From: Rhodobiaceae bacterium
Lineage (GTDB): Bacteria; Pseudomonadota; Alphaproteobacteria; Parvibaculales; Parvibaculaceae
Direction: 5' to 3'
Assembly (NCBI GenBank): GCA_003330885.1
Contig: CP030277.1
Coordinates: 1,240,001-1,304,000, forward strand
Length of the DNA stretch: 64,000 nt
The notes beneath the pieces are model-generated. The model worked only from the letters and a program-made list of their open reading frames with translations. It did no database searches and had not been told where the DNA came from. Both the position numbers and the translations under genes were made by a program. This document shows, piece by piece, positions 1 through 64,000 of the stretch (position 1 is the stretch's first letter; each line of letters begins with the position of its first letter).

Positions 1-161
1 CATCCCGCTACATGATTTCAACAGGCCAGTCCGGCAATCCTTTATCGCCGGACTTTGATCATCTGGCAACCGACTGGGCTGAGGGTGGAAGCATCGCCAT
101 CGCGACGGATCGCACCTCGATCAAAACCCTATCGCGTATGGAATTGACGCCCGCCCCGTGA
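1..161 (+). CDS. Penicillin acylase family protein, C-terminal fragment
   Basis: Reading from base 3 gives 52 codons ending in TGA at 159-161; the 5' part of the gene lies before the window. The fragment begins SRYMISTGQSGNPLSPDFDH and continues with an ATDWAEGG stretch. The GQSGNPLSPxxDxxxxxWxxG pattern is the usual C-terminal end of penicillin acylase/acyl-homoserine-lactone acylase Ntn hydrolases, which are periplasmic amidases cut into two chains. No catalytic residue is visible, so the substrate cannot be predicted. The stop lies only 3 bases from the stop of the convergent TonB-like gene. Confidence 0.7.
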   Translation, partial: SRYMISTGQSGNPLSPDFDHLATDWAEGGSIAIATDRTSIKTLSRMELTPAP

Positions 162-164
162 GCA

Positions 165-1076
165 CTAGCGAATAGAGCCTTCACCCGCCAATCGGTAGGA
201 CTTGCAGTGAGGGGACGAGTTCCGCAGACACTCCGCGTAGTAAAGGCGCAAGACAGACCCATCAAGGTTCATGTCATAACAGTCCTTGGTGCCATATGAG
301 ATGATTTCTGATTGATGGCACCAGCGGTTGCCTTCAATCCACCAACGACCACTACCCCGCTTCGAGCGCGTAGATGAATGTTCCCGATGGTAGGTCTTGT
401 AGTGGTAGTAAATGAGCTTCACACGGCTTGTCCCGTCCGCATTGAGCTGGATTTCGACATTGGTGAGACGGTTACCACCCTGAATATCAAGACGGCCCAT
501 CTCGAGAAAAAGCGTCTGACCAGTCAGACGCGCACTAATCGCATTGCCGGTGAGTGAGTTACCCGGGCGATTACGAATGGTTTCTTCCAGGTTGCCTCCA
601 CCGCCATAGTGATCATACCCCACAATGCCCGTAGATCCGCCGGGTGTTGCCACCTCTTCTTCACCGCGCTGTTGCGTGGTCGCCGCCTGTTGAGGCTGCA
701 CATCTTCATTGCGCCGCGTTGGAAGTTGGTCTGTAACCTGCGGTTTAGGCTCAGGTTTCACCTCAGGTTTCGGTTCTGGCTTTGGTTCCGGCTCGGGCGT
801 TGGTTCAGGAACCGGGTCAATGTCCGCGTCCGCGAAGGTTGGCGTTTGTTGATCCGAACCATCAATCTGGGCCGCAGCGTCGTCATTATTATCGAGCCCA
901 GCGGCAAGCTGGAATGTTAAAGCGTCGCCGTCTCCAGGTCCTTCTGACCCAAAGATCCCGCCACCCAACAAAAAATAGACCAGCACCAACAAATGAAGAC
1001 CAACCGACCAGAGCAACACTGTACGAAGGCGCGGTGCTTCAAACCCGTTTAACTGATCTGGATCAGCAACACTCAT
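165..1076 (-). CDS. TonB-like energy-transducer protein with atypical Cys-containing C-terminus
   Basis: 303 residues. A short cytoplasmic N-terminus is followed by one membrane segment (about residues 20-43) and a Pro/Glu/Lys-rich stretch around residues 85-115 (repeated PEPKP units), the classic TonB layout for spanning the periplasm. It is the last gene of an operon with one ExbB-type and two ExbD-type genes and overlaps the second exbD by 4 bases. The C-terminal ~120 residues lack a recognisable TonB beta-alpha-beta YP motif. Instead they contain a GRWWIEGNRWC segment and three further cysteines, resembling secreted domains with a GxWxxxxxxxC...C pattern. A role in proton-motive-force-driven work at the outer membrane is inferred from context only. 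Confidence 0.7.
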   Translation of the reverse strand: MSVADPDQLNGFEAPRLRTVLLWSVGLHLLVLVYFLLGGGIFGSEGPGDGDALTFQLAAGLDNNDDAAAQIDGSDQQTPTFADADIDPVPEPTPEPEPKPEPKPEVKPEPKPQVTDQLPTRRNEDVQPQQAATTQQRGEEEVATPGGSTGIVGYDHYGGGGNLEETIRNRPGNSLTGNAISARLTGQTLFLEMGRLDIQGGNRLTNVEIQLNADGTSRVKLIYYHYKTYHREHSSTRSKRGSGRWWIEGNRWCHQSEIISYGTKDCYDMNLDGSVLRLYYAECLRNSSPHCKSYRLAGEGSIR

Positions 1077-1477
1077 TCAGATTGCTCCGTTACAAGGTTC
1101 ACTTCCCGCACGCCCACGTTCCGAAGGCCCTCCATGAGCTTAATCAACTCATGGGCCGGTGCATTTTCATCTGCCTTAATAGAGACGTCATAAATGCCCT
1201 GTTCATCCAGGAAATCGCGCAGCGCATAGGCTGCAAGATCAGCACCCATGACACGGTCGCCCAGATAAACAAACCCATCAGCCTCGACATAGAGCACCAG
1301 GTCCTCAGATGCCCGCTTGTCATCCACCTGTCCAACGGGCAGATCAACATCTATGTCGTCAGTAGGCTGCAACGTACCGGCCAGCAGAAAAAAAATCAGC
1401 AGCAGGAAGACCACATTGATGAGAGGCACAACCGACTCATACGGCCGACGCTGAGGAGGTTCTTCGAATTCAATCAT
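1073..1477 (-). CDS. exbD: ExbD/TolR-type biopolymer transport protein lacking the conserved Asp
   Basis: 134 residues with a single N-terminal membrane helix (about 16-36) and a periplasmic ExbD domain. In ExbD/TolR/MotB-type proteins the helix carries an aspartate needed for proton passage (PLIDVVFLLL). Here the same position reads PLINVVFLLL, with AAT coding for Asn21. The neighbouring paralogue keeps the Asp. The start codon shares one base with the stop of the upstream exbD, and the 3' end overlaps the TonB-like gene by 4 bases, so the four genes are translationally coupled. Family membership is secure; whether this subunit is a structural partner or a degenerate copy is open. Confidence 0.88.
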   Translation of the reverse strand: MIEFEEPPQRRPYESVVPLINVVFLLLIFFLLAGTLQPTDDIDVDLPVGQVDDKRASEDLVLYVEADGFVYLGDRVMGADLAAYALRDFLDEQGIYDVSIKADENAPAHELIKLMEGLRNVGVREVNLVTEQSE

Positions 1478-1881
1478 TACCTCAAACTCTCCACTCGCGA
1501 TGTTCCAATGGACTGGGCACCGCCATTGCGGGCAGCTTCAATAGACGAAATCAGCGGCTGCACCGCTGAGCCATTTTCAGCCAAGATCGAGACAACAGCC
1601 TCAGGATCACCGCCGAGATTGGTACGAATACCTTCACTCAACGCCTCTGGCGCAATCGGTTCACCGTCGAGCCGCAGACTGCCGTCAGTCAGAACCCAGA
1701 CCTCAACCACATGACGATCGGTCTCAACCTCTTCCGGATCTGGGGCCGGCGTGAGAACAGCGATCGACTGGGTCTGCAAAAAGGAGCTCGCAAGCATGAA
1801 AAAGATCAAAAGCAGAAACACCACATCAATGAGTGGCGTTAAACTCACGATCCTCTTTTTGTGGATTGCTTCATCAAACAT
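1477..1881 (-). CDS. exbD: ExbD/TolR-type biopolymer transport protein, canonical Asp present
   Basis: 134 residues. The N-terminal helix (about 13-34) reads SLTPLIDVVFLLLIFFMLAS and includes Asp19, the residue equivalent to the essential proton-carrying Asp of ExbD/TolR. The rest is a periplasmic ExbD domain. It lies 11 bases downstream of the ExbB-type channel gene and directly before the Asn-containing paralogue of the same length. Together they could form the two ExbD subunits inside one ExbB pentamer, one proton-competent and one not. Part of the exbB-exbD-exbD-tonB-like minus-strand operon. Confidence 0.9.
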   Translation of the reverse strand: MFDEAIHKKRIVSLTPLIDVVFLLLIFFMLASSFLQTQSIAVLTPAPDPEEVETDRHVVEVWVLTDGSLRLDGEPIAPEALSEGIRTNLGGDPEAVVSILAENGSAVQPLISSIEAARNGGAQSIGTSRVESLR

Positions 1882-1892
1882 GGCAAACCGCC

Positions 1893-2651
1893 TTAGGCAG
1901 ATTTAAGGGCTGCAAGTAACCTTGATGACGCATCACGCAATGTAAGGCGCGCGACATCCACCCGGCTCTCCAGAAGATTAAGAGACGCAATTGCCGGAAT
2001 GGCGACAGCCAGACCCACAGCAGTTGTCAGCAACGCTACCCAAATCCCACCGGACAAGATGGCCGGATCGACCTTGTTACCTGCAAGCTGCAATTGTTGG
2101 AACGCGTTGATCATCCCGATCACAGTGCCAAGGAGGCCGAGCAGAGGTGAAATATTCCCGATCACTTCAAGCCAGCGGAAATAGCTCTGCAAGCCGCCTA
2201 GCTCATTGCCCCCAACACGGGCGATCTCTTCTTCTGCATTTCCACCATTTTGCGCGCCTTCAACACCGGCCAACAATGTCCGAGCCACTGGAGAACGCGT
2301 CTTGCGGAGCACTGCAGCGGCGCCATCCCTGTCACCCGATTTGACCTTATCAATAGCAACATCAATGAACGCACGGCGCGTAAGGCCAGCGCGCCAGAAT
2401 TGAAATACCTTGAGCAGAATAATCGCCAGAGACAGAACCGACAGGCAAAGCAGAATGACGACAATCGGACCACCTCTATCCACAAGCGGAATAAGCTCCC
2501 AGATGCCACCATCTGTCCCGGCGGCGGCGGCAGCATCAAGTCCTGCAAGTCCATCCGCAGATTCGGCTGCAGCCCCGTCTCCCGTCGCTTCAACTGCTGC
2601 GTCCGCGCCAGCACCTGTTTCCTCACTCACTACACTTTCCTCATCGGCCAC
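1893..2651 (-). CDS. exbB: MotA/TolQ/ExbB proton channel family protein
   Basis: Inner-membrane proton channel scaffold that powers the downstream ExbD and TonB-like proteins. A GTG start at 2651 is preferred because a GGGGGAG ribosome site lies just upstream; a TTG at 2696 would add 15 residues. An Ala/Glu-rich acidic N-terminal extension of about 50 residues precedes the first membrane helix. The two conserved C-terminal helices are clear: ISPLLGLLGTVIGM and GGIWVALLTTAVGLAVAIPA, with the pore threonines. The glutamate found in E. coli ExbB (AEALLATA) is Val here. First gene of the operon, divergent from the marR-type gene. Confidence 0.88.
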   Translation of the reverse strand: MADEESVVSEETGAGADAAVEATGDGAAAESADGLAGLDAAAAAGTDGGIWELIPLVDRGGPIVVILLCLSVLSLAIILLKVFQFWRAGLTRRAFIDVAIDKVKSGDRDGAAAVLRKTRSPVARTLLAGVEGAQNGGNAEEEIARVGGNELGGLQSYFRWLEVIGNISPLLGLLGTVIGMINAFQQLQLAGNKVDPAILSGGIWVALLTTAVGLAVAIPAIASLNLLESRVDVARLTLRDASSRLLAALKSA

Positions 2652-2880
2652 CGGTATCACTCCCCCAAACAGCCCGATTGCACACGAGCCGAACAATTAG
2701 TAATGTAACTTTACTAGAGCATTTGAAAGGCGATTTGGTCAACCAGGATTTGCATAGATCGCTTAATCAATTAAATCAGTGCAATCGCTTCGACAAAAGG
2801 CCAGAATCTGCCTACCAAACCTTTCTAGCGCACCGTTTAGTGAAAGAAGCGCTGAAAACAAAACGAGCCTAAAGAGCTAG

Positions 2881-3357
2881 ATGGTTAATCAAGACACAGA
2901 CCGCGACGAGCTGGATCCTTTCTACTTTATTGAATTATTTTCAGAAGTAGGCACGCTGCTTCAACACAATTATGACAGCCGAAGCGGCCTTAGTCGCAAC
3001 CAAACGCGCGTCATTGTAACTCTCTTGAAGACAGACGGCCTGACGCAGACCGAGCTTGCAGATGCCCTTGGCATCCACAAAGTATCCGCCGGGATCTATA
3101 TTTCCGAACTAGAGGAATTTGGCTTGGTTGAACGTAAGCCCCACCCACAGGACGGGCGGGCAAAGTGCATTTTCCTGACACCTGTACTCCACGAACTAAG
3201 GTCTGGTGGCGAAGACATTGTCAAGGATATGCATAAAGGCATTATCGAGGGAATTGACGCCGATGCATATCGGCAATTTCTCAACAATATGCGCCTGATG
3301 CGTGACAATCTCAAAAAGATGACACCGACACCGCCGCCTGAGAGAACACCTGATTAG
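2881..3357 (+). CDS. MarR family transcriptional regulator
   Basis: 158 residues with a winged helix-turn-helix: QTRVIVTLLKTDGLTQTELA, then a recognition helix around IHKVSAGIYISELEEFGLVE and the wing RKPHPQDGRAKCIFLT, the typical MarR DGR wing. Flanking helices would form the dimer interface. It is divergent from the exbB operon (229 bases to the GTG start) and its stop overlaps the convergent flavin reductase stop by 4 bases. Either neighbour is a plausible target, besides itself. No operator was recognised in the AT-rich upstream region. Confidence 0.88.
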   Translation: MVNQDTDRDELDPFYFIELFSEVGTLLQHNYDSRSGLSRNQTRVIVTLLKTDGLTQTELADALGIHKVSAGIYISELEEFGLVERKPHPQDGRAKCIFLTPVLHELRSGGEDIVKDMHKGIIEGIDADAYRQFLNNMRLMRDNLKKMTPTPPPERTPD

Positions 3358-3836
3358 GTAGCCAACGCACAATATCCACCACGGTGGTAGATTAAGGGCG
3401 TCTCCGCACTGGGCTGTTGAAAAGACTTCACCCGCCCAACCATGATGATGTGATCACCTGCATCGTAACGAGCATGGACGTCACATTGAAATGTCGCCAA
3501 AGCCTCAGACAGATACGGACAGCCGTTTACACCCTGATCAACTGCAATGCCATCCAGGTGCGGGTGTCCGGACCGCGACAGACGGTTGGAGAGTTCCTGC
3601 TGAGCTGCCGCCAGGATATTGATCGTAAACCCCTCGCATTGTTCAAACGCCTGAAGACGGTCCGACGATTTATCGAGACACCACAAAACCAGCGGCGGAT
3701 CGAGTGACACTGACGAAAAGGAATTGACCGTAATTCCAATAGGGGCATCATCTCCAACCTGAGTAGTCACAATGGCAACGCCGGTCGCAAACTCTCCAAG
3801 AGCGTTCCGAAACGAGCGACTATCAAAGGTGTTCAT
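3354..3836 (-). CDS. Flavin reductase family protein (FMN-binding split barrel)
   Basis: 160 residues from ATG 3836; a TTG at 3848 is the alternative. Typical short-chain flavin reductase (HpaC/NtaB-like): FRNALGEFATGVAIVTT near the N-terminus, GITVNSFSSVSLDPPLVLWC for the flavin-binding loop, FTINILA, and a GDHIIMVGRV segment before the C-terminal YHRGGY. Such proteins give reduced FMN/FAD to a partner monooxygenase. No two-component monooxygenase lies adjacent, so the partner is unknown. Monocistronic and convergent with the MarR gene. Confidence 0.88.
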   Translation of the reverse strand: MNTFDSRSFRNALGEFATGVAIVTTQVGDDAPIGITVNSFSSVSLDPPLVLWCLDKSSDRLQAFEQCEGFTINILAAAQQELSNRLSRSGHPHLDGIAVDQGVNGCPYLSEALATFQCDVHARYDAGDHIIMVGRVKSFQQPSAETPLIYHRGGYCALAT

Positions 3837-4134
3837 CTGGTTTTCCAATGCAGTATCGATTTCTTAACAGACATTTCCGATTGGTGAAGAAATTCACCTG
3901 AGTCCTTTTAGGCAAGCCGGAAAATCGGTGCAACCCACATTCCCGAAACCTGATTTGCGCGACCGTAAGCAGTTTACCCCAATAGATGAAGAAACGCGCG
4001 CCTATGACAGGATCTTTCAACACCATATTAACAATGCCTGAGCAGAATGAGCCTGGAAAAGTGTAGGCCAGGATGGCTGCTACGTAATGGGCTTGTAGTG
4101 GCGTGACTGGATCACAGGTAAGGGCGGTCTCGCG
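3837..4134. other. Intergenic region upstream of motA
   Basis: About 300 bases between the flavin reductase start and motA. Small open frames here have no coding character. It must carry the divergent promoters of both neighbours. I see no tRNA, strong hairpin or convincing flagellar-type promoter by eye. Confidence 0.4.
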
Positions 4135-5001
4135 ATGCAGCTGATTGTAGGTGTTATAGTAGTTTGTCTCTGCGTGTTTGGCGGCTATGCCGCGATGGGC
4201 GGCAAGCTTGGCGTGCTCTGGCAGCCATTTGAATTTGTCATCATTCTGGGAGCCGCAGTCGGCGCCTTTATCATTGGCAACCCCAGCAGTGTTCTGAAAA
4301 ACATGGGCAGCATCTTTGGCACCATGTTCAAAGGCTCAAAGTACTCCAAGGAAGCTTTCCTTGAGCTACTTGGGTTGCAATTCACTTTGTTCAAACTCGC
4401 AAAAGCCAAAGGCTCTCTTGCGCTTGAAGCACACATTGAGGACCCGCACGGCTCGGATATCTTCAATCAGTTTCCCATTTTCGCATCTGACCACCACGCA
4501 GTTGAATTCATGTGCGACTACCTGCGGATGATTACCCTGGGTACAGAAAACGCTCACGAACTTGAGGCCTTGATGGATGAAGAACTCGAGACACACCATC
4601 AAGAGCAAGAACTCGCAGTTGGGTCGATGCAGGCACTTGGCGACGGTACTCCTGCCCTCGGCATTGTTGCTGCGGTGTTGGGTGTGATTAAAACCATGGG
4701 CTCCATCGACCAGCCGCCAGAAATTCTGGGTCACCTCATTGGCGGCGCGCTCGTCGGGACGTTCTTCGGTGTGTTTGTTGCCTATGGCTTCTTCTCGCCT
4801 ATGGCGAGTTTTCTGAAAGCTGCCTACGAAGCAGAAAGCAAATATTTGCTCTCCATGAAGGCAGGGCTGCTCGCTCACATGAATGGCTACGCACCGGCTG
4901 TTTCTGTTGAGTTCGCTCGCAAAGCGGTGATGACCCCTTACCGTCCGACCTTCGCCGAAGTTGAAGAGTCGACCGGCAACCTCACTATACCGACCAGCTA
5001 G
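4135..5001 (+). CDS. motA: Flagellar motor stator protein MotA
   Basis: 288 residues, the usual MotA length. The N-terminus MQLIVGVIVVCLCVFGGYAA and following helix match the MotA family signature, with four membrane helices and a large cytoplasmic loop between helices 2 and 3. The helix-3 sequence PALGIVAAVLGVIKTMGS contains the conserved Pro of the stator pore, and GGALVGTFFGVFVAYGF is helix 4. MotA surrounds MotB to form the proton-driven stator of the flagellum. motB follows after 13 bases; no other flagellar genes are in the window. Confidence 0.96.
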   Translation: MQLIVGVIVVCLCVFGGYAAMGGKLGVLWQPFEFVIILGAAVGAFIIGNPSSVLKNMGSIFGTMFKGSKYSKEAFLELLGLQFTLFKLAKAKGSLALEAHIEDPHGSDIFNQFPIFASDHHAVEFMCDYLRMITLGTENAHELEALMDEELETHHQEQELAVGSMQALGDGTPALGIVAAVLGVIKTMGSIDQPPEILGHLIGGALVGTFFGVFVAYGFFSPMASFLKAAYEAESKYLLSMKAGLLAHMNGYAPAVSVEFARKAVMTPYRPTFAEVEESTGNLTIPTS

Positions 5002-5014
5002 GCTGTAGCCCACC

Positions 5015-5962
5015 ATGTCAATGAACGAACAACCCATCATCATCAAGAAGGTGAAGAAGGCTGCCCATGGCCACCATGGTGGCGCGTGGAAGATTGCTTA
5101 CGCCGACTTTGTTACTGCGATGATGGCGTTCTTCTTGTTGATGTGGCTGATCTCTATGACAACGCCCGAACAGAAACAGGGCCTCGCCGATTATTTTGCT
5201 CCCGCAAGTGTCAGCCGCTCCACGTCGGGTGCTGGCGGCGTTATGGGCGGCACAGCGTTTGATGTCGACGGGTCCCGCATGGCCGGGTCTGCACCAAAGG
5301 TGATGATGTCAATCTCGACACCTGCAGCGCCAAAGAGCCCGGAGTCTGAAAACCAAAGAACGGCCGCTAGCTCCGACGGCAAAGACTCCTCTAACGGCAC
5401 GGATCCAGGAACCGCAGATTTTGAGTCTTCAGCGCTTGAGAAAGACCAAAACGCAGCGAACGATCAAAGTCAGTTTGCAAGTGCCGCCGCAAGCCTGCGT
5501 CAGTCCATGCAGGATTTGCCTGAGCTTGCGGAATTGTCACGAAACATCATTATCGAAGAAACGCCTGAAGGACTTCATATTCAGCTTACAGACCAGGATG
5601 GTCGCTCCATGTTCCCACCAGGACATGCAGAACCCTATGAGCGCACGCGCCTGGTTCTTGAGCAAGTTGCAAAGGTCATCCAGCAATTGCCCAACCGGCT
5701 GGTCATAACTGGACACACAGACGCAGCGCAGCTGGATGGTATTCCGGGATACTCTAACTGGGAACTGACAGCTGACCGGGCGAATGCAACCCGCCGTATC
5801 TTGCAGATGAACGGCATCAAGTCAGACCAAATCTCAGAAGTTGCCGGCAAAGCAGATTCGGATCCGCTCTTCCCTGAGGATGTGTATCTGCCAGCAAACA
5901 GGCGAGTCGGCATTCTTTTGCTGAACGAAGCCCCTGTGATCCCACCAGGTTTCGGACGATAA
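5015..5962 (+). CDS. motB: Flagellar motor stator protein MotB
   Basis: 315 residues. The short basic N-terminus ends in HHGGAWKIAYADFVTAMMAF, the signature MotB helix; Asp31 is the proton-binding residue (Asp32 in E. coli). A Ser/Ala/Asn-rich plug and linker of about 110 residues leads to an OmpA-like peptidoglycan-binding domain (about 165-305) with the LVITGHTDA and NWELTADRANATRRIL motifs and the final NRRVGILLL strand. It anchors the MotA ring to the cell wall. Co-transcribed with motA. Confidence 0.96.
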   Translation: MSMNEQPIIIKKVKKAAHGHHGGAWKIAYADFVTAMMAFFLLMWLISMTTPEQKQGLADYFAPASVSRSTSGAGGVMGGTAFDVDGSRMAGSAPKVMMSISTPAAPKSPESENQRTAASSDGKDSSNGTDPGTADFESSALEKDQNAANDQSQFASAAASLRQSMQDLPELAELSRNIIIEETPEGLHIQLTDQDGRSMFPPGHAEPYERTRLVLEQVAKVIQQLPNRLVITGHTDAAQLDGIPGYSNWELTADRANATRRILQMNGIKSDQISEVAGKADSDPLFPEDVYLPANRRVGILLLNEAPVIPPGFGR

Positions 5963-6034
5963 GCCACCTCTTGCGCAAACCGCTCCAACTCCCCAAATGT
6001 CTCTGACAGCCTTCTTGGCATCAGGAGAAATTGA

Positions 6035-6559
6035 ATGGATGACGCCCAAGGCAATTCTCGGGGAAATTTTTTATCGAGCGAGTATATCGGGGACAGATTC
6101 AACGCAGCAGGCGCACCAAACCCTGTCGACAATCCAGAAGCTTTCAAAGGCTTATTGCGGTCTCGCATCCTCGCCTTCTTGGCAGACCTTGCCGCCATTG
6201 CCGTTCTGTTCTTTGCCGCGTCCATTCTTTTTGGCATCCTCGGCATTCTAAGTCTCGGTGTCTTGTGGCCAGGATTTGGTCTGATTACGCCGGTCCTGTT
6301 TTTTGCCTATTTTACGATGACGCTGGGGGGCTCACGCTCGGCTACACCCGGCATGCAATGGCAAGGCATCGAAATGCGGACTTGGGACGGCCTCCGCCCT
6401 GGCTACGTGCAGGCATTTGTACAAACCTTGTTGTTCTACATAACAGCAACCCCACTCTTTGGCCTGTCGCTGGCTGTTGCGCTTTTCAATAGAAGAAAAC
6501 GCTGCCTTCATGACTTTTTCTCAGGATCAGTGTTTATCCGGACAAGCGCTGTACAATAG
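6035..6559 (+). CDS. RDD family membrane protein
   Basis: 174 residues; the ATG follows an AGGAGAA ribosome site. An N-terminal soluble segment leads to SRILAFLADLAAIAVLFFAA, where the R..D spacing of the RDD signature is visible, then a second helix pair and a GMQWQGIEMRTWDGLRP loop, ending with KRCLHDFFSGSVFIR. RDD proteins are small multi-pass membrane proteins; some have been linked to ion exchange. The function here cannot be predicted. It sits 72 bases after motB, possibly by read-through. Confidence 0.85.
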   Translation: MDDAQGNSRGNFLSSEYIGDRFNAAGAPNPVDNPEAFKGLLRSRILAFLADLAAIAVLFFAASILFGILGILSLGVLWPGFGLITPVLFFAYFTMTLGGSRSATPGMQWQGIEMRTWDGLRPGYVQAFVQTLLFYITATPLFGLSLAVALFNRRKRCLHDFFSGSVFIRTSAVQ

Positions 6560-6658
6560 AAAATATCCCGCAAGCACAATCATTCTCTGCGACGGTTCGC
6601 AAAATTGCGATATGATGCCGGTTCACGAAACGCGGCAACAACGGTCAAACATTAATCA

Positions 6659-8512
6659 ATGCAAGCACTTGCCCCCGAGACGTGGCAGATGTGGGTCACC
6701 TTTGGCGCCATCATTGCTGCGATCGTGCTCTATAGCACCGAGCGACTCACACTTGAGTTGACGTCCTTGCTCGTGATCGGGTTCTTCCTGATTTTTTTCA
6801 CATTGTTCCCGGTTATCGCCGCCGACGGAACGAACCTTCTGTCCAGTGCCCAACTGTTGGCGGGCTTCGCCAATCCAGCACTTGTTGCAGTGTTATCGCT
6901 CCTTGTCGTCGGTCAGGGGCTCTTTCACTCTGGCGCGATGGAAGCGCCCACTCAGTGGATTGCCTCCATTGGCGGCAGCAAACCAAAAACAACCCTCATC
7001 GGGACCCTTTTCTTTGTGGCGGCCATCAGTGCCTTCTTGAACAACACCCCTGTGGCGGTGATGTTTATTCCAGTGCTCGTGACGCTGGCCGCACAGATGC
7101 GCAAGCAGGCCAGCCAGGTCATGATGTTGTTGAGCTTCGTCTGTATCCTCGGCGGCATGACCACGCTTATCGGCTCGTCAACCAACCTGCTCACTGCAGG
7201 AATTACAGCAAGCCTTGGGCTTGGTCAGATAGGCTTTTTTGACTTTACGATCCCGGGCCTCGTTATGGCGAGCGTCGGCATGGTCTACGTGTTGTTTGTT
7301 GCCCCCCGGATATTGCCAAAACGCGAAGGTCTGACGGATGAACTTGGTCATGGGTCAGGCAAACAATACATCGCGCAGATACACCTCACCTATAATCACC
7401 CACTCATAGGCGAGACAGCAGTCGCCGGAATGTTTCCGTCACTAAAAGGAATGACCGTTCGCATGGTCATGCGTGGCGAACACCCGCTCCTTCCGCCTTT
7501 TGATGAGATAACGCTACAGCCGGGTGACACGCTCATCTTGGCAGCCACTAGGCAAAGCCTCACCGACGCCCTCAAATCAAGCTCCAACATATTTCGCGGC
7601 ATGCTGGAGGAAACTCTCCACTCAGATGATGGTGAAGAAGCACCGGCAGGCTCCGGAAAGATCACATTGGTCGAAGCAGTCGTAGCCCCCGGTTCCCGCA
7701 TGATTGGTCGGAACATTGAGCAGATCGGCTTCCGCCACGAAACCGGGTGCATCGTGCTCGGTATTCAGCGCCGCAGTCGCATGATCCGCGCACGTATGAG
7801 CGACATTCGCCTCGAGGATGGTGATGTCCTCTTGATCCTTGGCGAAGCTGATGACGTCCAAGGTCTGCGGCTTAACAGAGACGTTATCCCATTGGAATGG
7901 TCCGCGACTGAAATACCGGACATCCGCCGAGCCTGGCGCGCACGCATCATTTTTGGCGCAAGTATCCTGGCGGCCGTTTCAGGTGTTGTTCCGATTGAGG
8001 TTGCGGCCCTTGCAGGCGCTGCAGGCATGATTGCTTTTGATGTTCTCAACATCCGACAAGCATCCCGCGCCGTTGATCGACGCATCTTCCTTCTGGTTGG
8101 TGCTGCACTCGCCATGGGCGCGTCCCTGCAATTTACAGGAGGTGCTGGCTTCCTTGCACATGCCGTTGTCACGGCATTTCAGGGCGCAGGAACGGCAGTT
8201 GTATTGTCGGCCTTTTTCCTGCTGATTGCCATTATGACAAATATGCTCAGCAACAATGCCACGGCGGTTCTCTTCGTCCCCATTGCTGCTGGCACGGCAC
8301 AGGAGCTCGGCGTAGACCCGATGATCTTCATCTATGCGGTCATCTTCGCGGCAAACTGCTCCTTCGCGACCCCCATGGGATACCAGACCAACCTTTTGGT
8401 CATGGGCCCAGGACACTATCAATTCAAAGACTTTTTGAACGTTGGCGGTCCGCTGATTATCATCCTATGGATAACTTTCTCTCTGTTCGCGCCGTGGTAT
8501 TATGGACTCTGA
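6659..8512 (+). CDS. SLC13-type permease with two RCK_C (TrkA-C) domains
   Basis: 617 residues. Two membrane halves flank a cytoplasmic insert. The first half has NNTPVAVMFIPV and GSSTN, the second SNNATAVLFVPIA and FATPMGYQTN, the paired re-entrant hairpin motifs of the DASS/SLC13 anion-transporter family. Between about residues 210 and 400 are two RCK_C-like domains (LQPGDTLILAA and LEDGDVLLILGEADD). Members with this layout carry sulfate, phosphate or dicarboxylates, and some have been linked to citrate or sulfate. The ligand is undetermined here. It stands alone, 146 bases before the leucyltransferase gene. Confidence 0.88.
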   Translation: MQALAPETWQMWVTFGAIIAAIVLYSTERLTLELTSLLVIGFFLIFFTLFPVIAADGTNLLSSAQLLAGFANPALVAVLSLLVVGQGLFHSGAMEAPTQWIASIGGSKPKTTLIGTLFFVAAISAFLNNTPVAVMFIPVLVTLAAQMRKQASQVMMLLSFVCILGGMTTLIGSSTNLLTAGITASLGLGQIGFFDFTIPGLVMASVGMVYVLFVAPRILPKREGLTDELGHGSGKQYIAQIHLTYNHPLIGETAVAGMFPSLKGMTVRMVMRGEHPLLPPFDEITLQPGDTLILAATRQSLTDALKSSSNIFRGMLEETLHSDDGEEAPAGSGKITLVEAVVAPGSRMIGRNIEQIGFRHETGCIVLGIQRRSRMIRARMSDIRLEDGDVLLILGEADDVQGLRLNRDVIPLEWSATEIPDIRRAWRARIIFGASILAAVSGVVPIEVAALAGAAGMIAFDVLNIRQASRAVDRRIFLLVGAALAMGASLQFTGGAGFLAHAVVTAFQGAGTAVVLSAFFLLIAIMTNMLSNNATAVLFVPIAAGTAQELGVDPMIFIYAVIFAANCSFATPMGYQTNLLVMGPGHYQFKDFLNVGGPLIIILWITFSLFAPWYYGL

Positions 8513-8560
8513 CGCAACCAACCCCACATCGGGCGCAATGGAAAAACGGACATTGATCAA

Positions 8561-9307
8561 GTGACGACGCAGTTCGGATCAAAATTTCCGCAGTTCTATA
8601 TTACGGCACCCTCCAAGTGTCCCTATCTCGACGGCTTTTACGAGAAGAAGGTATTTACTCACTTGATGGGCGAAAACGCCGATCTGCTGAACAACGCCCT
8701 CACCCACGGCGGTTTCCGACGCAGCCAGAATATCGCCTACCGTCCAGCCTGTGACGACTGCTCAGCCTGTGTTTCCGTTAGGGTCCTCGTGGACCAGTTT
8801 GTCGAAACCAAGTCCTTCAAACGCATTCGCAAGATCAACAATGATCTGATCCGAACCACTGAAGCCGCGGTCGCAAGCGAAGAACAATTCAGCCTTTTGC
8901 GCGCCTATCTCGACGGGCGCCATTCAGAAGGCGGCATGTCTGACATGACCGCCCTTGATTATGCCTCCATGGTCGAGGACACGACGGTGAACACAGGCAT
9001 CTTTGAATATCGGGTCCGGCAAGAACTAGGCAGCGAAACTCAAGGCGATCTTACCGCTGTCGCTTTGACAGACCGGCTCGAAGACGGCCTCTCCATGGTC
9101 TATTCCTATTTTGACGCCAGCCAGCCAAACCGAAGCCTCGGCACCTATATGATTCTGGACCACATCATCCGCGCCCGTCAGCTGGGGCTTCCCTACGTTT
9201 ATCTTGGGTATTGGGTCGCTGGGTCCCAGAAAATGGCCTACAAGGCCCGCTTCAAGCCGCTGGAAGGTTTACGTCCGGAAGGCTGGGAAGTCCTCACGGA
9301 CGACTGA
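8561..9307 (+). CDS. bpt: Aspartate/glutamate leucyltransferase (N-end rule)
   Basis: 248 residues from a GTG start. It belongs to the arginyl/leucyl-tRNA-protein transferase (ATE1/Bpt) family: [12 protein letters not shown] at the N-terminus, [26 protein letters not shown] with the conserved Cys cluster, then [20 protein letters not shown] and [20 protein letters not shown] in the C-terminal acyltransferase half. The bacterial enzyme transfers Leu from Leu-tRNA to N-terminal Asp or Glu, marking proteins for ClpS/ClpAP degradation. Length and motifs are typical. Confidence 0.93.
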
Positions 9308-9473
9308 AACAGGTCTCTCAATCGAGCACGCTAACCCTCTCGAAACACTGCAAAATCCCCCTCCTAGGCCATTGCGCGCGAGACGCCGCTCCCTATACTG
9401 AGCCCCACTAATCAGCCGGACGCTTCTGTGTCGTCGGCTAGGGGAAATATGTGGGTACCGGGAGTTACAAACC

Positions 9474-10544
<1,071 letters not shown>

Positions 10545-10546
10545 TT

Positions 10547-11095
10547 TTGACTACGCTCACTAAAGTTGCCGATTGGATTGACGCGTTCTCCAATCGCACA
10601 GGACGGATCATTGCCTGGGCAGCCCTGCTCATGGTCCTGATCCAGTTCACCGTGGTGATGATGCGCTATGTCTTTGGCCTCTCCAGCGTCTGGATGCAGG
10701 AAAGCATCATCTACCTCCACGGCATCCTGTTTATGCTGGCAGCGGGCTACACGCTCTACTGTGATGGCCATGTGCGGGTCGACATTTTCTATCGCGAAGC
10801 ATCCCCGAAATACAAAGCGACCATCGACCTGATCGGGACAATTATGTTTCTGTGGCCGGTCGCCCTTCTCGTGATCTACGTCTCATGGCCCTATGTCGCC
10901 AGCTCCTGGAGAGTTCTAGAAGGGTCAAGGGAGACCAGCGGCATTCCGGCGGTTTTCCTGCTGAAGACGATCATTCCTGTCTTTGCTGTATTCATTATCC
11001 TGCAGGGCCTGTCGACGGTCCTTCGCTCCATCCTGACGCTCACCGGTCGAGCTCCTGCACGTGACGATGACAACAGCGCGTCGGGGAGCATCTGA
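10547..11095 (+). CDS. dctQ: TRAP transporter small permease (DctQ family)
   Basis: About 182 residues with four predicted membrane helices. The preferred start is TTG at 10547, two bases after the dctP stop, giving LTTLTKVADWIDAFSNRTGR; an ATG at 10499 would lie inside dctP and add 16 residues of unlikely sequence. The VRVDIFYREASPKYKA loop between helices 2 and 3 is the DctQ signature. Together with the large permease it forms the sodium-driven membrane part of the TRAP transporter. Confidence 0.9.
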   Translation: MTTLTKVADWIDAFSNRTGRIIAWAALLMVLIQFTVVMMRYVFGLSSVWMQESIIYLHGILFMLAAGYTLYCDGHVRVDIFYREASPKYKATIDLIGTIMFLWPVALLVIYVSWPYVASSWRVLEGSRETSGIPAVFLLKTIIPVFAVFIILQGLSTVLRSILTLTGRAPARDDDNSASGSI

Positions 11096-11097
11096 TC

Positions 11098-12684
11098 ATG
11101 ACGGCTGATGTTCTCGATATCCTGATGTTCGCGGCTGCCTGTATCGTTCTTCTGTCTGGTTTCCCTGTCGCGTTTACGCTCGCCGGTGTCGCCCTGCTCT
11201 TCGCGCTCATCGGCATCGCGCTTGGCATTTTCGATTTCGGGTTTTTGGGCGCTTTGCCCTCCCGCATCTTTGGCACGATGACAAATGAGACGCTGATCGC
11301 CGTGCCTCTCTTTGTCTTCATGGGAACCATGCTGGAGCGCTCCAAAGTCGCGGAAGAACTCCTGGAAAGCATGGGTCAATTGTTCGGCTCAATCAGAGGG
11401 GGCCTGGGATACTCTGTCTCAATCGTGGGCGCTCTGCTTGCCGCATCAACTGGGATCGTCGGTGCCACCGTCGTGACCATGGGCCTCTTGTCGCTGCCGA
11501 CCATGCTACGGCGCGGCTATGATATTCCCCTTGCGACGGGAAGCATCGCGGCAGCCGGTACCCTTGGGCAGATCATTCCACCTTCCATTGTGCTGGTGCT
11601 GCTGGGCGATGTACTGTCGAATGCCTATCAACAGGCCCAGACCTCACAGGGCCTATTCGTGCTTGAAACCATGTCCGTAGGCGACCTTTTCGCAGGCGCA
11701 CTCATTCCAGGTTTCATGCTGGTCGGGCTCTACATCGCTTATCAGATTTTCCGCGCTGCGGTGCACCCGGCGTCGAGCCCCGCCATGCCTGCAGATGAAA
11801 CGCTGAACCGCAGCGAACTCTACAAAAAGACGATCCGGGCACTGGTACCACCGGTTCTGCTCATCCTTTCCGTCCTAGGCTCAATCCTAGGTGGCATCGC
11901 GACGCCCACAGAGGCCGCCGGCGTCGGTGCGATCGGGTCACTGCTCCTCGCTGGCTATCGTCAGGCAGGTGCCAAACGGGCGATCATAATTGCGGCAGCA
12001 AGCCTCATAGGCATCCTTATCCTGACCAGCATTGTCGACCTCCGCGTAACGCGAACCGAAATCGGTGCTGGGGAACTCGTGGCGATTGGCATTGCGGGGC
12101 TCTTGTCCATGGGTATCGCATGGGGCGTTGTTGTTAGTTGCTTCAGGCTCTTTGGCAGCGGCATCCTCTCAGACGTGGTCCAATCAACCACACGCACCAG
12201 TTCAATGGTCTTTGTGATCCTGATTGGCGCCGCCCTGTTCAGCCTTGTATTCAGGGGTCTGGGCGGTGACGAGACAGTTCAGGAATTCCTGCTCCATGAC
12301 CCGGACAGCTGGGCGACTTGGGCTTTCGGTCCATTAGCGCCCGTTGTCATTGTGATGGCTGTGATGTTCATCCTGGGGTTCTTCCTCGACTTTATCGAAA
12401 TCACCTTTGTGGTTGTTCCCATTGTCGCACCCATATTGCTGGTAATGGGGTTTGACCCGATCTGGCTTGGGGTGATGATGGCAATCAACTTACAGACGTC
12501 GTTCCTGACACCCCCCTTTGGATTTGCGCTATTCTATCTTCGCGGCGTCGCGCCCGACGAAGTACGCACTGCCCAAATTTACCGTGGTGTTATTCCCTTT
12601 GTTTTCATCCAGATTCTGGCGCTCATCATCATTGCGCGTTACCCCGCAATTGCGACCTGGCTTCCAGAAGTGATATTTGGATGA
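11098..12684 (+). CDS. dctM: TRAP transporter large permease (DctM family)
   Basis: 528 residues, longer than the ~425 of classic DctM, with extra hydrophobic segments in the middle (about 280-360), as seen in one large DctM subgroup. Recognisable segments are GFPVAFTLAGVALLFALIG, NETLIAVPLFVFMGTMLERS, GTLGQIIPPSIVLVLLGDV and GGIATPTEAAGVGAIGSLLL, and a C-terminal SFLTPPFGFALFYLRG. It carries the substrate path of the transporter. It starts 2 bases after dctQ ends, so the three genes are one transcript. Confidence 0.94.
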   Translation: MTADVLDILMFAAACIVLLSGFPVAFTLAGVALLFALIGIALGIFDFGFLGALPSRIFGTMTNETLIAVPLFVFMGTMLERSKVAEELLESMGQLFGSIRGGLGYSVSIVGALLAASTGIVGATVVTMGLLSLPTMLRRGYDIPLATGSIAAAGTLGQIIPPSIVLVLLGDVLSNAYQQAQTSQGLFVLETMSVGDLFAGALIPGFMLVGLYIAYQIFRAAVHPASSPAMPADETLNRSELYKKTIRALVPPVLLILSVLGSILGGIATPTEAAGVGAIGSLLLAGYRQAGAKRAIIIAAASLIGILILTSIVDLRVTRTEIGAGELVAIGIAGLLSMGIAWGVVVSCFRLFGSGILSDVVQSTTRTSSMVFVILIGAALFSLVFRGLGGDETVQEFLLHDPDSWATWAFGPLAPVVIVMAVMFILGFFLDFIEITFVVVPIVAPILLVMGFDPIWLGVMMAINLQTSFLTPPFGFALFYLRGVAPDEVRTAQIYRGVIPFVFIQILALIIIARYPAIATWLPEVIFG

Positions 12685-12711
12685 TCAACCCCCGACTGGT
12701 AGGCTACAGCC

Positions 12712-13200
12712 ATGCGTATACCTGATTTTGTCAAACCCGGCCGGGGTCTCGGCTCGTTCTCTCCTATGGGCCTGGTACTTGTTTTCGGTATCCTCATCAT
12801 TGGCCTTGCGAGCGAATATGGCCTGGTGAACTTTCAGGAAGACCTGGAGCTGAAAGTCTCTGGCGAAATAGGCGCGCAGTCTGGCGACACCATCCCGCTC
12901 CAGGTACAGGTCCAGCTCATCAACAATACCGACAATGAAATGGCGCTAACGGCCCCAACTCCTTGCAAGGTCTTCAAGTGGGTTCTGGTTGATAGCCGCC
13001 GCGACTTCGTTCAGGCGAAACTCGATGAAGTCTGCCCGCAGGTCATGATGCAAGGAAGCCTGCCAGCCAACAGCAATACAACGGAAGCCTTCGTGCTCGA
13101 TATAGACGCGACGCGCCTGCGCTCAGATACCAGCTACGAACTCCGGGTGAGTTATTGGGGCACGATGGGCACCCTGCCCGTCGACTTTGTTTTCGATTGA
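12712..13200 (+). CDS. Hypothetical membrane-anchored protein
   Basis: 162 residues, not confidently recognised. One N-terminal membrane helix (about 18-38, GLVLVFGILIIGLASEYGL) anchors a periplasmic beta-rich domain of about 120 residues with alternating hydrophobic strands (IPLQVQVQLINNTD, STTEAF-like and YELRVSYWGT segments). The arrangement recalls the BsuPI/immunoglobulin-like fold but this is only a visual impression. Two Cys (CKVFKW and EVCPQ) could form a disulfide. It follows dctM by 27 bases and may be in the same transcript. Confidence 0.6.
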   Translation: MRIPDFVKPGRGLGSFSPMGLVLVFGILIIGLASEYGLVNFQEDLELKVSGEIGAQSGDTIPLQVQVQLINNTDNEMALTAPTPCKVFKWVLVDSRRDFVQAKLDEVCPQVMMQGSLPANSNTTEAFVLDIDATRLRSDTSYELRVSYWGTMGTLPVDFVFD

Positions 13201-13213
13201 GATTTCCCGCCTT

Positions 13214-13750
13214 TCATCCTGGCAAGCCAATCGCCTGACTGATCTCTGCGCCTTCATTGACAACCTGGTAGTAGGGTCGCGGAGGATGCAGTTCCACGTT
13301 CACGGATCTCTCAATCCAATTCTGACTTTCAAGGTCCCGGAGTGACTTAGAGAGAGCCCGGTCCGTTATGGGCGTTAGCTCGCGTTTCAGCTCCGAAAAG
13401 ACCTTCGGCCTGCTCGCTACCGCCAGCACCGGCACGGTCCACATCTTCCTCACCAGAAGAGCCCCCGCATTGTTTTCTGTGACAACGCCTATGCGATGAG
13501 CAATGGATGCCAGCACCTGCCCCGCCGGAGTTAGGCGAAATTCTGGTCTGAGCGGATGGCCATGCCCAGGATTTCGTTCCAGAAGGCCCAAACCTTCCAA
13601 ATGAGAGAGTGACTGCACAAACGCCGTGCGACTGGCGCCTGATGCTGCGAGCAATGGGGCTTGCCGAGCAGATACACCAGCATGCATCAGCTCAAGAATC
13701 TTTAACGACCAAGTTCGCGATGTCACTTTGACAAGTGTCTCAATGTCCAT
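13214..13750 (-). CDS. Tandem winged-helix (HxlR-like) transcriptional regulator
   Basis: 178 residues that look like two winged-helix units joined head to tail. The first (about 1-85) reads SRTWSLKILELMHAG...SRTAFVQSLSHLEGLGLLERN...EFRLTPAGQVL. The second (about 95-175) reads KMWTVPVLAVASRPKVFSEL...LSKSLRDLESQNWIERSV...PYYQVVNEGAEI. Each half follows the HxlR order of helix, recognition helix, wing. A fused pair could bind DNA as a monomer. It is divergent from the VOC gene with only 39 bases between the two starts, so it very probably controls it and itself. No ribosome site precedes its ATG. Confidence 0.78.
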   Translation of the reverse strand: MDIETLVKVTSRTWSLKILELMHAGVSARQAPLLAASGASRTAFVQSLSHLEGLGLLERNPGHGHPLRPEFRLTPAGQVLASIAHRIGVVTENNAGALLVRKMWTVPVLAVASRPKVFSELKRELTPITDRALSKSLRDLESQNWIERSVNVELHPPRPYYQVVNEGAEISQAIGLPG

Positions 13751-13789
13751 TTAGTATAGTATATATATTTTCAGGAAAGAGAAAACCCC
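13751..13789. promoter_or_regulatory. Shared AT-rich divergent promoter/operator region
   Basis: The 39 bases between the tandem winged-helix gene and the VOC gene contain an alternating run, TTAGTATAGTATATATATTT. On the minus strand this supplies TATACT, 7 bases before the regulator's ATG, compatible with leaderless transcription. On the plus strand it supplies TATAGT/TATATT-like -10 candidates ahead of the AGGAAAG ribosome site of the VOC gene. The two promoters must overlap, so one bound repressor could shut both. Confidence 0.5.
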
Positions 13790-14167
13790 ATGCCTGTTGT
13801 CACACTGGAAAACACACCCACTCTCGCTATGTCCGTGCGAGACAGACATGCAAGTGCAAGATGGTATGAGGACACTCTTGGCTTTGAACTTCTGTATCAT
13901 GCAGACGATGCCGGATGGAGCGAACTACAAACAAAAACCGCGGGAGTAACGCTTGGCTTGGGTGAACAAACAGAACCGTCGCCAGGAAACACAGTCCCGG
14001 TTTTCGGAGTCACTGACATCGCGTTAGCGAGAGCAGCCCTGGAACAGGCCGACGTTAAATTCGACGGCCCAACCGACACAATCGAGGGAATGGTCAGCAC
14101 AGCTACATTCTATGACCCTGATGGCAACGCGCTGATGCTTGCGCAGGACCTGTCCACTGAAGACTAA
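13790..14167 (+). CDS. VOC (glyoxalase/bleomycin-resistance) family protein
   Basis: 125 residues with the two beta-alpha-beta-beta-beta modules of the vicinal-oxygen-chelate fold: LAMSVRDRHASARWYEDTLGFELLYH in the first and VFGVTDIALARAALEQADVKF...ATFYDPDGNALMLAQ in the second. The FYDPDGNALMLAQ end is typical. Proteins of this size act as lyases, isomerases, dioxygenases or drug-binding resistance proteins. Divergent from a dedicated regulator, which suggests induction by the molecule it handles; that molecule is unknown. Confidence 0.85.
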   Translation: MPVVTLENTPTLAMSVRDRHASARWYEDTLGFELLYHADDAGWSELQTKTAGVTLGLGEQTEPSPGNTVPVFGVTDIALARAALEQADVKFDGPTDTIEGMVSTATFYDPDGNALMLAQDLSTED

Positions 14168-14173
14168 CAGGGC

Positions 14174-16423
14174 TTAATCGAACCGATTGCCGAACTTCTC
14201 CGTTCGCGGGAAACCCTTTGGCGGCAATCGGCCAGCCTGAGCACGCGCGCCCATCCAGTCTTTAAGCTCTGACTTCGTGAAGCTCCGCGCCCGTCCCGAG
14301 CGATCAAAAATCGTGAGACCCTCTTTCAGCGCGAATGTCTTCACATCAGAAAGCCCACCGTCTTTGTATTTCTGCAGACGCACGCCCTTGCCACGTCCCA
14401 TTTCTGGAACATCATCGATCTTGAAGAGAAGCAGCTTCCGGTTCTCACCAATGACGGCAATATGATCGCCATCAACGACTGCGCAGGCGCAAGCCTCATT
14501 GTCGCCGGACACATTGATGGTCTGTTTGCCGGGGCGACGGAGCGCCACCACTTCATCTTCCGGCACAATAAATCCATGCCCCGTTCGTGACGCGACCAGC
14601 AATTTACGTCCAGGCTTGTGGATGAAGAGCGCAACAATGTCGTGCCCCTCCTCCAGATCGAAGAAGAACCGGATAGGCTGACCATTGCCGCGGCCGCCAG
14701 GGAGCCTGTCTGCAGGAACGGTGTAAAAACGGCCATCCGTCGCAAACAACAAAATCTTGTCGGTCGTTTCCGCATGCAGAACAAAGCGTTCTCGGTCGCC
14801 CTCTTTGTATTTGAGGTCGCCGGTCTTCTCCATGTGTCCCTTCATGGAGCGGATCCAGCCCTTGTCTGAACAGACGATCGTGATCGGTTCTTTCTCGATC
14901 ATCGCCTCAAGCGGCACATCTTCCAGAACAGGCGCCTCGCCAAGCGTCGAGCGCCGACGGCCAAGCTCGGTCTTCGGGCCATATTCTTTCTTGAGTTCGC
15001 TGATCTCGCCAGAGATCACTTTCCACTGGTCAGGATCAGATTTCAGGAGCGCCTTGATCTTCTTGCGCTCAACATTGAGATCTTTGTGTTCTTTTTTGAT
15101 CTCAATTTCTTCGAGCTTGCGCAAAGCCCGCAAACGCATATTGAGGATCGCTTCGGCCTGATTGTCGGTGAGGTCAAGTGCCTTCATCATGAACTGCTTA
15201 GGTTCATCTTCCTCGCGAATGATCCGGATCACTTCATCCAGATTGAGATAGGCAATCAGATAGCCCGCCAGGATTTCAAGGCGCCGCTCAATCTTCTCAA
15301 GCCGGAATTTGCTGCGGCGAACCAGAACCTCTTTACGGTGGTCAAGCCAGGCTTTCAACGCATCGCGCAGGTTCATCACACCTGGCACCTGGCCAGCCGA
15401 CAAAACATTGAGGTTAAGCGGAATACGAACTTCCAGATCACTCGTCTTAAAGAGCGACTCCATCAAATGTTCCGGATCTACATTCTTGCTCCTGGGAACC
15501 AGAACCAGACGTATGTCTTCAGCAGACTCGTCCCGGACATCGTCCAGCAGAGGCAGCTTCTTGGCGAGAAGCAGGTCAGCAATCCGTTCAATCAGCTTGG
15601 CCTTTTGAACCTGATACGGGATTTCAGTAACGACAATCTGCCAGCTTCCCCGCGAACCTTCTTCTTTTTCCCATCGGGCGCGCAGACGGAAGCCCCCGCG
15701 TCCCGTCGCATAGGCTTCCTGGATCGCGTCTTTGCTTTCCACAATGATGCCGCCGGTCGGAAAATCCGGTCCAGGGACCATCTCCACCATCTTCGCAGCG
15801 GTTGTGTTTGGGTGCTTGATCAGATGCAAAGCAGCGGTACATAGCTCGCCTACATTGTGAGGCGGAATACTGGTCGCCATACCAACCGCAATACCGTTGG
15901 CACCATTTGCCAAGAGGTTCGGAAAATTGCCTGGCAGCACGACTGGTTCGCGCTCTTCCCCGTCATAGGTTTCACGGAAATCGACCGTGTCCTCGTCGAT
16001 CCCGTCCAGCAGGCGCTGGGCAACCTCCGTCAGTCTGGTTTCGGTGTACCGCATGGCGGCGGCATTATCGCCGTCAATATTCCCGAAATTGCCCTGTCCT
16101 TCGGCAAGCGGATAGCGCTGCGCAAATTCCTGGGAAAGCCGGACAAGCGCATCATAGATCGCCTGATCACCATGAGGGTGGTAACGGCCCATCACGTCGC
16201 CAACGATACGCGCAGACTTCTTAAACCCGGAATTCGGGTCGAGCTTCAGCTGCCGCATGGCATGGAGCAAACGACGATGCACCGGCTTCAGGCCATCCCG
16301 CACATCGGGAAGGGCCCGGTGCATAATGGTCGACAGCGCATAGGCGAGATATCGCTCTTCCAGCGCTTCACGTAGATTGACTTCTTGGTCAGGTGTTTCG
16401 GGGGGCAATGTGGCCTTTGTCAT
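14174..16423 (-). CDS. parC: DNA topoisomerase IV subunit A
   Basis: 749 residues, the normal length for alphaproteobacterial ParC. The N-terminus has the [20 protein letters not shown] signature. The DNA-cleaving tyrosine is Tyr126 in [14 protein letters not shown]. The fluoroquinolone-determining region reads [14 protein letters not shown], with Gln87 where E. coli ParC has Ser80 and Asp91 where it has Glu84. The C-terminal part (after about 500) is a beta-pinwheel. With ParE it unlinks daughter chromosomes. Convergent with the VOC gene. ParC is preferred over GyrA because the protein is short and lacks a GyrA-box. Confidence 0.93.
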
Positions 16424-16567
16424 GCTTGATTTATAGCGAGATTCGGCGCCACTCCCAGTCGAAATCCGCTCAAAAACAATAAAGAACCGCCCTCACGGAG
16501 AGTTCACGCGCTGTGACGCCCTGAGATCGCTGCGCTGGCTATGCTTTCTCCAACAATGGAGAGAAAA

Positions 16568-17962
16568 ATGCCGCGGTCCCTACAAAAGCGCCTTTCCCAG
16601 TTCACAATGAGTGTGACAGTAAGCCTTGCCCTTATGGGCCCCCTCGCGCCGACAAAAGCCAATGAAACCGATGAACTGCAGACAGCCACAATGGCTGCGC
16701 AGATGCTGTCCCAATCCCCCGTTCTGCGACGGGTTTCCATCGAGTGGTTGAGAGATGTCGGTGGCAAACCAGCCATCCCCGCCCTTATTCGCGGGCTCAG
16801 ATTTTCTCCAGATGAACGAGAGCTCATCTTAGATGCTCTCGAAACCCTGACAGGAGAACAAGCGGGTGACCGATGGCACGACTGGGTTCTCTGGCAGGAA
16901 GCTCACCCAGAGATCCAAGCCTTCGAAGGCTACGATAGCTTCCTAACCACCCTTTTCACCGCTATCGACCCGAATTTCGTCAGTTTCGTCTATCCAGGTG
17001 TCAGTCACAAAATCCGCATGGAGGAGATTGTCTGGGGCGGCGTCTACAAAGACGGCATACCTGCACTGACAAACCCGGATCTCATCGAAGCAGTAAATGC
17101 TGTGTATCTCACCGATGATGAACTTGTGTTTGGCGTGTCCATCAATGGGGACGTACGGGCCTACCCGCTGCGGATCATGGACTGGCACGAAATGTTCAAC
17201 GACGTCGTCGGAGGTGTACCGGTTTCACTCGCATATTGCACACTGTGCGGCTCCGGCATTCTGTTCGACACAAGACGGCCCGACGGATCGAACTTCACGT
17301 TCGGAAGCTCCGGGTTTCTCTATCGATCAAACAAGTTGATGTATGATCACCAGACGCAGTCTCTCTGGAACCAGTTCACTGGCAAACCCGTCGTCGGGCG
17401 CCTCACGAATTCTGATATTGCCCTCAAGACCCTGCCCGTTGCCATTACCAGCTGGGGGGACTGGAAGACCAACAACCCAACAACGAAAGTCCTGGCCCTT
17501 GAGACCGGATATCGTCGCGACTATCGTCCAGGCAAACCCTATGGCGAGTATTTTGAAAGCGCCGACCTCCTCTTCCCCGCCCTCGTTGAGCGAACGGAGC
17601 TGGACCCAAAAGCCTATGTCTTCGCTCTCAGATCCTCCGGGATTGATAAGGCCTGGACACTTGCAAGCTTTGAGACCACCCCCGTCGTCAACGACGTGGC
17701 TGGGGCACTCACTCTCACTCTAATAGGTGATGTAGCCACCAGAACGGTGCGCGCATATCGAACCGATGGAACCAAATTCCAGAAAACGGACAATCCGCGA
17801 CAAGTGGTCGCAAATGGAGAAACATGGGCGGCAACCGAAGAAGCCCTGACAAACTCTGAAGGAAAGTCCTTTCCTCGGCTACCCGGCCACATCGCCTACT
17901 GGTTTGCGTGGGCTGGTTATCTCGGCGATAGTGGGGAGCTGGCTAACGTGTCGAAAGACTAG
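16568..17962 (+). CDS. DUF3179 domain-containing exported protein
   Basis: About 464 residues from ATG 16568, which has a GGAGAG site 5 bases upstream; ATGs at 16541 and 16556 are alternatives. A signal peptide (to about ANETDE) is followed by a helical region of about 100 residues and then a DUF3179 domain: KDGIPALTNPDLIEA, VFGVSINGDVRAYPLRIMDW, GVPVSLAYCTLCGSGILFD with its CTLCG pair, FGSSGFLYRSNKLMYD and SLWNQFTGKPVVG. DUF3179 function is unknown; the conserved cysteines suggest metal or redox chemistry. Divergent from parC, with no clear operon partner. Confidence 0.85.
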   Translation: MPRSLQKRLSQFTMSVTVSLALMGPLAPTKANETDELQTATMAAQMLSQSPVLRRVSIEWLRDVGGKPAIPALIRGLRFSPDERELILDALETLTGEQAGDRWHDWVLWQEAHPEIQAFEGYDSFLTTLFTAIDPNFVSFVYPGVSHKIRMEEIVWGGVYKDGIPALTNPDLIEAVNAVYLTDDELVFGVSINGDVRAYPLRIMDWHEMFNDVVGGVPVSLAYCTLCGSGILFDTRRPDGSNFTFGSSGFLYRSNKLMYDHQTQSLWNQFTGKPVVGRLTNSDIALKTLPVAITSWGDWKTNNPTTKVLALETGYRRDYRPGKPYGEYFESADLLFPALVERTELDPKAYVFALRSSGIDKAWTLASFETTPVVNDVAGALTLTLIGDVATRTVRAYRTDGTKFQKTDNPRQVVANGETWAATEEALTNSEGKSFPRLPGHIAYWFAWAGYLGDSGELANVSKD

Positions 17963-18018
17963 CAATCACCTCTCTCACGTAGGCCAGAATACCAAGCAAG
18001 TTGGCCGGAGAGAGTCTT

Positions 18019-18429
18019 ATGAGTGCCGTTGAAACAACCATCAATCCAATTGAAGAGTGCCTGGAGCGCATTGCCGAAATTCACGGCGACCCGACGGACC
18101 TAGTGTACCAAAGACTGTTTGCCAAGCATCCAGAAATGCGTGAATTGTTTTTGCTTGATCGCGACAATAGTGTGAAAGGAAACATGCTCGCACAAGTGAT
18201 CGAGTGTTTCCTCGACTTCACCGGTGACAAACACTACGCGACCAGTCTGATCGCAACCGAGAAGATCAATCATGATCAGATCGGGGTTCCACCCGAAACC
18301 TTCGAAACCTTCTTCATCACTGTGGTCGAAACGTTTCGAGAAATACTAGGTGAACACTGGACAGATCACGACGAAAGAACGTGGACAAATTTGATTGCGG
18401 ATTTAAGCAAGGCCGTGGCCCAGCAATAG
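18019..18429 (+). CDS. Globin-fold protein
   Basis: 136 residues from ATG 18019, which follows a GGAGAG site. YQRLFAKHPEMRELF fits globin helices B-C, and INHDQIGVPPETFETFF fits the E. coli flavohaemoglobin-type F-helix pattern (H...GV.PE.F), making His85 the probable proximal haem ligand. There is no reductase domain. It may bind haem and oxygen or NO, or may be a haem-free sensor globin. A CheY-like regulator and a helical protein follow on the same strand after 219 bases. Family assignment is by fold pattern, not strong identity. Confidence 0.72.
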   Translation: MSAVETTINPIEECLERIAEIHGDPTDLVYQRLFAKHPEMRELFLLDRDNSVKGNMLAQVIECFLDFTGDKHYATSLIATEKINHDQIGVPPETFETFFITVVETFREILGEHWTDHDERTWTNLIADLSKAVAQQ

Positions 18430-18648
18430 GCACAAAACTAGTTCCAACGGTCTAGGTCCTAGCCAAATAGATCCGTTCCAAGAACACCCGAGTCGCAGTA
18501 AGCTACGGCAAAAGCGCGATTCACGCCTAGCCTTGAGACTTGGCATGTAGGCGCACTTACATAAAAAATCTTCGTTTTTGTTTATCGGCTGTAAAAAGTT
18601 TTCCGTTAACAATCGCTGAATACTTTAGGCGACTTATTGGGAAATGCT

Positions 18649-19194
18649 ATGTCATCGACTGACTATGATCTCAGTGTACTGACGGCCATGTTTGTGGACG
18701 ACAGTCCTTACATGCGCAAGCTGATCCACGACCTATTGATCCTTATGGGGCTGGGCAAAGTCTTTACTGCGGCTGACGGTGAAGCGGCATTGAAACTTTA
18801 CAAAGAACAAGTGCCAGATCTCCTAATTACCGACGCGAACATGGCACCCATGGATGGATTTGAGTTCGTGCGCCGCATCCGAATGGATGCCGATAACCCC
18901 AACCCATTCGTGCCGATCATCATGCTCTCAGGCCATGTGGAAATGGCCAACATCGAAAGAGCACGGGACCAGGGTGTGACGGAATATCTCGCCAAACCTG
19001 TTTCAGCTCAGAGTTTGATGACCCGCGTTATCAGCGTCATTGAACGCCCGAGACAGTTTGTAAAAGTAGGCCCCTATTTTGGACCGGATCGACGTCGTCA
19101 CACAGACGATGTCTTTTTCGGCGAGAACAAACGGGGCGACGCTGAAGAAGAGGCACCACAAGATTCAAATGATGCGGATACCTGGGCAATTTGA
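18649..19194 (+). CDS. Single-domain response regulator (CheY-like)
   Basis: 181 residues from ATG 18649; a TTG at 18637 is less likely. A receiver domain fills residues 9-130: acidic pair in MFVDDSPYMRK, phospho-acceptor Asp62 in DLLITDANM, the MLSG switch segment, and the invariant Lys in EYLAKPVS. After it comes FVKVGPYFGPDRRRH, a tail shared by many alphaproteobacterial stand-alone receivers, and then an acidic C-terminus. There is no output domain, so it must act by protein contact. No histidine kinase is in the window. Confidence 0.92.
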   Translation: MSSTDYDLSVLTAMFVDDSPYMRKLIHDLLILMGLGKVFTAADGEAALKLYKEQVPDLLITDANMAPMDGFEFVRRIRMDADNPNPFVPIIMLSGHVEMANIERARDQGVTEYLAKPVSAQSLMTRVISVIERPRQFVKVGPYFGPDRRRHTDDVFFGENKRGDAEEEAPQDSNDADTWAI

Positions 19195-19248
19195 TTGAAC
19201 GCCCAATACAAAGACTGCCAACACACAGTGCTAAAACGAGCATGGACC

Positions 19249-19830
19249 ATGACCACTAAAGCTGACAAATCGGAGAAGGGAAGCAAGCAGGCACCCGTCG
19301 GCAAACGTGGCGGCGATAAGAAGGGTGATCCATGCGAGTTCATCAATCCGCCAAATCTTTTGTTGGCGAAGGTAACGCACGACCCCACCCTGAAGCACGT
19401 GCGCAATCTCACAGAAAGCAAATACAAGCCAGATACAGCACGCCTTCAGAAGATGACCACACTCATTACTGAGAATGAAGAGAAGTGCATCTCCGCACTG
19501 AACAAGAAGATCAAGCAGATTGAGCCCGTCTACCGGGATCTACAAAATGGTCTTCTTCCTGACCGGGCTCCCTTCATCGCAGAATGCAAAGACATACATG
19601 GGGCAGCTAAAGCCCTTGATCACATCCCGGTCATCCGCATCACTGCATCGCTCTTGCGATATTTGGGGGCCAACATCGCCGACGGCGCACGAGACCCTGC
19701 CGTTTTCGCAGCCCACCTTGATGCGCTCTTCAACAGAAACGCGCTTGATGTGAAACTTGATGCACCGACCAAGCTCGTTCTCACTGCATTGGAAACACTG
19801 GTCGACCACGCAGTCGCGACGAAGACGTAA
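19249..19830 (+). CDS. Hypothetical helical protein next to the response regulator
   Basis: 193 residues from ATG 19249. The first 30 residues are Lys/Gly-rich and charged, then FINPPNLLLAKVTHDPTLKHV leads into predicted helices (LQKMTTLITENEEKCISALNK and on). DIHGAAKALDHIPVIRITASL has a HxxxK spacing faintly like an HPt phosphotransfer motif, which is the only hint of function. It lies 54 bases after the response regulator stop and is probably co-transcribed, making it a candidate partner. I do not recognise the family with confidence. Confidence 0.6.
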   Translation: MTTKADKSEKGSKQAPVGKRGGDKKGDPCEFINPPNLLLAKVTHDPTLKHVRNLTESKYKPDTARLQKMTTLITENEEKCISALNKKIKQIEPVYRDLQNGLLPDRAPFIAECKDIHGAAKALDHIPVIRITASLLRYLGANIADGARDPAVFAAHLDALFNRNALDVKLDAPTKLVLTALETLVDHAVATKT

Positions 19831-19835
19831 GGTTT

Positions 19836-20585
19836 TTATTGATCGCCAAGTGTCCTGGCTTTGGCGGCGTTTGAAAGCCGGTCAATCAGACGATAGCGCG
19901 CATCCGGCAATCGTCCATGAAACGGACCAAACAGGTAGCGTTCCAGAAAGTGCCCCGTCAGGCGCAAGCCATCGGCAACATCCTCCGGTTCAGCTGCAGT
20001 CACACGCCCGCCAACCAGAAACGGTGGCAAGCGATAGAGCCGTTTCTGGTAGAGCTCCCCCGCCTCACGGCTCACCGCACGGCCTGTCTTGGGCGACACA
20101 TAGATGAGATCCTCAGTCTTGCCTGTCGCAGCACATTTCGTCAGATCAAGGCCAAAGCCCAGCTCTTGCAGAAGTCCCAATTCAAATCGGACGAACACCG
20201 CCGGCCAGATGTCGACTTCCTCCAACGTATCAAGAAGAACAATAAACGCCTCATAGAGCGCCGTGTGGCGCTCCCTCTCCGGCAGAGCAGAGACGACGGC
20301 ACAAGCTCCACTCAAGCCCGCTAGCGACAACGGGTCATCCATCAAGATCCCGGCGCGTGCGCGATCAAGGTCGATGGTGAAGTTACCCAAATGATCCGGC
20401 AGACGAGCCCGCCAGGTCGCGCTCACAGTGTTTCCAGGCTGAAGGACTGGCTTCATCCGCCGTGAGGCACCTCCACGCACCAAACCAGCGTGGCGCCCAT
20501 GTTCCGACGTGAAGAGTTCGACAATCGCACTGGTCTCGCCGTGCGATTTGACGGAAAGCACGACACCTTCGTCACGCCACTCCAA
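19836..20585 (-). CDS. recO: DNA repair protein RecO
   Basis: 249 residues. The TTG start at 20585 is supported by an AGGAGGAGG site 6-7 bases upstream. The N-terminal OB fold reads EWRDEGVVLSVKSHGETSAI...LVRGGASRRMKPVLQPGN; the C-terminal helical part has ELGLLQELGFGLDLTKCAATG and ends with LIDRLSNAAK. RecO loads RecA on SSB-coated DNA together with RecR. Only one of the family's zinc-site Cys is obvious. Last gene of the era-rnc-lepB run, 62 bases after era. Confidence 0.94.
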   Translation of the reverse strand: MEWRDEGVVLSVKSHGETSAIVELFTSEHGRHAGLVRGGASRRMKPVLQPGNTVSATWRARLPDHLGNFTIDLDRARAGILMDDPLSLAGLSGACAVVSALPERERHTALYEAFIVLLDTLEEVDIWPAVFVRFELGLLQELGFGLDLTKCAATGKTEDLIYVSPKTGRAVSREAGELYQKRLYRLPPFLVGGRVTAAEPEDVADGLRLTGHFLERYLFGPFHGRLPDARYRLIDRLSNAAKARTLGDQ

Positions 20586-20647
20586 ATCGGCCTCCTCCTG
20601 CTAAGCGCATTTCTCAAGGTCCCAGGTTCTTAACCTCATATCGACCC

Positions 20648-21574
20648 TCAGTCCTTTGGAAACTCCAATCCCATTTCCTGAAACCGTTCCTTCTCCTCGC
20701 CCCACTTTTCTCGGACTTTCACATGAAGGAAAAGGTGAACCTTATGATCAAACAATTCGGCCATCTCTTCCCGCGCCATCTTACCGATGGCTTTGAGAGA
20801 CTGTCCGCCCTTCCCGATCACAATTTTCTTCTGACTATCGCGTTCCACGTAGATTGTCTGTTCGACTTTGGCGCTGCCATCCTTCTGGCTGGTCCACTGC
20901 TCTGTCTCAACAGTGAGGGCATACGGGACTTCCTGATGCAGCCGGAGATAGAGTTTTTCACGGGTGATTTCAGCTGCCATTGAGCGCAAAGGTATGTCGG
21001 CAATTTGATCTTCTGGATAGTGCCAGGGCCCCAACGGCATCAATTCTGCGAGGTGTTTGCGCAGGTGTTCAAGGCCGTGCCCTTTCTCTGCAGAGATCAT
21101 AAAGACATCGGAAAAATCGGCGGTCTCTGTCAATCGCGCCGTCAAAGCCAGAAGGGCTTCGTGTTTTACGAGGTCGATTTTGTTGAGTGCCAGCATTGCC
21201 GAGCGCCCGGATTTCTTAAGGCCATCGAGGATGCGCTCGACATCTTCGTCAACACCCCGCTGGGCATCCACAAGCAAAACAACCGCGTCGGCGTCTGCTG
21301 CACCACCCCATGCAGCCTCAACCATGGCTCGGTCCAATCGGCGTCGGGGCTGAAAGATGCCTGGTGTATCCACAAAAACGATCTGCGTCTGTCCTTCAAG
21401 GGCAATCCCCCGGATACGCGCGCGGGTCGTTTGAACCTTGTGGGTCACAATCGAGACTTTGGAACCCACCATCTGGTTGAGCAGCGTCGATTTGCCGGCA
21501 TTCGGCGCACCGATCAGCGCGACAAAACCGCACCTTGTCTGTGCTGCGTCGCCGTCTGCAGGAGCATTCGTCAT
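20648..21574 (-). CDS. era: GTPase Era
   Basis: 308 residues. GTPase motifs are G1 GAPNAGKS, G3 DTPGI and G4 NKID, and the C-terminal KH domain has the IVIGKGGQSLKAIGK motif. Era binds the 3' end of 16S rRNA and is needed for 30S maturation and the cell cycle. The start overlaps the rnc stop by 4 bases (ATGA), the usual rnc-era coupling. Confidence 0.97.
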   Translation of the reverse strand: MTNAPADGDAAQTRCGFVALIGAPNAGKSTLLNQMVGSKVSIVTHKVQTTRARIRGIALEGQTQIVFVDTPGIFQPRRRLDRAMVEAAWGGAADADAVVLLVDAQRGVDEDVERILDGLKKSGRSAMLALNKIDLVKHEALLALTARLTETADFSDVFMISAEKGHGLEHLRKHLAELMPLGPWHYPEDQIADIPLRSMAAEITREKLYLRLHQEVPYALTVETEQWTSQKDGSAKVEQTIYVERDSQKKIVIGKGGQSLKAIGKMAREEMAELFDHKVHLFLHVKVREKWGEEKERFQEMGLEFPKD

Positions 21575-22254
21575 GAGCTAATTCCTTCTCGCGTCAACAT
21601 CCGCTCCGCAGCAGCCTGCTCGGCCATTCGTTTGGAAGATCCTTTTGCCAAAACTGGAGGCAATCCGGACACCGTCAATTCAATCTCAAATTCTGGCGCA
21701 TGATCCGGCCCGGTTCGCCCCACTGCATCATAGCGTGGCAGGCCCTTCTTCTGCGCTTGCGCCCATTCCTGCAAGATGGTTTTGGGGTCTCGCGGCGGTG
21801 CTTTCATGGCTTCTAACTTCGGACCCCACCAGGTCTCAATGAATGCCCTGGCAACGGGCATCCCCCCATCAAGATAGAGCGCCGCAATGACGGCTTCACA
21901 AGCATCAGCCAGAATGCTTCCTCGATCTCTCGCGCCGGCTTTCTCCTCGCCCTTTGTCATGCGAAGGGCAGCGCCAATATCCAACTCACGCGCGACAGTG
22001 GCACAGGTCTCCGCTCGGACAAGTGCATTCAGACGAACCGCAAGATCGCCTTCTTCTTCTGCCCGAAAGCGATGGTACAGCATGTCAGCAATCGCCAGAC
22101 CAAGGACGCGGTCGCCTAGAAATTCCAACCGCTCATACCCAAGCTCACCCTGAGCCAATGCCTGGCTTCCATGGGTCAACGCACGTCGAAGCAGGGTTAC
22201 ATCCTTGAACTGATGTCCAACCCGTTCCGCTAATGCCGCAATTTCATCAGTCAT
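21571..22254 (-). CDS. rnc: Ribonuclease III
   Basis: 227 residues. ERLEFLGDRVLGLAIADML is the RNase III signature carrying the catalytic acidic residues; a second set lies in ILADACEAVIAALYLDGG. The C-terminal double-stranded-RNA-binding domain begins near PKTILQEWAQ and ends GSSKRMAEQAAAERML. It processes rRNA precursors and double-stranded RNA. Located between lepB (7 bases upstream) and era (overlapping). Confidence 0.97.
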   Translation of the reverse strand: MTDEIAALAERVGHQFKDVTLLRRALTHGSQALAQGELGYERLEFLGDRVLGLAIADMLYHRFRAEEEGDLAVRLNALVRAETCATVARELDIGAALRMTKGEEKAGARDRGSILADACEAVIAALYLDGGMPVARAFIETWWGPKLEAMKAPPRDPKTILQEWAQAQKKGLPRYDAVGRTGPDHAPEFEIELTVSGLPPVLAKGSSKRMAEQAAAERMLTREGISS

Positions 22255-22261
22255 TTGCTTG

Positions 22262-23014
22262 TCAATTTAGACCATCGAATATGCGACCCCAACGGATCGC
22301 ACTGGGCCAGCCCCAAAACTCCCAGATACGGGCAGAGCTATCAGTAGAGAAGAAGATCACCTGCGCCTTACCGACAAAATTTTCTAAAGGCACATAACCC
22401 ACTTCACTTGGAACACGGCTATCTGCGGAATTGTCGCGATTGTCACCCATCATGAAATAGTGTCCCGCAGGCACCCGGTAGACACCCGTATTATCACTGC
22501 GAGCATTCAACCGGCTATCGAGCGTTGTGTAGATCACGCCATTGGGCAGTGTTTCCTGGTACTGGGCGATCTCTTCCACATTCCCAAATCGGTCGCGGGA
22601 GATGAAATTCTCAATCCGCTCTCGTGGCACCGCGACGCCATTAATGTAAAGGATCGAGTTCCTCAATTGGATCTCGTCGCCAGGAAGGCCAATCACCCGC
22701 TTGATGAAATCCGTCCGGTTATCCTTCGGCGTTTTGAACACCGCAATATCGCCACGCTCTGGCTCGCCTGACAGGACGCGTCCGTCGAACAGACCCGGGC
22801 TAAACGGAAAGGAATGACGGGAATAGCCATAGGAATATTTCGACACGAAAAGGTAGTCGCCAATCAGCAGATTGGGGATCATGGACCCGCTGGGAATATT
22901 GAACGGTTGAAAGAGAAAGGTCCGGATCAGCAGCGCAATCAGGAGCGCATAGGCGATAGTCTTTACATTCTCTGCCCACGCAACTTCCCGCAGGCTCTTC
23001 ATTTTTTCGGTCAT
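22262..23014 (-). CDS. lepB: Signal peptidase I
   Basis: 250 residues with one N-terminal membrane helix (about 18-36). Catalytic Ser44 is in FNIPSGSMIPN and Lys105 in TDFIKRVIGLPGD; box E GDNRDNSADSR is also complete. The single-helix N-terminus is typical of the alphaproteobacterial enzyme. It cleaves Sec and Tat signal peptides on the periplasmic side. Upstream of rnc-era-recO in the minus-strand block. Confidence 0.97.
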   Translation of the reverse strand: MTEKMKSLREVAWAENVKTIAYALLIALLIRTFLFQPFNIPSGSMIPNLLIGDYLFVSKYSYGYSRHSFPFSPGLFDGRVLSGEPERGDIAVFKTPKDNRTDFIKRVIGLPGDEIQLRNSILYINGVAVPRERIENFISRDRFGNVEEIAQYQETLPNGVIYTTLDSRLNARSDNTGVYRVPAGHYFMMGDNRDNSADSRVPSEVGYVPLENFVGKAQVIFFSTDSSARIWEFWGWPSAIRWGRIFDGLN

Positions 23015-23096
23015 TACTACCGGCGCTCACTCACGAAATAGGTAAAAAGTGGCCGGACCATAGCACAAACTAAGGTCTGTCACCCTCCCAACCTCG

Positions 23097-23507
23097 CTAA
23101 AGGTTACTGCCGCCTGGAACTGCGGAAATAATGACAATTGCCTGTGCCATAGGCCCATCATCCGTGATTGTGAGATGAATTTGAGGCTCCATATCCATCG
23201 GCACCATGCGAGCCAGACGCTCCGCTGCCCCACCGGTCAAGGCCATTGTCGGCTGTCCGGACCTGAGGTTAACGACCCCCATATCCCGCCAGAAGACGCC
23301 CTGACGAATACCGGTGCCCAACGCCTTTGAGCATGCTTCTTTGGCAGCAAATCGCTTCGCATAGGACGCCGCCCGGTTTCGGCGCCGCTCCGACTTCTGT
23401 TGTTCAATATCGGTGTAAAGGCGGTTTATGAACCGTTCGCCATAGCGTTCCAGCGTCCGTTCAATACGTTGAATGTCGATTATATCGTTACCGATACCGA
23501 GAATCAT
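23097..23507 (-). CDS. acpS: Holo-[acyl-carrier-protein] synthase
   Basis: 136 residues. The signature [13 protein letters not shown] at the N-terminus provides the magnesium-binding Asp, and [17 protein letters not shown] contains the second Mg ligand and CoA-binding Lys. The enzyme attaches phosphopantetheine from CoA to ACP. It follows pdxJ by 9 bases, the usual pdxJ-acpS pair. Confidence 0.96.
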
Positions 23508-23516
23508 ATGAAGCCC

Positions 23517-24290
23517 TCAAGATGATGAGGTGCCCAGTGTCTCTGCTCGCGCTTCGTCCATCAAGGCCCGCATTCTCCTAATTGAGGCATCCAGACCAAT
23601 GAAGATCGCCTCACCAATCAGGAAATGCCCGATATTGAGCTCTTTGACTTCTGGCATGGCAGCCACCGGGCCGACCGTATCAAAGGTGAGGCCATGCCCC
23701 ACATGCACCTCCAGACCCATCTGAGCGCCTGCTGTGGCTGCCTCTTGCAGCCGTTCAAGTTCCCGGCCAGCTGTGAGGCCATCTCCGTCAAAACAGGCAT
23801 CACAATAGGCCCCGGCATGCAGCTCCACCACTGGGGCTTTCAAGCTAACGGCTGCTTCAAGCTGTCTTTGATCTGCTTCAATGAAAAGAGACACACGCGC
23901 AGAGGCCGCCGATAGTTCAGCAATCATAGGTGCCAATCGGTTGTGCTGGCCGGCAACATCAAGCCCGCCTTCTGTGGTGCGCTCTTCCCGGTTTTCCGGC
24001 ACCAGGCATACAGCATGTGGGCGATGACGAAGTGCAATCTCCATCATTTCATCTGTTGCGGCCATTTCGAGATTGAGCGGCAACGTCAACTCATCCATAA
24101 GGCGATCAATATCTTCATCGGAGATGTGACGGCGGTCTTCACGAAGGTGAGCGGTGATGCCATCCGCGCCAGCGGCTGCGGCAATATTAGCTGCTCTTAG
24201 AGGGTCAGGATGTCCGCCGCCTCGCGCGTTCCGGATGGTCGCCACATGGTCGATATTTACGCCCAGACGCAATTCATGTCTGTCTTTCAT
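23517..24290 (-). CDS. pdxJ: Pyridoxine 5'-phosphate synthase
   Basis: 257 residues. The TIM-barrel enzyme condenses 1-deoxyxylulose 5-phosphate with 3-amino-2-oxopropyl phosphate to give pyridoxine phosphate. Family landmarks are [55 protein letters not shown] and [14 protein letters not shown]. Complete and of normal length, co-oriented with acpS. Confidence 0.97.
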
Positions 24291-24324
24291 CTATTCCTCT
24301 CGCACTCGCACCAAAAGCCAGCCC

Positions 24325-24909
24325 TTACAGCTCGGCAATCGCGCCTTGCTCATCCGAGCCATCTTCTTGGATCGCAGCCAGTTTTGCCAACCGAGCGCGG
24401 CGTTTAGCCTGATAGGCTTCAACCGTGCTGCGAGTGAGGTAATAGACTATTCCTGCTGTCACAAGACCCAATGGGATACCGCCAACCAACATTGGTACCA
24501 GAACCGGCAAAACGCCGTCCCAGGCCTGACCTGACAACATATCAACCTGCAGTTCAGGCTCAGATGGCGCTTCTGATCCCTGCAGCAGCCAGTACCCAAG
24601 GTCGTAGGTGGCCAGCCATATGATCGGGAATGTCAGAGGATTACCGACAAAGGTCCCAAATGCCGATGCAATTAGGTTTCCCCGCAACACCCAGGCAATG
24701 GCGAAGCCAATAGCGAAGTGAAATCCGATGAAAGGTGTGAAAGAGGCAAAAGCGCCAGCAGACACTCCCAGTGCAACCGCATGGGGTGTCCCACCAAGCC
24801 GCCATACACGCCGCCATCCATATTGAAACGCCCGCTTCCAGCCCAGCCGTGGCCAGACAAGCTCGCGTAATCGCTCAATTGGGTGGAGTTGAACACGGCG
24901 ACGAAACAT
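24325..24909 (-). CDS. DUF2062 domain-containing membrane protein
   Basis: 194 residues. The DUF2062 domain covers about 30-175, with GGTPHAVALGVSAGAFASFTP, HFAIGFAIAWVLRGNLIASA and GTFVGNPLTFPIIW, the family's GNPxT motif. Three membrane helices are evident, and a basic C-terminal tail follows. Function is unknown. It lies between pyrE and pdxJ, spaced 6 and 34 bases from its neighbours, a position it commonly holds in this alphaproteobacterial block. Confidence 0.9.
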   Translation of the reverse strand: MFRRRVQLHPIERLRELVWPRLGWKRAFQYGWRRVWRLGGTPHAVALGVSAGAFASFTPFIGFHFAIGFAIAWVLRGNLIASAFGTFVGNPLTFPIIWLATYDLGYWLLQGSEAPSEPELQVDMLSGQAWDGVLPVLVPMLVGGIPLGLVTAGIVYYLTRSTVEAYQAKRRARLAKLAAIQEDGSDEQGAIAEL

Positions 24910-24915
24910 GGGTCC

Positions 24916-25500
24916 TTACTTTAGCCCCCGACTTCCCGGCTTCACCGCAGGAATAGCTGCCAATTCTGGCGGCAATTTGTCAGCCTCATAGGCTGGAACC
25001 GAAAGCTGCGTCAGTGAGGCAAGCTTCACCCCAATTTTTGCTTTCCCGCTGGAGCGGTCGATCAGGCAGGCCGCTCCAACAACACTCCCTCCAGCCGCCC
25101 GAATGGCCGCAATGGCTTCACGGGAAGAAAGTCCAGTGGTGACAATATCTTCGACCATCAGCACACGCGTACCCTTCGGGATGTCAAACCCACGGCGAAG
25201 CGTAAATTCACCGTCTACGCGTTCAAGGAAGATGGCTGGAACACCCAGCTGTCGACCCATTTCATATCCGACAATGACGCCACCCATAGCCGGGGAAACA
25301 ACAAGGTCGATCGGTTTGGTAATGAGGTCCTGAACATTCTTCGCCAAAGCCTTGCACAGCCGAGCAGCGCGCTTTGCGTCCATCAACGCCCGCGCGCACT
25401 GCAGATACCGGCTGGAATGGAGCCCGGACGACAGCACGAAATGCCCGTCCAACAGGGCCCCAGCATCTGAAAATTCCTTCAAAACCCGTTTTTCGTCCAT
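24916..25500 (-). CDS. pyrE: Orotate phosphoribosyltransferase
   Basis: 194 residues. SSGLHSSRYLQCARAL is the orotate-binding start, VVSPAMGGVIVGYEMGRQLG is the flexible-loop region, and RVLMVEDIVTTGLSSREAI is the PRPP-binding motif. The enzyme forms orotidine 5'-phosphate from orotate and PRPP in pyrimidine synthesis. It lies 48 bases after rsh. Confidence 0.96.
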   Translation of the reverse strand: MDEKRVLKEFSDAGALLDGHFVLSSGLHSSRYLQCARALMDAKRAARLCKALAKNVQDLITKPIDLVVSPAMGGVIVGYEMGRQLGVPAIFLERVDGEFTLRRGFDIPKGTRVLMVEDIVTTGLSSREAIAAIRAAGGSVVGAACLIDRSSGKAKIGVKLASLTQLSVPAYEADKLPPELAAIPAVKPGSRGLK

Positions 25501-25548
25501 AACATTCCATACCAGTTTTTTGTTGTTGGCTTCTTAAGAGCCTGATTT

Positions 25549-27699
25549 TTATACGCGACCGATCGCATTTACCACCGACAAGCCTTTGAGGGCGTTGATG
25601 ATCCGGGTGGCGTGCTTGAGGTCTCTCACATCGACATCAACCACCATGTCGTAGAAATCAACGTCGCGCTGGGCCAGGCTCATATTATTAATGTTGCCGT
25701 CATAGTCAGCGATAAGCGTTGAAATAGCGCCCAGTGCTCCAACTTCATTGGATGCTCGGATATTAAAACGGCTGACAAATGTCCCAGCCTCTGCCTCGGG
25801 CGTTTCCCAGGCAACATCCACCCAGCGCTCTGTTTCTCCCTCTAGCGCCTCCAACATGGGCGACGAAATCGGATAAACAACAACACCTTCACCCGGGGTC
25901 AAAATGCCAACGATTCTATCTCCAGGCAGCGGGAAGGTATTCTCCGCAAAACGGATCGCATGCCCCCGCTCTCCGCCGCGAAGGCGAACCAAAGGTTTGG
26001 CATTAAGAGGATCATTTTTTTCCGCAGTGCGGGTTTTCGTCTTTTTACCTGCTTTGCCCTGTTTGCCGGCGGGGTAAACTTGGCTCAACACCTCATGCGC
26101 TGACAAAGTGCCCTCACCGACCGCCCCAAAAAGCTCGTCCAACGTCTCATGTCCGAGCGGACCCAAAGCCCGTTCAATCACGGCGTCAGTTGCATCCTTT
26201 TCAGAGGCTTCAAAGATGGAGCGCACCATCTGGCGTCCGAGCAGAACAAATTCCTCGAGCTGCTCCTGGCGAAGAGCCCGACGGATCGCAGATCGGGCCT
26301 TACCCGTTACGACATAGGCTTCCCAAATCGGCACCGGCCGCTGAGCTTTGGAGCGAACGATTTCCACCTCGTCACCGTTCGAAAGTGGTGTACGAAGTGG
26401 CAAGTGTCGACCATTGATTTTTGATCCCACGCAGGTGTCGCCCACTTCGGTGTGAACGGCGTAGGCAAAATCAAGGGCTGTAGCGCCGCGTGGCAGATTG
26501 ATGAGCATGCCCTTAGGCGTGAAACAGAACACCTGATCGGAGAACAGCTGAAGCTTTGAATGCTCAAGAAACTCCTCTGCTGAACTGCCATGTTCGAGCA
26601 TTTCGACCAGCTGTCGCAGCCACCCAAACGTGTCCGCATAGGTGTTCTCAGCCGTCCGTTTTTCCGGGTTTTTGTAGATCCAATGCGCGGCAATGCCATA
26701 TTCAGCTACATCGTGCATGTCCTGCGTGCGGATTTGTATCTCCACCCGTTTTTGCTCTGGCCCCACAATGGTGGTGTGGATCGAGCGGTATCCATTGTTT
26801 TTGGGAGTTGAGATGTAGTCTTTGAAACGCCCTGGAACGCTTGGCCACCTGCGATGCAAGACACCGAGCGCGCGATAGCAATCTGTTTCGTCAGCGACAA
26901 GAACGCGGAAAGCAAAAATGTCCGAAAGCTGTTCGAGCGACGCCGACCGGCTCTGCATTTTTCGCCAGATTGAATAGGGTCGTTTTTGACGACCACGGAC
27001 GTCGACTTCCAGGTCCGTTCCTTCAAAGAGCGCTGATATGTGTCCTCTGATGCTCTCAATGACATCACCACTTTCAGAGCGGAATGTGTCAAGGCGCGCT
27101 TCAATCGCTTGTCGAGCCTCAACATTGATCACCTGAAAGGACAGATCTTCCAATTCTTCTCGGAATTCATGCATCCCCATGCGCCCCGCGAGTGGCGCGT
27201 ATATGTCTAGTGTTTCCTGCGCGATACGGCGGCGTTTCTGTTCTTTGGGAACGTGATGAAGGGTCCGCATATTGTGAAGCCGGTCTGCGAGCTTAACGAG
27301 CAGCACACGAATGTCGTTTGACATGGCCAGCAGAAATTTCCGGAAGTTCTCTGCCTGCTTCGCGTCTTCGCTGTCCCATTCGAGCTGGGAGAGTTTTGTG
27401 ACCCCATCAACCAGCCCAGCAATCTCGCCCCCAAAGAGCGACGCAATATCTTCCGCCGTGGCCTCAGTGTCCTCGACGGTATCGTGCAAAAGACCCGTAA
27501 TGATGGTTGCAGCGTCGAGTCGCAAATCAGTCAAAATGCCGGCGACTTCGATCGGGTGTGAGAAATACGGGTCACCGGAATGACGGAGCTGATTGCCATG
27601 CATTTTGGTGGCATAAACATAGGCGCGGTTGATCAATGCCTCGTCCGCCACCGGATCGTAGGCCAGCACCTTGTCCACCAGTTCATACTGGCGCAGCAT
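25549..27699 (-). CDS. rsh: Bifunctional (p)ppGpp synthetase/hydrolase RelA/SpoT
   Basis: About 716 residues from ATG 27699, which has a GGAG site 7 bases upstream; a start at 27741 would add 14 residues. HD hydrolase motifs HGNQLRHSGDPYFSHP and GLLHDTVEDTEAT are intact, and so is the synthetase domain (GRFKDYISTPKNNGYRSIHT, VEIQIRTQDMHDVAEYGIAAHW). The RFKD motif is the version found in bifunctional enzymes. TGS and C-terminal ACT domains follow. Alphaproteobacteria usually have this single long RSH. A terminator-like hairpin separates it from rpoZ. Confidence 0.96.
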   Translation of the reverse strand: MLRQYELVDKVLAYDPVADEALINRAYVYATKMHGNQLRHSGDPYFSHPIEVAGILTDLRLDAATIITGLLHDTVEDTEATAEDIASLFGGEIAGLVDGVTKLSQLEWDSEDAKQAENFRKFLLAMSNDIRVLLVKLADRLHNMRTLHHVPKEQKRRRIAQETLDIYAPLAGRMGMHEFREELEDLSFQVINVEARQAIEARLDTFRSESGDVIESIRGHISALFEGTDLEVDVRGRQKRPYSIWRKMQSRSASLEQLSDIFAFRVLVADETDCYRALGVLHRRWPSVPGRFKDYISTPKNNGYRSIHTTIVGPEQKRVEIQIRTQDMHDVAEYGIAAHWIYKNPEKRTAENTYADTFGWLRQLVEMLEHGSSAEEFLEHSKLQLFSDQVFCFTPKGMLINLPRGATALDFAYAVHTEVGDTCVGSKINGRHLPLRTPLSNGDEVEIVRSKAQRPVPIWEAYVVTGKARSAIRRALRQEQLEEFVLLGRQMVRSIFEASEKDATDAVIERALGPLGHETLDELFGAVGEGTLSAHEVLSQVYPAGKQGKAGKKTKTRTAEKNDPLNAKPLVRLRGGERGHAIRFAENTFPLPGDRIVGILTPGEGVVVYPISSPMLEALEGETERWVDVAWETPEAEAGTFVSRFNIRASNEVGALGAISTLIADYDGNINNMSLAQRDVDFYDMVVDVDVRDLKHATRIINALKGLSVVNAIGRV

Positions 27700-27760
27700 C
27701 ACACTCCGTCTCTTTCCCACTGCCTCTTCTGCAGCGTGCAATCAAATCTACCCCAAAACG

Positions 27761-27795
27761 AAAAACGCCGCCCTCAAAGCAAATGCCGGGCGGCG
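27761..27795 (-). terminator. Intrinsic terminator-like hairpin after rpoZ
   Basis: Inverted repeat: CGCCGCCC at 27766-27773 pairs with GGGCGGCG at 27788-27795 around a 14-base loop. On the minus strand the stem is followed by TTTTT (27765-27761), the signature of Rho-independent termination. It lies between the rpoZ stop and the rsh start, so rsh is partly or wholly transcribed from its own promoter, or reached by read-through. Confidence 0.75.
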
Positions 27796-27845
27796 CTTTC
27801 TCGGACGGAGTTTGAAGAACTCAGCCCCTATGTGGAAGGCGCCGC

Positions 27846-28256
27846 TCAATCATATTCCTCTGTTTCAGGAGCACGTGGTGGCGCTGGCGCGTCAATCTGA
27901 GCCTGGAGGGCACGAAGGAGTTCATCTTCGCTCATCCGGTCACCTTCGCCGAGCTGAACCTCTGGCGCTGGAGCACCATCTTCGTCGTCACCAGCATCAG
28001 CGCCAAGAACGCCTTCCGGCTCATCATCATCCACGCGTTTCTGCATGTTCTCGATAATGTCTTCGCGGATCTCAGCGGGGATAACCGTCTGTTCGGCAAT
28101 CTCACGGAGCGCAACGACTGGATTTTTATCGTTGTCGCGGTCAATCGTAAGCTCAGAACCGGCAGACATGGCACGGGCCCGATGGGCAGCCATAAGGACG
28201 AGATCGAAACGATTAGGGACCTTGTCTACGCAGTCTTCTACTGTCACGCGAGCCAT
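27846..28256 (-). CDS. rpoZ: DNA-directed RNA polymerase omega subunit
   Basis: 136 residues. [21 protein letters not shown] and [11 protein letters not shown] are the omega signature; [15 protein letters not shown] follows. The acidic, Pro/Ala-rich C-terminal extension of about 60 residues is common in alphaproteobacterial omega. Omega helps assemble RNA polymerase and provides a ppGpp-binding site, fitting its position next to rsh. Confidence 0.96.
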
Positions 28257-28355
28257 GCAGTCACACTCCGGGCGCTTGGGGAAATTGGATTCGGGCTCTG
28301 TTTAGGCGGGATACCGGCCAAACGCAAGGGAAAACAGCGTCTTAGCCCTTTGTTT

Positions 28356-28874
28356 TCAGCCTTTTGAAGCAGACGTGAGCTGCTTCAAGCCCTGTCGGTC
28401 TTCAATCGCGACAGCTTCAAACAGCTCTTTGGCTGATATCCCGAGGATGGGATGGCGCCAGTTTGGGGCGATATCTACCAGCGGCCCCAATACAAAGGCC
28501 CGCTCCGCCATTCTTGGATGGGGCAAAATGGGCCCTTTTCCGACAGTTTCAGTCAAAACAAGGCCTTCATAATCAATGAGGTCCAGATCAAGCGTCCGTT
28601 CTGCCCATCGCTGTCCCCGAACCCGACCAAAGGCTGCTTCAATCCGGTGCAACTGTTTGAGAAGTTCGGAGGGGTTGAGCGCTGTGGCGACAGAAACCAC
28701 CGCGTTCACGAAATCTGGCTGAGCGTAAGGCGTCACAGCTGGTGTCTGATAGAAGGGCGAGACTGCCTCTAACGTCAGCCCATAAGTTGGAAACTGGGTG
28801 AGCGCGGCCTCCAAACCCTGCTTCGGGCTCCCCCAGGAACCCGGCAAATTGGCGCCCAATGCCACCAAGATCAT
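28356..28874 (-). CDS. folK: 2-amino-4-hydroxy-6-hydroxymethyldihydropteridine diphosphokinase
   Basis: 172 residues from ATG 28874 with a GGAGAG ribosome site; a TTG 12 bases upstream is less likely. HPPK landmarks are LVALGANLPGSWGSP at the N-terminus, SPFYQTPAV, and the signature RWAERTLDLDLIDY with the magnesium-binding Asp pair, then ILPHPRMAERAFVLGPL. It pyrophosphorylates the pterin in folate synthesis. Here it is the last core gene before the accessory stretch. Confidence 0.96.
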   Translation of the reverse strand: MILVALGANLPGSWGSPKQGLEAALTQFPTYGLTLEAVSPFYQTPAVTPYAQPDFVNAVVSVATALNPSELLKQLHRIEAAFGRVRGQRWAERTLDLDLIDYEGLVLTETVGKGPILPHPRMAERAFVLGPLVDIAPNWRHPILGISAKELFEAVAIEDRQGLKQLTSASKG

Positions 28875-28978
28875 GTCACTCTCCAACCACGGGAATAGCC
28901 CGACGCTTGCCGCAAATGTGCCCCCGGTCTATCAGATGGGCCACTGCCTCTACCAGTCAGAAAGCCACAACAAAGCTC

Positions 28979-29626
28979 ATGGATCCAACCTACACACCCG
29001 AAGCCCCCCTTGATTGTCCCCTCTGCCCACGTTTGGTGGACTTCAGAACAACCAACCAAGCGGCACACCCGGATTGGTTCAACGCACCGGTACCGTCACT
29101 GGGAAACGCGTCTGCGCGGCTTCTGGTGATGGGCCTCGCGCCTGGTCTTCAGGGAGCCAACCGGACGGGTCGACCCTTTACGGGTGACTGGGCAGGCGAC
29201 CTTCTCTATCCGACGCTCCTCGAGTTCGGCTTCGCCAAAGGCGTATATGACGCCCGTCCGGATGATGGGCTGGAACTTGTGGACTGCATGATTTCCAATG
29301 TTGTGCGCTGTGTCCCGCCGCAAAACAAACCGACTGGGCCAGAGGCAAAACTATGCCGAGGGTTCCTTGAGGCCCGTCTCGCAGCCCTGCCCAACCTGTC
29401 TGTTATCATTTCGCTCGGCCGCGTCTCCCATGAGAACGTCATCAGCGCGTATGGTCTTAAACGCTCAGCGTTCACCTTCGCCCATGGGGCAGAGCACGAC
29501 CTTGGAAACGGCATCACCCTATTCGATAGCTACCATTGCTCTCGCTACAACACGAACACCGGGCGACTGACCGAAGCCATGTTCCACGACGTCTTCCGGG
29601 CAGCGAAAGAGTATCTGTCCCGATAG
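28979..29626 (+). CDS. Type-5 uracil-DNA glycosylase (UdgB-like)
   Basis: 216 residues from ATG 28979; the frame is open further upstream but overlaps folK. Four Cys fit the iron-sulfur cluster of this group (CPLC near residues 13-16, VVRCVPP, KLCRGFL). The catalytic region GLAPGLQGANRTGRPFTGDW and the SYHCSRYNTNTGRLT motif are distinctive of family 5 (UDGb) and differ from the HPSP motif of family 4. It removes uracil, and in known members also hypoxanthine, from DNA. Divergent from folK. Confidence 0.9.
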   Translation: MDPTYTPEAPLDCPLCPRLVDFRTTNQAAHPDWFNAPVPSLGNASARLLVMGLAPGLQGANRTGRPFTGDWAGDLLYPTLLEFGFAKGVYDARPDDGLELVDCMISNVVRCVPPQNKPTGPEAKLCRGFLEARLAALPNLSVIISLGRVSHENVISAYGLKRSAFTFAHGAEHDLGNGITLFDSYHCSRYNTNTGRLTEAMFHDVFRAAKEYLSR

Positions 29627-29713
29627 ACGGAATTCTCCACTTAGGGCATGGGCGCGTCGGGCATTTCCTGTCTAAACTACCCCCAACAAAACAAGCGATC
29701 CGCAGGGGGAAAA

Positions 29714-31603
29714 ATGTCCGTACAAAAAGACGCCACAGAAGCCACCAAGAAGGCTCAGGCGGCCACCCAGAAAATTCTGCCTGAAGACACGAGCGAAGAT
29801 TTCGATCTCGCCTCAAACGGGTTTATCGGCACAATCCCGGACGCCAAGGTTGTAAATGAAGCCGGCAACACTGTTTGGGACATGTCGCGTTTTGACTTCA
29901 TCAAGGATGAAGCACCCGACACAGTGAATCCGAGCCTCTGGCGACAGGCAAAACTCAACTCTATCCACGGCCTCTTTAAGGTGACGGACGGCATCTATCA
30001 GGTCCGCAATTTCGACCTGTCTAACATCACCTTCATTGAAGGCGATACCGGTTACATCGTCATTGACCCCCTCATCTCCGCAGAACCCGCTGCAGCGGCT
30101 TTGGCCCTGATGCGCGAGCATCGCGGCGATAAGCCGGTTACTGCCGTCATCTACACTCACAGCCACGTGGACCACTATGGCGGTGTAAAAGGTGTCTTGA
30201 GCGACGAAGACATTGCCAACGGCCTGCAGATCATTGCACCGGAAGGTTTCCTTGAGGCAGCGGTGAGCGAAAATGTGCTCGCTGGTAATGCCATGGGACG
30301 CCGCGCCACCTACATGTATGGCTCCATGCTCCCTCCCGGACCCAAAGGCCATGTCGATGCAGGCCTCGGGAAAACAGTCTCGGTCGGCAAAGTGAGCCTG
30401 GTTCCTCCCACCGTCAGCATCTGCGAAACCGGCGAAACTCTGACCGTCGATGGCGTCGAAATTGTCTTTCAGGTGACTCCAGATACCGAAGCGCCTGCGG
30501 AGATGAATTTCTTCTTCCCGCAATACAAAGCGCTCTGCATGGCGGAAAATTGCTCCTGCCATCTGCACAATATCATCACACCGCGCGGGGCAGTTGTGCG
30601 GGACGCTAAGTCCTGGAGCTACTATATTAACGAGGCAATTGATCTCTACGCGTCACAGACAGAGGTTCTGTTTGCCAGTCATCACTGGCCACGCTGGGGC
30701 AAAGATGCAAGCGTCACCTTCCTCCAGAAGCAGCGCGACCTTTACAAATATGTCCATGACCAGACACTGCGCATGGCCAATCACGGACAAACACCGCTAG
30801 AGATTGCAGAAGACTTTAAACTGCCACCCAGCCTTGAGCGCGAATGGTACACGCGCGGTTATTACGGCACGCTGAGCCACAACACCAAGGCAATTTACCA
30901 GCGTTACCTCGGCTGGTTTGATGGCAACCCAGCCAACCTGCATAAATGGCCACCTGTTGAAGCTGGCAAACGCTATGTCGCGGCTATTGGCGGCGCCGAT
31001 GCCGTTCTGCAGAAAGCCAAAGCCTCATTCGACGAAGGTGACTATCGCTGGGTAGCTGAGCTGGTGAACCATCTGGTCTTTGCAGAGCCTGGCAATGACG
31101 GCGCCCGGCAACTTCAAGCAGATGCCTTTGAGCAATTGGGGTACCAGGCAGAGTCGGGACCCTGGCGCGCGTTTTATCTGACAGCCGCCCAGGAACTCCG
31201 TAACCCTATGCCAGCATCAGATTTCCCACGACCAGCTGGGTCCGACACAGTGCGGGGTCTCCCCACCAATGAATTGCTGGATTCCATGTCCGTTCGTTTG
31301 AACGGCCCGAAAGCAGGTGAGAAAGAGTTCACCTTCAACCTCAAGATCAGCGATACAGGTGAAGCCTATCTGGTCACCGTGACGAATGCAGTGCTGCATC
31401 ATGAACCGGGTAAAACAGCAGCCAGCCCTGATGCGGACATTGAGATTGCACGCCTCGCGCTCGCGCAACTGGCACTTGGCGAAAAAACGGTCGAAGAGGC
31501 AATGGCGGACGGTGCCAAGATCACAGGCCGACCAGAAGCCTTGACGGAACTTCTAGGTCTTCTCGATGTGTTCGACTTCTGGTTCAACATCGTCGAACCC
31601 TAA
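29714..31603 (+). CDS. Alkyl sulfatase, metallo-beta-lactamase fold (SdsA-like)
   Basis: 629 residues from ATG 29714, preceded by AGGGGG. The zinc motif THSHVDHYGG gives His149, His151, Asp153 and His154; further ligands are in FPQYKALCMAENCSCHLHN and FASHHWPRWG. After the lactamase domain come the alkyl-sulfatase dimerisation domain (ERFYTRGYYGT-type region, here EREWYTRGYYG) and a C-terminal SCP2-like lipid-binding domain. Such enzymes cut sulfate from primary or secondary alkyl sulfates such as SDS. No signal peptide is visible, unlike secreted SdsA1, so it may be cytoplasmic. Confidence 0.93.
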   Translation: MSVQKDATEATKKAQAATQKILPEDTSEDFDLASNGFIGTIPDAKVVNEAGNTVWDMSRFDFIKDEAPDTVNPSLWRQAKLNSIHGLFKVTDGIYQVRNFDLSNITFIEGDTGYIVIDPLISAEPAAAALALMREHRGDKPVTAVIYTHSHVDHYGGVKGVLSDEDIANGLQIIAPEGFLEAAVSENVLAGNAMGRRATYMYGSMLPPGPKGHVDAGLGKTVSVGKVSLVPPTVSICETGETLTVDGVEIVFQVTPDTEAPAEMNFFFPQYKALCMAENCSCHLHNIITPRGAVVRDAKSWSYYINEAIDLYASQTEVLFASHHWPRWGKDASVTFLQKQRDLYKYVHDQTLRMANHGQTPLEIAEDFKLPPSLEREWYTRGYYGTLSHNTKAIYQRYLGWFDGNPANLHKWPPVEAGKRYVAAIGGADAVLQKAKASFDEGDYRWVAELVNHLVFAEPGNDGARQLQADAFEQLGYQAESGPWRAFYLTAAQELRNPMPASDFPRPAGSDTVRGLPTNELLDSMSVRLNGPKAGEKEFTFNLKISDTGEAYLVTVTNAVLHHEPGKTAASPDADIEIARLALAQLALGEKTVEEAMADGAKITGRPEALTELLGLLDVFDFWFNIVEP

Positions 31604-31617
31604 GAACAAGAATGAGC

Positions 31618-31968
31618 TCAAGCTTCCTCGCGAAGCTTGAGCTTCTCTCCTACCATGACGATGGCCTGGATCGCCGGGATCAACTCGCGCCCAAGGTCGG
31701 TCAACGAGTACTCAACAGTCGGCGGCGATGTCGGCTTCACTTCGCGCAACACCACCCCCTTTGCCTCAAGCTGTCGCAGACGCTGCGTCAGCACTTTTGC
31801 GGAAATAGGCGGAATATCAATCTGCAGTTCGCTAAAGCGACGCGGTCCGTCCCCTAAATGCCAGATCACATTGGGGGTCCATGTCCCTCCAATCACCGAC
31901 ATGCATTCTGTCAGCGCACATTTCTCCGGCGGAGGGGCAACTTTGTTCTTTCGGATCTTTACAGCCAT
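31618..31968 (-). CDS. HxlR family transcriptional regulator
   Basis: 116 residues. CALTECMSVIGGTWTPNVIWHLGDGPRRFSEL is the HxlR start with its Cys, followed by the recognition helix region ISAKVLTQRLRQLEAKGVV and the wing and terminal YSLTDLGRELIPAI. HxlR proteins often sense electrophiles or redox state. Divergent from the nitronate monooxygenase gene across 121 bases that contain repeated AGGTTACCAAA motifs, its probable operators. Convergent and 14 bases from the alkyl sulfatase. Confidence 0.92.
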   Translation of the reverse strand: MAVKIRKNKVAPPPEKCALTECMSVIGGTWTPNVIWHLGDGPRRFSELQIDIPPISAKVLTQRLRQLEAKGVVLREVKPTSPPTVEYSLTDLGRELIPAIQAIVMVGEKLKLREEA

Positions 31969-31978
31969 GAGTGAAACC

Positions 31979-32023
31979 AGGTTACCAAATGGAAACTCAA
32001 AAATGAGGTTACCAAAGGTTATC
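31979..32023. promoter_or_regulatory. Repeated AGGTTACCAAA motifs, probable HxlR operator
   Basis: Two identical 11-base direct repeats, AGGTTACCAAA, lie at 31979-31989 and 32006-32016, 27 bases apart start to start. A third partial copy, AGGTTATC, begins at 32016. All are in the intergenic space between the hxlR-type gene and the nitronate monooxygenase gene, where a shared operator is expected. Confidence 0.6.
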
Positions 32024-32089
32024 TAATTTACATCGGTAAGTCGAACCCCTATCTGAGCCGCTCAATCAGTGAAACGCGGAGCGTCAGAC

Positions 32090-33172
32090 ATGGCCATCGA
32101 CAATCGACTTACGAGCCTTTTGCAACTCAAACTCCCGATAATCCAGGGGCCCTTCGGTGGTGGAATCTCCACAGTGGAACTCACCAGCACGGTATCCAAC
32201 AAAGGAGGGCTCGGGTCCTTTGGGGCTCATATCCTGCCACCCGAAGAGATCATCAACACCACCAAAGCAATCGCCGGCGCGACCGACCAGCCCTTTGCCA
32301 TGAATCTTTGGGTTGAGGATCACGACCCGGAAGCTCTTTCACTCTCAGACGACGCTTATGAGACCTATGCCGCCCAGTTCAAACCCTATTACGACGAACT
32401 AGGGCTGGAACTCCCAAAACGCCCGGAAAGGTTTCACGAATCCTTCGAAGAACAGATGGAGGGCATACTGCAGGCGCGTCCTCCGGTCCTCAGCTTCGTC
32501 TTTGGCATTCCCTCCATAGACATTCTCCGTGCTTGTGAGGAGCGCGGTATTCTGACCGTTGGAGCCGCAACAAATGTAGCCGAAGCCGTTGCGCTCGATT
32601 TGGCAGGCGTAAATGCAATTGTCGCCACCGGCTTCGAAGCGGGCGGCCATCGTCCTTCATTTCTCATACGCGCAGAAGACAGCCTCATGAGCACGAGCGC
32701 TCTCGTTCAAACCGCTGCCGCAAGGGTTGAAACACCTCTCATCGCTGCAGGTGGTATTGTCGATGCACGTGGCGTTGACGCGGCTCGGCTGCTCGGAGCG
32801 TCAGCCGCTCAGTTGGGTACCGCCTTCTTAGCCTGCGAAGAATCCGGCACGACGGACGCGCACCGCGAGCTTTTGTTCGACAAGACCGCTGTCGCCGATA
32901 CGACACTCACGCGCACTTACACCGGCCGTCTGGCACGTGGGGTCCGCAACCGATTGATCGAAGAGCTGGAACGCCCAGACAACCAAATCGCGCCCTTCCC
33001 TGTTCAGGCGTGGTTTGTCGCCCCCCTCAAGAAAGCATCGATGGACACGAACCAAACCGATCTCACATCCCTCTATGCAGGCCAGTCCGCCCCAAACCTT
33101 CAACACCGCAATGCAGTGTCCCTGATGGACGCTCTATCAACCTCGCTCAGCAATCAGGCTGATGCGGCTTAA
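32090..33172 (+). CDS. Nitronate monooxygenase family flavoprotein
   Basis: 360 residues from ATG 32090; a GTG at 32069 is the alternative. TIM-barrel FMN enzyme of the 2-nitropropane dioxygenase family: LLQLKLPIIQGPFGGGISTVEL, the LSFVFGIPS strand, VGAATNVAEAVALDLAGVNAIVATGFEAGGHR with the catalytic-region EAGGH, and IAAGGIVDARGVDAARLLGASAAQLGTAFL. It oxidises nitronates with oxygen. The GST gene follows after 14 bases, so the two are probably controlled together by the HxlR protein. Confidence 0.92.
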   Translation: MAIDNRLTSLLQLKLPIIQGPFGGGISTVELTSTVSNKGGLGSFGAHILPPEEIINTTKAIAGATDQPFAMNLWVEDHDPEALSLSDDAYETYAAQFKPYYDELGLELPKRPERFHESFEEQMEGILQARPPVLSFVFGIPSIDILRACEERGILTVGAATNVAEAVALDLAGVNAIVATGFEAGGHRPSFLIRAEDSLMSTSALVQTAAARVETPLIAAGGIVDARGVDAARLLGASAAQLGTAFLACEESGTTDAHRELLFDKTAVADTTLTRTYTGRLARGVRNRLIEELERPDNQIAPFPVQAWFVAPLKKASMDTNQTDLTSLYAGQSAPNLQHRNAVSLMDALSTSLSNQADAA

Positions 33173-33186
33173 TGAAAGGCACCCCC

Positions 33187-33804
33187 ATGAAACTCTATTA
33201 CGTTCCCGCATCCTGCTCTCTCGCCACCCATATTGTCCTTCGTGAACTGGGCATGGAGTTCGACCTTGAACGATACAACCCATCCGAAGGACAAACAGAA
33301 ACAGGGTCTGCCTATGCAGGGATTAATGCCAAAGCACGCGTCCCCGCGCTGGAGTTCGCCAATGGTGAGGTCCTCACTGAGGGCTCGGCGTTGGTTCAAT
33401 ATCTTGTCTCGCAAACACCTGAGCATGAATTGGCTTTGCCTATCGAACTGGTGGCCCGCGCACGGGTCCAAGAAGGCTTGAGCTTTGTTGCATCTGATTT
33501 CCACAAATCTTTCAGCCCCTTCTTCTCCGCCGATACCGACGATGCAGCCAAGGAGAGAGCTCAAGCTCTCATCGTCAAACATCTCGAGTATCTGGAAACC
33601 GTCTTTGGCGATGGACGCGAATATTTTATCGACAACAAACTTTCTGTCGCAGATATCTATTTGTTCGTTGTCCTGCGCTGGGTTGAAGCTTCAGGGTTGG
33701 AGCTAAATGCGTGGAAGAAAGTTTTTGCTTTCCGTGAGCGTATGAACATACGCCCCCATGTCCAATCTGCACTGGAGGCCGAGGGTCTTCTCGAAGCAGC
33801 CTGA
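33187..33804 (+). CDS. Glutathione S-transferase (beta-class-like)
   Basis: 205 residues from ATG 33187. The N-terminal thioredoxin fold starts MKLYYVPASCSLATHIVLRE; the Cys in PASCSL is the position of the active Cys of beta-class bacterial GSTs. ARVPALEFANGEVLTEGSAL has the cis-Pro and the glutathione-binding ES/GS turn. The C-terminal helical domain has the LSVADIYLFVV motif. Co-transcribed with the nitronate monooxygenase; a strong terminator follows its stop codon. Confidence 0.93.
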   Translation: MKLYYVPASCSLATHIVLRELGMEFDLERYNPSEGQTETGSAYAGINAKARVPALEFANGEVLTEGSALVQYLVSQTPEHELALPIELVARARVQEGLSFVASDFHKSFSPFFSADTDDAAKERAQALIVKHLEYLETVFGDGREYFIDNKLSVADIYLFVVLRWVEASGLELNAWKKVFAFRERMNIRPHVQSALEAEGLLEAA

Positions 33805-33812
33805 TCAAACGG

Positions 33813-33840
33813 AAGGCCGCGCCCACAAAGCGCGGCCTTT
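33813..33840 (+). terminator. Intrinsic terminator
   Basis: A perfect 10-base stem, AAGGCCGCGC at 33813-33822 with GCGCGGCCTT at 33830-33839, closes a 7-base loop and is followed by a short T run. It lies 9 bases after the GST stop and just before the convergent sulfatase stop. Confidence 0.8.
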
Positions 33841-33851
33841 ACACGGAGGCG

Positions 33852-35330
33852 CTAGAAAAAAACTCTGCGTACCAGGGACTTTCCACCCCGCCACATTCCA
33901 TAGACAAGGGCAAGAGCCAACCCCAGCAAAACAATGCCGACAACAGCAAGGCTGATTAACAGACGCTCGTACCCAGCTCTGTCAGCACCCGTCCCCGTCA
34001 TGACGCGCATCCGGTGTTCTGCTTCGATGGCGTCGCCCTCGACCAGAACAGCACGAAGCCGTCCAGCAACTTCCGGGTGACTGCCGATCACATTGTCTGT
34101 CTCTCCTGGGTCTGTCTCGAGATTGAAGAGCATTTCCTCGTGAGAAAACTCGCCCCAGCGCAGAATGGTTGAGAGGATAAGATCCGGGACCCAGAAGCTG
34201 CGCTCTCGCTTCAACTTCCACTCACCCAAACGCACAGCATCAATTTGGCGGTTGAAGGCTTCGTAGTAAAAATAGGGAATGGGGTCGCCAGCATCTTCAC
34301 CAGTGAACACCGCCGTGACATCCCGTCCATCGATCACCCGGTCACCGGGGACGGTCGCTCCCGTCAGGTTCGCAATTGTCGGCAATAGATCAAGCATGGA
34401 GACAGGCTCAGAGACAGTTACCCCTTCAACACCACCACCGAGATAAGCAACGGTCGGCACTTTGTGACCACCGTCAAACGTCGTGCCCTTCCCATCCCGC
34501 AGCCCGCCTGTCTCACCACCATGGCTGCCCATGGGCAACCAGGGACCATTGTCACTGGTAAAGAGGATCAAGGTGTTTTCAAGAATACCGGCATCTTCGA
34601 GCGCGGCCACAACCTGTCCCACGCTCCAGTCAAGCTCCTGAACCACATCGCCATAGAGACCACGGTCACTCGTTCCCAGAAAGTCCGGTGATGCGTAAAT
34701 GGGAACATGCGGCATGCTGTGGGCAATAAAGAGGAAGAACGGTTTTTCTTTGCTCGTGTCGATGAAGTCGACGGCTTTTTCCGTGTAGCGCTGCGTCAGA
34801 TAGGCCTGATCAATCGGCTCATAAATGACGTCCTGTTCGTCGTACCAAAAAAAATTCCCCATATCATTACTGTAGGGAACGCCTTGAAAACTGTCGAAGC
34901 CCTGGTTCCAGGGCATGTAGCGGTCCTGAGACCCCAAGTGCCACTTACCGACCAGGCCGGTCGCATACCCATTGTCCTTGAGCATTTCCGCAATGGTCAC
35001 TTCTTCAAGCGGCATACCGTCAGGAGAACTGTCCTGAAACACATGAGAGATCCCCATCCGCTTTGAATGGCGCCCGGTTAAAAGGGCCGCACGCGACGGG
35101 CTACAAACATTGTGGCCGGCATAAAAGTCAGTGAAGCGAATGCCCCGTGTCGCGAGATCATCAATATGCGGTGTGGCAATGTCGGTTGCGCCGAAGGCAC
35201 TAATATCCCCGTAGCCCAGATCATCTGCCAGGATGATGACAACGTTCGGCTTCTCAGTCCGCGCCTGAGCAGGAACAGCAAGAAGAACCCCAAGGGTGCA
35301 CAAAAGTGCTACCCAGTTTCGAAAAATCAT
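33852..35330 (-). CDS. Sulfatase with C-terminal membrane anchor
   Basis: About 492 residues from ATG 35330, with a signal peptide (MIFRNWVALLCTLGVLLAVP...AQA). VVIILADDLGYGDIS starts the sulfatase domain. HNVCSPSRAALLTGRHSKRMG carries the CxPxR motif in which Cys76 would become formylglycine; the metal-site FTSDNGPW is also present. The last ~40 residues form a membrane helix (LLISLAVVGIVLLGLALALVYG) and a basic tail, so the enzyme would be held in the inner membrane facing the periplasm. Substrate unknown. No formylglycine-generating enzyme is in the window. Confidence 0.92.
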   Translation of the reverse strand: MIFRNWVALLCTLGVLLAVPAQARTEKPNVVIILADDLGYGDISAFGATDIATPHIDDLATRGIRFTDFYAGHNVCSPSRAALLTGRHSKRMGISHVFQDSSPDGMPLEEVTIAEMLKDNGYATGLVGKWHLGSQDRYMPWNQGFDSFQGVPYSNDMGNFFWYDEQDVIYEPIDQAYLTQRYTEKAVDFIDTSKEKPFFLFIAHSMPHVPIYASPDFLGTSDRGLYGDVVQELDWSVGQVVAALEDAGILENTLILFTSDNGPWLPMGSHGGETGGLRDGKGTTFDGGHKVPTVAYLGGGVEGVTVSEPVSMLDLLPTIANLTGATVPGDRVIDGRDVTAVFTGEDAGDPIPYFYYEAFNRQIDAVRLGEWKLKRERSFWVPDLILSTILRWGEFSHEEMLFNLETDPGETDNVIGSHPEVAGRLRAVLVEGDAIEAEHRMRVMTGTGADRAGYERLLISLAVVGIVLLGLALALVYGMWRGGKSLVRRVFF

Positions 35331-35366
35331 GTTCCCCCCGAACACGCAAAAAGTAGCCGGTGACGC

Positions 35367-36056
35367 TTACACCGAGTAGCGATCCTCTTTCCATGGATCG
35401 CCGTCATTGTTATACCCGCGCACTTCCCAGAACCCTGGCTGATCAATCTCAGAAAACTCGATCCTCTTGATCCATTTCGCGCTCTTCCAGAAATACCATT
35501 TCGGGATGATCACGCGCACAGGTGCCCCGTGCTCGCGAGAGAGCGGCGCCCCCTCCCAGGAATGGGCCAACAGCACATCCTCGTCCTGAAACATCTCCAA
35601 CCGGATATTGGTTGTGTACCCATCGTAGGAATGAAAGATCAGATGCTTTGCAGCCGCTGTTGGTTTGACGACGTCTAGAATGTGCGCACCCGACACACCG
35701 TCCCAGCGGTTGTCATACCGGCTCCATGTCGTCACACAATGAATATCTGAGACATGGCTGAATTGTGGCTGCGCGATGAAACTATCCCAATTCCATGAAA
35801 CGGGATTTTCAACCGCCCCATCAATCGTGAGCTCCCAGCTTTCTTTTGGCACGTCAGGCTGAATGCCAAGATCAAGCACCGGCCACTTGTCGACACGATG
35901 CTGCCCTGGTGGCAAACGATCAGCACGCTGGGCGTCTGGCATGCCCGTTAAATGGCGCCCCTGCTCTGCTGTCTTCTGTTTAGATGAAATGAGCTTGTCT
36001 TTGATCTGACCAATCAAACCTTGAGGTTCACCAGATTTCTGATCGTCATCACCCAT
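35367..36056 (-). CDS. Sulfite-oxidase-type molybdopterin oxidoreductase
   Basis: 229 residues. WELTIDGAVENPVSWNWDSF opens the SuoX/MsrP (YedY) molybdopterin domain; Cys107 in SDIHCVTTWSRYDNRWDGV is the molybdenum ligand. DVLLAHSWEGAPLSREHGAPVRVIIPKWYFWKSAKWI is the other conserved stretch. No Tat signal, haem domain or MsrQ partner is present, so this is the small soluble form of unknown substrate. Sited between the sulfatase and smpB. Confidence 0.9.
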   Translation of the reverse strand: MGDDDQKSGEPQGLIGQIKDKLISSKQKTAEQGRHLTGMPDAQRADRLPPGQHRVDKWPVLDLGIQPDVPKESWELTIDGAVENPVSWNWDSFIAQPQFSHVSDIHCVTTWSRYDNRWDGVSGAHILDVVKPTAAAKHLIFHSYDGYTTNIRLEMFQDEDVLLAHSWEGAPLSREHGAPVRVIIPKWYFWKSAKWIKRIEFSEIDQPGFWEVRGYNNDGDPWKEDRYSV

Positions 36057-36078
36057 ACTGCTCTCTCCTCCAGAGGAA

Positions 36079-36576
36079 TTAGCCTTTTTCCCGCATCAGC
36101 CGGGCTTTGTCGCGCTGCCAGCTACGATCCTTTTCGGTCTGACGCTTGTCAGCTTGCCTCTTGCCTTGCGCCAGACCAAGCTCAATTTTCACACGGCCCT
36201 TATCATTGAAGTATATTTTAAGTGGGATGAGCGTCATGCCTTTGCGCTGCACCGCTGCACCCATTTTCTCTATTTCGCGGGCATGAAGAAGCAGCTTTCG
36301 CACACGTCTGGGTTCGTGGTTGAAGCGATTTGCCTGCAGGTATTCAGGGATAAAGGCATTCACCAGGAACGCCTCTCCCTCTTTTACTTCTGCATAGGCT
36401 TCGCCGAGGCTCGCTTTCCCCTCGCGCAACGCCTTCACTTCCGTACCGCGCAGCACAATGCCCGCTTCAAAAACGTCATCAATGGAATAGTCGTAGCGAG
36501 CCTTCCGGTTGTCAGCGACAATCTTCTTGCCGTCTTCACCGCGTCTCTTCTTGGCGCCACCGCTTTTGGAAGACAT
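36079..36576 (-). CDS. smpB: SsrA-binding protein SmpB
   Basis: 165 residues. [40 protein letters not shown] and FIPEY are the tmRNA-binding OB-fold landmarks, and the basic tail ([20 protein letters not shown] and on) enters the ribosome. It delivers tmRNA to stalled ribosomes. dapA lies 12 bases upstream in the same transcript. Confidence 0.97.
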
Positions 36577-36588
36577 GGGTCCTAACTG

Positions 36589-37461
36589 CTAAAGCAGCCC
36601 CGCATGTTTTAGGGCCGCATCGACGGCATCACGCGTCGAAGGCTCGATAGGAACGAGCGGCAGGCGAATTTCGCTACCACACATACCAAGCTTCTCAAGC
36701 GCGTACTTCGCAGGAGCCGGGCTTGCTTCCAGGAAGAGTGCCGTGTGAAGTGGCATCAGCTTGTCCTGAAGCTCGAGTGCAGCATCAAAATTGCCTTGCA
36801 TGCACGCGCTCTGAAACTGTGCACAGAGCTTCGGCGCAACATTGGCTGCAACGGAGATACACCCGTGTCCGCCATGCGCCATATAGCCAAGTGCGGTCGC
36901 GTCTTCGCCTGAGAGTTGATTGAAATCAGGACCCATAGCCAACCGCTGAGAACTCACCCGCGAAAGATCCGCTGTGGCATCTTTAACCCCGATGATGTTC
37001 TTGAGCTTTGAGAGCTCCGTCATCGTCTCAACGCTCATGTCAATCACACTGCGTGGCGGGATATTATAGATCAGGATCGGAATATCGACCGCATCATTGA
37101 TAGCCTTGAAGTGGGCATAGAGCCCCGCCTGTGTTGGCTTGTTGTAGTAAGGCGTAACAATCAAGGCGCCGTCAGCCCCTACATCCTTCGCATGCTGGGT
37201 AAACTCGAGCGCCTCAGCCGTATTATTCGAGCCTGTTCCAGCAATGACAGGAATACGCCCGGCCGTCACTTCAACACAGTGCGCCACGACACTCATATGC
37301 TCAGCGGCACTCAATGTAGGCGACTCGCCCGTCGTCCCACACGGCACCAGACCATGAGTTCCCTCTGCAATATGCCACTCCACAAGACGCGCAAAAGCGT
37401 CTTTGTCGACCGCACCGTTTTTGAACGGTGTGACAAGCGCGACAATTGACCCTTTAAACAT
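36589..37461 (-). CDS. dapA: 4-hydroxy-tetrahydrodipicolinate synthase
   Basis: 290 residues. [48 protein letters not shown] with the catalytic Tyr, and [15 protein letters not shown] with the Schiff-base Lys are all present. It condenses pyruvate and aspartate semialdehyde for lysine and diaminopimelate. An AGGAG site precedes the ATG. Divergent from slt. Confidence 0.97.
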
Positions 37462-37785
37462 CTCTCTAGCTCCTGAGTGAACATCATCGGCTGTCGACGG
37501 TTAAGTCGCCGAACAGCTCCCTGGTATGAGGCGCGGACCATACAGCCAATTCCCGTCAAATCGCAACAGAATGAGGTGCTTAGCGGGGCAAATTAACCAG
37601 ACTGAAGGTCGCATACGACTGTTACTGGCAAGTGACCGCCGACAATTGTACGCTTTTTCTTAGAAAGCCCCGTTTTCTGATTCCAGTGAGAGCTTTCGCC
37701 ACAAAAAAGGCGGCTTCGGAAGGAAAATGAACTGTGTTTTCATCGAATTGAGTCGGGCGCCGATAAGGTTGAGCCCAGTGCCAAA
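37462..37785. other. Intergenic region between dapA and slt
   Basis: 324 bases separating two divergent genes. It must hold both promoters. Small open frames here look non-coding, and the only inverted repeat noticed (CGCC...GGCG near 37695-37710) is too weak to call. No RNA gene was recognised. Confidence 0.4.
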
Positions 37786-40551
37786 ATGCGGAAGAGGTCG
37801 GGGCGTACAGTGGGGTATCGCGAGGTGAGTCCATCTTTTGCCAGTCTGAAAGCCAGCGCATTAGGCCTAGCGGTCACTTTTGCGCTTAGCACGGCTGCGC
37901 TTGGCGCTGTTCCCGTTCCTTTGACCAAACCAACGCCACCTCCGCCCTCAGATTTATTAAGTGAGGCGGACGGCCATGCGCTGTGGGATGGTCTTGATGC
38001 GCGGGAAAAGGGCAAATGGATGGAAGTCCGCACCTTCGCCCGACAGATCAGCGACCCAACCGCAAAGGCCATTCTCAACTGGCTGCGCTTCCAGAAGGAA
38101 GGAACCGGATCCACAGTCGCGGAGGTCGTCGCTTTCCAGGAGCAATATCCTCACTGGCCACGCCAGGACCGTCTCTCAAGACGCGCAGAAGAAGCCATAT
38201 CGGACTATCCGATGCGCGACGCAGACGTCATTGCCTGGTTTGCAACCCGTGATCCGCTTACCGGTGAAGGCAAGATAAGGTTGGGCGAAGCCCTTCTGAA
38301 CAGTGGTCAGCAAGTCGAAGGTGCGACATGGATTCAGCGCGCCTGGGTCGAACATCAGTTCTCCCGGTCAAGAGAAGCTGAAATCCTCAAGAAATACCGA
38401 CCCCATCTGCCGCCTCAGGCTCATGAAGACCGGCTCAATCGCCTCATCTGGGAGCAGCGTTTCTCCGATGGCCGCCGGATGCTCCAGCTGGTCAATGCAG
38501 AAGCCCGCGCACTGGCGGATGCGCGCCTGAAGCTCGCATCCCGCTCCCGCGGCGCTGAAAGCGCTGTCACGCGCGTGCCAACAAGTTTGCGGGCCGATGC
38601 TGGCCTTCTCTTTGATCATGCACGTTATTTACGGAGACGCGGCCAAGACCAGACGGCAATTCCGCTTCTCCTGACGCCGCCCACTGCCACCCATTCCATT
38701 ACCCGGCCCGATCGCGCATGGACAGAGCGAAAAATCCTTGCCCGAAAAGCACTTACAGAAGGTCATTACCAGGAAGCTTACGGTCTTGCGACTGGCCACG
38801 GTCATGATAGAGGTGTTGCTTTCGCCGAGGGCGAATTCCTCGCAGGCTGGATAGCGCTTCAATATCTGAACGATGCCGACAGAGCTTTTGTGCATTTCCA
38901 GACCCTGGCAGCAGGCGTCAAAACACCCATCAGCAAATCCCGCGGCTCTTATTGGATGGGTCGGGCCGCCGAAGCACGTGGTCGTACCGACGAAGCACTC
39001 GGCTATTACAGGCAGGCCAGCAGCTACCCAACCACTTTCTATGGTCAATTGGCGACATCACGCCTGTCTTCAGGTGGCGGCGCGCTCCTGCAGCTGCCGA
39101 CTGCGCCTTCTCCGACGGCGGCCCACAGCGGCGCCCTTGCTGCCAATGACATGGTTCGTGCCTTCGAGCTCATGAATGAAGCCGGTGAGGACAGTCTTGC
39201 CCGCAGTTTCGTCATCGAGCTGGCAAATACACTTCAAGATGCAACCGCACTTGCTGCATTGGCGGACCTGATGGTCGAACGGGATCTTCCAAATCTGTCG
39301 GTACGGGTCGCCAAAATCGCTGCCGGGCGAGGCATCTCACTGCCAGAACGAAGCTATCCGACCGCGGTGCTCCCGGCCTTTACCCAGGTGGGCAAACCGG
39401 TTGAACCGGCACTGGTCTATGGCCTCTCTCGCCAGGAAAGCGAGTTCAACCCGCGCGCCATAAGTCACGCTGGGGCCAGGGGCCTCATGCAGCTCATGCC
39501 AAGGACCGCCCGCGCCGTCGCACGCCAAATTGGTGTGCCCTATCAACGCGCCCGCCTCACCGACGATCCGAGCTACAATGCCACACTAGGGTCTGCGCAC
39601 CTGAGTGATTTGCTGGATGATTTTGCAGGCTCCTACATCATGACCATCGCGGCCTATAATGCTGGCGCGCACCGTGTGTCCCAATGGGTTGAGCGCTATG
39701 GCGACCCCCGCGACCCGGCCGTTGATCCCATTGACTGGATGGAGAACATCCCTTTCACAGAGACCCGCAACTATGTTCAGCGCGTCATTGAAAATGTGCA
39801 GGTCTACCGGGCCCGCCTTCAAGGCCGGGCGGTCGATCTGAAGATTGAACAGGATATCGCTCGCTACGATGGCTCCGCCCCCATTATCCAGACAACACCA
39901 AAGCCCCGGACCCAACTAACCCCACTCGCTGCGCCTCCAACAGCGCCTCCCCCGATTGCCGTTCCAGCATCACCCACAGTGGCTGCATTACCTTCAGCAA
40001 GGCGTGATATTCCCGCGCCAAATCCCACTCGCCAACAAGTGGCTCCGGTGCAAACCCCAATTCCTCCGGTTTCTGTGCCACCACCCGCTGCACCAGAAGC
40101 CCCTGCGATGACACCGCCTCCAGTTACACCGCCAGCAGTCTCAAGCTTGCCGACGCCTACTCTGGATGCGCCAGCCGACGTCACCCTCACAGACGGGGCA
40201 ATGATGCCGGTCGTGGAGGAAGATGATCCGAGCTATCGCCCACCTGTTGTTGCAAGCCCGTCACCCATCTTGGAACCAGCGCCTCAACCAGCTCTCACAG
40301 CAACGACGCCAGCCGCGCCCAGTCTAATTCCACCAGCGGCTCCAGAAGCACCGGTGTTAACGGCTCCCGAGCCTCAGCCGATAGCCCGCAGCACTGCACC
40401 GATCACTCTGCGGCCCCCGCCTGGAATTGACGCCCCGAGAGCACCAGCTGACTTCAAACCGACCCAACAGGTCATTGTACAGCCCACAGCGCCCTCGACC
40501 CAGGAACCGGGCACAATGTTGCCCATCGCCGATGACAAATTAGGCGGCTAA
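37786..40551 (+). CDS. slt: Soluble lytic murein transglycosylase with long Pro-rich tail
   Basis: 921 residues. A signal-like segment (FASLKASALGLAVTFALST) is followed by a superhelical region of TPR-like helices (about 60-530) and the SLT domain: GLSRQESEFNPRAISHAGARGLMQLMP with catalytic Glu551, then AAYNAGAHRVSQWVERYGD and ETRNYVQRV. From about residue 700 to the end is a low-complexity tail of Pro, Ala, Thr and Val. This tail makes the protein roughly 200 residues longer than usual Slt enzymes. It cleaves peptidoglycan to anhydro-muropeptides in the periplasm. Divergent from dapA. Confidence 0.93.
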   Translation: MRKRSGRTVGYREVSPSFASLKASALGLAVTFALSTAALGAVPVPLTKPTPPPPSDLLSEADGHALWDGLDAREKGKWMEVRTFARQISDPTAKAILNWLRFQKEGTGSTVAEVVAFQEQYPHWPRQDRLSRRAEEAISDYPMRDADVIAWFATRDPLTGEGKIRLGEALLNSGQQVEGATWIQRAWVEHQFSRSREAEILKKYRPHLPPQAHEDRLNRLIWEQRFSDGRRMLQLVNAEARALADARLKLASRSRGAESAVTRVPTSLRADAGLLFDHARYLRRRGQDQTAIPLLLTPPTATHSITRPDRAWTERKILARKALTEGHYQEAYGLATGHGHDRGVAFAEGEFLAGWIALQYLNDADRAFVHFQTLAAGVKTPISKSRGSYWMGRAAEARGRTDEALGYYRQASSYPTTFYGQLATSRLSSGGGALLQLPTAPSPTAAHSGALAANDMVRAFELMNEAGEDSLARSFVIELANTLQDATALAALADLMVERDLPNLSVRVAKIAAGRGISLPERSYPTAVLPAFTQVGKPVEPALVYGLSRQESEFNPRAISHAGARGLMQLMPRTARAVARQIGVPYQRARLTDDPSYNATLGSAHLSDLLDDFAGSYIMTIAAYNAGAHRVSQWVERYGDPRDPAVDPIDWMENIPFTETRNYVQRVIENVQVYRARLQGRAVDLKIEQDIARYDGSAPIIQTTPKPRTQLTPLAAPPTAPPPIAVPASPTVAALPSARRDIPAPNPTRQQVAPVQTPIPPVSVPPPAAPEAPAMTPPPVTPPAVSSLPTPTLDAPADVTLTDGAMMPVVEEDDPSYRPPVVASPSPILEPAPQPALTATTPAAPSLIPPAAPEAPVLTAPEPQPIARSTAPITLRPPPGIDAPRAPADFKPTQQVIVQPTAPSTQEPGTMLPIADDKLGG

Positions 40552-40617
40552 AAGACGCTTGCGACAGTCACTCGAACTACCGATGATTGCGACGACGCGA
40601 TTAGGAGACGCAGGCGC

Positions 40618-41481
40618 ATGACATTCCAGGACATTCACTACTATTCGCAGGAAGGTCTGAAGCTCTATGCAAGAGACTATGGCTCGCGATCATCGCCGAA
40701 AACGCCCATCCTCTGTCTGCCGGGACTGACGAGAAACTCCAAGGACTTCGCTGACCTTGCTGAAAGGCTGTCGAGAGACCGCCGCGTAATTTGCCCTGAT
40801 TTCAGAGGGCGCGGAAAATCTGAATATGCCAAAGGCTGGACCGACTATACGCCGCTCAATGAAATGCGCGACACGCTTGATCTTATGGCCGCAGCAGGCG
40901 TCAACCATGCGATCATCGTCGGCACGTCTCGCGGCGGACTCGTCGCCATGAACATGGCCCTCCATCGTCCTACAGCGATTAAGGGCGTCGTGATGAACGA
41001 CATTGGGCCCGAGGTCGACAAGACCGGCATTGAACGGATCATGGGATATGCAGGAAAGATGAATGTCCCGCCAACATGGGAAGATGCAGCCATTGCGATC
41101 AGGCAAATGAATGAGCGTTACTTTCCGAACATGCCCGGTGAAAAATGGCACGCCTTTGCCCGAATGACTTTTCGCGATGACGGCGGCAAGCCCGCAATGG
41201 ATTATGATGCGGCCATTGGCACAGGCCTCCGGCGCGCGGCGAAGCTCATGCGCGGAAACATCCCCACCATGTGGAAGGAATTCAAGGCCCTCTCCCACGT
41301 GCCCGTCCTTTTGGTACGAGGGGAAAACTCAGACCTGCTATCGACGGCGACCGCTGAGAAAATGGCGACCGAACATAGCAATCTAACCTTGGTGACAGCA
41401 AAGGACCGCGGGCACGCACCATTCCTGGACGAACCGGAAGTCACAGCAGCAATCGACACTTTCCTCGCAAAGCTGCACTGA
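40618..41481 (+). CDS. Alpha/beta hydrolase
   Basis: 287 residues. PILCLPGLTRNSKDFADLAE holds the oxyanion region; HAIIVGTSRGGLVAMNMAL is the nucleophile elbow with Ser104. The acid is probably Asp in LLVRGENSDLLS, and the His is in DRGHAPFLDEPEV. The RVICPDFRGRGKSEY segment is common to esterases and lactonases of this group. Substrate unknown. It ends 6 bases from the convergent metallo-hydrolase stop. Confidence 0.9.
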   Translation: MTFQDIHYYSQEGLKLYARDYGSRSSPKTPILCLPGLTRNSKDFADLAERLSRDRRVICPDFRGRGKSEYAKGWTDYTPLNEMRDTLDLMAAAGVNHAIIVGTSRGGLVAMNMALHRPTAIKGVVMNDIGPEVDKTGIERIMGYAGKMNVPPTWEDAAIAIRQMNERYFPNMPGEKWHAFARMTFRDDGGKPAMDYDAAIGTGLRRAAKLMRGNIPTMWKEFKALSHVPVLLVRGENSDLLSTATAEKMATEHSNLTLVTAKDRGHAPFLDEPEVTAAIDTFLAKLH

Positions 41482-41487
41482 CCAACC

Positions 41488-42510
41488 CTATTGTTTGAAG
41501 AGAACGATCTCTTCCCACATAGGAAAGAGGGCCGCATCAATTCCGTCCTTCCGCGCGTTGTCGAGCGCATAATTGACTCCGGCTTCGGCTTGAAAATCCA
41601 AAACCCGCGACCAGAGCATGTTCGGCATGACCGGTTCATCCTGAAGCGGATCAGTCAGACTATCCCAATGCACAGGAAACACACGGTCTGGGCGAACAAC
41701 CCGGACAATCTGCTCCCAGTAATCCTGCTGATATGATCTAGTTTGTGCGGCGACACCCCCGACGCCAAGGATTACAACATCGGCTCGATACTCATCGAGT
41801 GCACCTGTCACATACCCTGCACTTCCCTGCAACAGGAATGTCCCCAAAGGGTGCGCCACATGGATGGAGTAAGCCCCGCCCATCTTATAGTCGAGAGCAC
41901 TTACGGGAGGGATGAGCGGTTCGGTGATCACAGGGTCTTCAAGTGCCGCCGCTGCCATATCAGGATCGGGAAATTGAAAATGTTGAGACTTGATCAGGGT
42001 GACTGTGAACTCCCCGAAACGGATAGGTTCTTCGGAACCGACGACGCGGATCTGCTCTTCCGGCAACCCCCATCCCCGACCGATATTCGCCGTCGATTCT
42101 GAGCCAACAAGCAAAGCGCCGGTCCGCCGCGCAACCTCTGGTGAGTCCATGGCATGATCGTAGTGGCTGTGAACAGGAATGACCGCCGCAACGTCAGCAA
42201 TCACCCCTTTGCTCATCGCTTCCGAGATCGCGTCCATATCTGGACCAATCTTCCCAAACAATAGTTCGCTCGTCGACGGACGGCTGAACCAGCCATCCGT
42301 CAACAACGTCGTGGTCCCATCTGAAATAAGCAGGTTGGTGTTGCCCATGTATCGAACGGTTACCGCCTGATCCGCCGTTGCCTCTGGGGCGACAAAATAG
42401 CTGTCAAACGAACTCAGGTCATCTCGCACCAACATCAAGCTTGCCAGCACAACACCAAGGCAGACTGTAATACCGCCGATCACAAAAAGCCCTATCCGAA
42501 CCAACTTCAT
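41488..42510 (-). CDS. MBL-fold metallo-hydrolase, membrane-anchored or exported
   Basis: About 340 residues from ATG 42510, which has a GGGGGAG site; 42543 is the longer alternative. A hydrophobic N-terminal helix (VRIGLFVIGGITVCLGVVLA) is a signal or anchor. VRYMGNTNLLISDGTTTLLTDGW and IPVHSHYDHAMDSPEV with the HxHxDH metal motif define an UlaG/NAPE-PLD-like metallo-beta-lactamase hydrolase; VFPVHWDSLTDP is the last ligand. Substrate unknown. It lies 45 bases after a second MBL gene on the same strand, so the two may form one unit. Confidence 0.87.
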   Translation of the reverse strand: MKLVRIGLFVIGGITVCLGVVLASLMLVRDDLSSFDSYFVAPEATADQAVTVRYMGNTNLLISDGTTTLLTDGWFSRPSTSELLFGKIGPDMDAISEAMSKGVIADVAAVIPVHSHYDHAMDSPEVARRTGALLVGSESTANIGRGWGLPEEQIRVVGSEEPIRFGEFTVTLIKSQHFQFPDPDMAAAALEDPVITEPLIPPVSALDYKMGGAYSIHVAHPLGTFLLQGSAGYVTGALDEYRADVVILGVGGVAAQTRSYQQDYWEQIVRVVRPDRVFPVHWDSLTDPLQDEPVMPNMLWSRVLDFQAEAGVNYALDNARKDGIDAALFPMWEEIVLFKQ

Positions 42511-42555
42511 CGCTCCCCCACGCCCCTTAAGGGTCTTCAACATTGTAATCTCTGC

Positions 42556-43407
42556 CTACACATCCAGTCGGTAGGCATCACCGTCACTCTTGATATGACC
42601 AGCTGTCGGCGTCGCAAAATGCGTTCCAATAACCAACATGGGTGTATCTGCATAACGCGCAAAAACCTCACGCCGCGTCGCCTCGCTTTGAGTGGGATCA
42701 TAATCAACAACAGCACACCAGTCAGGTCGCGCCAACTGACATGGATGATGAATGAAATCCCCGGTAATGATTGCGTCTTCGCCCTTGGAACTCAGCCGCA
42801 CGCTCACATGACCAGGCGTGTGCCCTACAGTGGGCTCCAACCATATGCCTTCACAGATTTCATGATTGAGTGGAATAAGGTCGACCAGGCCCGCATCGAA
42901 TACCGGCTTCACGGAGTCTGTAAACACAGCTTTCTGGCCAGCGTCACTTTCCTGAGATTGCCAATAGGTGAATTCCTTTTCCGCCATCAGGTAGCGGGCA
43001 TTTGGAAATGTCGGAACCCACTTGTCATCGACCAGCATCGTGTTCCATCCCACATGATCAACATGGAGATGGGTACACATTACCGTGTCGATTTCCTCAC
43101 GTGCATAGCCAGCTTTTTGAAGATCATCCAAAAACGGAAGGTCCAAATGGCTCCAGGTTGGGATCTCCCGCTCTTTATCATTGCCTATGCAGGTATCCAC
43201 CACAATCTTGCGCTCACCTGTATCTATGACCAGTGCATGAACGCTCATAATCAGGTGCCCATCCGGTGTCATGAAGTGTGGTGCCATCCACTTGAAGTCA
43301 CGGACAGCTTCCGGGGTCGCCTGCGGCAATAGAAATTTGGTGCCACCGGCAACCTCAATCTCGATCACCCGCGTAACGGTGAAATCTCCCACCTGCCATT
43401 TATTCAT
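42556..43407 (-). CDS. MBL-fold metallo-hydrolase (lactonase-like)
   Basis: 283 residues, no signal peptide. VMCTHLHVDHVGWNTML contains HxHxDH; VGHTPGHVSVRL and DFIHHPCQLARPDW provide the other ligands, and the ending is IGTHFATPTAGHI. This shape (about 280 residues, THLHxDHVG) covers quorum-quenching AHL lactonases, phosphotriesterase-like and methyl-parathion-hydrolase-like enzymes; the substrate cannot be told apart by eye. The ATG has a GGGGA site. Confidence 0.9.
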   Translation of the reverse strand: MNKWQVGDFTVTRVIEIEVAGGTKFLLPQATPEAVRDFKWMAPHFMTPDGHLIMSVHALVIDTGERKIVVDTCIGNDKEREIPTWSHLDLPFLDDLQKAGYAREEIDTVMCTHLHVDHVGWNTMLVDDKWVPTFPNARYLMAEKEFTYWQSQESDAGQKAVFTDSVKPVFDAGLVDLIPLNHEICEGIWLEPTVGHTPGHVSVRLSSKGEDAIITGDFIHHPCQLARPDWCAVVDYDPTQSEATRREVFARYADTPMLVIGTHFATPTAGHIKSDGDAYRLDV

Positions 43408-43577
43408 GCTGTCCCCTTTGCCCCGGCACCCCGACTTTTACCGTTGATGAAACCGTAACCAGATTGGCAGGAGCCGTCCATACTGACAAAGGAGACCATC
43501 GAACCCTACAAAGACAGCATTCAGCCGATGGCATCTGTCGGGCTCAAAACGCACTTTGAATAATGCTCTGGCGGAGA

Positions 43578-44906
43578 TTAGCGGCTGTCAGCCAAACGTT
43601 TTTGAGTGTCCGGTAGAGAGAACAACGTACTCAGCACCGAAAGCCCGGTCTTCTGCGAAACAGCCCGCGCCTGAAGTAGAGCACCGAGCGCCATTGAAAA
43701 TGAAAGAACTGCGGCCGCCCCTTCAAGACCGACCATCGGAACGAAAAGTGTATTGCCAGCAATCAAAACCAGAAGTGCAATGCCATAACTCATAAGGCTG
43801 CGCATTTGTGCGCCAACAACGGTTAGCACCTGCGTAACCGGGCCGATGAGTGACCGTAGAATCTGTCCGCCGATCAAAAACACAAGAGCATCAGCCCCCA
43901 CGGTAAACCTCTCCCCAAACAGCAGAAGTATCCCGTCGCCGAACACCGCCACGCCACAGAAAGCTGCTAGCGTGAACGCAAGTGTCGCGTGTTGCGCGCG
44001 CCGCAGGGCAGCACGCATCAGAAGGGTTTCGTTGCGGGCTTGCGCCTCTGCAAAATCGGGCATGCTCATCTGAAAAACTGTCTGGATGCCGAACTCAACC
44101 AACAACATGATCCTCAGGCAAACGCTGAAGATCCCCACCTGTTCTGCAGGAAGAAGTGTACTCAAGAACAAAATATCAATGTCAGCCAAAAGGGATGTGA
44201 GCAACGTGACAAATATCATCGGCGTTGCAGCCTGGCGCCAGGTTTTGCGTTCTAAAACAGGTTGAACCTCCCCCAAAACGAATTGACGGCGCGGCTGCAA
44301 AACGACCCAGAGCAAGCACGAAGCAGCCAATGCCACCACAAGATGAACCAGCAGCACATTGGTAGTGGTCATCGGAACAGCGAGGAAGTAGATGCCAAGA
44401 AGGCCACCAACCAGAAGAAGCGGTCTGAAGGTAACATCGGGAAGGTAGGTCAAATAGAACCGGCGCGCTGTGTTCGACAGAGCTCCGCCAAACCGCATGG
44501 CGGCGAGCACTGGGGCCAATACACAGGCAAGCATCAAAGGTATCTGATATTCACGGTCTACAAGACCGCTCGACAAAAGAACAAATACGACCAATCCGAA
44601 AATAAGCGCCGTCACTGCAATATGGCGCTTTGCATTCAGAATGAAGCCCGCGATCCGTGCCTTGTCCCCTGTCTCCTGATAGCCCGCGACAAATCGAGCC
44701 GTGACCGACGGCAGTCCAAAAGCGCAAAATATGGAAAGCACCGCAGCCAGCGACAGAGCAACGACATAGATACCGTAGTCCGTTGGGGGCATGAGCCGAA
44801 CCAACGCGAGCTGGATAAGAAACCCGAGCCCCGTGCCCCCAATGCGTGCCAACATCAAAAGGCTCGACGTCTTTAGAAAGCCCGAAACAGCTGGAATGCG
44901 CTTCAT
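43578..44906 (-). CDS. Lipopolysaccharide/polysaccharide flippase (Wzx-like)
   Basis: 442 residues with about 12-14 membrane helices. The start, FLKTSSLLMLARIGGTGLGFLIQLALVRLMPPTDYGIYV, is the hallmark of oligosaccharide flippases of the MATE/MOP superfamily. Its ATG overlaps the stop of the ATP-grasp gene by 4 bases. It would move a lipid-linked glycan or similar across the inner membrane. No glycosyltransferase or polymerase is adjacent, so its cargo may come from elsewhere on the chromosome. Confidence 0.9.
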   Translation of the reverse strand: MKRIPAVSGFLKTSSLLMLARIGGTGLGFLIQLALVRLMPPTDYGIYVVALSLAAVLSIFCAFGLPSVTARFVAGYQETGDKARIAGFILNAKRHIAVTALIFGLVVFVLLSSGLVDREYQIPLMLACVLAPVLAAMRFGGALSNTARRFYLTYLPDVTFRPLLLVGGLLGIYFLAVPMTTTNVLLVHLVVALAASCLLWVVLQPRRQFVLGEVQPVLERKTWRQAATPMIFVTLLTSLLADIDILFLSTLLPAEQVGIFSVCLRIMLLVEFGIQTVFQMSMPDFAEAQARNETLLMRAALRRAQHATLAFTLAAFCGVAVFGDGILLLFGERFTVGADALVFLIGGQILRSLIGPVTQVLTVVGAQMRSLMSYGIALLVLIAGNTLFVPMVGLEGAAAVLSFSMALGALLQARAVSQKTGLSVLSTLFSLPDTQKRLADSR

Positions 44907-46213
44907 ACGCCCCTCGCCGGAGGATCCTCACCCGCCATGTCTGGCACGTCCATCCCATGCGACTGCCTCTCCTTAACAGAGGTGCCTGAAAGCCGTTCTA
45001 GCGATGGGAACAGTTGCCGCGCAAACAACATTAAGGTTGGCGCAGGATCATGTAACGCCCATGTCATATGATGGTCGGCCCACAACGCGGTCCAAAAGGT
45101 CTTTAGGGCCCAACGTATGGCTCCGCCAAGGCCAATCTCTCCTCGCGCCAACGCAAACCTTAAACCCCTGATGTCCCCATAAACCCATGCATATCTGAAA
45201 CCAGACCGTATTCCCCGCACCTTTTTTGGAGGCTCGGGGTCAAGCCCAAGCGCAAGATCAACGGCGATACGGCACATCTCAAAACCCATTTGTTCTGTGA
45301 TTGCCTGACTGCCCGCGATACGGGGGTTAAGCTCCAAAAAGCATCTCTCGCCTGTTTTAGGATCAACGATAAATTGAGCGAGGCCTATGCCGGTATAGTC
45401 GAGCGCCTTCGCCAGCTTCTCGCAATCCTCAAGAAGCGGCGCAGATGTCGCGACGGTCACCCCATCTACAGCGTAGCCGGTCCCATCCAATGAGTCGGTT
45501 CGGCGTATATATGTTTGAAGATTGTTGATCAGCTCACCCTCACGGGCCGTAAAGAACACGTTGACCCTTGGGCCAACGGCTTGGCGCTGGATCAGAATTG
45601 GAAAGTCAGGTTTACACCAGTCGGAAATGAACTGTTGATAGTCCGACCAGCTGTCAATTATGACGGCCTTCTTCTCATTGAACTTGGCGCCCGGCGTCAG
45701 AGGTCGGGCAACTAGGGGCAGCCCCACCTCTCGGCCAAGCGCGGCATTGTCGCTGTTCGCCACAAGAACGGCGCAAGGCAATACGGGCACGTCTTCCTCA
45801 ACAGCGGTGTAGAGCATCGTGACCTTGTCCGCGCAGGTCTTCACAAGGTCTGCTCTTGGTGTGACAAGTGTCGCACCGCCTGGCAATGTCTGCATGCGCT
45901 CAGCAAAGAACATCACAAAGGGTTCGCTAATCGGAAGCACGAATTGTATGTCCTCCCGCTCGGACAGGAACTTCGTGAGAGCTACCTCCAATCCAACCAC
46001 ATCCGTCTCGACCGGTGGGTGATCCCATGCTTCATCAACAAAGCGGGAATATTCGCTAAAACCCTCTCCACCGCGCTTACCCATCACAATGCGGTATCCA
46101 GCGTCCCGGAGAGAGCGCGCCGCCGCCAGCGCAGGCCGATAATTCCCAAGCAAAAGGATAGATGGCCGGCTGTCTTTAACGTCTGAAAAAAGTTTGGTCG
46201 CGACTGATATCAT
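44903..46213 (-). CDS. ATP-grasp domain ligase
   Basis: About 436 residues. ATG 46213 is preferred because it overlaps the upstream stop by the common ATGA; a start at 46225 is possible. SILLLGNYRPALAAARSLRDAGYRIVMGKRG is a pre-ATP-grasp Rossmann-like domain of the carbamoyl-phosphate-synthase or PylC type. The ATP-grasp core includes LPLVARPLTPGAKFNEKKAV, IGLAQFIVDPKTGERCFLELNPRIAGSQ with the metal-binding E.N motif. The last ~90 residues are hydrophobic/aromatic. Such enzymes join a carboxylate to an amine; the substrates are unknown. Confidence 0.87.
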   Translation of the reverse strand: MISVATKLFSDVKDSRPSILLLGNYRPALAAARSLRDAGYRIVMGKRGGEGFSEYSRFVDEAWDHPPVETDVVGLEVALTKFLSEREDIQFVLPISEPFVMFFAERMQTLPGGATLVTPRADLVKTCADKVTMLYTAVEEDVPVLPCAVLVANSDNAALGREVGLPLVARPLTPGAKFNEKKAVIIDSWSDYQQFISDWCKPDFPILIQRQAVGPRVNVFFTAREGELINNLQTYIRRTDSLDGTGYAVDGVTVATSAPLLEDCEKLAKALDYTGIGLAQFIVDPKTGERCFLELNPRIAGSQAITEQMGFEMCRIAVDLALGLDPEPPKKVRGIRSGFRYAWVYGDIRGLRFALARGEIGLGGAIRWALKTFWTALWADHHMTWALHDPAPTLMLFARQLFPSLERLSGTSVKERQSHGMDVPDMAGEDPPARGV

Positions 46214-46983
46214 GTGGATTGACACCGATCTCCTGGCGTAGGGCCCACATCACCTAACCGCTGTATGGTGCACGCTGCCGTTTCCGCATGAAAACTAAGC
46301 CAGGCTGCAATGCCAATCAGTTTCGCGCCGTCTTCGATGAGGAGACGAAAGTCATTATCGTAGTTCATGAAGACATCGATCTTCACGCTGAGTGCGAGAC
46401 AGCCCACACTGAGCAGAAACATCAGCCAGCGCGCGCCAAGAATTTCGGCCCGCGCATACCAAACATAGAGGGCTGCAAAAGACGCGTAGACCACATAGGC
46501 AAGCGTTTCGGAATAACCGAGCTTCGGCAGAACAATGTCGTGCACGAGGAAGAAATCATCGATGCACAAAAGCATCGTGAGAAAACCTCCAAGACCAAAC
46601 TGAACAACGTAATGACTGTGTTCCTGCCCGCCTATCAGAGCGACAACGAGTGCAGCAAAAAACAGGATTGCCGTCCCCGCAGCCCACAGCAACACACCAA
46701 TGTTTGAGATGGCGCCATAATAGATATGGCAGCAATCCTGTGATACTTCCGCTACCAGCAAACTGTCCCGCAACAACTCGCCAATCGGCACAAAGGGCTG
46801 ATACCAGGCAGCAGCCAACAAGATGAGCGCAGGCACCAAAGTCACCGAATAGACAACAAGCGCCCACGCTGGACCAGGCAAACGGGCGCGCTCACCCGGC
46901 ACAACCAAACGGTGCACCAGCGCCTCTAACCTTCCCTGTCCCACAGCCAATGGAGCGTCCATTGCCGCCTGCCTTCCATGCAT
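46210..46983 (-). CDS. Multi-pass membrane protein of unknown function
   Basis: 257 residues with about six or seven membrane helices, starting at WALVVYSVTLVPALILLAAAW. Polar or charged residues sit near helices: CCHIYYGAISNIGVLLWA, CIDDFFLVHDIVLPKLGYSE, FMNYDNDFRLLIEDGAKLIGIAAW. The DDFFLVHD and DNDFRLLIEDGAK motifs suggest a conserved polar site. First gene of the trio with the ATP-grasp ligase and flippase, overlapping the former by 4 bases. I do not recognise the family. Confidence 0.72.
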   Translation of the reverse strand: MHGRQAAMDAPLAVGQGRLEALVHRLVVPGERARLPGPAWALVVYSVTLVPALILLAAAWYQPFVPIGELLRDSLLVAEVSQDCCHIYYGAISNIGVLLWAAGTAILFFAALVVALIGGQEHSHYVVQFGLGGFLTMLLCIDDFFLVHDIVLPKLGYSETLAYVVYASFAALYVWYARAEILGARWLMFLLSVGCLALSVKIDVFMNYDNDFRLLIEDGAKLIGIAAWLSFHAETAACTIQRLGDVGPTPGDRCQST

Positions 46984-47068
46984 TTTCTACGCAGAGACTA
47001 GGGAAATGGACTCAATATTTTATTAAGGTTCGACCGACAACCCACTGAAAAAGCTAGAACTTTGGTTG

Positions 47069-47662
47069 TTAGCCGTCTGAATATGGCTCCATTTTGGTCA
47101 GGTTGAGCGTATATGCCGCACTGCCAAGCTGGTTCATGTGGGTCTTGGTCTCCAGCACACCCTCAAGCCACACCGGTTCCCAACCAAATGGGACTGCGTC
47201 TTCGGCCGTCACATAGACAATCTGATTGGGCGGCGGCGGAGGCACATGAATACAGGCGCCAAAATAGGGAACCAACAAGAATTCGGTTACTTCATTCATC
47301 TGGTTGATGTCGAACGGCACCATAAACCCTGGGATACGGATGGTTTTTCCATTGAGCTCTTCCACCACGTCAAAGGTCCCAAATTGAGTCGCCGGTGGTT
47401 TGCTACCTGTCGGATCATCCGGGTCAGCACCTGGAATTATGTCACCATCTTCCGGCAAATCAGAGATATCAGACTGCGCCTGATCTACTTCGCTAAGCGG
47501 CTCGGCTGCTCCGGCTGCAGCCGCATAGGCCTCCTCCAGCGCCTTTAGACCTTCCGGAGGCATAAGATCCTCCCAGTAAATCACCTCAGGCTCCGCAGCC
47601 GATACAAAAGCCCCGACCGAGCTAAAGCCAAGAGCCACAAAAACAGCCAATAGCAACTTCAT
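47069..47662 (-). CDS. DUF3299 domain-containing exported protein (Zrg-like operon)
   Basis: About 197 residues from ATG 47662, starting with signal peptide MKLLLAVFVALGFSSVGAFVSA. IYWEDLMPPEGLKALEEAY is the DUF3299 start; after an acidic insert, GKTIRIPGFMVPFDINQMNEVTEFLLVPYFGACIHVPPPPPNQIVYV is the family core. DUF3299 genes regularly neighbour a DUF2796 protein and an FtsX-type ABC pair, as here. In Vibrio cholerae, the zinc-regulated zrg operon has this kind of composition. A role in zinc acquisition is inferred. Confidence 0.87.
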   Translation of the reverse strand: MKLLLAVFVALGFSSVGAFVSAAEPEVIYWEDLMPPEGLKALEEAYAAAAGAAEPLSEVDQAQSDISDLPEDGDIIPGADPDDPTGSKPPATQFGTFDVVEELNGKTIRIPGFMVPFDINQMNEVTEFLLVPYFGACIHVPPPPPNQIVYVTAEDAVPFGWEPVWLEGVLETKTHMNQLGSAAYTLNLTKMEPYSDG

Positions 47663-47673
47663 AACATCGCTCC

Positions 47674-48945
47674 TTAGACGCGGATGGTCAGCCCATCCGA
47701 CAGCGACTGACGGTAGGCCCGCCAAGCTGGAAACGCGGCAAGAACGGCCGCAAAGGTGATAACAGCGCCAACAGTTATCAGATCAAATGAGGTGACACTG
47801 AGGCCACCGACAAAGACACCGGTTGCCTCGACAATAATCGGTCCTGCTGCCGCGAGCAGGATCTGCACCAGACAAAGCCCCAATAGGGCGCCCGCGCTGG
47901 CGAGAAAGGCGGATTCGCTTACGAGTAAGAGAGCAACATGGCTCGCCCCTGCCCCAACCGATCGTAGAATTGCCATCTCCCGTCGACGTTCGTTGAGACT
48001 GGTAAGGACATTCGTCATAAGCCCGAGGAGACCTGTCAAAATCACGAAAGTCGCAATCGCTCTCAAAGCCAGTTCAGCCACACCCACCACATCCCAAAGC
48101 TGGGTCAAGGCAACACCGGGTATGATCGCCATCAAAGCTTCTTCATCGTACGTGTTGATGTCTCGTTGAAGCGTGAGGATCGCAATACGGCTGTTCAGAC
48201 CCAAAAACACGGCCGTAACCGAAACTGGCTCGAGATCCGCGGCACGTACATCAGTGGCACTGGGTGCGCGGCTGCCGATAGGTGCCGCCCCGCCTGACCA
48301 GCCCAGATGGATGGCCTCAATCCCTTCGAGTTTGACATGAACGGTTCGATCAAGAGGCGTACCGGTCCTCTCCAGAATACCCACAACCCGAAATGGAAGA
48401 TTGTCATGTTTGGCAAAACTTACAGACCCAATACCGTGGGCGATCACTATCTCCTCACCCAGACCATAGGCGAGTTCAGACGCGACATCCGACCCTAAAA
48501 CCACATCAAATATGTCTTCGAACCGTTTTCCCGCTGAAAATTGCAGGTTCTGTTTGTCGCCGGTTCGGTAGTGATCAAAATAGGCTGGCGTTGTGCCCAT
48601 CACCCGAAATCCACGGTGACTATCGCCAAGAGAAATAGGCACCGCCCAGGCGACTTCGGGTCGGGAAGCGATATCTTCATAGCTCTCCCAGGTCACATTA
48701 TTGGTGGCATCGCCAATTCGGAAAACAGAGTAAAGCAAGAGGTTGAGCGCACCGCTACGGGCACCCACGATCAGGTCGGTCCCCGAAACCGTATTCGAAA
48801 ACCCCGTTTGGGCGCCGGATCGGATCTTCTCAACACCCAGAAACAACGTGACACTAAGGGCGATCGAAAACACCGTCAGCAACGCTGTGACACGTCGGTT
48901 CACAACGCTGCGATAGGCGATGAGTAAAAGAGCGGACATCGGCAT
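47674..48945 (-). CDS. ABC transporter permease, FtsX/MacB type
   Basis: 423 residues. One N-terminal helix (RVTALLTVFSIALSVTLFLGVEK), a periplasmic domain of about 220 residues and three C-terminal helices give the type VII ABC (MacB/LolC) layout. SLNERRREMAILRSVGAGASHVALLLVSES is the coupling motif. Its ATG shares one base with the ATPase stop. Such transporters usually do mechanical work on periplasmic partners rather than import ions through a pore, which is worth remembering for a supposed zinc system. Confidence 0.9.
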   Translation of the reverse strand: MPMSALLLIAYRSVVNRRVTALLTVFSIALSVTLFLGVEKIRSGAQTGFSNTVSGTDLIVGARSGALNLLLYSVFRIGDATNNVTWESYEDIASRPEVAWAVPISLGDSHRGFRVMGTTPAYFDHYRTGDKQNLQFSAGKRFEDIFDVVLGSDVASELAYGLGEEIVIAHGIGSVSFAKHDNLPFRVVGILERTGTPLDRTVHVKLEGIEAIHLGWSGGAAPIGSRAPSATDVRAADLEPVSVTAVFLGLNSRIAILTLQRDINTYDEEALMAIIPGVALTQLWDVVGVAELALRAIATFVILTGLLGLMTNVLTSLNERRREMAILRSVGAGASHVALLLVSESAFLASAGALLGLCLVQILLAAAGPIIVEATGVFVGGLSVTSFDLITVGAVITFAAVLAAFPAWRAYRQSLSDGLTIRV

Positions 48946-49682
48946 CAGACGGCTTCTTTCATGTCGGCCCGGTTAATCTCGGTGAGCGCCACGGTCCGAT
49001 CAAAGCTATTCGCCAGAGATAGGTCGTGGCTGACAAAAACCAACGTGGCACCACTAGCAGCACACTCCGCAGACAGCAGATCGATGAAGATATTTCGATG
49101 GTCTGCGTCGAGCGCAGATGTCGGTTCGTCTGCGATAATCAGCTCTGGCTGGCCAATCAGGGCACGCGCAGCAGCAACCCGTTGCTGCTGTCCGACGCTT
49201 AGGTCCGTCACAGGGCGTTCCATTGCCGCACCTGGCAGTCCAAGGTTCTTAAGAAGCCGGTTGGTTTCAGGTCCAACGCCGCCTGCCTCTGCAGCCAGCG
49301 CGGCTCGTACGCTTGAAAAGCGACAGGACAACGCGACATTGTCTCTAACTGAAAGATAAGGAAGGAGGTTAAACATCTGAAAAATAATGCCGAGATGATC
49401 TGCCCGGAAGCGGTCGCGTGCCCGACCGCTTAGGCTTGCAAGATCCTGCCCCAAAACACTCAGCCCGCCTGCCCCAGGTAACAGAACACCGCCAAGCAGA
49501 CCAAGCAAAGTGCTCTTGCCGCTGCCGCTGGGACCGTGGAGAAAAACTCGTTCCCCACGGTCAATGCGCAAGTCCGCAATGTCGAGCAATGGCGTACCGC
49601 CATCCCAAGAAAACACGAGATCTTTGATGACCACCGCGCTTTCCGCCGTCTTTTGACGTGCTTCTGCTCGACTTGCGTCCAT
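48945..49682 (-). CDS. ABC transporter ATP-binding protein (LolD/MacB type)
   Basis: 245 residues. Walker A GPSGSGKSTLLGLLGG, Q-loop FQMFNLLPYLSV, signature LSVGQQQRVAAARAL, Walker B LIIADEPTSALD and the switch His in VFVSHDLSLA are all intact. NLLPYLSVRDNVALSCRFS matches the LolD-type subfamily that pairs with FtsX permeases. The ATG shares a base with the stop of the DUF2796 gene and the stop overlaps the permease ATG. Confidence 0.94.
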   Translation of the reverse strand: MDASRAEARQKTAESAVVIKDLVFSWDGGTPLLDIADLRIDRGERVFLHGPSGSGKSTLLGLLGGVLLPGAGGLSVLGQDLASLSGRARDRFRADHLGIIFQMFNLLPYLSVRDNVALSCRFSSVRAALAAEAGGVGPETNRLLKNLGLPGAAMERPVTDLSVGQQQRVAAARALIGQPELIIADEPTSALDADHRNIFIDLLSAECAASGATLVFVSHDLSLANSFDRTVALTEINRADMKEAV

Positions 49683-50350
49683 TATTTAACCTCAAACTCC
49701 GACGCAGCGCCGGTGAGCTCAGCGGAGATTTGATGGTCATCACTCAAGAAAACAGCTTCGATTTCCTCGATCCCGGACCAATGCTCAAAAAAGGAAACGG
49801 AGACTCCAGAGAGTTGGTCAGGCGTTACACAATTGAACGTGTACGTCGCCTCAAACTCGGCATGTGCATCCTCACCTTTGTGTTCATCGCCCTCATGATG
49901 GTCGTCCTCATGATGGTCGTCCTCGTGGTGGCCGGTCTCGTGAGCCTCTGCAAGGAGTCCCTCTGCTTCAACATCGGCGTCTGAGAGAGAGCACCCTGCT
50001 CCTTTGAGCTCAATCAGCTCTGCGCCCATACCAAGCTTTTCAACCGCCGCTTTCACCGCTGCAATTTCATCGGCATCTTTAGCTTCATGCTCAAAGCCGA
50101 CAATATTCATGCCCGGCGACGTGAACTCAGCAATGAGCTGGTTGCCATCAACGGCCATGGCGAGTTTTGCGGCACCATGCTCATGAGATTCCGCGTGACG
50201 TTTCTCTGCATCATGGTCGTGATCGTGGTCACCATGGGAAGCTGCAAAACCAGATGTCGCGATAAGGCAAGTTCCCAGAGCTGCAACAACCGCGCCTGAA
50301 TGGTGTTTTGGACGCCTATTAGTGCGTCCCTTCTTCAAAAGGATAGACAT
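49682..50350 (-). CDS. His-rich DUF2796 (ZrgA-like) zinc-binding protein
   Basis: 222 residues from ATG 50350 with a GGAG site; ATG 50362 is also possible. The N-terminus has a signal peptide (VVAALGTCLIATSGFAA). Immediately after it is ASHGDHDHDHDAEKRHAESH, and near residues 140-165 is a second His/Asp/Glu block with repeated HHEDD units. Between them lies GAAKLAMAVDGNQLIAEFTSPGMNIVGFEHEA, the DUF2796 core. Family members bind zinc in the periplasm. First of four coupled genes of the putative uptake operon. Confidence 0.9.
   Translation of the reverse strand: MSILLKKGRTNRRPKHHSGAVVAALGTCLIATSGFAASHGDHDHDHDAEKRHAESHEHGAAKLAMAVDGNQLIAEFTSPGMNIVGFEHEAKDADEIAAVKAAVEKLGMGAELIELKGAGCSLSDADVEAEGLLAEAHETGHHEDDHHEDDHHEGDEHKGEDAHAEFEATYTFNCVTPDQLSGVSVSFFEHWSGIEEIEAVFLSDDHQISAELTGAASEFEVK
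49891..49935. repeat. 15-base tandem repeat coding a His/Asp/Glu block
   Basis: Two identical units CCTCATGATGGTCGT at 49891-49905 and 49906-49920, and a degenerate third to 49935. On the minus strand each unit codes for five residues of the HHEDD type inside the DUF2796 protein. Copy-number change would alter the number of metal-binding residues without shifting the frame. Confidence 0.8.
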
Positions 50351-50391
50351 ACTTTTCTCCATTTCGCCCGATTTAGGCGCTGATCAAAAAT

Positions 50392-50796
50392 TCAGGATGA
50401 GAGAAAAGATGGGGGTCCTCTGGCGGCAGCTTTCTGCCACTCAGCACCATAGAGCGCCGCACGACCGGGTTGATACACAGTCAAATCAAAGCGCGGCGCA
50501 TCGCCAAGGATCGCCGGCGCAAACGCGAGTTTATCCAGCTTGTCGCAATACACGTCCAGATCGCAAAAGCGTTCAGGTGAGCGCTCTTCCGGAGACTTTG
50601 ACGTATCATATCCAAAGACGTCCAAGACAGGCGTATCAAACGCGATAAGGGCTTTGGGAGCATGGTTGTGAGATGCAAAACCGTATGTCGCCCCATGGTA
50701 GAGGGACGCAATCTGAAGCCCGATAAACAGGAGGGCTAATCCAATGGAAAACGGTCTCGACACAAAATGCCTGCTTGTAGAAAAGAACCTGCGCAT
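50392..50796 (-). CDS. Small membrane-anchored hypothetical protein at head of zinc operon
   Basis: 134 residues. One membrane helix at about 16-33 (FSIGLALLFIGLQIASLYHG) and a periplasmic part with FCDLDVYCDKLDKLAF, containing two Cys, and a final AARGPPSF. The ARGPP-type ending recalls small DUF2946-like metal-related proteins, but this is weak. It lies 41 bases before the DUF2796 gene and may be the fifth member of the zinc operon. Confidence 0.6.
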   Translation of the reverse strand: MRRFFSTSRHFVSRPFSIGLALLFIGLQIASLYHGATYGFASHNHAPKALIAFDTPVLDVFGYDTSKSPEERSPERFCDLDVYCDKLDKLAFAPAILGDAPRFDLTVYQPGRAALYGAEWQKAAARGPPSFLSS

Positions 50797-50826
50797 TGAA
50801 CGCGAAAAACCGCTGAAATGCTAGCC

Positions 50827-51477
50827 TTAACCTTCAGGCCAGGCCGTTCTGCGTGCACTTTCTCTGCTGCCGAGATAGGACATCCACCTGGTTACGTTCA
50901 CAGAGTGATGAAGCATCACTTTTCCCTCTGCCGTATGGGCCACAGCCATCCAGGTACAAAATAAATAGATATCAGCGAGGGTTAAACGATCTGACGCAAT
51001 GAAGGTGCGCCCCTCCAAGGCCGTTTCGAGCAAACCCAACTGATATTGGATGGTGGGCAGCGCTTTCTCGACACGCATTTCATCAACCGGACGCCCCATC
51101 AGGGGCGCAATAAGCCGGGGCATGACCAAGCCAAACTCCGTTGTCGGAAACATATAGGCCTGAACAAAGCCCATCCACTTGGTCATCTCCGCCCGTTCCA
51201 ATGGGTCATCAGGCACGAGCGAAGCCCCATCAAACACATCATCCAGATACCGACAGATCGCGTCACTCTCGATGAGGAGGTGCCCGTTCACTTCCACCGC
51301 GGGTGTCTTTGCGAAAGGGTGTCGAGCAATGTGCTCTGCCGAGGACGAGTCCGTTGGGATCAACCTCCAGTCGAGCCCTTTCTCAATCGCCACCATGGCG
51401 ACGATCCGTCCAAAGGTCGAAACCTCCGCTGCAAAAATCGTGATCTCCGACAAGCTCTGCCCCTTTATTTCTGCCAT
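50827..51477 (-). CDS. Glutathione S-transferase family protein
   Basis: 216 residues from ATG 51477; the longer open frame to 51699 runs into the divergent gene and looks non-coding. ITIFAAEVSTFGRIVAMVAIEKGLDWRLIP is a thioredoxin-fold start, FAKTPAVEVNGHLLIESDAICRYLDD holds the cis-Pro and glutathione-binding ES, and LTLADIYLFCTW is the helical-domain motif. It is 30 bases upstream of the small protein gene, so read-through into the zinc operon is possible. Confidence 0.9.
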   Translation of the reverse strand: MAEIKGQSLSEITIFAAEVSTFGRIVAMVAIEKGLDWRLIPTDSSSAEHIARHPFAKTPAVEVNGHLLIESDAICRYLDDVFDGASLVPDDPLERAEMTKWMGFVQAYMFPTTEFGLVMPRLIAPLMGRPVDEMRVEKALPTIQYQLGLLETALEGRTFIASDRLTLADIYLFCTWMAVAHTAEGKVMLHHSVNVTRWMSYLGSRESARRTAWPEG

Positions 51478-51534
51478 TTTTGAATCATGTGCCAAAACCC
51501 GCCTATTCTGAAGGTCCAAATCAGGAGGAACACC

Positions 51535-52581
51535 ATGACCACAATTGGCGGACTGCCACTCATCACACTTTCTGGCGGCCCCGCCGACCGCGGCGCTCAA
51601 CATGGAACCGCCCTTAAAGAGCGCATCCATCGCATGATTGAGGTTTATGGTTCCTTCTTCGGACGCCCCGAAAGCGAGATCTTCGATATCGCAGGCCATT
51701 TCAAATCCGTCATCAATAACTTTGAGCCAGACTATGGAACGGAAATCGAGGCGATCGCAGAAGCGGCCAATGTTAATCCGCTCTGGATCTATGCCTTAAA
51801 CGCAAGAAGCGAGTTCCTCTCCTTTGTGCCCGCCACCGAATGCACAGTCATGCATTTCGGCGGCACCCCGCTCCTTGGCCAGAACTGGGATTGGGAAGAA
51901 CGGCTCGAACCGCTCATTGCTCTTGCCCGAATTGAACGAACAGACGGGCCTTCCATCCTCATGATGACGGAACCGGGCATCCTTGGAAAAATCGGATTGA
52001 ATGACGCGGGTGTCGGTGTCTGCTTCAACTTCCTCCACATCAACCGCCCGACCAATGGTGTGCCCATTCACATTCTTCTTCGGTCAATTCTGGAATGCCC
52101 GTCCATCGAAGCCGTCAGAGAAACGATCGACCGCGCAGGTCCAGGACGGTCTGCAAACATTCTGGTCGCCGATGAGAAAGGCAACCGCTTTGACATGGAA
52201 TTCGCCGCGACAGAACAAATAGAAGTCGATGATCCAGGTGATGTGATCGCCCATACCAATCACTATCTCGACCCAGAGATGTTTTCGATGCCGCACATCC
52301 TGGAGAACTCCACGCTCCGCCTCAACCGTGCCTATACCTTGGCCAAGGAAACGGAAACGCGAGACAGAGCGACCATGGCCCGCATGTTGTCCGACACAGA
52401 AAATCCCGGCAATTCAATTTGCCAGACCTATCGAGAGCGTGAGCCCTTAGGAAATATGGGAACCGTTTGCACCCTCACGATGGATCTCGCAGCGCGCAAC
52501 ATGGACATTCGGTTGGGCAATGACGCGTCTGCACCGCTCGAACGCGTTGAACTTCACGCACAACGCGCGGCCGCCGAGTAG
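51535..52581 (+). CDS. C45 family autoproteolytic acyltransferase/hydrolase
   Basis: 348 residues from ATG 51535, which has a perfect AGGAGG site. The protein resembles acyl-CoA:6-aminopenicillanate acyltransferase (C45, Ntn hydrolase). SGGPADRGAQHGTALKERIH opens it, and ALNARSEFLSFVPATECTVM leads to the likely nucleophile Cys103, exposed by self-cleavage. GQNWDWEERL, GLNDAGVGVCFNFL and HTNHYLDPEM follow in family order. Bacterial homologues hydrolyse N-acyl amides; the natural substrate is unknown. Divergent from the GST. Confidence 0.9.
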   Translation: MTTIGGLPLITLSGGPADRGAQHGTALKERIHRMIEVYGSFFGRPESEIFDIAGHFKSVINNFEPDYGTEIEAIAEAANVNPLWIYALNARSEFLSFVPATECTVMHFGGTPLLGQNWDWEERLEPLIALARIERTDGPSILMMTEPGILGKIGLNDAGVGVCFNFLHINRPTNGVPIHILLRSILECPSIEAVRETIDRAGPGRSANILVADEKGNRFDMEFAATEQIEVDDPGDVIAHTNHYLDPEMFSMPHILENSTLRLNRAYTLAKETETRDRATMARMLSDTENPGNSICQTYREREPLGNMGTVCTLTMDLAARNMDIRLGNDASAPLERVELHAQRAAAE

Positions 52582-52593
52582 CAAGCATGAGTC

Positions 52594-53931
52594 TCAGCCA
52601 CTTGTCTGTTCCTGGCGCCTGAGTTCAGCTTGCAGCTCCGCCTGCCGCTTTTGATCAAGCGGGAAATTCCACATGATTACGAATATCGCCAGGTGAGCGA
52701 GTCCGGTTATTCCGCCAAGCAGGTAGCGCACGCCGTCCAAAGACGCCTGATCGTTTGCTGCACCAGCGGAGAACCCGATCAACGCCAATAGCGGATAGGC
52801 GATGCCGACGGCCAGAGCCAAACCCAGTTTCCCTGTCATCGTCAGCATGGAAAAGAACAATGCGCCTCTGTTCTGACCTGTCGCGACATGGTCTTCATCG
52901 ATGACGTCAGCCATCATCGAACGGGTCAGCGACCCAGCAGCGCCGTTGTTCACACCGATCAGAACGAAAACCAGGATGCTCCACATAAATTGCTCGGGAG
53001 GCAAAAAGACTACAAGAACCGAAGCAATGGATTGAACAAGTGTACCCCAGCAAAAAGCTCGGTGTTTGCCGACGTGATAGGAAAGCTTCATCCAAACAGG
53101 TAGAAAAGCGACCGACGAAACAAAGATGATGAGCAAGAACGGGCTGGCTGCCTCAGGCATCAACAGCACTTGCCCAACAAAGAAGAAATGCAACGAACCG
53201 GCTGCACCTGCCTGAAGTCCAAAAAGAAGATCAGCGAGTAGAACACGCCTAAGAGCAAAACTGCTGAAGAGCACTCTAATGGATTTCAAAAACCCAATTG
53301 GTTTTGGCGGAACAAAAGCAGGTTCGTTAACCGACCTCAGCGCGAACACCACTAGAAACGGGATCGGCACAAAGATGAACCATGCCATGGTCGATGCTTG
53401 CCCTGCAATCGTTGGACTATCCGCCACACGGTCATAAATCACCGGGACAAAAAGGATCAGCAAGGCGCCGGTCAATCCTAAACCTTGGACCACACCCAAT
53501 ATGCGTGTCCGCTGATGGTATTGCCCAGACAGTTCGCTCGCCCACGCTGTATGGGAGAGCGTAAAAAATGTCCAGCCCACGTAAAGCAGGAGCATGCTCA
53601 AAACGAGATAAGTTGGACTGACCCCGATCGGTGGGTTGAAAACAAACAGGCCGCCGAGCAGCAAAATGGGAACTGACAGCACCAGGATTGGTCGCCGCCT
53701 TCCCCAGCGTGACTTCACGTGATCCCCGAGAACCCCAAGGATTGGGTCTGTGCCCATATCGAACAGCCGCACCATCATGAAAAGAAAACCGACAAGCGCC
53801 AGGTCAATTCCCATCTCCGCATAGAGCGGCGGAAGAAAAATGATCAACGGTAGACCCAAGGACCCAACAGCAAGAGCGGGTGACCCAAAACCAAAAACGC
53901 GCCTCAGTGGGATCTCACCTTTTTCTAACGC
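52594..53931 (-). CDS. MFS transporter, GPH (melibiose carrier) type
   Basis: About 445 residues from GTG 53931, which has a GGGGGG site upstream and gives the usual short GPH N-terminus; an ATG at 53982 adds 17 residues. Twelve membrane helices. IPLRRVFGFGSPALAVGSLGLPLIIFLPPLYAEMG and MVRLFDMGTDPILGVLGDHVKSRWGRRRPIL are the sodium or proton symporter signature. NNGAAGSLTRSMMADVIDEDHVATG is the second-half signature. Substrate is probably a sugar or glycoside. Divergent from the sulfatase gene. Confidence 0.9.
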   Translation of the reverse strand, partial: ALEKGEIPLRRVFGFGSPALAVGSLGLPLIIFLPPLYAEMGIDLALVGFLFMMVRLFDMGTDPILGVLGDHVKSRWGRRRPILVLSVPILLLGGLFVFNPPIGVSPTYLVLSMLLLYVGWTFFTLSHTAWASELSGQYHQRTRILGVVQGLGLTGALLILFVPVIYDRVADSPTIAGQASTMAWFIFVPIPFLVVFALRSVNEPAFVPPKPIGFLKSIRVLFSSFALRRVLLADLLFGLQAGAAGSLHFFFVGQVLLMPEAASPFLLIIFVSSVAFLPVWMKLSYHVGKHRAFCWGTLVQSIASVLVVFLPPEQFMWSILVFVLIGVNNGAAGSLTRSMMADVIDEDHVATGQNRGALFFSMLTMTGKLGLALAVGIAYPLLALIGFSAGAANDQASLDGVRYLLGGITGLAHLAIFVIMWNFPLDQKRQAELQAELRRQEQTSG

Positions 53932-54109
53932 CACGAATAATTCCCCCCAAAGCAAGCCAGCTGGAAAAAGTCGCTGTATCATTACCCAGCTTGCAATTGC
54001 GAGATATTGGGTGAATTCATCACGCGGTCAACAGCCAGCGCTAAGACTCCGGCCCAGAAAAATCCGGCGCCGTCTGGTCAAGAATGACTAAGTAACTCAG
54101 GACAGAAAA

Positions 54110-55675
54110 ATGGTGCAGTCACAACCTAACATCCTCCTCATCATCACAGATCAGCATCGCGCAGATCACACAGGTTTTGGGGGAAACAGTCTCGTACAAA
54201 CACCAAACCTCGACAGGATCGCATCGTCGGGTACTGTGTTTGACAAGGCGTATGTCGCCAATCCGATCTGCATGCCGAACCGCTCGTCAATTTTGACTGG
54301 GGTGGTGCCGTCCTCTCATGGCGTGCGTTACAATGGGCTTCCCTTAGATACGAGTTTCGAGACCTTTGTCCGAATCGCGCGAGATGCTGGGTACAAGACG
54401 TCTCTAGTCGGGAAATCCCATCTGCAAAACATGAATGATGGACCGGGTATTGCGACCGCCCTATTCAAAGACAGTCCACAGAAAGACGTCTGGCGACAAA
54501 CGGCGCCTGAGGGATGGGATCAATATGAACTCGACGAGCGCCATAAATCCGAAAAGGTCGACATCCCGGAAGATTTCTATGGTTTTGATGATCTCGCCCT
54601 GACTGTCCAGCACTCGGACTATTGCAGTGGTCACTACTATCAGTGGCTTATCGACAAAGGCGTAAAGCCGGAAACCATTCAAGGTCTTGAGGTTGCACAG
54701 AACTATTCCGGCAATTGGCAGCAGGTCTGGAAAACGTCTGTCCCTGAAGAGCTATATCCGACCACCTATGTTGCTGATGAAACGGTACGGCGCATTGAGC
54801 ACGCAGCGACCGAAGCAGCGCCGTACCTCATCCAGTGTTCCTTCCCTGATCCGCATCACCCGTTTACCCCGCCCGGCAAGTATTTCGATATGTATGACCC
54901 GGCAGACGTCGCCCTACCCCAAACATTCAACCAGGATCATTCGAAGTCACCTGGCATGTTTCAATCAATGATTGAGACACGCGGTTCGCAGCTCTTCAAA
55001 ATGGCGCCATTCTCTCCAACAGAAGAGCAGTTTCGGGATATGGCGGCAAAAGAATACGGCATGATCACCATGATTGATGATGCCGTCGGGCGGGTGCTGC
55101 AGGCGTTGGAGAAAAGCGGACTGGCAGACGATACGATCGTCATCTTCACGTCAGACCACGGTGACGTCTTCGGCGATCATGGGCTCATGCTCAAAAGCAC
55201 CATGCATTATGAGGGTGTCATCCGCGTGCCATTGGCAATCTCCGGGCCGGGCATAAACAGCGCCCGCTCTACATCATTGGTGAGTTCGCTGGACATTGGC
55301 TCAACAATTCTCGACCTAATTGGAGAAGAAGCGCGCTTTGGCACCCAGGGCCAGAGTCTCCGGCCAGTGCTTGATGATCCCACCACAGCGATCCGGGACC
55401 AAATCCTTGTCGAGGAAGAGCAGATCTTCCCCGACCCTGATACTGGGCGGCAAATCAACATGCGATCGGTTGTGACGAGCAACGGACGGCTCACTGTAAA
55501 AAGCCGGCAACCGCTGGTCGGCGAGCTTTACGATTTCCAAAACGATCCTCTCGAAACCAACAACCTGTTCGACGATGGTGCCGCCAACGGCCTGAAGACG
55601 GAAATGATGGATCGCTTGGTCGACACAATGATGACCCATTCAACATCGCTCAGGCGCCCACTCGCAATGGCCTAA
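54110..55675 (+). CDS. Sulfatase (Cys-type)
   Basis: 521 residues, no signal peptide. NILLIITDQHRADHTGFGG supplies metal-binding Asp. NPICMPNRSSILTG carries CxPxR with Cys54 as the formylglycine site. DPHHPFTPP and FTSDHGDVFGDHGLM complete the metal and sulfate site. The MPNR variant and cytoplasmic location recall choline-sulfatase and phosphonate-monoester-hydrolase relatives. It is divergent from the GPH-type carrier, so uptake and intracellular desulfation of one compound is possible but not shown. Confidence 0.93.
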   Translation: MVQSQPNILLIITDQHRADHTGFGGNSLVQTPNLDRIASSGTVFDKAYVANPICMPNRSSILTGVVPSSHGVRYNGLPLDTSFETFVRIARDAGYKTSLVGKSHLQNMNDGPGIATALFKDSPQKDVWRQTAPEGWDQYELDERHKSEKVDIPEDFYGFDDLALTVQHSDYCSGHYYQWLIDKGVKPETIQGLEVAQNYSGNWQQVWKTSVPEELYPTTYVADETVRRIEHAATEAAPYLIQCSFPDPHHPFTPPGKYFDMYDPADVALPQTFNQDHSKSPGMFQSMIETRGSQLFKMAPFSPTEEQFRDMAAKEYGMITMIDDAVGRVLQALEKSGLADDTIVIFTSDHGDVFGDHGLMLKSTMHYEGVIRVPLAISGPGINSARSTSLVSSLDIGSTILDLIGEEARFGTQGQSLRPVLDDPTTAIRDQILVEEEQIFPDPDTGRQINMRSVVTSNGRLTVKSRQPLVGELYDFQNDPLETNNLFDDGAANGLKTEMMDRLVDTMMTHSTSLRRPLAMA

Positions 55676-55783
55676 GCAGGCAATGCACCTCACACAGAAT
55701 AAACCAGCTGTGAGGGAGGTTGAATTGCTTCTGTAGGCGCTGTCAGACACGTTCGAGATATAGAAACCAGTCTCGGACGCACG

Positions 55784-56446
55784 ATGACCCAATGCCTAAC
55801 ACTGGCAGGATGCCTATCGATCCTTCTTGCAGGTCCTGTACTCGCTGAAAATCTGAACTTCGACGATGGTAGCTGGAAAACCATTGGGGTTCCGGGCGAG
55901 GACGAAACCGAGTTTGAAGTCAAACCGGACGGCTCGCTCCGTGTCATTTCGGAAACCTCCGTCGCCTTCAGGTACAAAGAGATCGAGAGTGCGGGAGAAA
56001 CACTTTCCTGGCGCTGGCGGGTCGACGCTATGGGTCCACCGAGCGACCCGATGCAGATCGGCGCCGATGACCGCCCCATCGCCGTACATCTCTGGTTCCC
56101 AGAACAGGAAGACCAACGCTCGCTCTTTGGTGGGCTTGCAGAACTGTTTGGCTATCCAGAGGTTGGAAACGCACTGACCTACACTTGGGGCGGTTCTGCA
56201 GAACAACCGAGGACGATGCCCAACCCTCACCTGACTGCGGGGCAAGGTGCCCTCATTACCCTGCAAACGGCGACCAGCCCGATCAAACAATGGACACAGG
56301 AAACCATCGATTTCCGAAAAGATTTTCGCGACGCGTTTGGCAAAGAAGCGCCACAACCCAGTCATATAGCCATTTCCGGCGATAGCGATGATCTTGGTGG
56401 CTATCGAGAAGGCCGCATCGCGGATCTGAGGTTCGCCAATGACTGA
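55784..56446 (+). CDS. DUF3047 domain-containing exported protein
   Basis: 220 residues with signal peptide MTQCLTLAGCLSILLAGPVLA. The mature part has LNFDDGSWKTIGVPGEDETEF, VAFRYKEIESAGETLSWRWRVD, AVHLWFPEQED, ALTYTWGGSAEQPRTM and AISGDSDDLGG, the order of DUF3047, a beta-sandwich periplasmic domain. Function unknown. It overlaps the glycosyltransferase gene by 8 bases, so the two are translated together. Confidence 0.87.
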   Translation: MTQCLTLAGCLSILLAGPVLAENLNFDDGSWKTIGVPGEDETEFEVKPDGSLRVISETSVAFRYKEIESAGETLSWRWRVDAMGPPSDPMQIGADDRPIAVHLWFPEQEDQRSLFGGLAELFGYPEVGNALTYTWGGSAEQPRTMPNPHLTAGQGALITLQTATSPIKQWTQETIDFRKDFRDAFGKEAPQPSHIAISGDSDDLGGYREGRIADLRFAND

Positions 56447-57158
56447 CGCTTTTGTCCATTCTTTCTCCGTAATCATTCCGACACTGAATGAAGCCCATCA
56501 GATCGGCGACAGGATTTCCCATGTCCGCCGCCTCAACAAAAACGCAGAGATCATCGTGGTCGATTGCGCGAGCACAGATGGCACGCCCGATATAGCAAGA
56601 GCCGCCGGTGCCAACGTTCACATGTCAGTGGAACCAGGCAGGGGTCAGCAGCTAAAGGTCGGAGGCGAGGTCGCTGGCGGTGACGTCATCATCTTCCTGC
56701 ACGCTGACACCCAACTGCCCGAGACAGCATTCGCCGCCATCGACAAAGAGCTTTCAGATGGCTCAAAAATTGGCGGTAACTTCAGGATCCTGTTTGATGG
56801 CGACAGCGATTTTGCGACCTGGTTGAACGACTTCTACGCCTGGTTCCGAAGCAAAGGCCTCTACTACGGAGACTCTGTCATCTTTCTAAGGCGCTCGGTA
56901 TATCAGGACCTCGGCGGCATCATGCCCTACACCGTCATGGAAGACTTTGACCTGAGCCGGAAAATGGAACGTCTCGGCGGCACAGTTTGCATAGAAGACG
57001 ACCCCGTCGTCACATCGTCCCGGCGGTTCAAAAACCGACATCCCGCATCAATCTTTGCTGGCTGGTGCGTCCTACATGGCCTCTACTATATCGGCCTCTC
57101 AACTCGGGCACTCGGTTGGGTCTACGACAACAAACGGCGACGCACCTCCGCCCGCTAA
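56439..57158 (+). CDS. Family 2 glycosyltransferase, TIGR04283-like
   Basis: 239 residues. SVIIPTLNEAHQIGDRI and EIIVVDCASTDGTPDIARAAGA form the nucleotide-sugar fold; the family trait GRGQQLKVGGEVAGGDVIIFLHADT replaces the usual DxD with HAD. GGNFRILFDGDSDFATWLNDFYAWFRSKGLYYGDSVIFLRRSVY and MEDFDLSRKMERLG match TIGR04283, a group named for its link with arsenosugar genes. No arsenic genes are in the window, so that role is not supported here. Downstream partner of DUF3047. Confidence 0.88.
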   Translation: MTDAFVHSFSVIIPTLNEAHQIGDRISHVRRLNKNAEIIVVDCASTDGTPDIARAAGANVHMSVEPGRGQQLKVGGEVAGGDVIIFLHADTQLPETAFAAIDKELSDGSKIGGNFRILFDGDSDFATWLNDFYAWFRSKGLYYGDSVIFLRRSVYQDLGGIMPYTVMEDFDLSRKMERLGGTVCIEDDPVVTSSRRFKNRHPASIFAGWCVLHGLYYIGLSTRALGWVYDNKRRRTSAR

Positions 57159-57181
57159 AAACCTACCGCTAAAGACTGTGC

Positions 57182-58048
57182 CTACAGAACATCATTCAAG
57201 GACCAGTCATAGGCGGTGTCATGCAACTCCCCTATAGATCGGAGTTCGCCCGCAAGTTCTTCATCTGCATATTCGAGCAAATGCGCCAACACTTCTTCCT
57301 CTGACGTGCCGAAGTCCTCAAAAAACCAGTCATAAATGCTTGAGATCGTGACGCGACCTTGTGAGATCGAAACACCACGCGGACTGTTCACATATGCCCG
57401 CGCTCCTGCATCCAACAGGTCTTCTACGTTCGAGGCAGTGAAGCCTTCCGACTGCAAGTTGGGGCAACCAACAGAGGCACAATTCACCGCATAGTGGATA
57501 CGGGCATCTTTCCAGATGGGGCGAAGAATACGGTGTTCAATGTCATTGAGGGTCAGGTCTTCACCTTCAACAGTGACAAGGTCTTTGTCCCATGGACCGT
57601 CTGCAAACAGACCAGGCGAAATATCAATGTCCCGAATGCTCTCCACCGGGTATGCGTCCAGCACCACATCAACCGTCACAGCATTATAGAGGTTGATCCA
57701 GTAGGCCTTCTGCGCGATGCGCGAAAAATCGCTGATTGGCAGCGCCGTTTGTTCACTTATGAACTTCTTGAGCGTCTGTCGGTCCGCGTCAGAGACAGAA
57801 CCGTAGGCAAATCGATTAAGCCCGTTGCTATCTGGTTTCACATAGGTAGCAAGAATCTCATTCCAGGCTGAAACATCAATCACTTCTGTGCTTTGAGGGT
57901 TATGCGCTTCCCATCGTGACCACAGGTCAGCATCTGGTGCGAAGTTGGCTTCAAAGCTTCGAAAGCCGCTGAGGCTGAACAAGGCAAGTCCCGCCGCTGC
58001 GAGACGTACAAAATCAGAAGACCGAAACCGGACAGAGAACAGGGACAT
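57182..58048 (-). CDS. DUF547 domain-containing exported protein
   Basis: 288 residues from ATG 58048; upstream codons in frame lack a ribosome site. Signal peptide VRLAAAGLALFSLSGFRSFEA. FAYGSVSDADRQTLKKFISEQ, QKAYWINLYNAVTVDVVLDAYPVESIRDI and DARIHYAVNCASVGCPNLQSEGF are DUF547 landmarks; the N-x-A-S-x-G-C-P segment with Cys and the upstream NLYNAVT resemble a papain-like arrangement, but catalysis is unproven. Convergent with the glycosyltransferase gene. Confidence 0.87.
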   Translation of the reverse strand: MSLFSVRFRSSDFVRLAAAGLALFSLSGFRSFEANFAPDADLWSRWEAHNPQSTEVIDVSAWNEILATYVKPDSNGLNRFAYGSVSDADRQTLKKFISEQTALPISDFSRIAQKAYWINLYNAVTVDVVLDAYPVESIRDIDISPGLFADGPWDKDLVTVEGEDLTLNDIEHRILRPIWKDARIHYAVNCASVGCPNLQSEGFTASNVEDLLDAGARAYVNSPRGVSISQGRVTISSIYDWFFEDFGTSEEEVLAHLLEYADEELAGELRSIGELHDTAYDWSLNDVL

Positions 58049-58158
58049 GGGAACCTCCACTATAGGTAGAGGGAGCTTGCCCACTCTGATGATCAACTGG
58101 AAATCACATCCCGGCCAGACGGGCGTGATCGGGGGGTCGTCTGGCCGGGCGCTTCTTC

Positions 58159-58551
58159 CTAGGAGGCAAGGAAGAGACCAATGACCGCGGCAATGCATCC
58201 AACGCCATCGATCCAGTAGAGCGCTGAGATAATTGGCAGTAGCTTTTCGCCTTTATCACCAATGAGGAAGGCAGCACCCCTCCCTGCAATCAGGCCACCA
58301 AAGATAACCAGACCAACAAAAAGCGCCGCCGGTGCGGAAATCACACCACCGAAAACAGCAAACTGCGCAATCCCAGCTGCCGCAAAGAACCCGCCATATT
58401 GAGCACGGATTTCGATCGCTCCGGACCGTCCGTTAGGCTCAAGACCCAGCCCGCGCGCGAACGGGACAGGTGTCCGAAAACTTGCGACCGCGGTGTAAGC
58501 AAAGAACAATCCAAAAATGACAAGAATGCTATTGATGACAATCTGTGCCAT
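58159..58551 (-). CDS. DUF4345 family membrane protein
   Basis: 130 residues, four membrane helices. SILVIFGLFFAYTAVASFRTP, RAQYGGFFAAAGIAQF and the charged GRGAAFLIGDKGEKLLPIIS loop correspond to DUF4345. Function unknown. Three bases separate its ATG from the stop of the alpha/beta hydrolase gene upstream, so both belong to one unit controlled from the palindrome at 59464. Confidence 0.85.
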   Translation of the reverse strand: MAQIVINSILVIFGLFFAYTAVASFRTPVPFARGLGLEPNGRSGAIEIRAQYGGFFAAAGIAQFAVFGGVISAPAALFVGLVIFGGLIAGRGAAFLIGDKGEKLLPIISALYWIDGVGCIAAVIGLFLAS

Positions 58552-58554
58552 GGG

Positions 58555-59406
58555 TCAAGCACTCCAGAATTCTGCAATATGGCTGTTCAATGTGTCCGCA
58601 CGCTCTTCCGGGAAGAAGAGTTTGGCTCCCTCGAGCTCCACCACCTCACGGGCATTTGGAAGCGTTCCCTGCAGCCAGTAGGCCCATTTCGTCGGAAAGA
58701 ACACATCCTCCGTTCCCCAGACAATCAGCGCTGGAGCTTCAAGCTTCCTGAGGTTCGCTTCAACATTTGTAAGCTGCGCATGATCCTGATGTCCGACATA
58801 GCGGTCAAAGGCTGCCCTTCTGTCTACATCGTCCACAAGCGGGCCTAGATACCGTTGCAGGTTTTCATCCGTCGCAGTATTGCGATCTTCGTAAACCAGT
58901 TCTGCGATGCTTCCATCAGCCCTGAAAAGGTCTGGCTCGTTTGCGAAATTACTGAACTGTGCAGCAAGCACGCCTGATCGGGCCGCTTCCCGTATCTCAC
59001 CCAGCGCCACTGGTGGCCAATTGTTCTGGACATCGCAATTGGTCAGGACCAGAGAGCGAATACGCTCAGGTGCTTTGACAGCCATCAATTGAGCGATCGC
59101 GCCACCACTGTCATTCCCAACAAGGTCAAACTGTTCAATCTCCAGCTTGTCGAGCAATTCCAGGATCATGTCAGCCTGCACATGGAAGCTGACATCCTGG
59201 TCGGGAGCGATCTGGGTTTCTCCATGAGCCATCAGATCTGGCGCGACACATCTCCTCTGACCCGCCAGCGCGCCAAACTGACGCCGCCAGAAATGGGAAC
59301 TCAACCCCAGTCCGTGAATGAACACTGCCGCTTTTCCTGTACCGTGCTCCCTGTAGGCAATATCGCCAAAGGTTGTTCCTTGGTGCTTAGTCTGAAGGTC
59401 TTCCAT
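58555..59406 (-). CDS. Alpha/beta hydrolase with predicted Asp nucleophile
   Basis: 283 residues from ATG 59406 with AGGAG 9 bases upstream. AAVFIHGLGLSSHFWRRQ is the oxyanion strand-loop. The nucleophile elbow reads FDLVGNDSGGAIAQLM, where Asp (about residue 99) sits at the position normally held by Ser, as in haloalkane dehalogenases, epoxide hydrolases and fluoroacetate dehalogenase. The halide-binding Trp of the dehalogenase DWGG elbow is Ser. VWGTEDVFFP supplies another acidic residue; the base His is expected near the C-terminus but is ambiguous. Divergent from a TetR gene. Confidence 0.86.
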   Translation of the reverse strand: MEDLQTKHQGTTFGDIAYREHGTGKAAVFIHGLGLSSHFWRRQFGALAGQRRCVAPDLMAHGETQIAPDQDVSFHVQADMILELLDKLEIEQFDLVGNDSGGAIAQLMAVKAPERIRSLVLTNCDVQNNWPPVALGEIREAARSGVLAAQFSNFANEPDLFRADGSIAELVYEDRNTATDENLQRYLGPLVDDVDRRAAFDRYVGHQDHAQLTNVEANLRKLEAPALIVWGTEDVFFPTKWAYWLQGTLPNAREVVELEGAKLFFPEERADTLNSHIAEFWSA

Positions 59407-59463
59407 GCCCGTCATCTCCTATCTGTCCGTCGCTCACACGACTTGTTTGTCTGATTGACAAAT

Positions 59464-59485
59464 ACATAACATAATTATGTTATGT
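59464..59485. promoter_or_regulatory. Perfect 22-bp palindrome with back-to-back promoters; probable TetR operator
   Basis: ACATAACATAA (59464-59474) is followed directly by its exact complement TTATGTTATGT (59475-59485). TTGACA at 59455-59460 with TGTTAT 17 bases on (59478-59483) forms a plus-strand promoter. On the minus strand, TTGACA at 59488-59483 with TGTATT 16 bases on (59466-59461) forms another. The palindrome covers both, between a hydrolase gene and a TetR gene. A bound dimer would block both. Confidence 0.78.
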
Positions 59486-59545
59486 CAAGTATGTTCAAAA
59501 AACTCCCGGAAACCAGCGACTCGTGCCACAACAGCAGCAGAACCA

Positions 59546-60148
59546 ATGACAATCGTTGCAAGAATGCCCACTAAGGTTGAACAAAGCACACGGACCCGGA
59601 CACGCATCATTTCCGCAGCCCAGATGGTCTTTACGAGAGATGGCTATGCCAAAGCGTCACTGGCCGACATTGTCAAAAAGGCAAAGGTGACGACGGGCGC
59701 TATCTACCATCACTTCGGCGGCAAAAAAGACCTCTTCACCGCCGTCGCTGAGCATCTGGAACAGGTAATCCTGAATGAAGTGACGTCAACCACCCCGCAC
59801 GGTACCACTGGATGGGACGCGCTTGAATGGGGCGCGCTGAAAACACTCGAAATAAGCATTCGGCCCGAGATCCAACGCATCGTCTTTCGCGAAGCACCTA
59901 CCGTCGTTGGACTAACTGAGTGGCGGGCCATCGAAGCGAAATACGCCTTCGGCCTCATGATGCAAACGCTGGGGTCCCTTCCCCGCAAGAGTACCAACGA
60001 AACCACACCAGAGGTCACCGCCCAGATATTGCTCGGCGCGGTCACTGAAGCCGCTCACGCAGTCGCATTATCCGACAAACCCGATCAGGCGCTTACAGAG
60101 GCAAAAGCAACATTGACCGTGATGATCCGTGCGCTTGAAAACCGCTAA
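59546..60148 (+). CDS. TetR family transcriptional regulator
   Basis: About 200 residues. RTRTRIISAAQMVFTRDGYAKASLADIVKKAKVTTGAIYHHFGGKKDLFTAVAE is a complete TetR helix-turn-helix. The start is uncertain: ATG 59546 or 59564 are preferred, because the ATG at 59477 lies inside the palindrome. The ligand-binding domain has no assigned effector. Divergent from the alpha/beta hydrolase and DUF4345 genes, which it most likely represses together with itself. Confidence 0.9.
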   Translation: MTIVARMPTKVEQSTRTRTRIISAAQMVFTRDGYAKASLADIVKKAKVTTGAIYHHFGGKKDLFTAVAEHLEQVILNEVTSTTPHGTTGWDALEWGALKTLEISIRPEIQRIVFREAPTVVGLTEWRAIEAKYAFGLMMQTLGSLPRKSTNETTPEVTAQILLGAVTEAAHAVALSDKPDQALTEAKATLTVMIRALENR

Positions 60149-60169
60149 CACCTTTAGCACACGTCCTTG

Positions 60170-61951
60170 TTAAGAAACTCCGGCCGCCTCTTTGAGCGGA
60201 GTTGGGTCCGTAACGTCACTGGCATGACTGGATTTCAGGATACGCTCCATGACCTCACGCAGTCTTGCCTCCGGCTCGCTGCTCATTTCCATGGACCGCC
60301 AAGCCACGATGCGGTCGGGACGAACCAGAACACACCCATCGTCATTGACCACCCGTCGCTTGGTCCAGTCTCCGTAAACATCATTGACCGGCAAACCGAG
60401 GGAGACCTGCACGGCCTCCATCTTGACACCAAGCTCAGACGACACGCTGTTTACTGCGTCGATCCATCCACGTCCGCCAGCACCAGTTATAAGAGTGAAC
60501 TGATCATACCCGCACAGATCAAGCGTTGAAGTGTCTTTGTTGTCCACCGTTAGCCAGGCATGCGGAACCGGGTTACCGGGTATTGTTGTTGGCTCATGAA
60601 CCAGATCGGACTTCAGGTCTGCAGCCTTTGCCGTTGACCCGTCGCTGACGACAGCGTCGGATTCGTAGTGCTGGCCAAGTTCAACACCGTGAGCATTGAA
60701 CTGCCCGTTCTGCAATTTCAGAGCATCAAAAACCTTCTGCCGCTCGGGTGCTCCATCGGGACCAAACATCTCATCAATTTTCTGATTTGCCTCGTCCCAG
60801 CTTGTCTGCGGCCCAAAGCCAAAGATATTGACCCATTCAGCCATCTCCATGACGCTCTGGATTGCCCGGTCGATAATCCGCCGACCAACCGGTTGCCGCT
60901 CTACAGTGTAGGTGCGCAACAGGTCTTCACTTGCATGACCTTTGACCACCAGAGCGAGTTTCCAGGCCAGGTTGTAACTATCCTGAATCGATGTGTTGCT
61001 GCCCAGCCCGTTAGCAGGCGGATGGCGATGCGCCGCGTCCCCGGCAATGAAGAGGCGACCGCGTTGGTAGTTGGACGCAACCACATGGTTGAACTGCCAT
61101 GAGCTGACTTTGCGGATTGAAAACTCAACACTGTCATCGCCAATGGAGGCGCGGATACTTTCAGTGATCGTTTTTTCATCGAGATCGTAATGGTCCCCTT
61201 CGCCGCGCAACAGAATGGTGCTCCACTCCGTCCATGGCTTTACGCAAGTCCATACGCCCATCGTGTCGCGGCTTCCCGGCGTGAGAGTGATAAACAACGC
61301 ACCGGATCGGTGAGCTGTATAGCGGCTCAGATCGGCATCGATCCAAACAGTGACCGCATCTCTGATGCCCGACACACCTTCAAATTCAAATCCACCGTCG
61401 GTACCCACAACGGTCCGCGATCCGTCGCAACCGATTGCGTAGCGCGCTCTGACCTTAAACTCCGGCACCCCATCTCTTGGCACGACATGGGCTTCCACGA
61501 AGTCGCCCATGTCCTTGATCGTGCGGACTTCATGGTCTTGCCGGATATCGGCTCCCAACTCCAGCGCGCGCCGAAGCAGGATTGGCTCCAGGGTGTTCTG
61601 GGCAATGTTGCACATCTCTGAAGGGCTGGCTGCCCGGTAGTCGCCGATCCGATCATCGCCCGTGCCCCAGGTCATCATCCGGGACAGTTCGCGGCCCGCA
61701 AATGTGGTCGCATACACCTGCTTGCCCATAAGGAGATGGGGCAAGGCATTTGCCTGGGCTTCTTCCTCAATGCCGAGGTCTCTGAAAATCTCAACGGCAC
61801 GCTGGTTGGTGATATGTGCCCGCGGCGCGTTGGCGGTGCCATACTTCGTCAATGTCAGCGCATCTACCCCTGAGCGGGCGAGCAGGCTTGCAGCTGTAAG
61901 GCCCGCGGGTCCAGCGCCAACGATCAAGACGTCTGTTTCAATGGTTTTCAT
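60170..61951 (-). CDS. FAD-dependent aromatic monooxygenase (phenol hydroxylase/TfdB-like)
   Basis: 593 residues from ATG 61951, with an AAGGA site. TDVLIVGAGPAGLTAASLLARSG is the FAD GxGxxG motif; YAIGCDGSRTVV is the DG motif, and FIAGDAAHRHPPANGLGSNTSIQDSYNLAWKLALV is the GD motif. The LTKYGTANAPRAHITNQRAVEIFRDLG region and a thioredoxin-like C-terminal domain (from about 470) match 2,4-dichlorophenol 6-monooxygenase and phenol 2-hydroxylase types. It would hydroxylate an aromatic ring with NAD(P)H. Third gene of the GST-TetR-monooxygenase unit. Confidence 0.92.
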   Translation of the reverse strand: MKTIETDVLIVGAGPAGLTAASLLARSGVDALTLTKYGTANAPRAHITNQRAVEIFRDLGIEEEAQANALPHLLMGKQVYATTFAGRELSRMMTWGTGDDRIGDYRAASPSEMCNIAQNTLEPILLRRALELGADIRQDHEVRTIKDMGDFVEAHVVPRDGVPEFKVRARYAIGCDGSRTVVGTDGGFEFEGVSGIRDAVTVWIDADLSRYTAHRSGALFITLTPGSRDTMGVWTCVKPWTEWSTILLRGEGDHYDLDEKTITESIRASIGDDSVEFSIRKVSSWQFNHVVASNYQRGRLFIAGDAAHRHPPANGLGSNTSIQDSYNLAWKLALVVKGHASEDLLRTYTVERQPVGRRIIDRAIQSVMEMAEWVNIFGFGPQTSWDEANQKIDEMFGPDGAPERQKVFDALKLQNGQFNAHGVELGQHYESDAVVSDGSTAKAADLKSDLVHEPTTIPGNPVPHAWLTVDNKDTSTLDLCGYDQFTLITGAGGRGWIDAVNSVSSELGVKMEAVQVSLGLPVNDVYGDWTKRRVVNDDGCVLVRPDRIVAWRSMEMSSEPEARLREVMERILKSSHASDVTDPTPLKEAAGVS

Positions 61952-61994
61952 GATTGCTGTCCTTCTATTACCAGTCATCTAGCCAGACCAGTCA

Positions 61995-62645
61995 TCACCT
62001 AACGATGAGGCGCGCGACAAAATCCGCGTGCCGCTCAATGACCGCTTTTTTTAGAGGGTCGACTCCTGTGAGCTGCCGACATTCCGGCGCAACCGCGAAG
62101 ATCAGCGAAGCAGCACCTGCAAGTGCGTAATACACATGGGGCAGATCCGTCTGGGAGTACCCAAGTTCATTGAGCATATAGTCAGCGAGCACTTCGAAGC
62201 GCGGCCGCAGGTGGGTCGTGATCAGCCAGTCGAGCCGCTCATCCGCGTTTTTACCCTCATCAACCATGAGCCAGAAAAACTCTGGATACTCGGCAGAGAA
62301 GCGGACGAACTCCCTGATGGACTCGCGTGCGTTTTCTCGCTCATCCGCCGATTGGCGCAGGGCAAGGCGGTCAAACAACCGTCCGCCAATCTCTTCAAAC
62401 AGATTGTCTGCGGCCGCGCGCCATAATGCGTCTTTTGTTCCAAAGTGGTAGGTGATCAACCCCTGGTTGGTCCCGGCCTCGCTGGCAATGTCACGGGTGC
62501 TTGTGCCGTGAAAGCCGCGCTTGGCGAAGGATTGCCGGGCAGCCTGCACAATGCGAGCGGATGTCTCCTCCCGTTTCTTGGACCGCGTTGTTCCCTTGGA
62601 TATTTCCGCCTTGCCGTTTTTCGCTTTTGAATGATCACCAACCAT
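61995..62645 (-). CDS. TetR family transcriptional regulator
   Basis: 216 residues from ATG 62645, preceded by GGAGA. A basic 25-residue leader precedes ARIVQAARQSFAKRGFHGTSTRDIASEAGTNQGLITYHFGTKDALWRAAADNLFEEI, a complete TetR helix-turn-helix. The C-terminal domain has EFVRFSAEYPEFFWLMVDEG, a stretch seen in several AcrR-like regulators. Its ATG shares a base with the GST stop. It is likely to control its own operon through the motif region upstream of the GST. Confidence 0.92.
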   Translation of the reverse strand: MVGDHSKAKNGKAEISKGTTRSKKREETSARIVQAARQSFAKRGFHGTSTRDIASEAGTNQGLITYHFGTKDALWRAAADNLFEEIGGRLFDRLALRQSADERENARESIREFVRFSAEYPEFFWLMVDEGKNADERLDWLITTHLRPRFEVLADYMLNELGYSQTDLPHVYYALAGAASLIFAVAPECRQLTGVDPLKKAVIERHADFVARLIVR

Positions 62646-63460
62646 TAGGATGTCTCCTTCTTTGGGATGCCGGTCTCGTCGAGAAGTTTTTGGATAGCGT
62701 CTTGGTCGCCAGGCGCCTTCTGCTTCATAAAGGCGATGATTTCTTCGGGAATCCATCGCCCGACAGCGTCCGCGTAACTCGGGCGTTGTTTCATGCGGGC
62801 AAGCCAGGCCGCAACGCTTGGATGTAAGGTCACCATAGTGTCCAGCCCGAGGTGCTCAAGCCGGAGGACATAAGCCAGAACTGCTCCGTCCGCGAGGCTA
62901 GGCGTTGACCCAGCAAGCCATGGAGTGCGCTGGAGCTGGGACTCCATTTCGGCCAGCATCTTGAGGAAGCGCTCAACAGCAGTTCGGAATTCTGGAGCCG
63001 CGACACCAAGATCAAGCACGCTTCGTCTTTGTGCACGCGCAGTTGGTTCAACGATGTTGGAAATTGCTGCCTCGCGAACATCTGCGGGCTGCGCGTTGAT
63101 GAGATGCCGTGGCCCCAGAGCAAACGTGATGACCGCTGCCTCTGCGTGAATCTTGTGATCAATCAGATGCACCCATGAACGCATCCGGTGTGCCTCAAGA
63201 GGGTCATCGGGGACAAGCGGTTCACCACCGCCAATCTGTTCCAGATACATCATGATCAGCGATGACTCGCGAATGATGGTCTCATCGTGACGGAGCGCTG
63301 GCACCACGTGATCGGGATGGATCTCCGTGTACCAATCCGCGTGCTGCTCTCCCGCCAGGAGGTCAATCTCCCGGGACGTGAAGTCCATTTGTTTTTCGGA
63401 AAGGATCCACCGCACCTTTTGTGAACAGGTGGATACCGCATTGTGAAACAGGGTCAGCAT
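62645..63460 (-). CDS. Glutathione S-transferase family protein
   Basis: 271 residues from ATG 63460 with GAGG 8-9 bases upstream; the TTG at 63472 is less likely. MLTLFHNAVSTCSQKVRWIL starts the thioredoxin-fold domain, with Ser/Cys at the active position. HPDHVVPALRHDETIIRESSLIMMYLEQI has the cis-Pro and glutathione-binding ES. The helical domain ends with a ~30-residue extension. It opens the operon with a TetR and a flavin monooxygenase, suggesting that glutathione is used in the same degradation. Confidence 0.92.
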   Translation of the reverse strand: MLTLFHNAVSTCSQKVRWILSEKQMDFTSREIDLLAGEQHADWYTEIHPDHVVPALRHDETIIRESSLIMMYLEQIGGGEPLVPDDPLEAHRMRSWVHLIDHKIHAEAAVITFALGPRHLINAQPADVREAAISNIVEPTARAQRRSVLDLGVAAPEFRTAVERFLKMLAEMESQLQRTPWLAGSTPSLADGAVLAYVLRLEHLGLDTMVTLHPSVAAWLARMKQRPSYADAVGRWIPEEIIAFMKQKAPGDQDAIQKLLDETGIPKKETS

Positions 63461-63474
63461 CAGGATCCTCAAAT

Positions 63475-63555
63475 TTATTCAAACGAATAACTAATTCGCT
63501 GGTCACTTGAACAGCAAACAATTTCACTTGTCAATCGAATAATTTGAAAATTCTG
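63475..63555. promoter_or_regulatory. AT-rich region with repeated CGAAT motifs upstream of the GST operon
   Basis: TTATTC-AAAC-GAATAA is a 16-base inverted repeat (63475-63490). CGAAT at 63484-63488 also pairs with ATTCG at 63494-63498 around 5 bases. A third CGAAT follows at 63536-63540. The region lies directly upstream of the GST start, where the operon's promoter and the TetR operator are expected. Confidence 0.5.
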
Positions 63556-63711
63556 TAAATCGTAAGTCTCTCACGACAGCACCTGCCGCGGTGTTCGTAT
63601 TGATTTAGGAGCAAACGACGGCCGCTGCATGCAGGCAGCCGCCTCCAATATGTTTGGAAATGCCTCAAAGTTAGGGCAGCAAAGCAGTGCCAAGAATGAG
63701 GGGCACAACTC

Positions 63712-64000
63712 TTACGCTTTGGGCAAAAGCTGCGTCATTTCTATAAGCCGACTGTCCGCCAGCGCCGCAGCACGGATCGGCGCAATCGCCAGGTATTCGG
63801 GATCGCGCATCATGTCGACAAACTGCCGGCGCGCGGGGTACCGCACAAGCATCACCACATCCCACTCTTCATCACCTATGATGGAATTAAGCGCGCGACC
63901 CATCCAAACCGGTTCGCCACCAAACCGCGGATGCAGCTTCGCGAAAGCCCGGCCATAAGCCTCGTAAGCTTCACGCCCTGTGAGCCCGTCAACACCCGCT
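63712..64000 (-). CDS. DUF1330 family protein, partial
   Basis: Only the C-terminal 95 or so residues are in the window; the 5' end lies beyond base 64000. The visible part reads AGVDGLTGREAYEAYGRAF, then LHPRFGGEPVWMGRALNSIIG, WDVVMLVRYPARRQFVDMM and DPEYLAIAPIRAAALADSRL, all typical of DUF1330, a small ferredoxin-like dimeric fold of unknown activity. Same strand as the downstream GST operon, from which it is separated by 251 bases. Confidence 0.82.
   Translation of the reverse strand, partial: AGVDGLTGREAYEAYGRAFAKLHPRFGGEPVWMGRALNSIIGDEEWDVVMLVRYPARRQFVDMMRDPEYLAIAPIRAAALADSRLIEMTQLLPKA

What the first reader, a model, noticed from the sequence alone, without database searches (positions are those of the whole stretch)
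43578..46983. Overlapping trio: membrane protein, ATP-grasp ligase, polysaccharide flippase
Seen: both junctions are 4-base ATGA overlaps, so the three proteins are made together, and the whole set stands without glycosyltransferases or polymerase. Known: ATP-grasp enzymes make amide-type bonds and flippases move lipid-linked products. Inference: the set could attach an amino acid or similar group to a membrane-bound carrier and flip it, a possible new surface modification route.
Basis: inference. Interest (0 to 1): 0.52.

Follow-up and report, generated by a model that had tools for sequence, protein, structure and literature searches.

The report
Ligase–flippase trio, likely glycan decoration
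Three overlapping genes, kept together in one genus of alphaproteobacteria, probably add a small group to a sugar building block made by enzymes encoded elsewhere in the genome and carry it across the inner membrane; this is most likely an unusual arrangement of a known kind of surface-sugar machinery.

Summary
In detail: on the minus strand a 257-aa membrane protein, a 436-aa ATP-grasp enzyme and a 442-aa Wzx-type flippase overlap by ATGA at both junctions. The trio lies at one syntenic site in 5 of 7 genus genomes, under purifying selection, and is absent from the other two. Outside the genus I did not find it together.

The ATP-grasp keeps its ATP-site residues. Three of seven more distant ATP-grasp loci opened also carry flippases, in glycan settings. 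The membrane family has no Pfam name; two of eight non-genus loci have glycan genes nearby. An exopolysaccharide core about 150 kb away has no PF01943 flippase.

Best reading: a detached decoration-and-flipping cassette. The ligase adds an amine or amino acid to a lipid-linked sugar unit made elsewhere, and the flippase exports it. Substrate and membrane-protein role are inferred. A route independent of glycosyltransferases is not excluded but has no positive support beyond the bare locus; a GT2 gene lies 9.5 kb away. Novelty: variant of a known kind.

The parts
46210..46983 (-). gene 1: 257-aa polytopic membrane protein with conserved D142, D143, H148 (own motif DDFFLVHD), E159, S199, D203, E217 and K221; no Pfam or NCBIfam family
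   Evidence: model pLDDT 66.9 with about six long helices
44903..46213 (-). gene 2: 436-aa ATP-grasp enzyme (CPSase_L_D2 type); K130, E294, N296, R298 kept
   Evidence: PF02786 37.4 bits against cut-off 19.8; alignment to CarB; 9-sequence alignment
43578..44906 (-). gene 3: 442-aa Wzx/PST-type flippase
   Evidence: PF01943 49.1 bits against 28.2; PF13440 27 against 23
46210..46213 (-). ATGA overlap, gene 1 stop / gene 2 start
   Evidence: also ATGA in 4 of 4 other trio genomes
44903..44906 (-). ATGA overlap, gene 2 stop / gene 3 start
   Evidence: ATGA in 3 of 4 other trio genomes, 1-base overlap in G004
47069..47725 (-). upstream flank: DUF3299 protein, 85 bases before gene 1; same strand
   Evidence: PF11736; syntenic in G001-G004
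42556..43407 (-). downstream flank: metallo-beta-lactamase-fold hydrolase, 170 bases after gene 3
   Evidence: PF00753; syntenic in G001-G004

Best explanation
The trio is a detached decoration-and-flipping cassette of a Wzx/Wzy-type surface polysaccharide pathway. The ATP-grasp enzyme activates a carboxylate as acyl phosphate and joins it to an amine (or hydroxyl), for example amidating a uronic acid or adding an amino acid on an undecaprenyl-linked sugar unit. The Wzx-type flippase carries the finished unit to the periplasmic face. The membrane protein assists in the membrane, either as a second modifying enzyme that uses its conserved acidic/His residues or as a partner of the flippase. The sugar unit is made by the EPS enzymes (WcaJ-type initiator, one GT4, Wzy, Wza, Wzc, GNATs) encoded about 150 kb away. 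SHOWN: the gene set, its overlaps, its conservation in the genus, the family assignments of genes 2 and 3, the conserved ATP-site residues, the EPS core without a PF01943 flippase. INFERRED: the substrate, the bond formed, the link to that EPS core, and everything about the membrane protein's role.
For: Trio order and overlaps kept in 5 of 7 genus genomes at one site, under purifying selection. Three of 7 more distant ATP-grasp loci opened carry flippases: Vibrio alfacsensis plasmid (GNAT, flippase, ATP-grasp, 335-aa gene, flippase, then GT2 and pyruvyl transferase genes, next to PrsT/PEP-CTERM genes), Haloprofundus plasmid (flippase, polysaccharide deacetylase, nucleotide-sugar dehydrogenase) and G040 (GT4 nearby). 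A membrane-protein relative sits in the Palleronia EPS cluster directly beside a divergent gene annotated as lipopolysaccharide biosynthesis protein that scores as a flippase (PF13440 241 bits); another sits next to a weak GT9 gene (L045). Three PF01943 matches exist in the genome. In the EPS core locus of 7 of 7 genus genomes no gene matches the genome's three flippases. The five trio genomes have two GNAT genes in the EPS core, the two trio-less genomes one. Precedent: a TupA-like ATP-grasp domain (Cj1438C) amidates glucuronic acid in the Campylobacter jejuni capsule (PMC11800379, passages read).
Against: No glycan gene is seen next to the trio in any of the 5 genomes as far as the stretches go (flanks are DUF3299, ABC transporter and MBL genes; the G004 contig ends just past DUF3299). 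The EPS core is also in the two trio-less genomes, so it does not need the trio; two other flippases could serve it. Six of 8 membrane-protein loci outside the genus show no glycan gene among the neighbours that I read or scanned. Four of 7 more distant ATP-grasp loci show no flippase match in the stretch. The GNAT difference is confounded with phylogeny: the trio-less genomes are also the most divergent. Relatives at 23-32 % identity need not share substrates.
Confidence: 0.45

Rival explanations
1. One reading: a self-contained system without glycosyltransferases that joins an amino acid or similar group to a membrane-bound carrier or membrane lipid and flips it.
For: Trio kept together with no glycan gene seen next to it in 5 of 5 trio genomes; the nearest PF00534 glycosyltransferase is about 155 kb away; membrane protein co-conserved with the ATP-grasp.
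Against: A GT2 gene lies 9.5 kb away; the more distant ATP-grasp loci that have flippases are in glycan settings; PF01943 proteins typically move lipid-linked sugars (established knowledge); the EPS core elsewhere can supply such sugars.
Confidence: 0.17
2. The ATP-grasp makes a soluble amide or peptide-like small molecule and the flippase-family protein exports it; no glycan is involved.
For: ATP-grasp families are broad (one search lists many weak matches); the closest non-genus relative (G117, 32 %) sits beside a gene that looks RidA-like by eye, with no flippase or membrane-protein match on its 9.5-kb contig, although the contig ends just downstream.
Against: Neighbours scanned beside the trio include no carrier protein or other small-molecule assembly gene (others read by eye); the flippase's best families are polysaccharide transporters.
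Confidence: 0.15
3. The three genes share transcription and translation but not a pathway; the flippase is one of several interchangeable Wzx proteins.
For: Three PF01943 flippases dispersed in the genome; a paper reports that deleting a Wzx-type flippase gene had no effect on EPS in a Sphingomonas isolate and cites apparent promiscuity of holdfast Wzx transporters (PMC11340318, one passage read).
Against: Gene order kept across 5 genomes although their membrane proteins differ by up to 35 %; both ATGA overlaps kept in 4 of 5.
Confidence: 0.13

Closest known systems
Cj1438 C-terminal amidoligase of the Campylobacter jejuni HS:2 capsule (TupA-like ATP-grasp; PMC11800379, passages read)
   Same: ATP-grasp enzyme making an amide on a sugar carboxylate of a surface polysaccharide; works-like comparison
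   Different: TupA-like family and fused to a GT2 domain inside a capsule cluster; the trio's enzyme is CPSase_L_D2-type, unfused and not beside glycosyltransferases; substrate untested
Vibrio alfacsensis plasmid pYa108 EPS set: GNAT, flippase, ATP-grasp, 335-aa gene, flippase (L037)
   Same: flippase and a 24 %-identical ATP-grasp side by side
   Different: ATP-grasp fused to an LMWPc phosphatase domain; no membrane-protein relative in the stretch; lies inside a glycan cluster
Wzx/PST flippases (PF01943, PF13440)
   Same: trio gene 3 passes both Pfam cut-offs
   Different: below the curated cut-offs of NCBIfam WZX_like, SpoVB and HfsF
CarB carbamoyl-phosphate synthase large chain
   Same: ATP-site motif aligns, E294-x-N296-x-R298 with the CarB E-x-N-x-R stretch
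   Different: single ATP-grasp unit; 18.1 and 16.3 bits against CarB cut-offs of 599 and 1027
Unnamed membrane family of L052:7452-8177 (motif LLSIDE..FHE)
   Same: collinear acidic/His motif; hhalign score 34.4 against a maximum of 19.7 in 60 block shuffles; own copy beside a flippase, 3 of 5 plasmid relatives beside glycosyltransferases
   Different: hhalign probability only 41-45 % (0.2 % with the single sequence); remote homology not proved

Membership tests
Wzx/PST polysaccharide flippase | passes Pfam PF01943 cut-off | tested here: met
   49.1 bits against 28.2
Wzx/PST polysaccharide flippase | encoded in, or functionally tied to, a glycan assembly locus | tested here: inconclusive
   no glycan neighbour seen at the trio; EPS core without PF01943 flippase elsewhere
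HfsF / WZX_like / SpoVB (NCBIfam) | passes curated cut-off | tested here: not met
   18.7 of 700, 29.2 of 300, 31.5 of 372.3 bits
ATP-grasp superfamily | significant match and catalytic residues | tested here: met
   PF02786 37.4 of 19.8 bits; K130, N296, R298 in 9 of 9 and E294 in 8 of 9 aligned sequences
ATP-grasp superfamily | predicted fold | tested here: inconclusive
   model from 4 sequences has mean pLDDT 37.9 and was not searched
CarB carbamoyl-phosphate synthase | duplicated ATP-grasp, passes CarB cut-offs | tested here: not met
   18.1 of 599 and 16.3 of 1027 bits; 436 aa, one matched stretch
TupA-like sugar amidoligase (Cj1438C type) | match to a TupA-type Pfam model | tested here: not met
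   Pfam scan at E up to 1 lists only PF02786 and PF15632 for this protein; that a TupA model is in Pfam is recalled
TupA-like sugar amidoligase (Cj1438C type) | amidates a sugar carboxylate in vitro | not testable with these tools
   needs purified enzyme
Membrane protein as a member of the L052-type family | significant profile-profile match with collinear motif | tested here: inconclusive
   probability 41-45 %, p 2-3e-4; reversed and shuffled controls lower; single-sequence comparison 0.2 %
Microbial rhodopsin fold (membrane protein) | clear structural match | tested here: inconclusive
   Foldseek best E 0.13; VIA-align best Z 9.7 among mixed helical bundles, from a pLDDT 66.9 model

The most novel reading that the evidence does not exclude
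A genus-specific, stand-alone envelope system in which a membrane enzyme of an undescribed family, with a DD-x4-H-[DE] and ED-x2-K site in its helices, works with an ATP-grasp ligase to load an amino acid or amine onto a lipid carrier (not a sugar chain), and a flippase shows it outside. The membrane protein and its L052-type cousins would then be a new superfamily of intramembrane enzymes of surface glycan and lipid modification.
Probability: 0.12. Interest if true: 0.65.

Novelty: new variant of a known kind. Interest (0 to 1): 0.36.

Why it matters
If the reading holds, the cassette shows that decoration and flipping of surface-glycan units can travel as a unit apart from the assembly genes, so glycan structures predicted from single clusters would miss it. 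The unnamed membrane family offers a handle: its conserved acidic/His residues and its occurrence near glycan genes in some genomes make it a candidate new membrane enzyme family.

Tried and rejected
Rejected: G158 as a membrane-protein relative (one search hit at 3.4e-4; the locus holds no such protein, the frame being an unrelated 385-aa protein). Rejected: calling the 335/338-aa partners of the LMWPc-fused ATP-grasps (Vibrio, G376) polysaccharide deacetylases; they match each other at 33 % but no Pfam family at E up to 0.01. Rejected: filing the EPS core as holdfast; the WcaJ-type protein passes the TIGR03023 cut-off, but the HfsE and HfsH cut-offs are not met.

Led nowhere: ATP-grasp structure prediction (pLDDT 37.9; not used for a fold search). 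The membrane-protein fold search gave only generic helical bundles; rhodopsin-like rows are not taken as kinship. Promoter and terminator scan: 1 promoter-like site (2.2 expected) and 11 terminator-like sites (5.7, sd 2.3, expected); none of the minus-strand sites lies in the gap before gene 1 or after gene 3. The 85-base upstream gap with its edges does not fold better than shuffles (z -0.77). Plasmid search with the membrane protein gave one hit, 43 % of the query covered. Literature: the listings show no title on an ATP-grasp, flippase and membrane protein trio; this covers only the held open-access library, those terms and the rows shown. Passages were read in PMC11800379, PMC2824669 (predicted ATP-grasp modification of animal cell-surface polymers), PMC11915815, PMC11340318 and PMC4110880 (read as a lead on the genus, not used). 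Other papers were seen as listings only.

Limits: genome searches used 12 of 12. I did not test which flippase the trio-less genomes use, nor flippase families other than PF01943 genome-wide, nor glycosyltransferase families other than PF00535, PF00534 and PF02397. Neighbours of most relatives were judged by reading the starts of translations, with only selected proteins scanned; the listing was cut. In one search flippases were sought with five probe proteins only, and stretches were 9.5-24 kb. Skermanella rosea (H24) and the class hits G236 and G302 were listed but not opened. Of the 74 plasmid records with ATP-grasp matches I opened 4.
Full report
CHECK OF THE OBSERVATION. The window is C1:1240001-1304000 of a single-contig 3.86-Mb genome. 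Three ORFs on the minus strand overlap: a 257-aa membrane protein (46983-46210), a 436-aa ATP-grasp (46213-44903) and a 442-aa flippase (44906-43578). Both junctions are ATGA. Pfam gives PF02786 for gene 2 (37.4 bits, cut-off 19.8), PF01943 and PF13440 for gene 3, and nothing reliable for gene 1. NCBIfam assigns none of the three above its cut-offs.

CONSERVATION. Searching 146 genomes with the membrane protein found it in 5, the window's own genome included. The ATP-grasp was found in the same 5 plus two distant matches. All 5 belong to one genus, of which 7 genomes were searched. In the four relatives the trio has the same order and the same flanks: DUF3299 on one side and metallo-beta-lactamase-fold genes on the other. 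Two more genus members, G005 and G006, lack it. In G006 the place between DUF3299 and a metallo-beta-lactamase gene holds an enoyl-CoA hydratase. In G005 the region beyond DUF3299 is different. Overlaps are ATGA/ATGA in 4 of 5 genomes; G004 has ATGA and a 1-base overlap. Across G000-G003, dN/dS shows purifying selection on all three genes: about as strong on the ATP-grasp (0.05-0.07) as on one control gene (MBL, 0.04-0.07), weaker than on the other (ABC permease, 0.03-0.04), and weaker than both controls on the membrane protein and the flippase. Named copies of three relatives are Alpha proteobacterium Mf 1.05b.01, Rhodobiaceae bacterium FE80 and Alphaproteobacteria bacterium OFTM199. I did not identify the window's own species.

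THE ATP-GRASP. An alignment of 9 sequences (own, one genus member and seven more distant) keeps K130, N296 and R298 in all and E294 in 8 of 9. The E-x-N-x-R stretch aligns with CarB, so the enzyme is probably active. That these residues bind ATP and metal is established knowledge of the superfamily, recalled. Relatives within the class are few: 8 of 385 genomes at E up to 1e-10, three of them this genus. Seven more distant ATP-grasp loci were opened: G117, G040, G376, Halocatena, Haloprofundus, Vibrio alfacsensis and Miltoncostaea; G236 and G302 were not. Three of the 7 have a flippase in the stretch (L027, L036, L037). Vibrio and Haloprofundus are annotated glycan clusters, and G040 has a GT4 gene nearby. 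Four of the 7 show no flippase match. In Vibrio, G376 and G040 the ATP-grasp is fused to an LMWPc phosphatase domain; the trio's enzyme is not. None of the 7 stretches has a match to the membrane protein.

THE MEMBRANE PROTEIN. Thirteen sequences, the trio's own included, share D142, D143, H148, E159, S199, D203, E217 and K221 (trio numbering). Outside the genus it is sporadic: 3 new genomes of 398 in a phylum search and 2 of 385 in a class search (a third hit there was spurious). Eight loci outside the genus were opened. None carries a match to the trio's ATP-grasp, and one, Palleronia sp. THAF1, carries a flippase, in an EPS cluster. A second, L045, has a GT9 gene next door (23.7 bits, cut-off 22). 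The other six show no glycan gene among the neighbours scanned or read. The predicted model is of middling confidence (pLDDT 66.9) and its matches are generic helical bundles.

A POSSIBLE WIDER FAMILY. Elsewhere in the own genome (C1 near 3.045 Mb) a second flippase overlaps a GNAT gene by ATGA, next to a cupin-like gene and a divergent membrane protein with the motif LLSIDETVGFHE. Five plasmid relatives of that protein were opened: three lie in glycan clusters (Paracoccus marcusii, Deinococcus ficus, D. taeanensis) and two do not (Rhodobacter CZR27, Sulfitobacter faviae). Comparing the trio family with the single protein gave nothing (probability 0.2 %). Profile against profile gives score 34.4-35.3, probability 41-45 % and p 2-3e-4, with the acidic/His motif in register. 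Reversed profiles score 16-18 and 60 block shuffles at most 19.7. This suggests remote kinship without proving it.

WHERE A SUBSTRATE COULD COME FROM. The genome has three PF01943 flippases and two PF02397 initiating sugar transferases. One initiator lies in an EPS core at about 1.125-1.136 Mb: Wzy_C protein, WcaJ-type transferase (TIGR03023, 461.2 of 410.75 bits), one GT4, Wza- and Wzc-like proteins, two GNATs and a deacetylase-like protein (Wza named from its sequence by eye, the deacetylase from weak matches). No PF01943 flippase of the own genome lies there. In 7 of 7 genus genomes the locus (20 kb each, 16.6 kb in G004) shows no match to the three own flippases nor to the Palleronia and Vibrio ones. 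The core is also present in the two trio-less genomes, which have one GNAT there instead of two. The nearest glycosyltransferase found is a GT2 at window 56439-57158, beside DUF3047 and DUF547 genes; it is missing from that stretch in G002.

MECHANISM. I think it most likely that the ligase adds a small amine or amino acid to a lipid-linked sugar unit, the flippase exports it, and the membrane protein acts on the same intermediate. The nearest tested precedent is the ATP-grasp domain of Cj1438, which amidates glucuronic acid in the C. jejuni capsule (PMC11800379, passages read). That enzyme belongs to a different ATP-grasp family, so the comparison is about function, not membership. Archaeal pseudomurein clusters also carry an ATP-grasp with an MraY-like protein (PMC11915815, passages read). 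Wzx redundancy proposed for a Sphingomonas EPS (PMC11340318, one passage) is the main reason for caution about tying the flippase to one glycan.

VERDICT. What is unusual is the detachment from the assembly genes and the unnamed membrane family.

Noticed in passing
L052:7452-8177 (G000 C1 near 3.043 Mb): Unnamed membrane family with LLSIDE..FHE and EE..E motif beside a flippase/GNAT pair; 3 of 5 plasmid relatives opened lie in glycan clusters (Paracoccus, two Deinococcus). Possible remote kin of trio gene 1.
   Followed up: partly
L037:7950-10738, L077:5951-8691, L027:9623-11602: ATP-grasp fused to an LMWPc phosphatase domain; in Vibrio alfacsensis and G376 it overlaps a related 335-338-aa gene of no Pfam family.
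   Followed up: partly
L054, L078-L083: EPS core with no match to known flippase probes in 7 of 7 genus genomes; two GNAT genes in the five trio genomes, one in the two trio-less ones.
   Followed up: partly
window 47069-50362: ZrgA, ABC ATPase, FtsX/MacB-type permease and DUF3299 in a tight row upstream of the trio, perhaps a metal-uptake operon that could be co-transcribed with it.
   Followed up: no
window 55784-58198: Short GT2 gene overlapping a DUF3047 gene, beside a DUF547 gene; not found in the matching stretch of G002 (L023).
   Followed up: partly
L045:8493-10483: Membrane-protein relative directly after a weak GT9 (heptosyltransferase-family) gene.
   Followed up: partly
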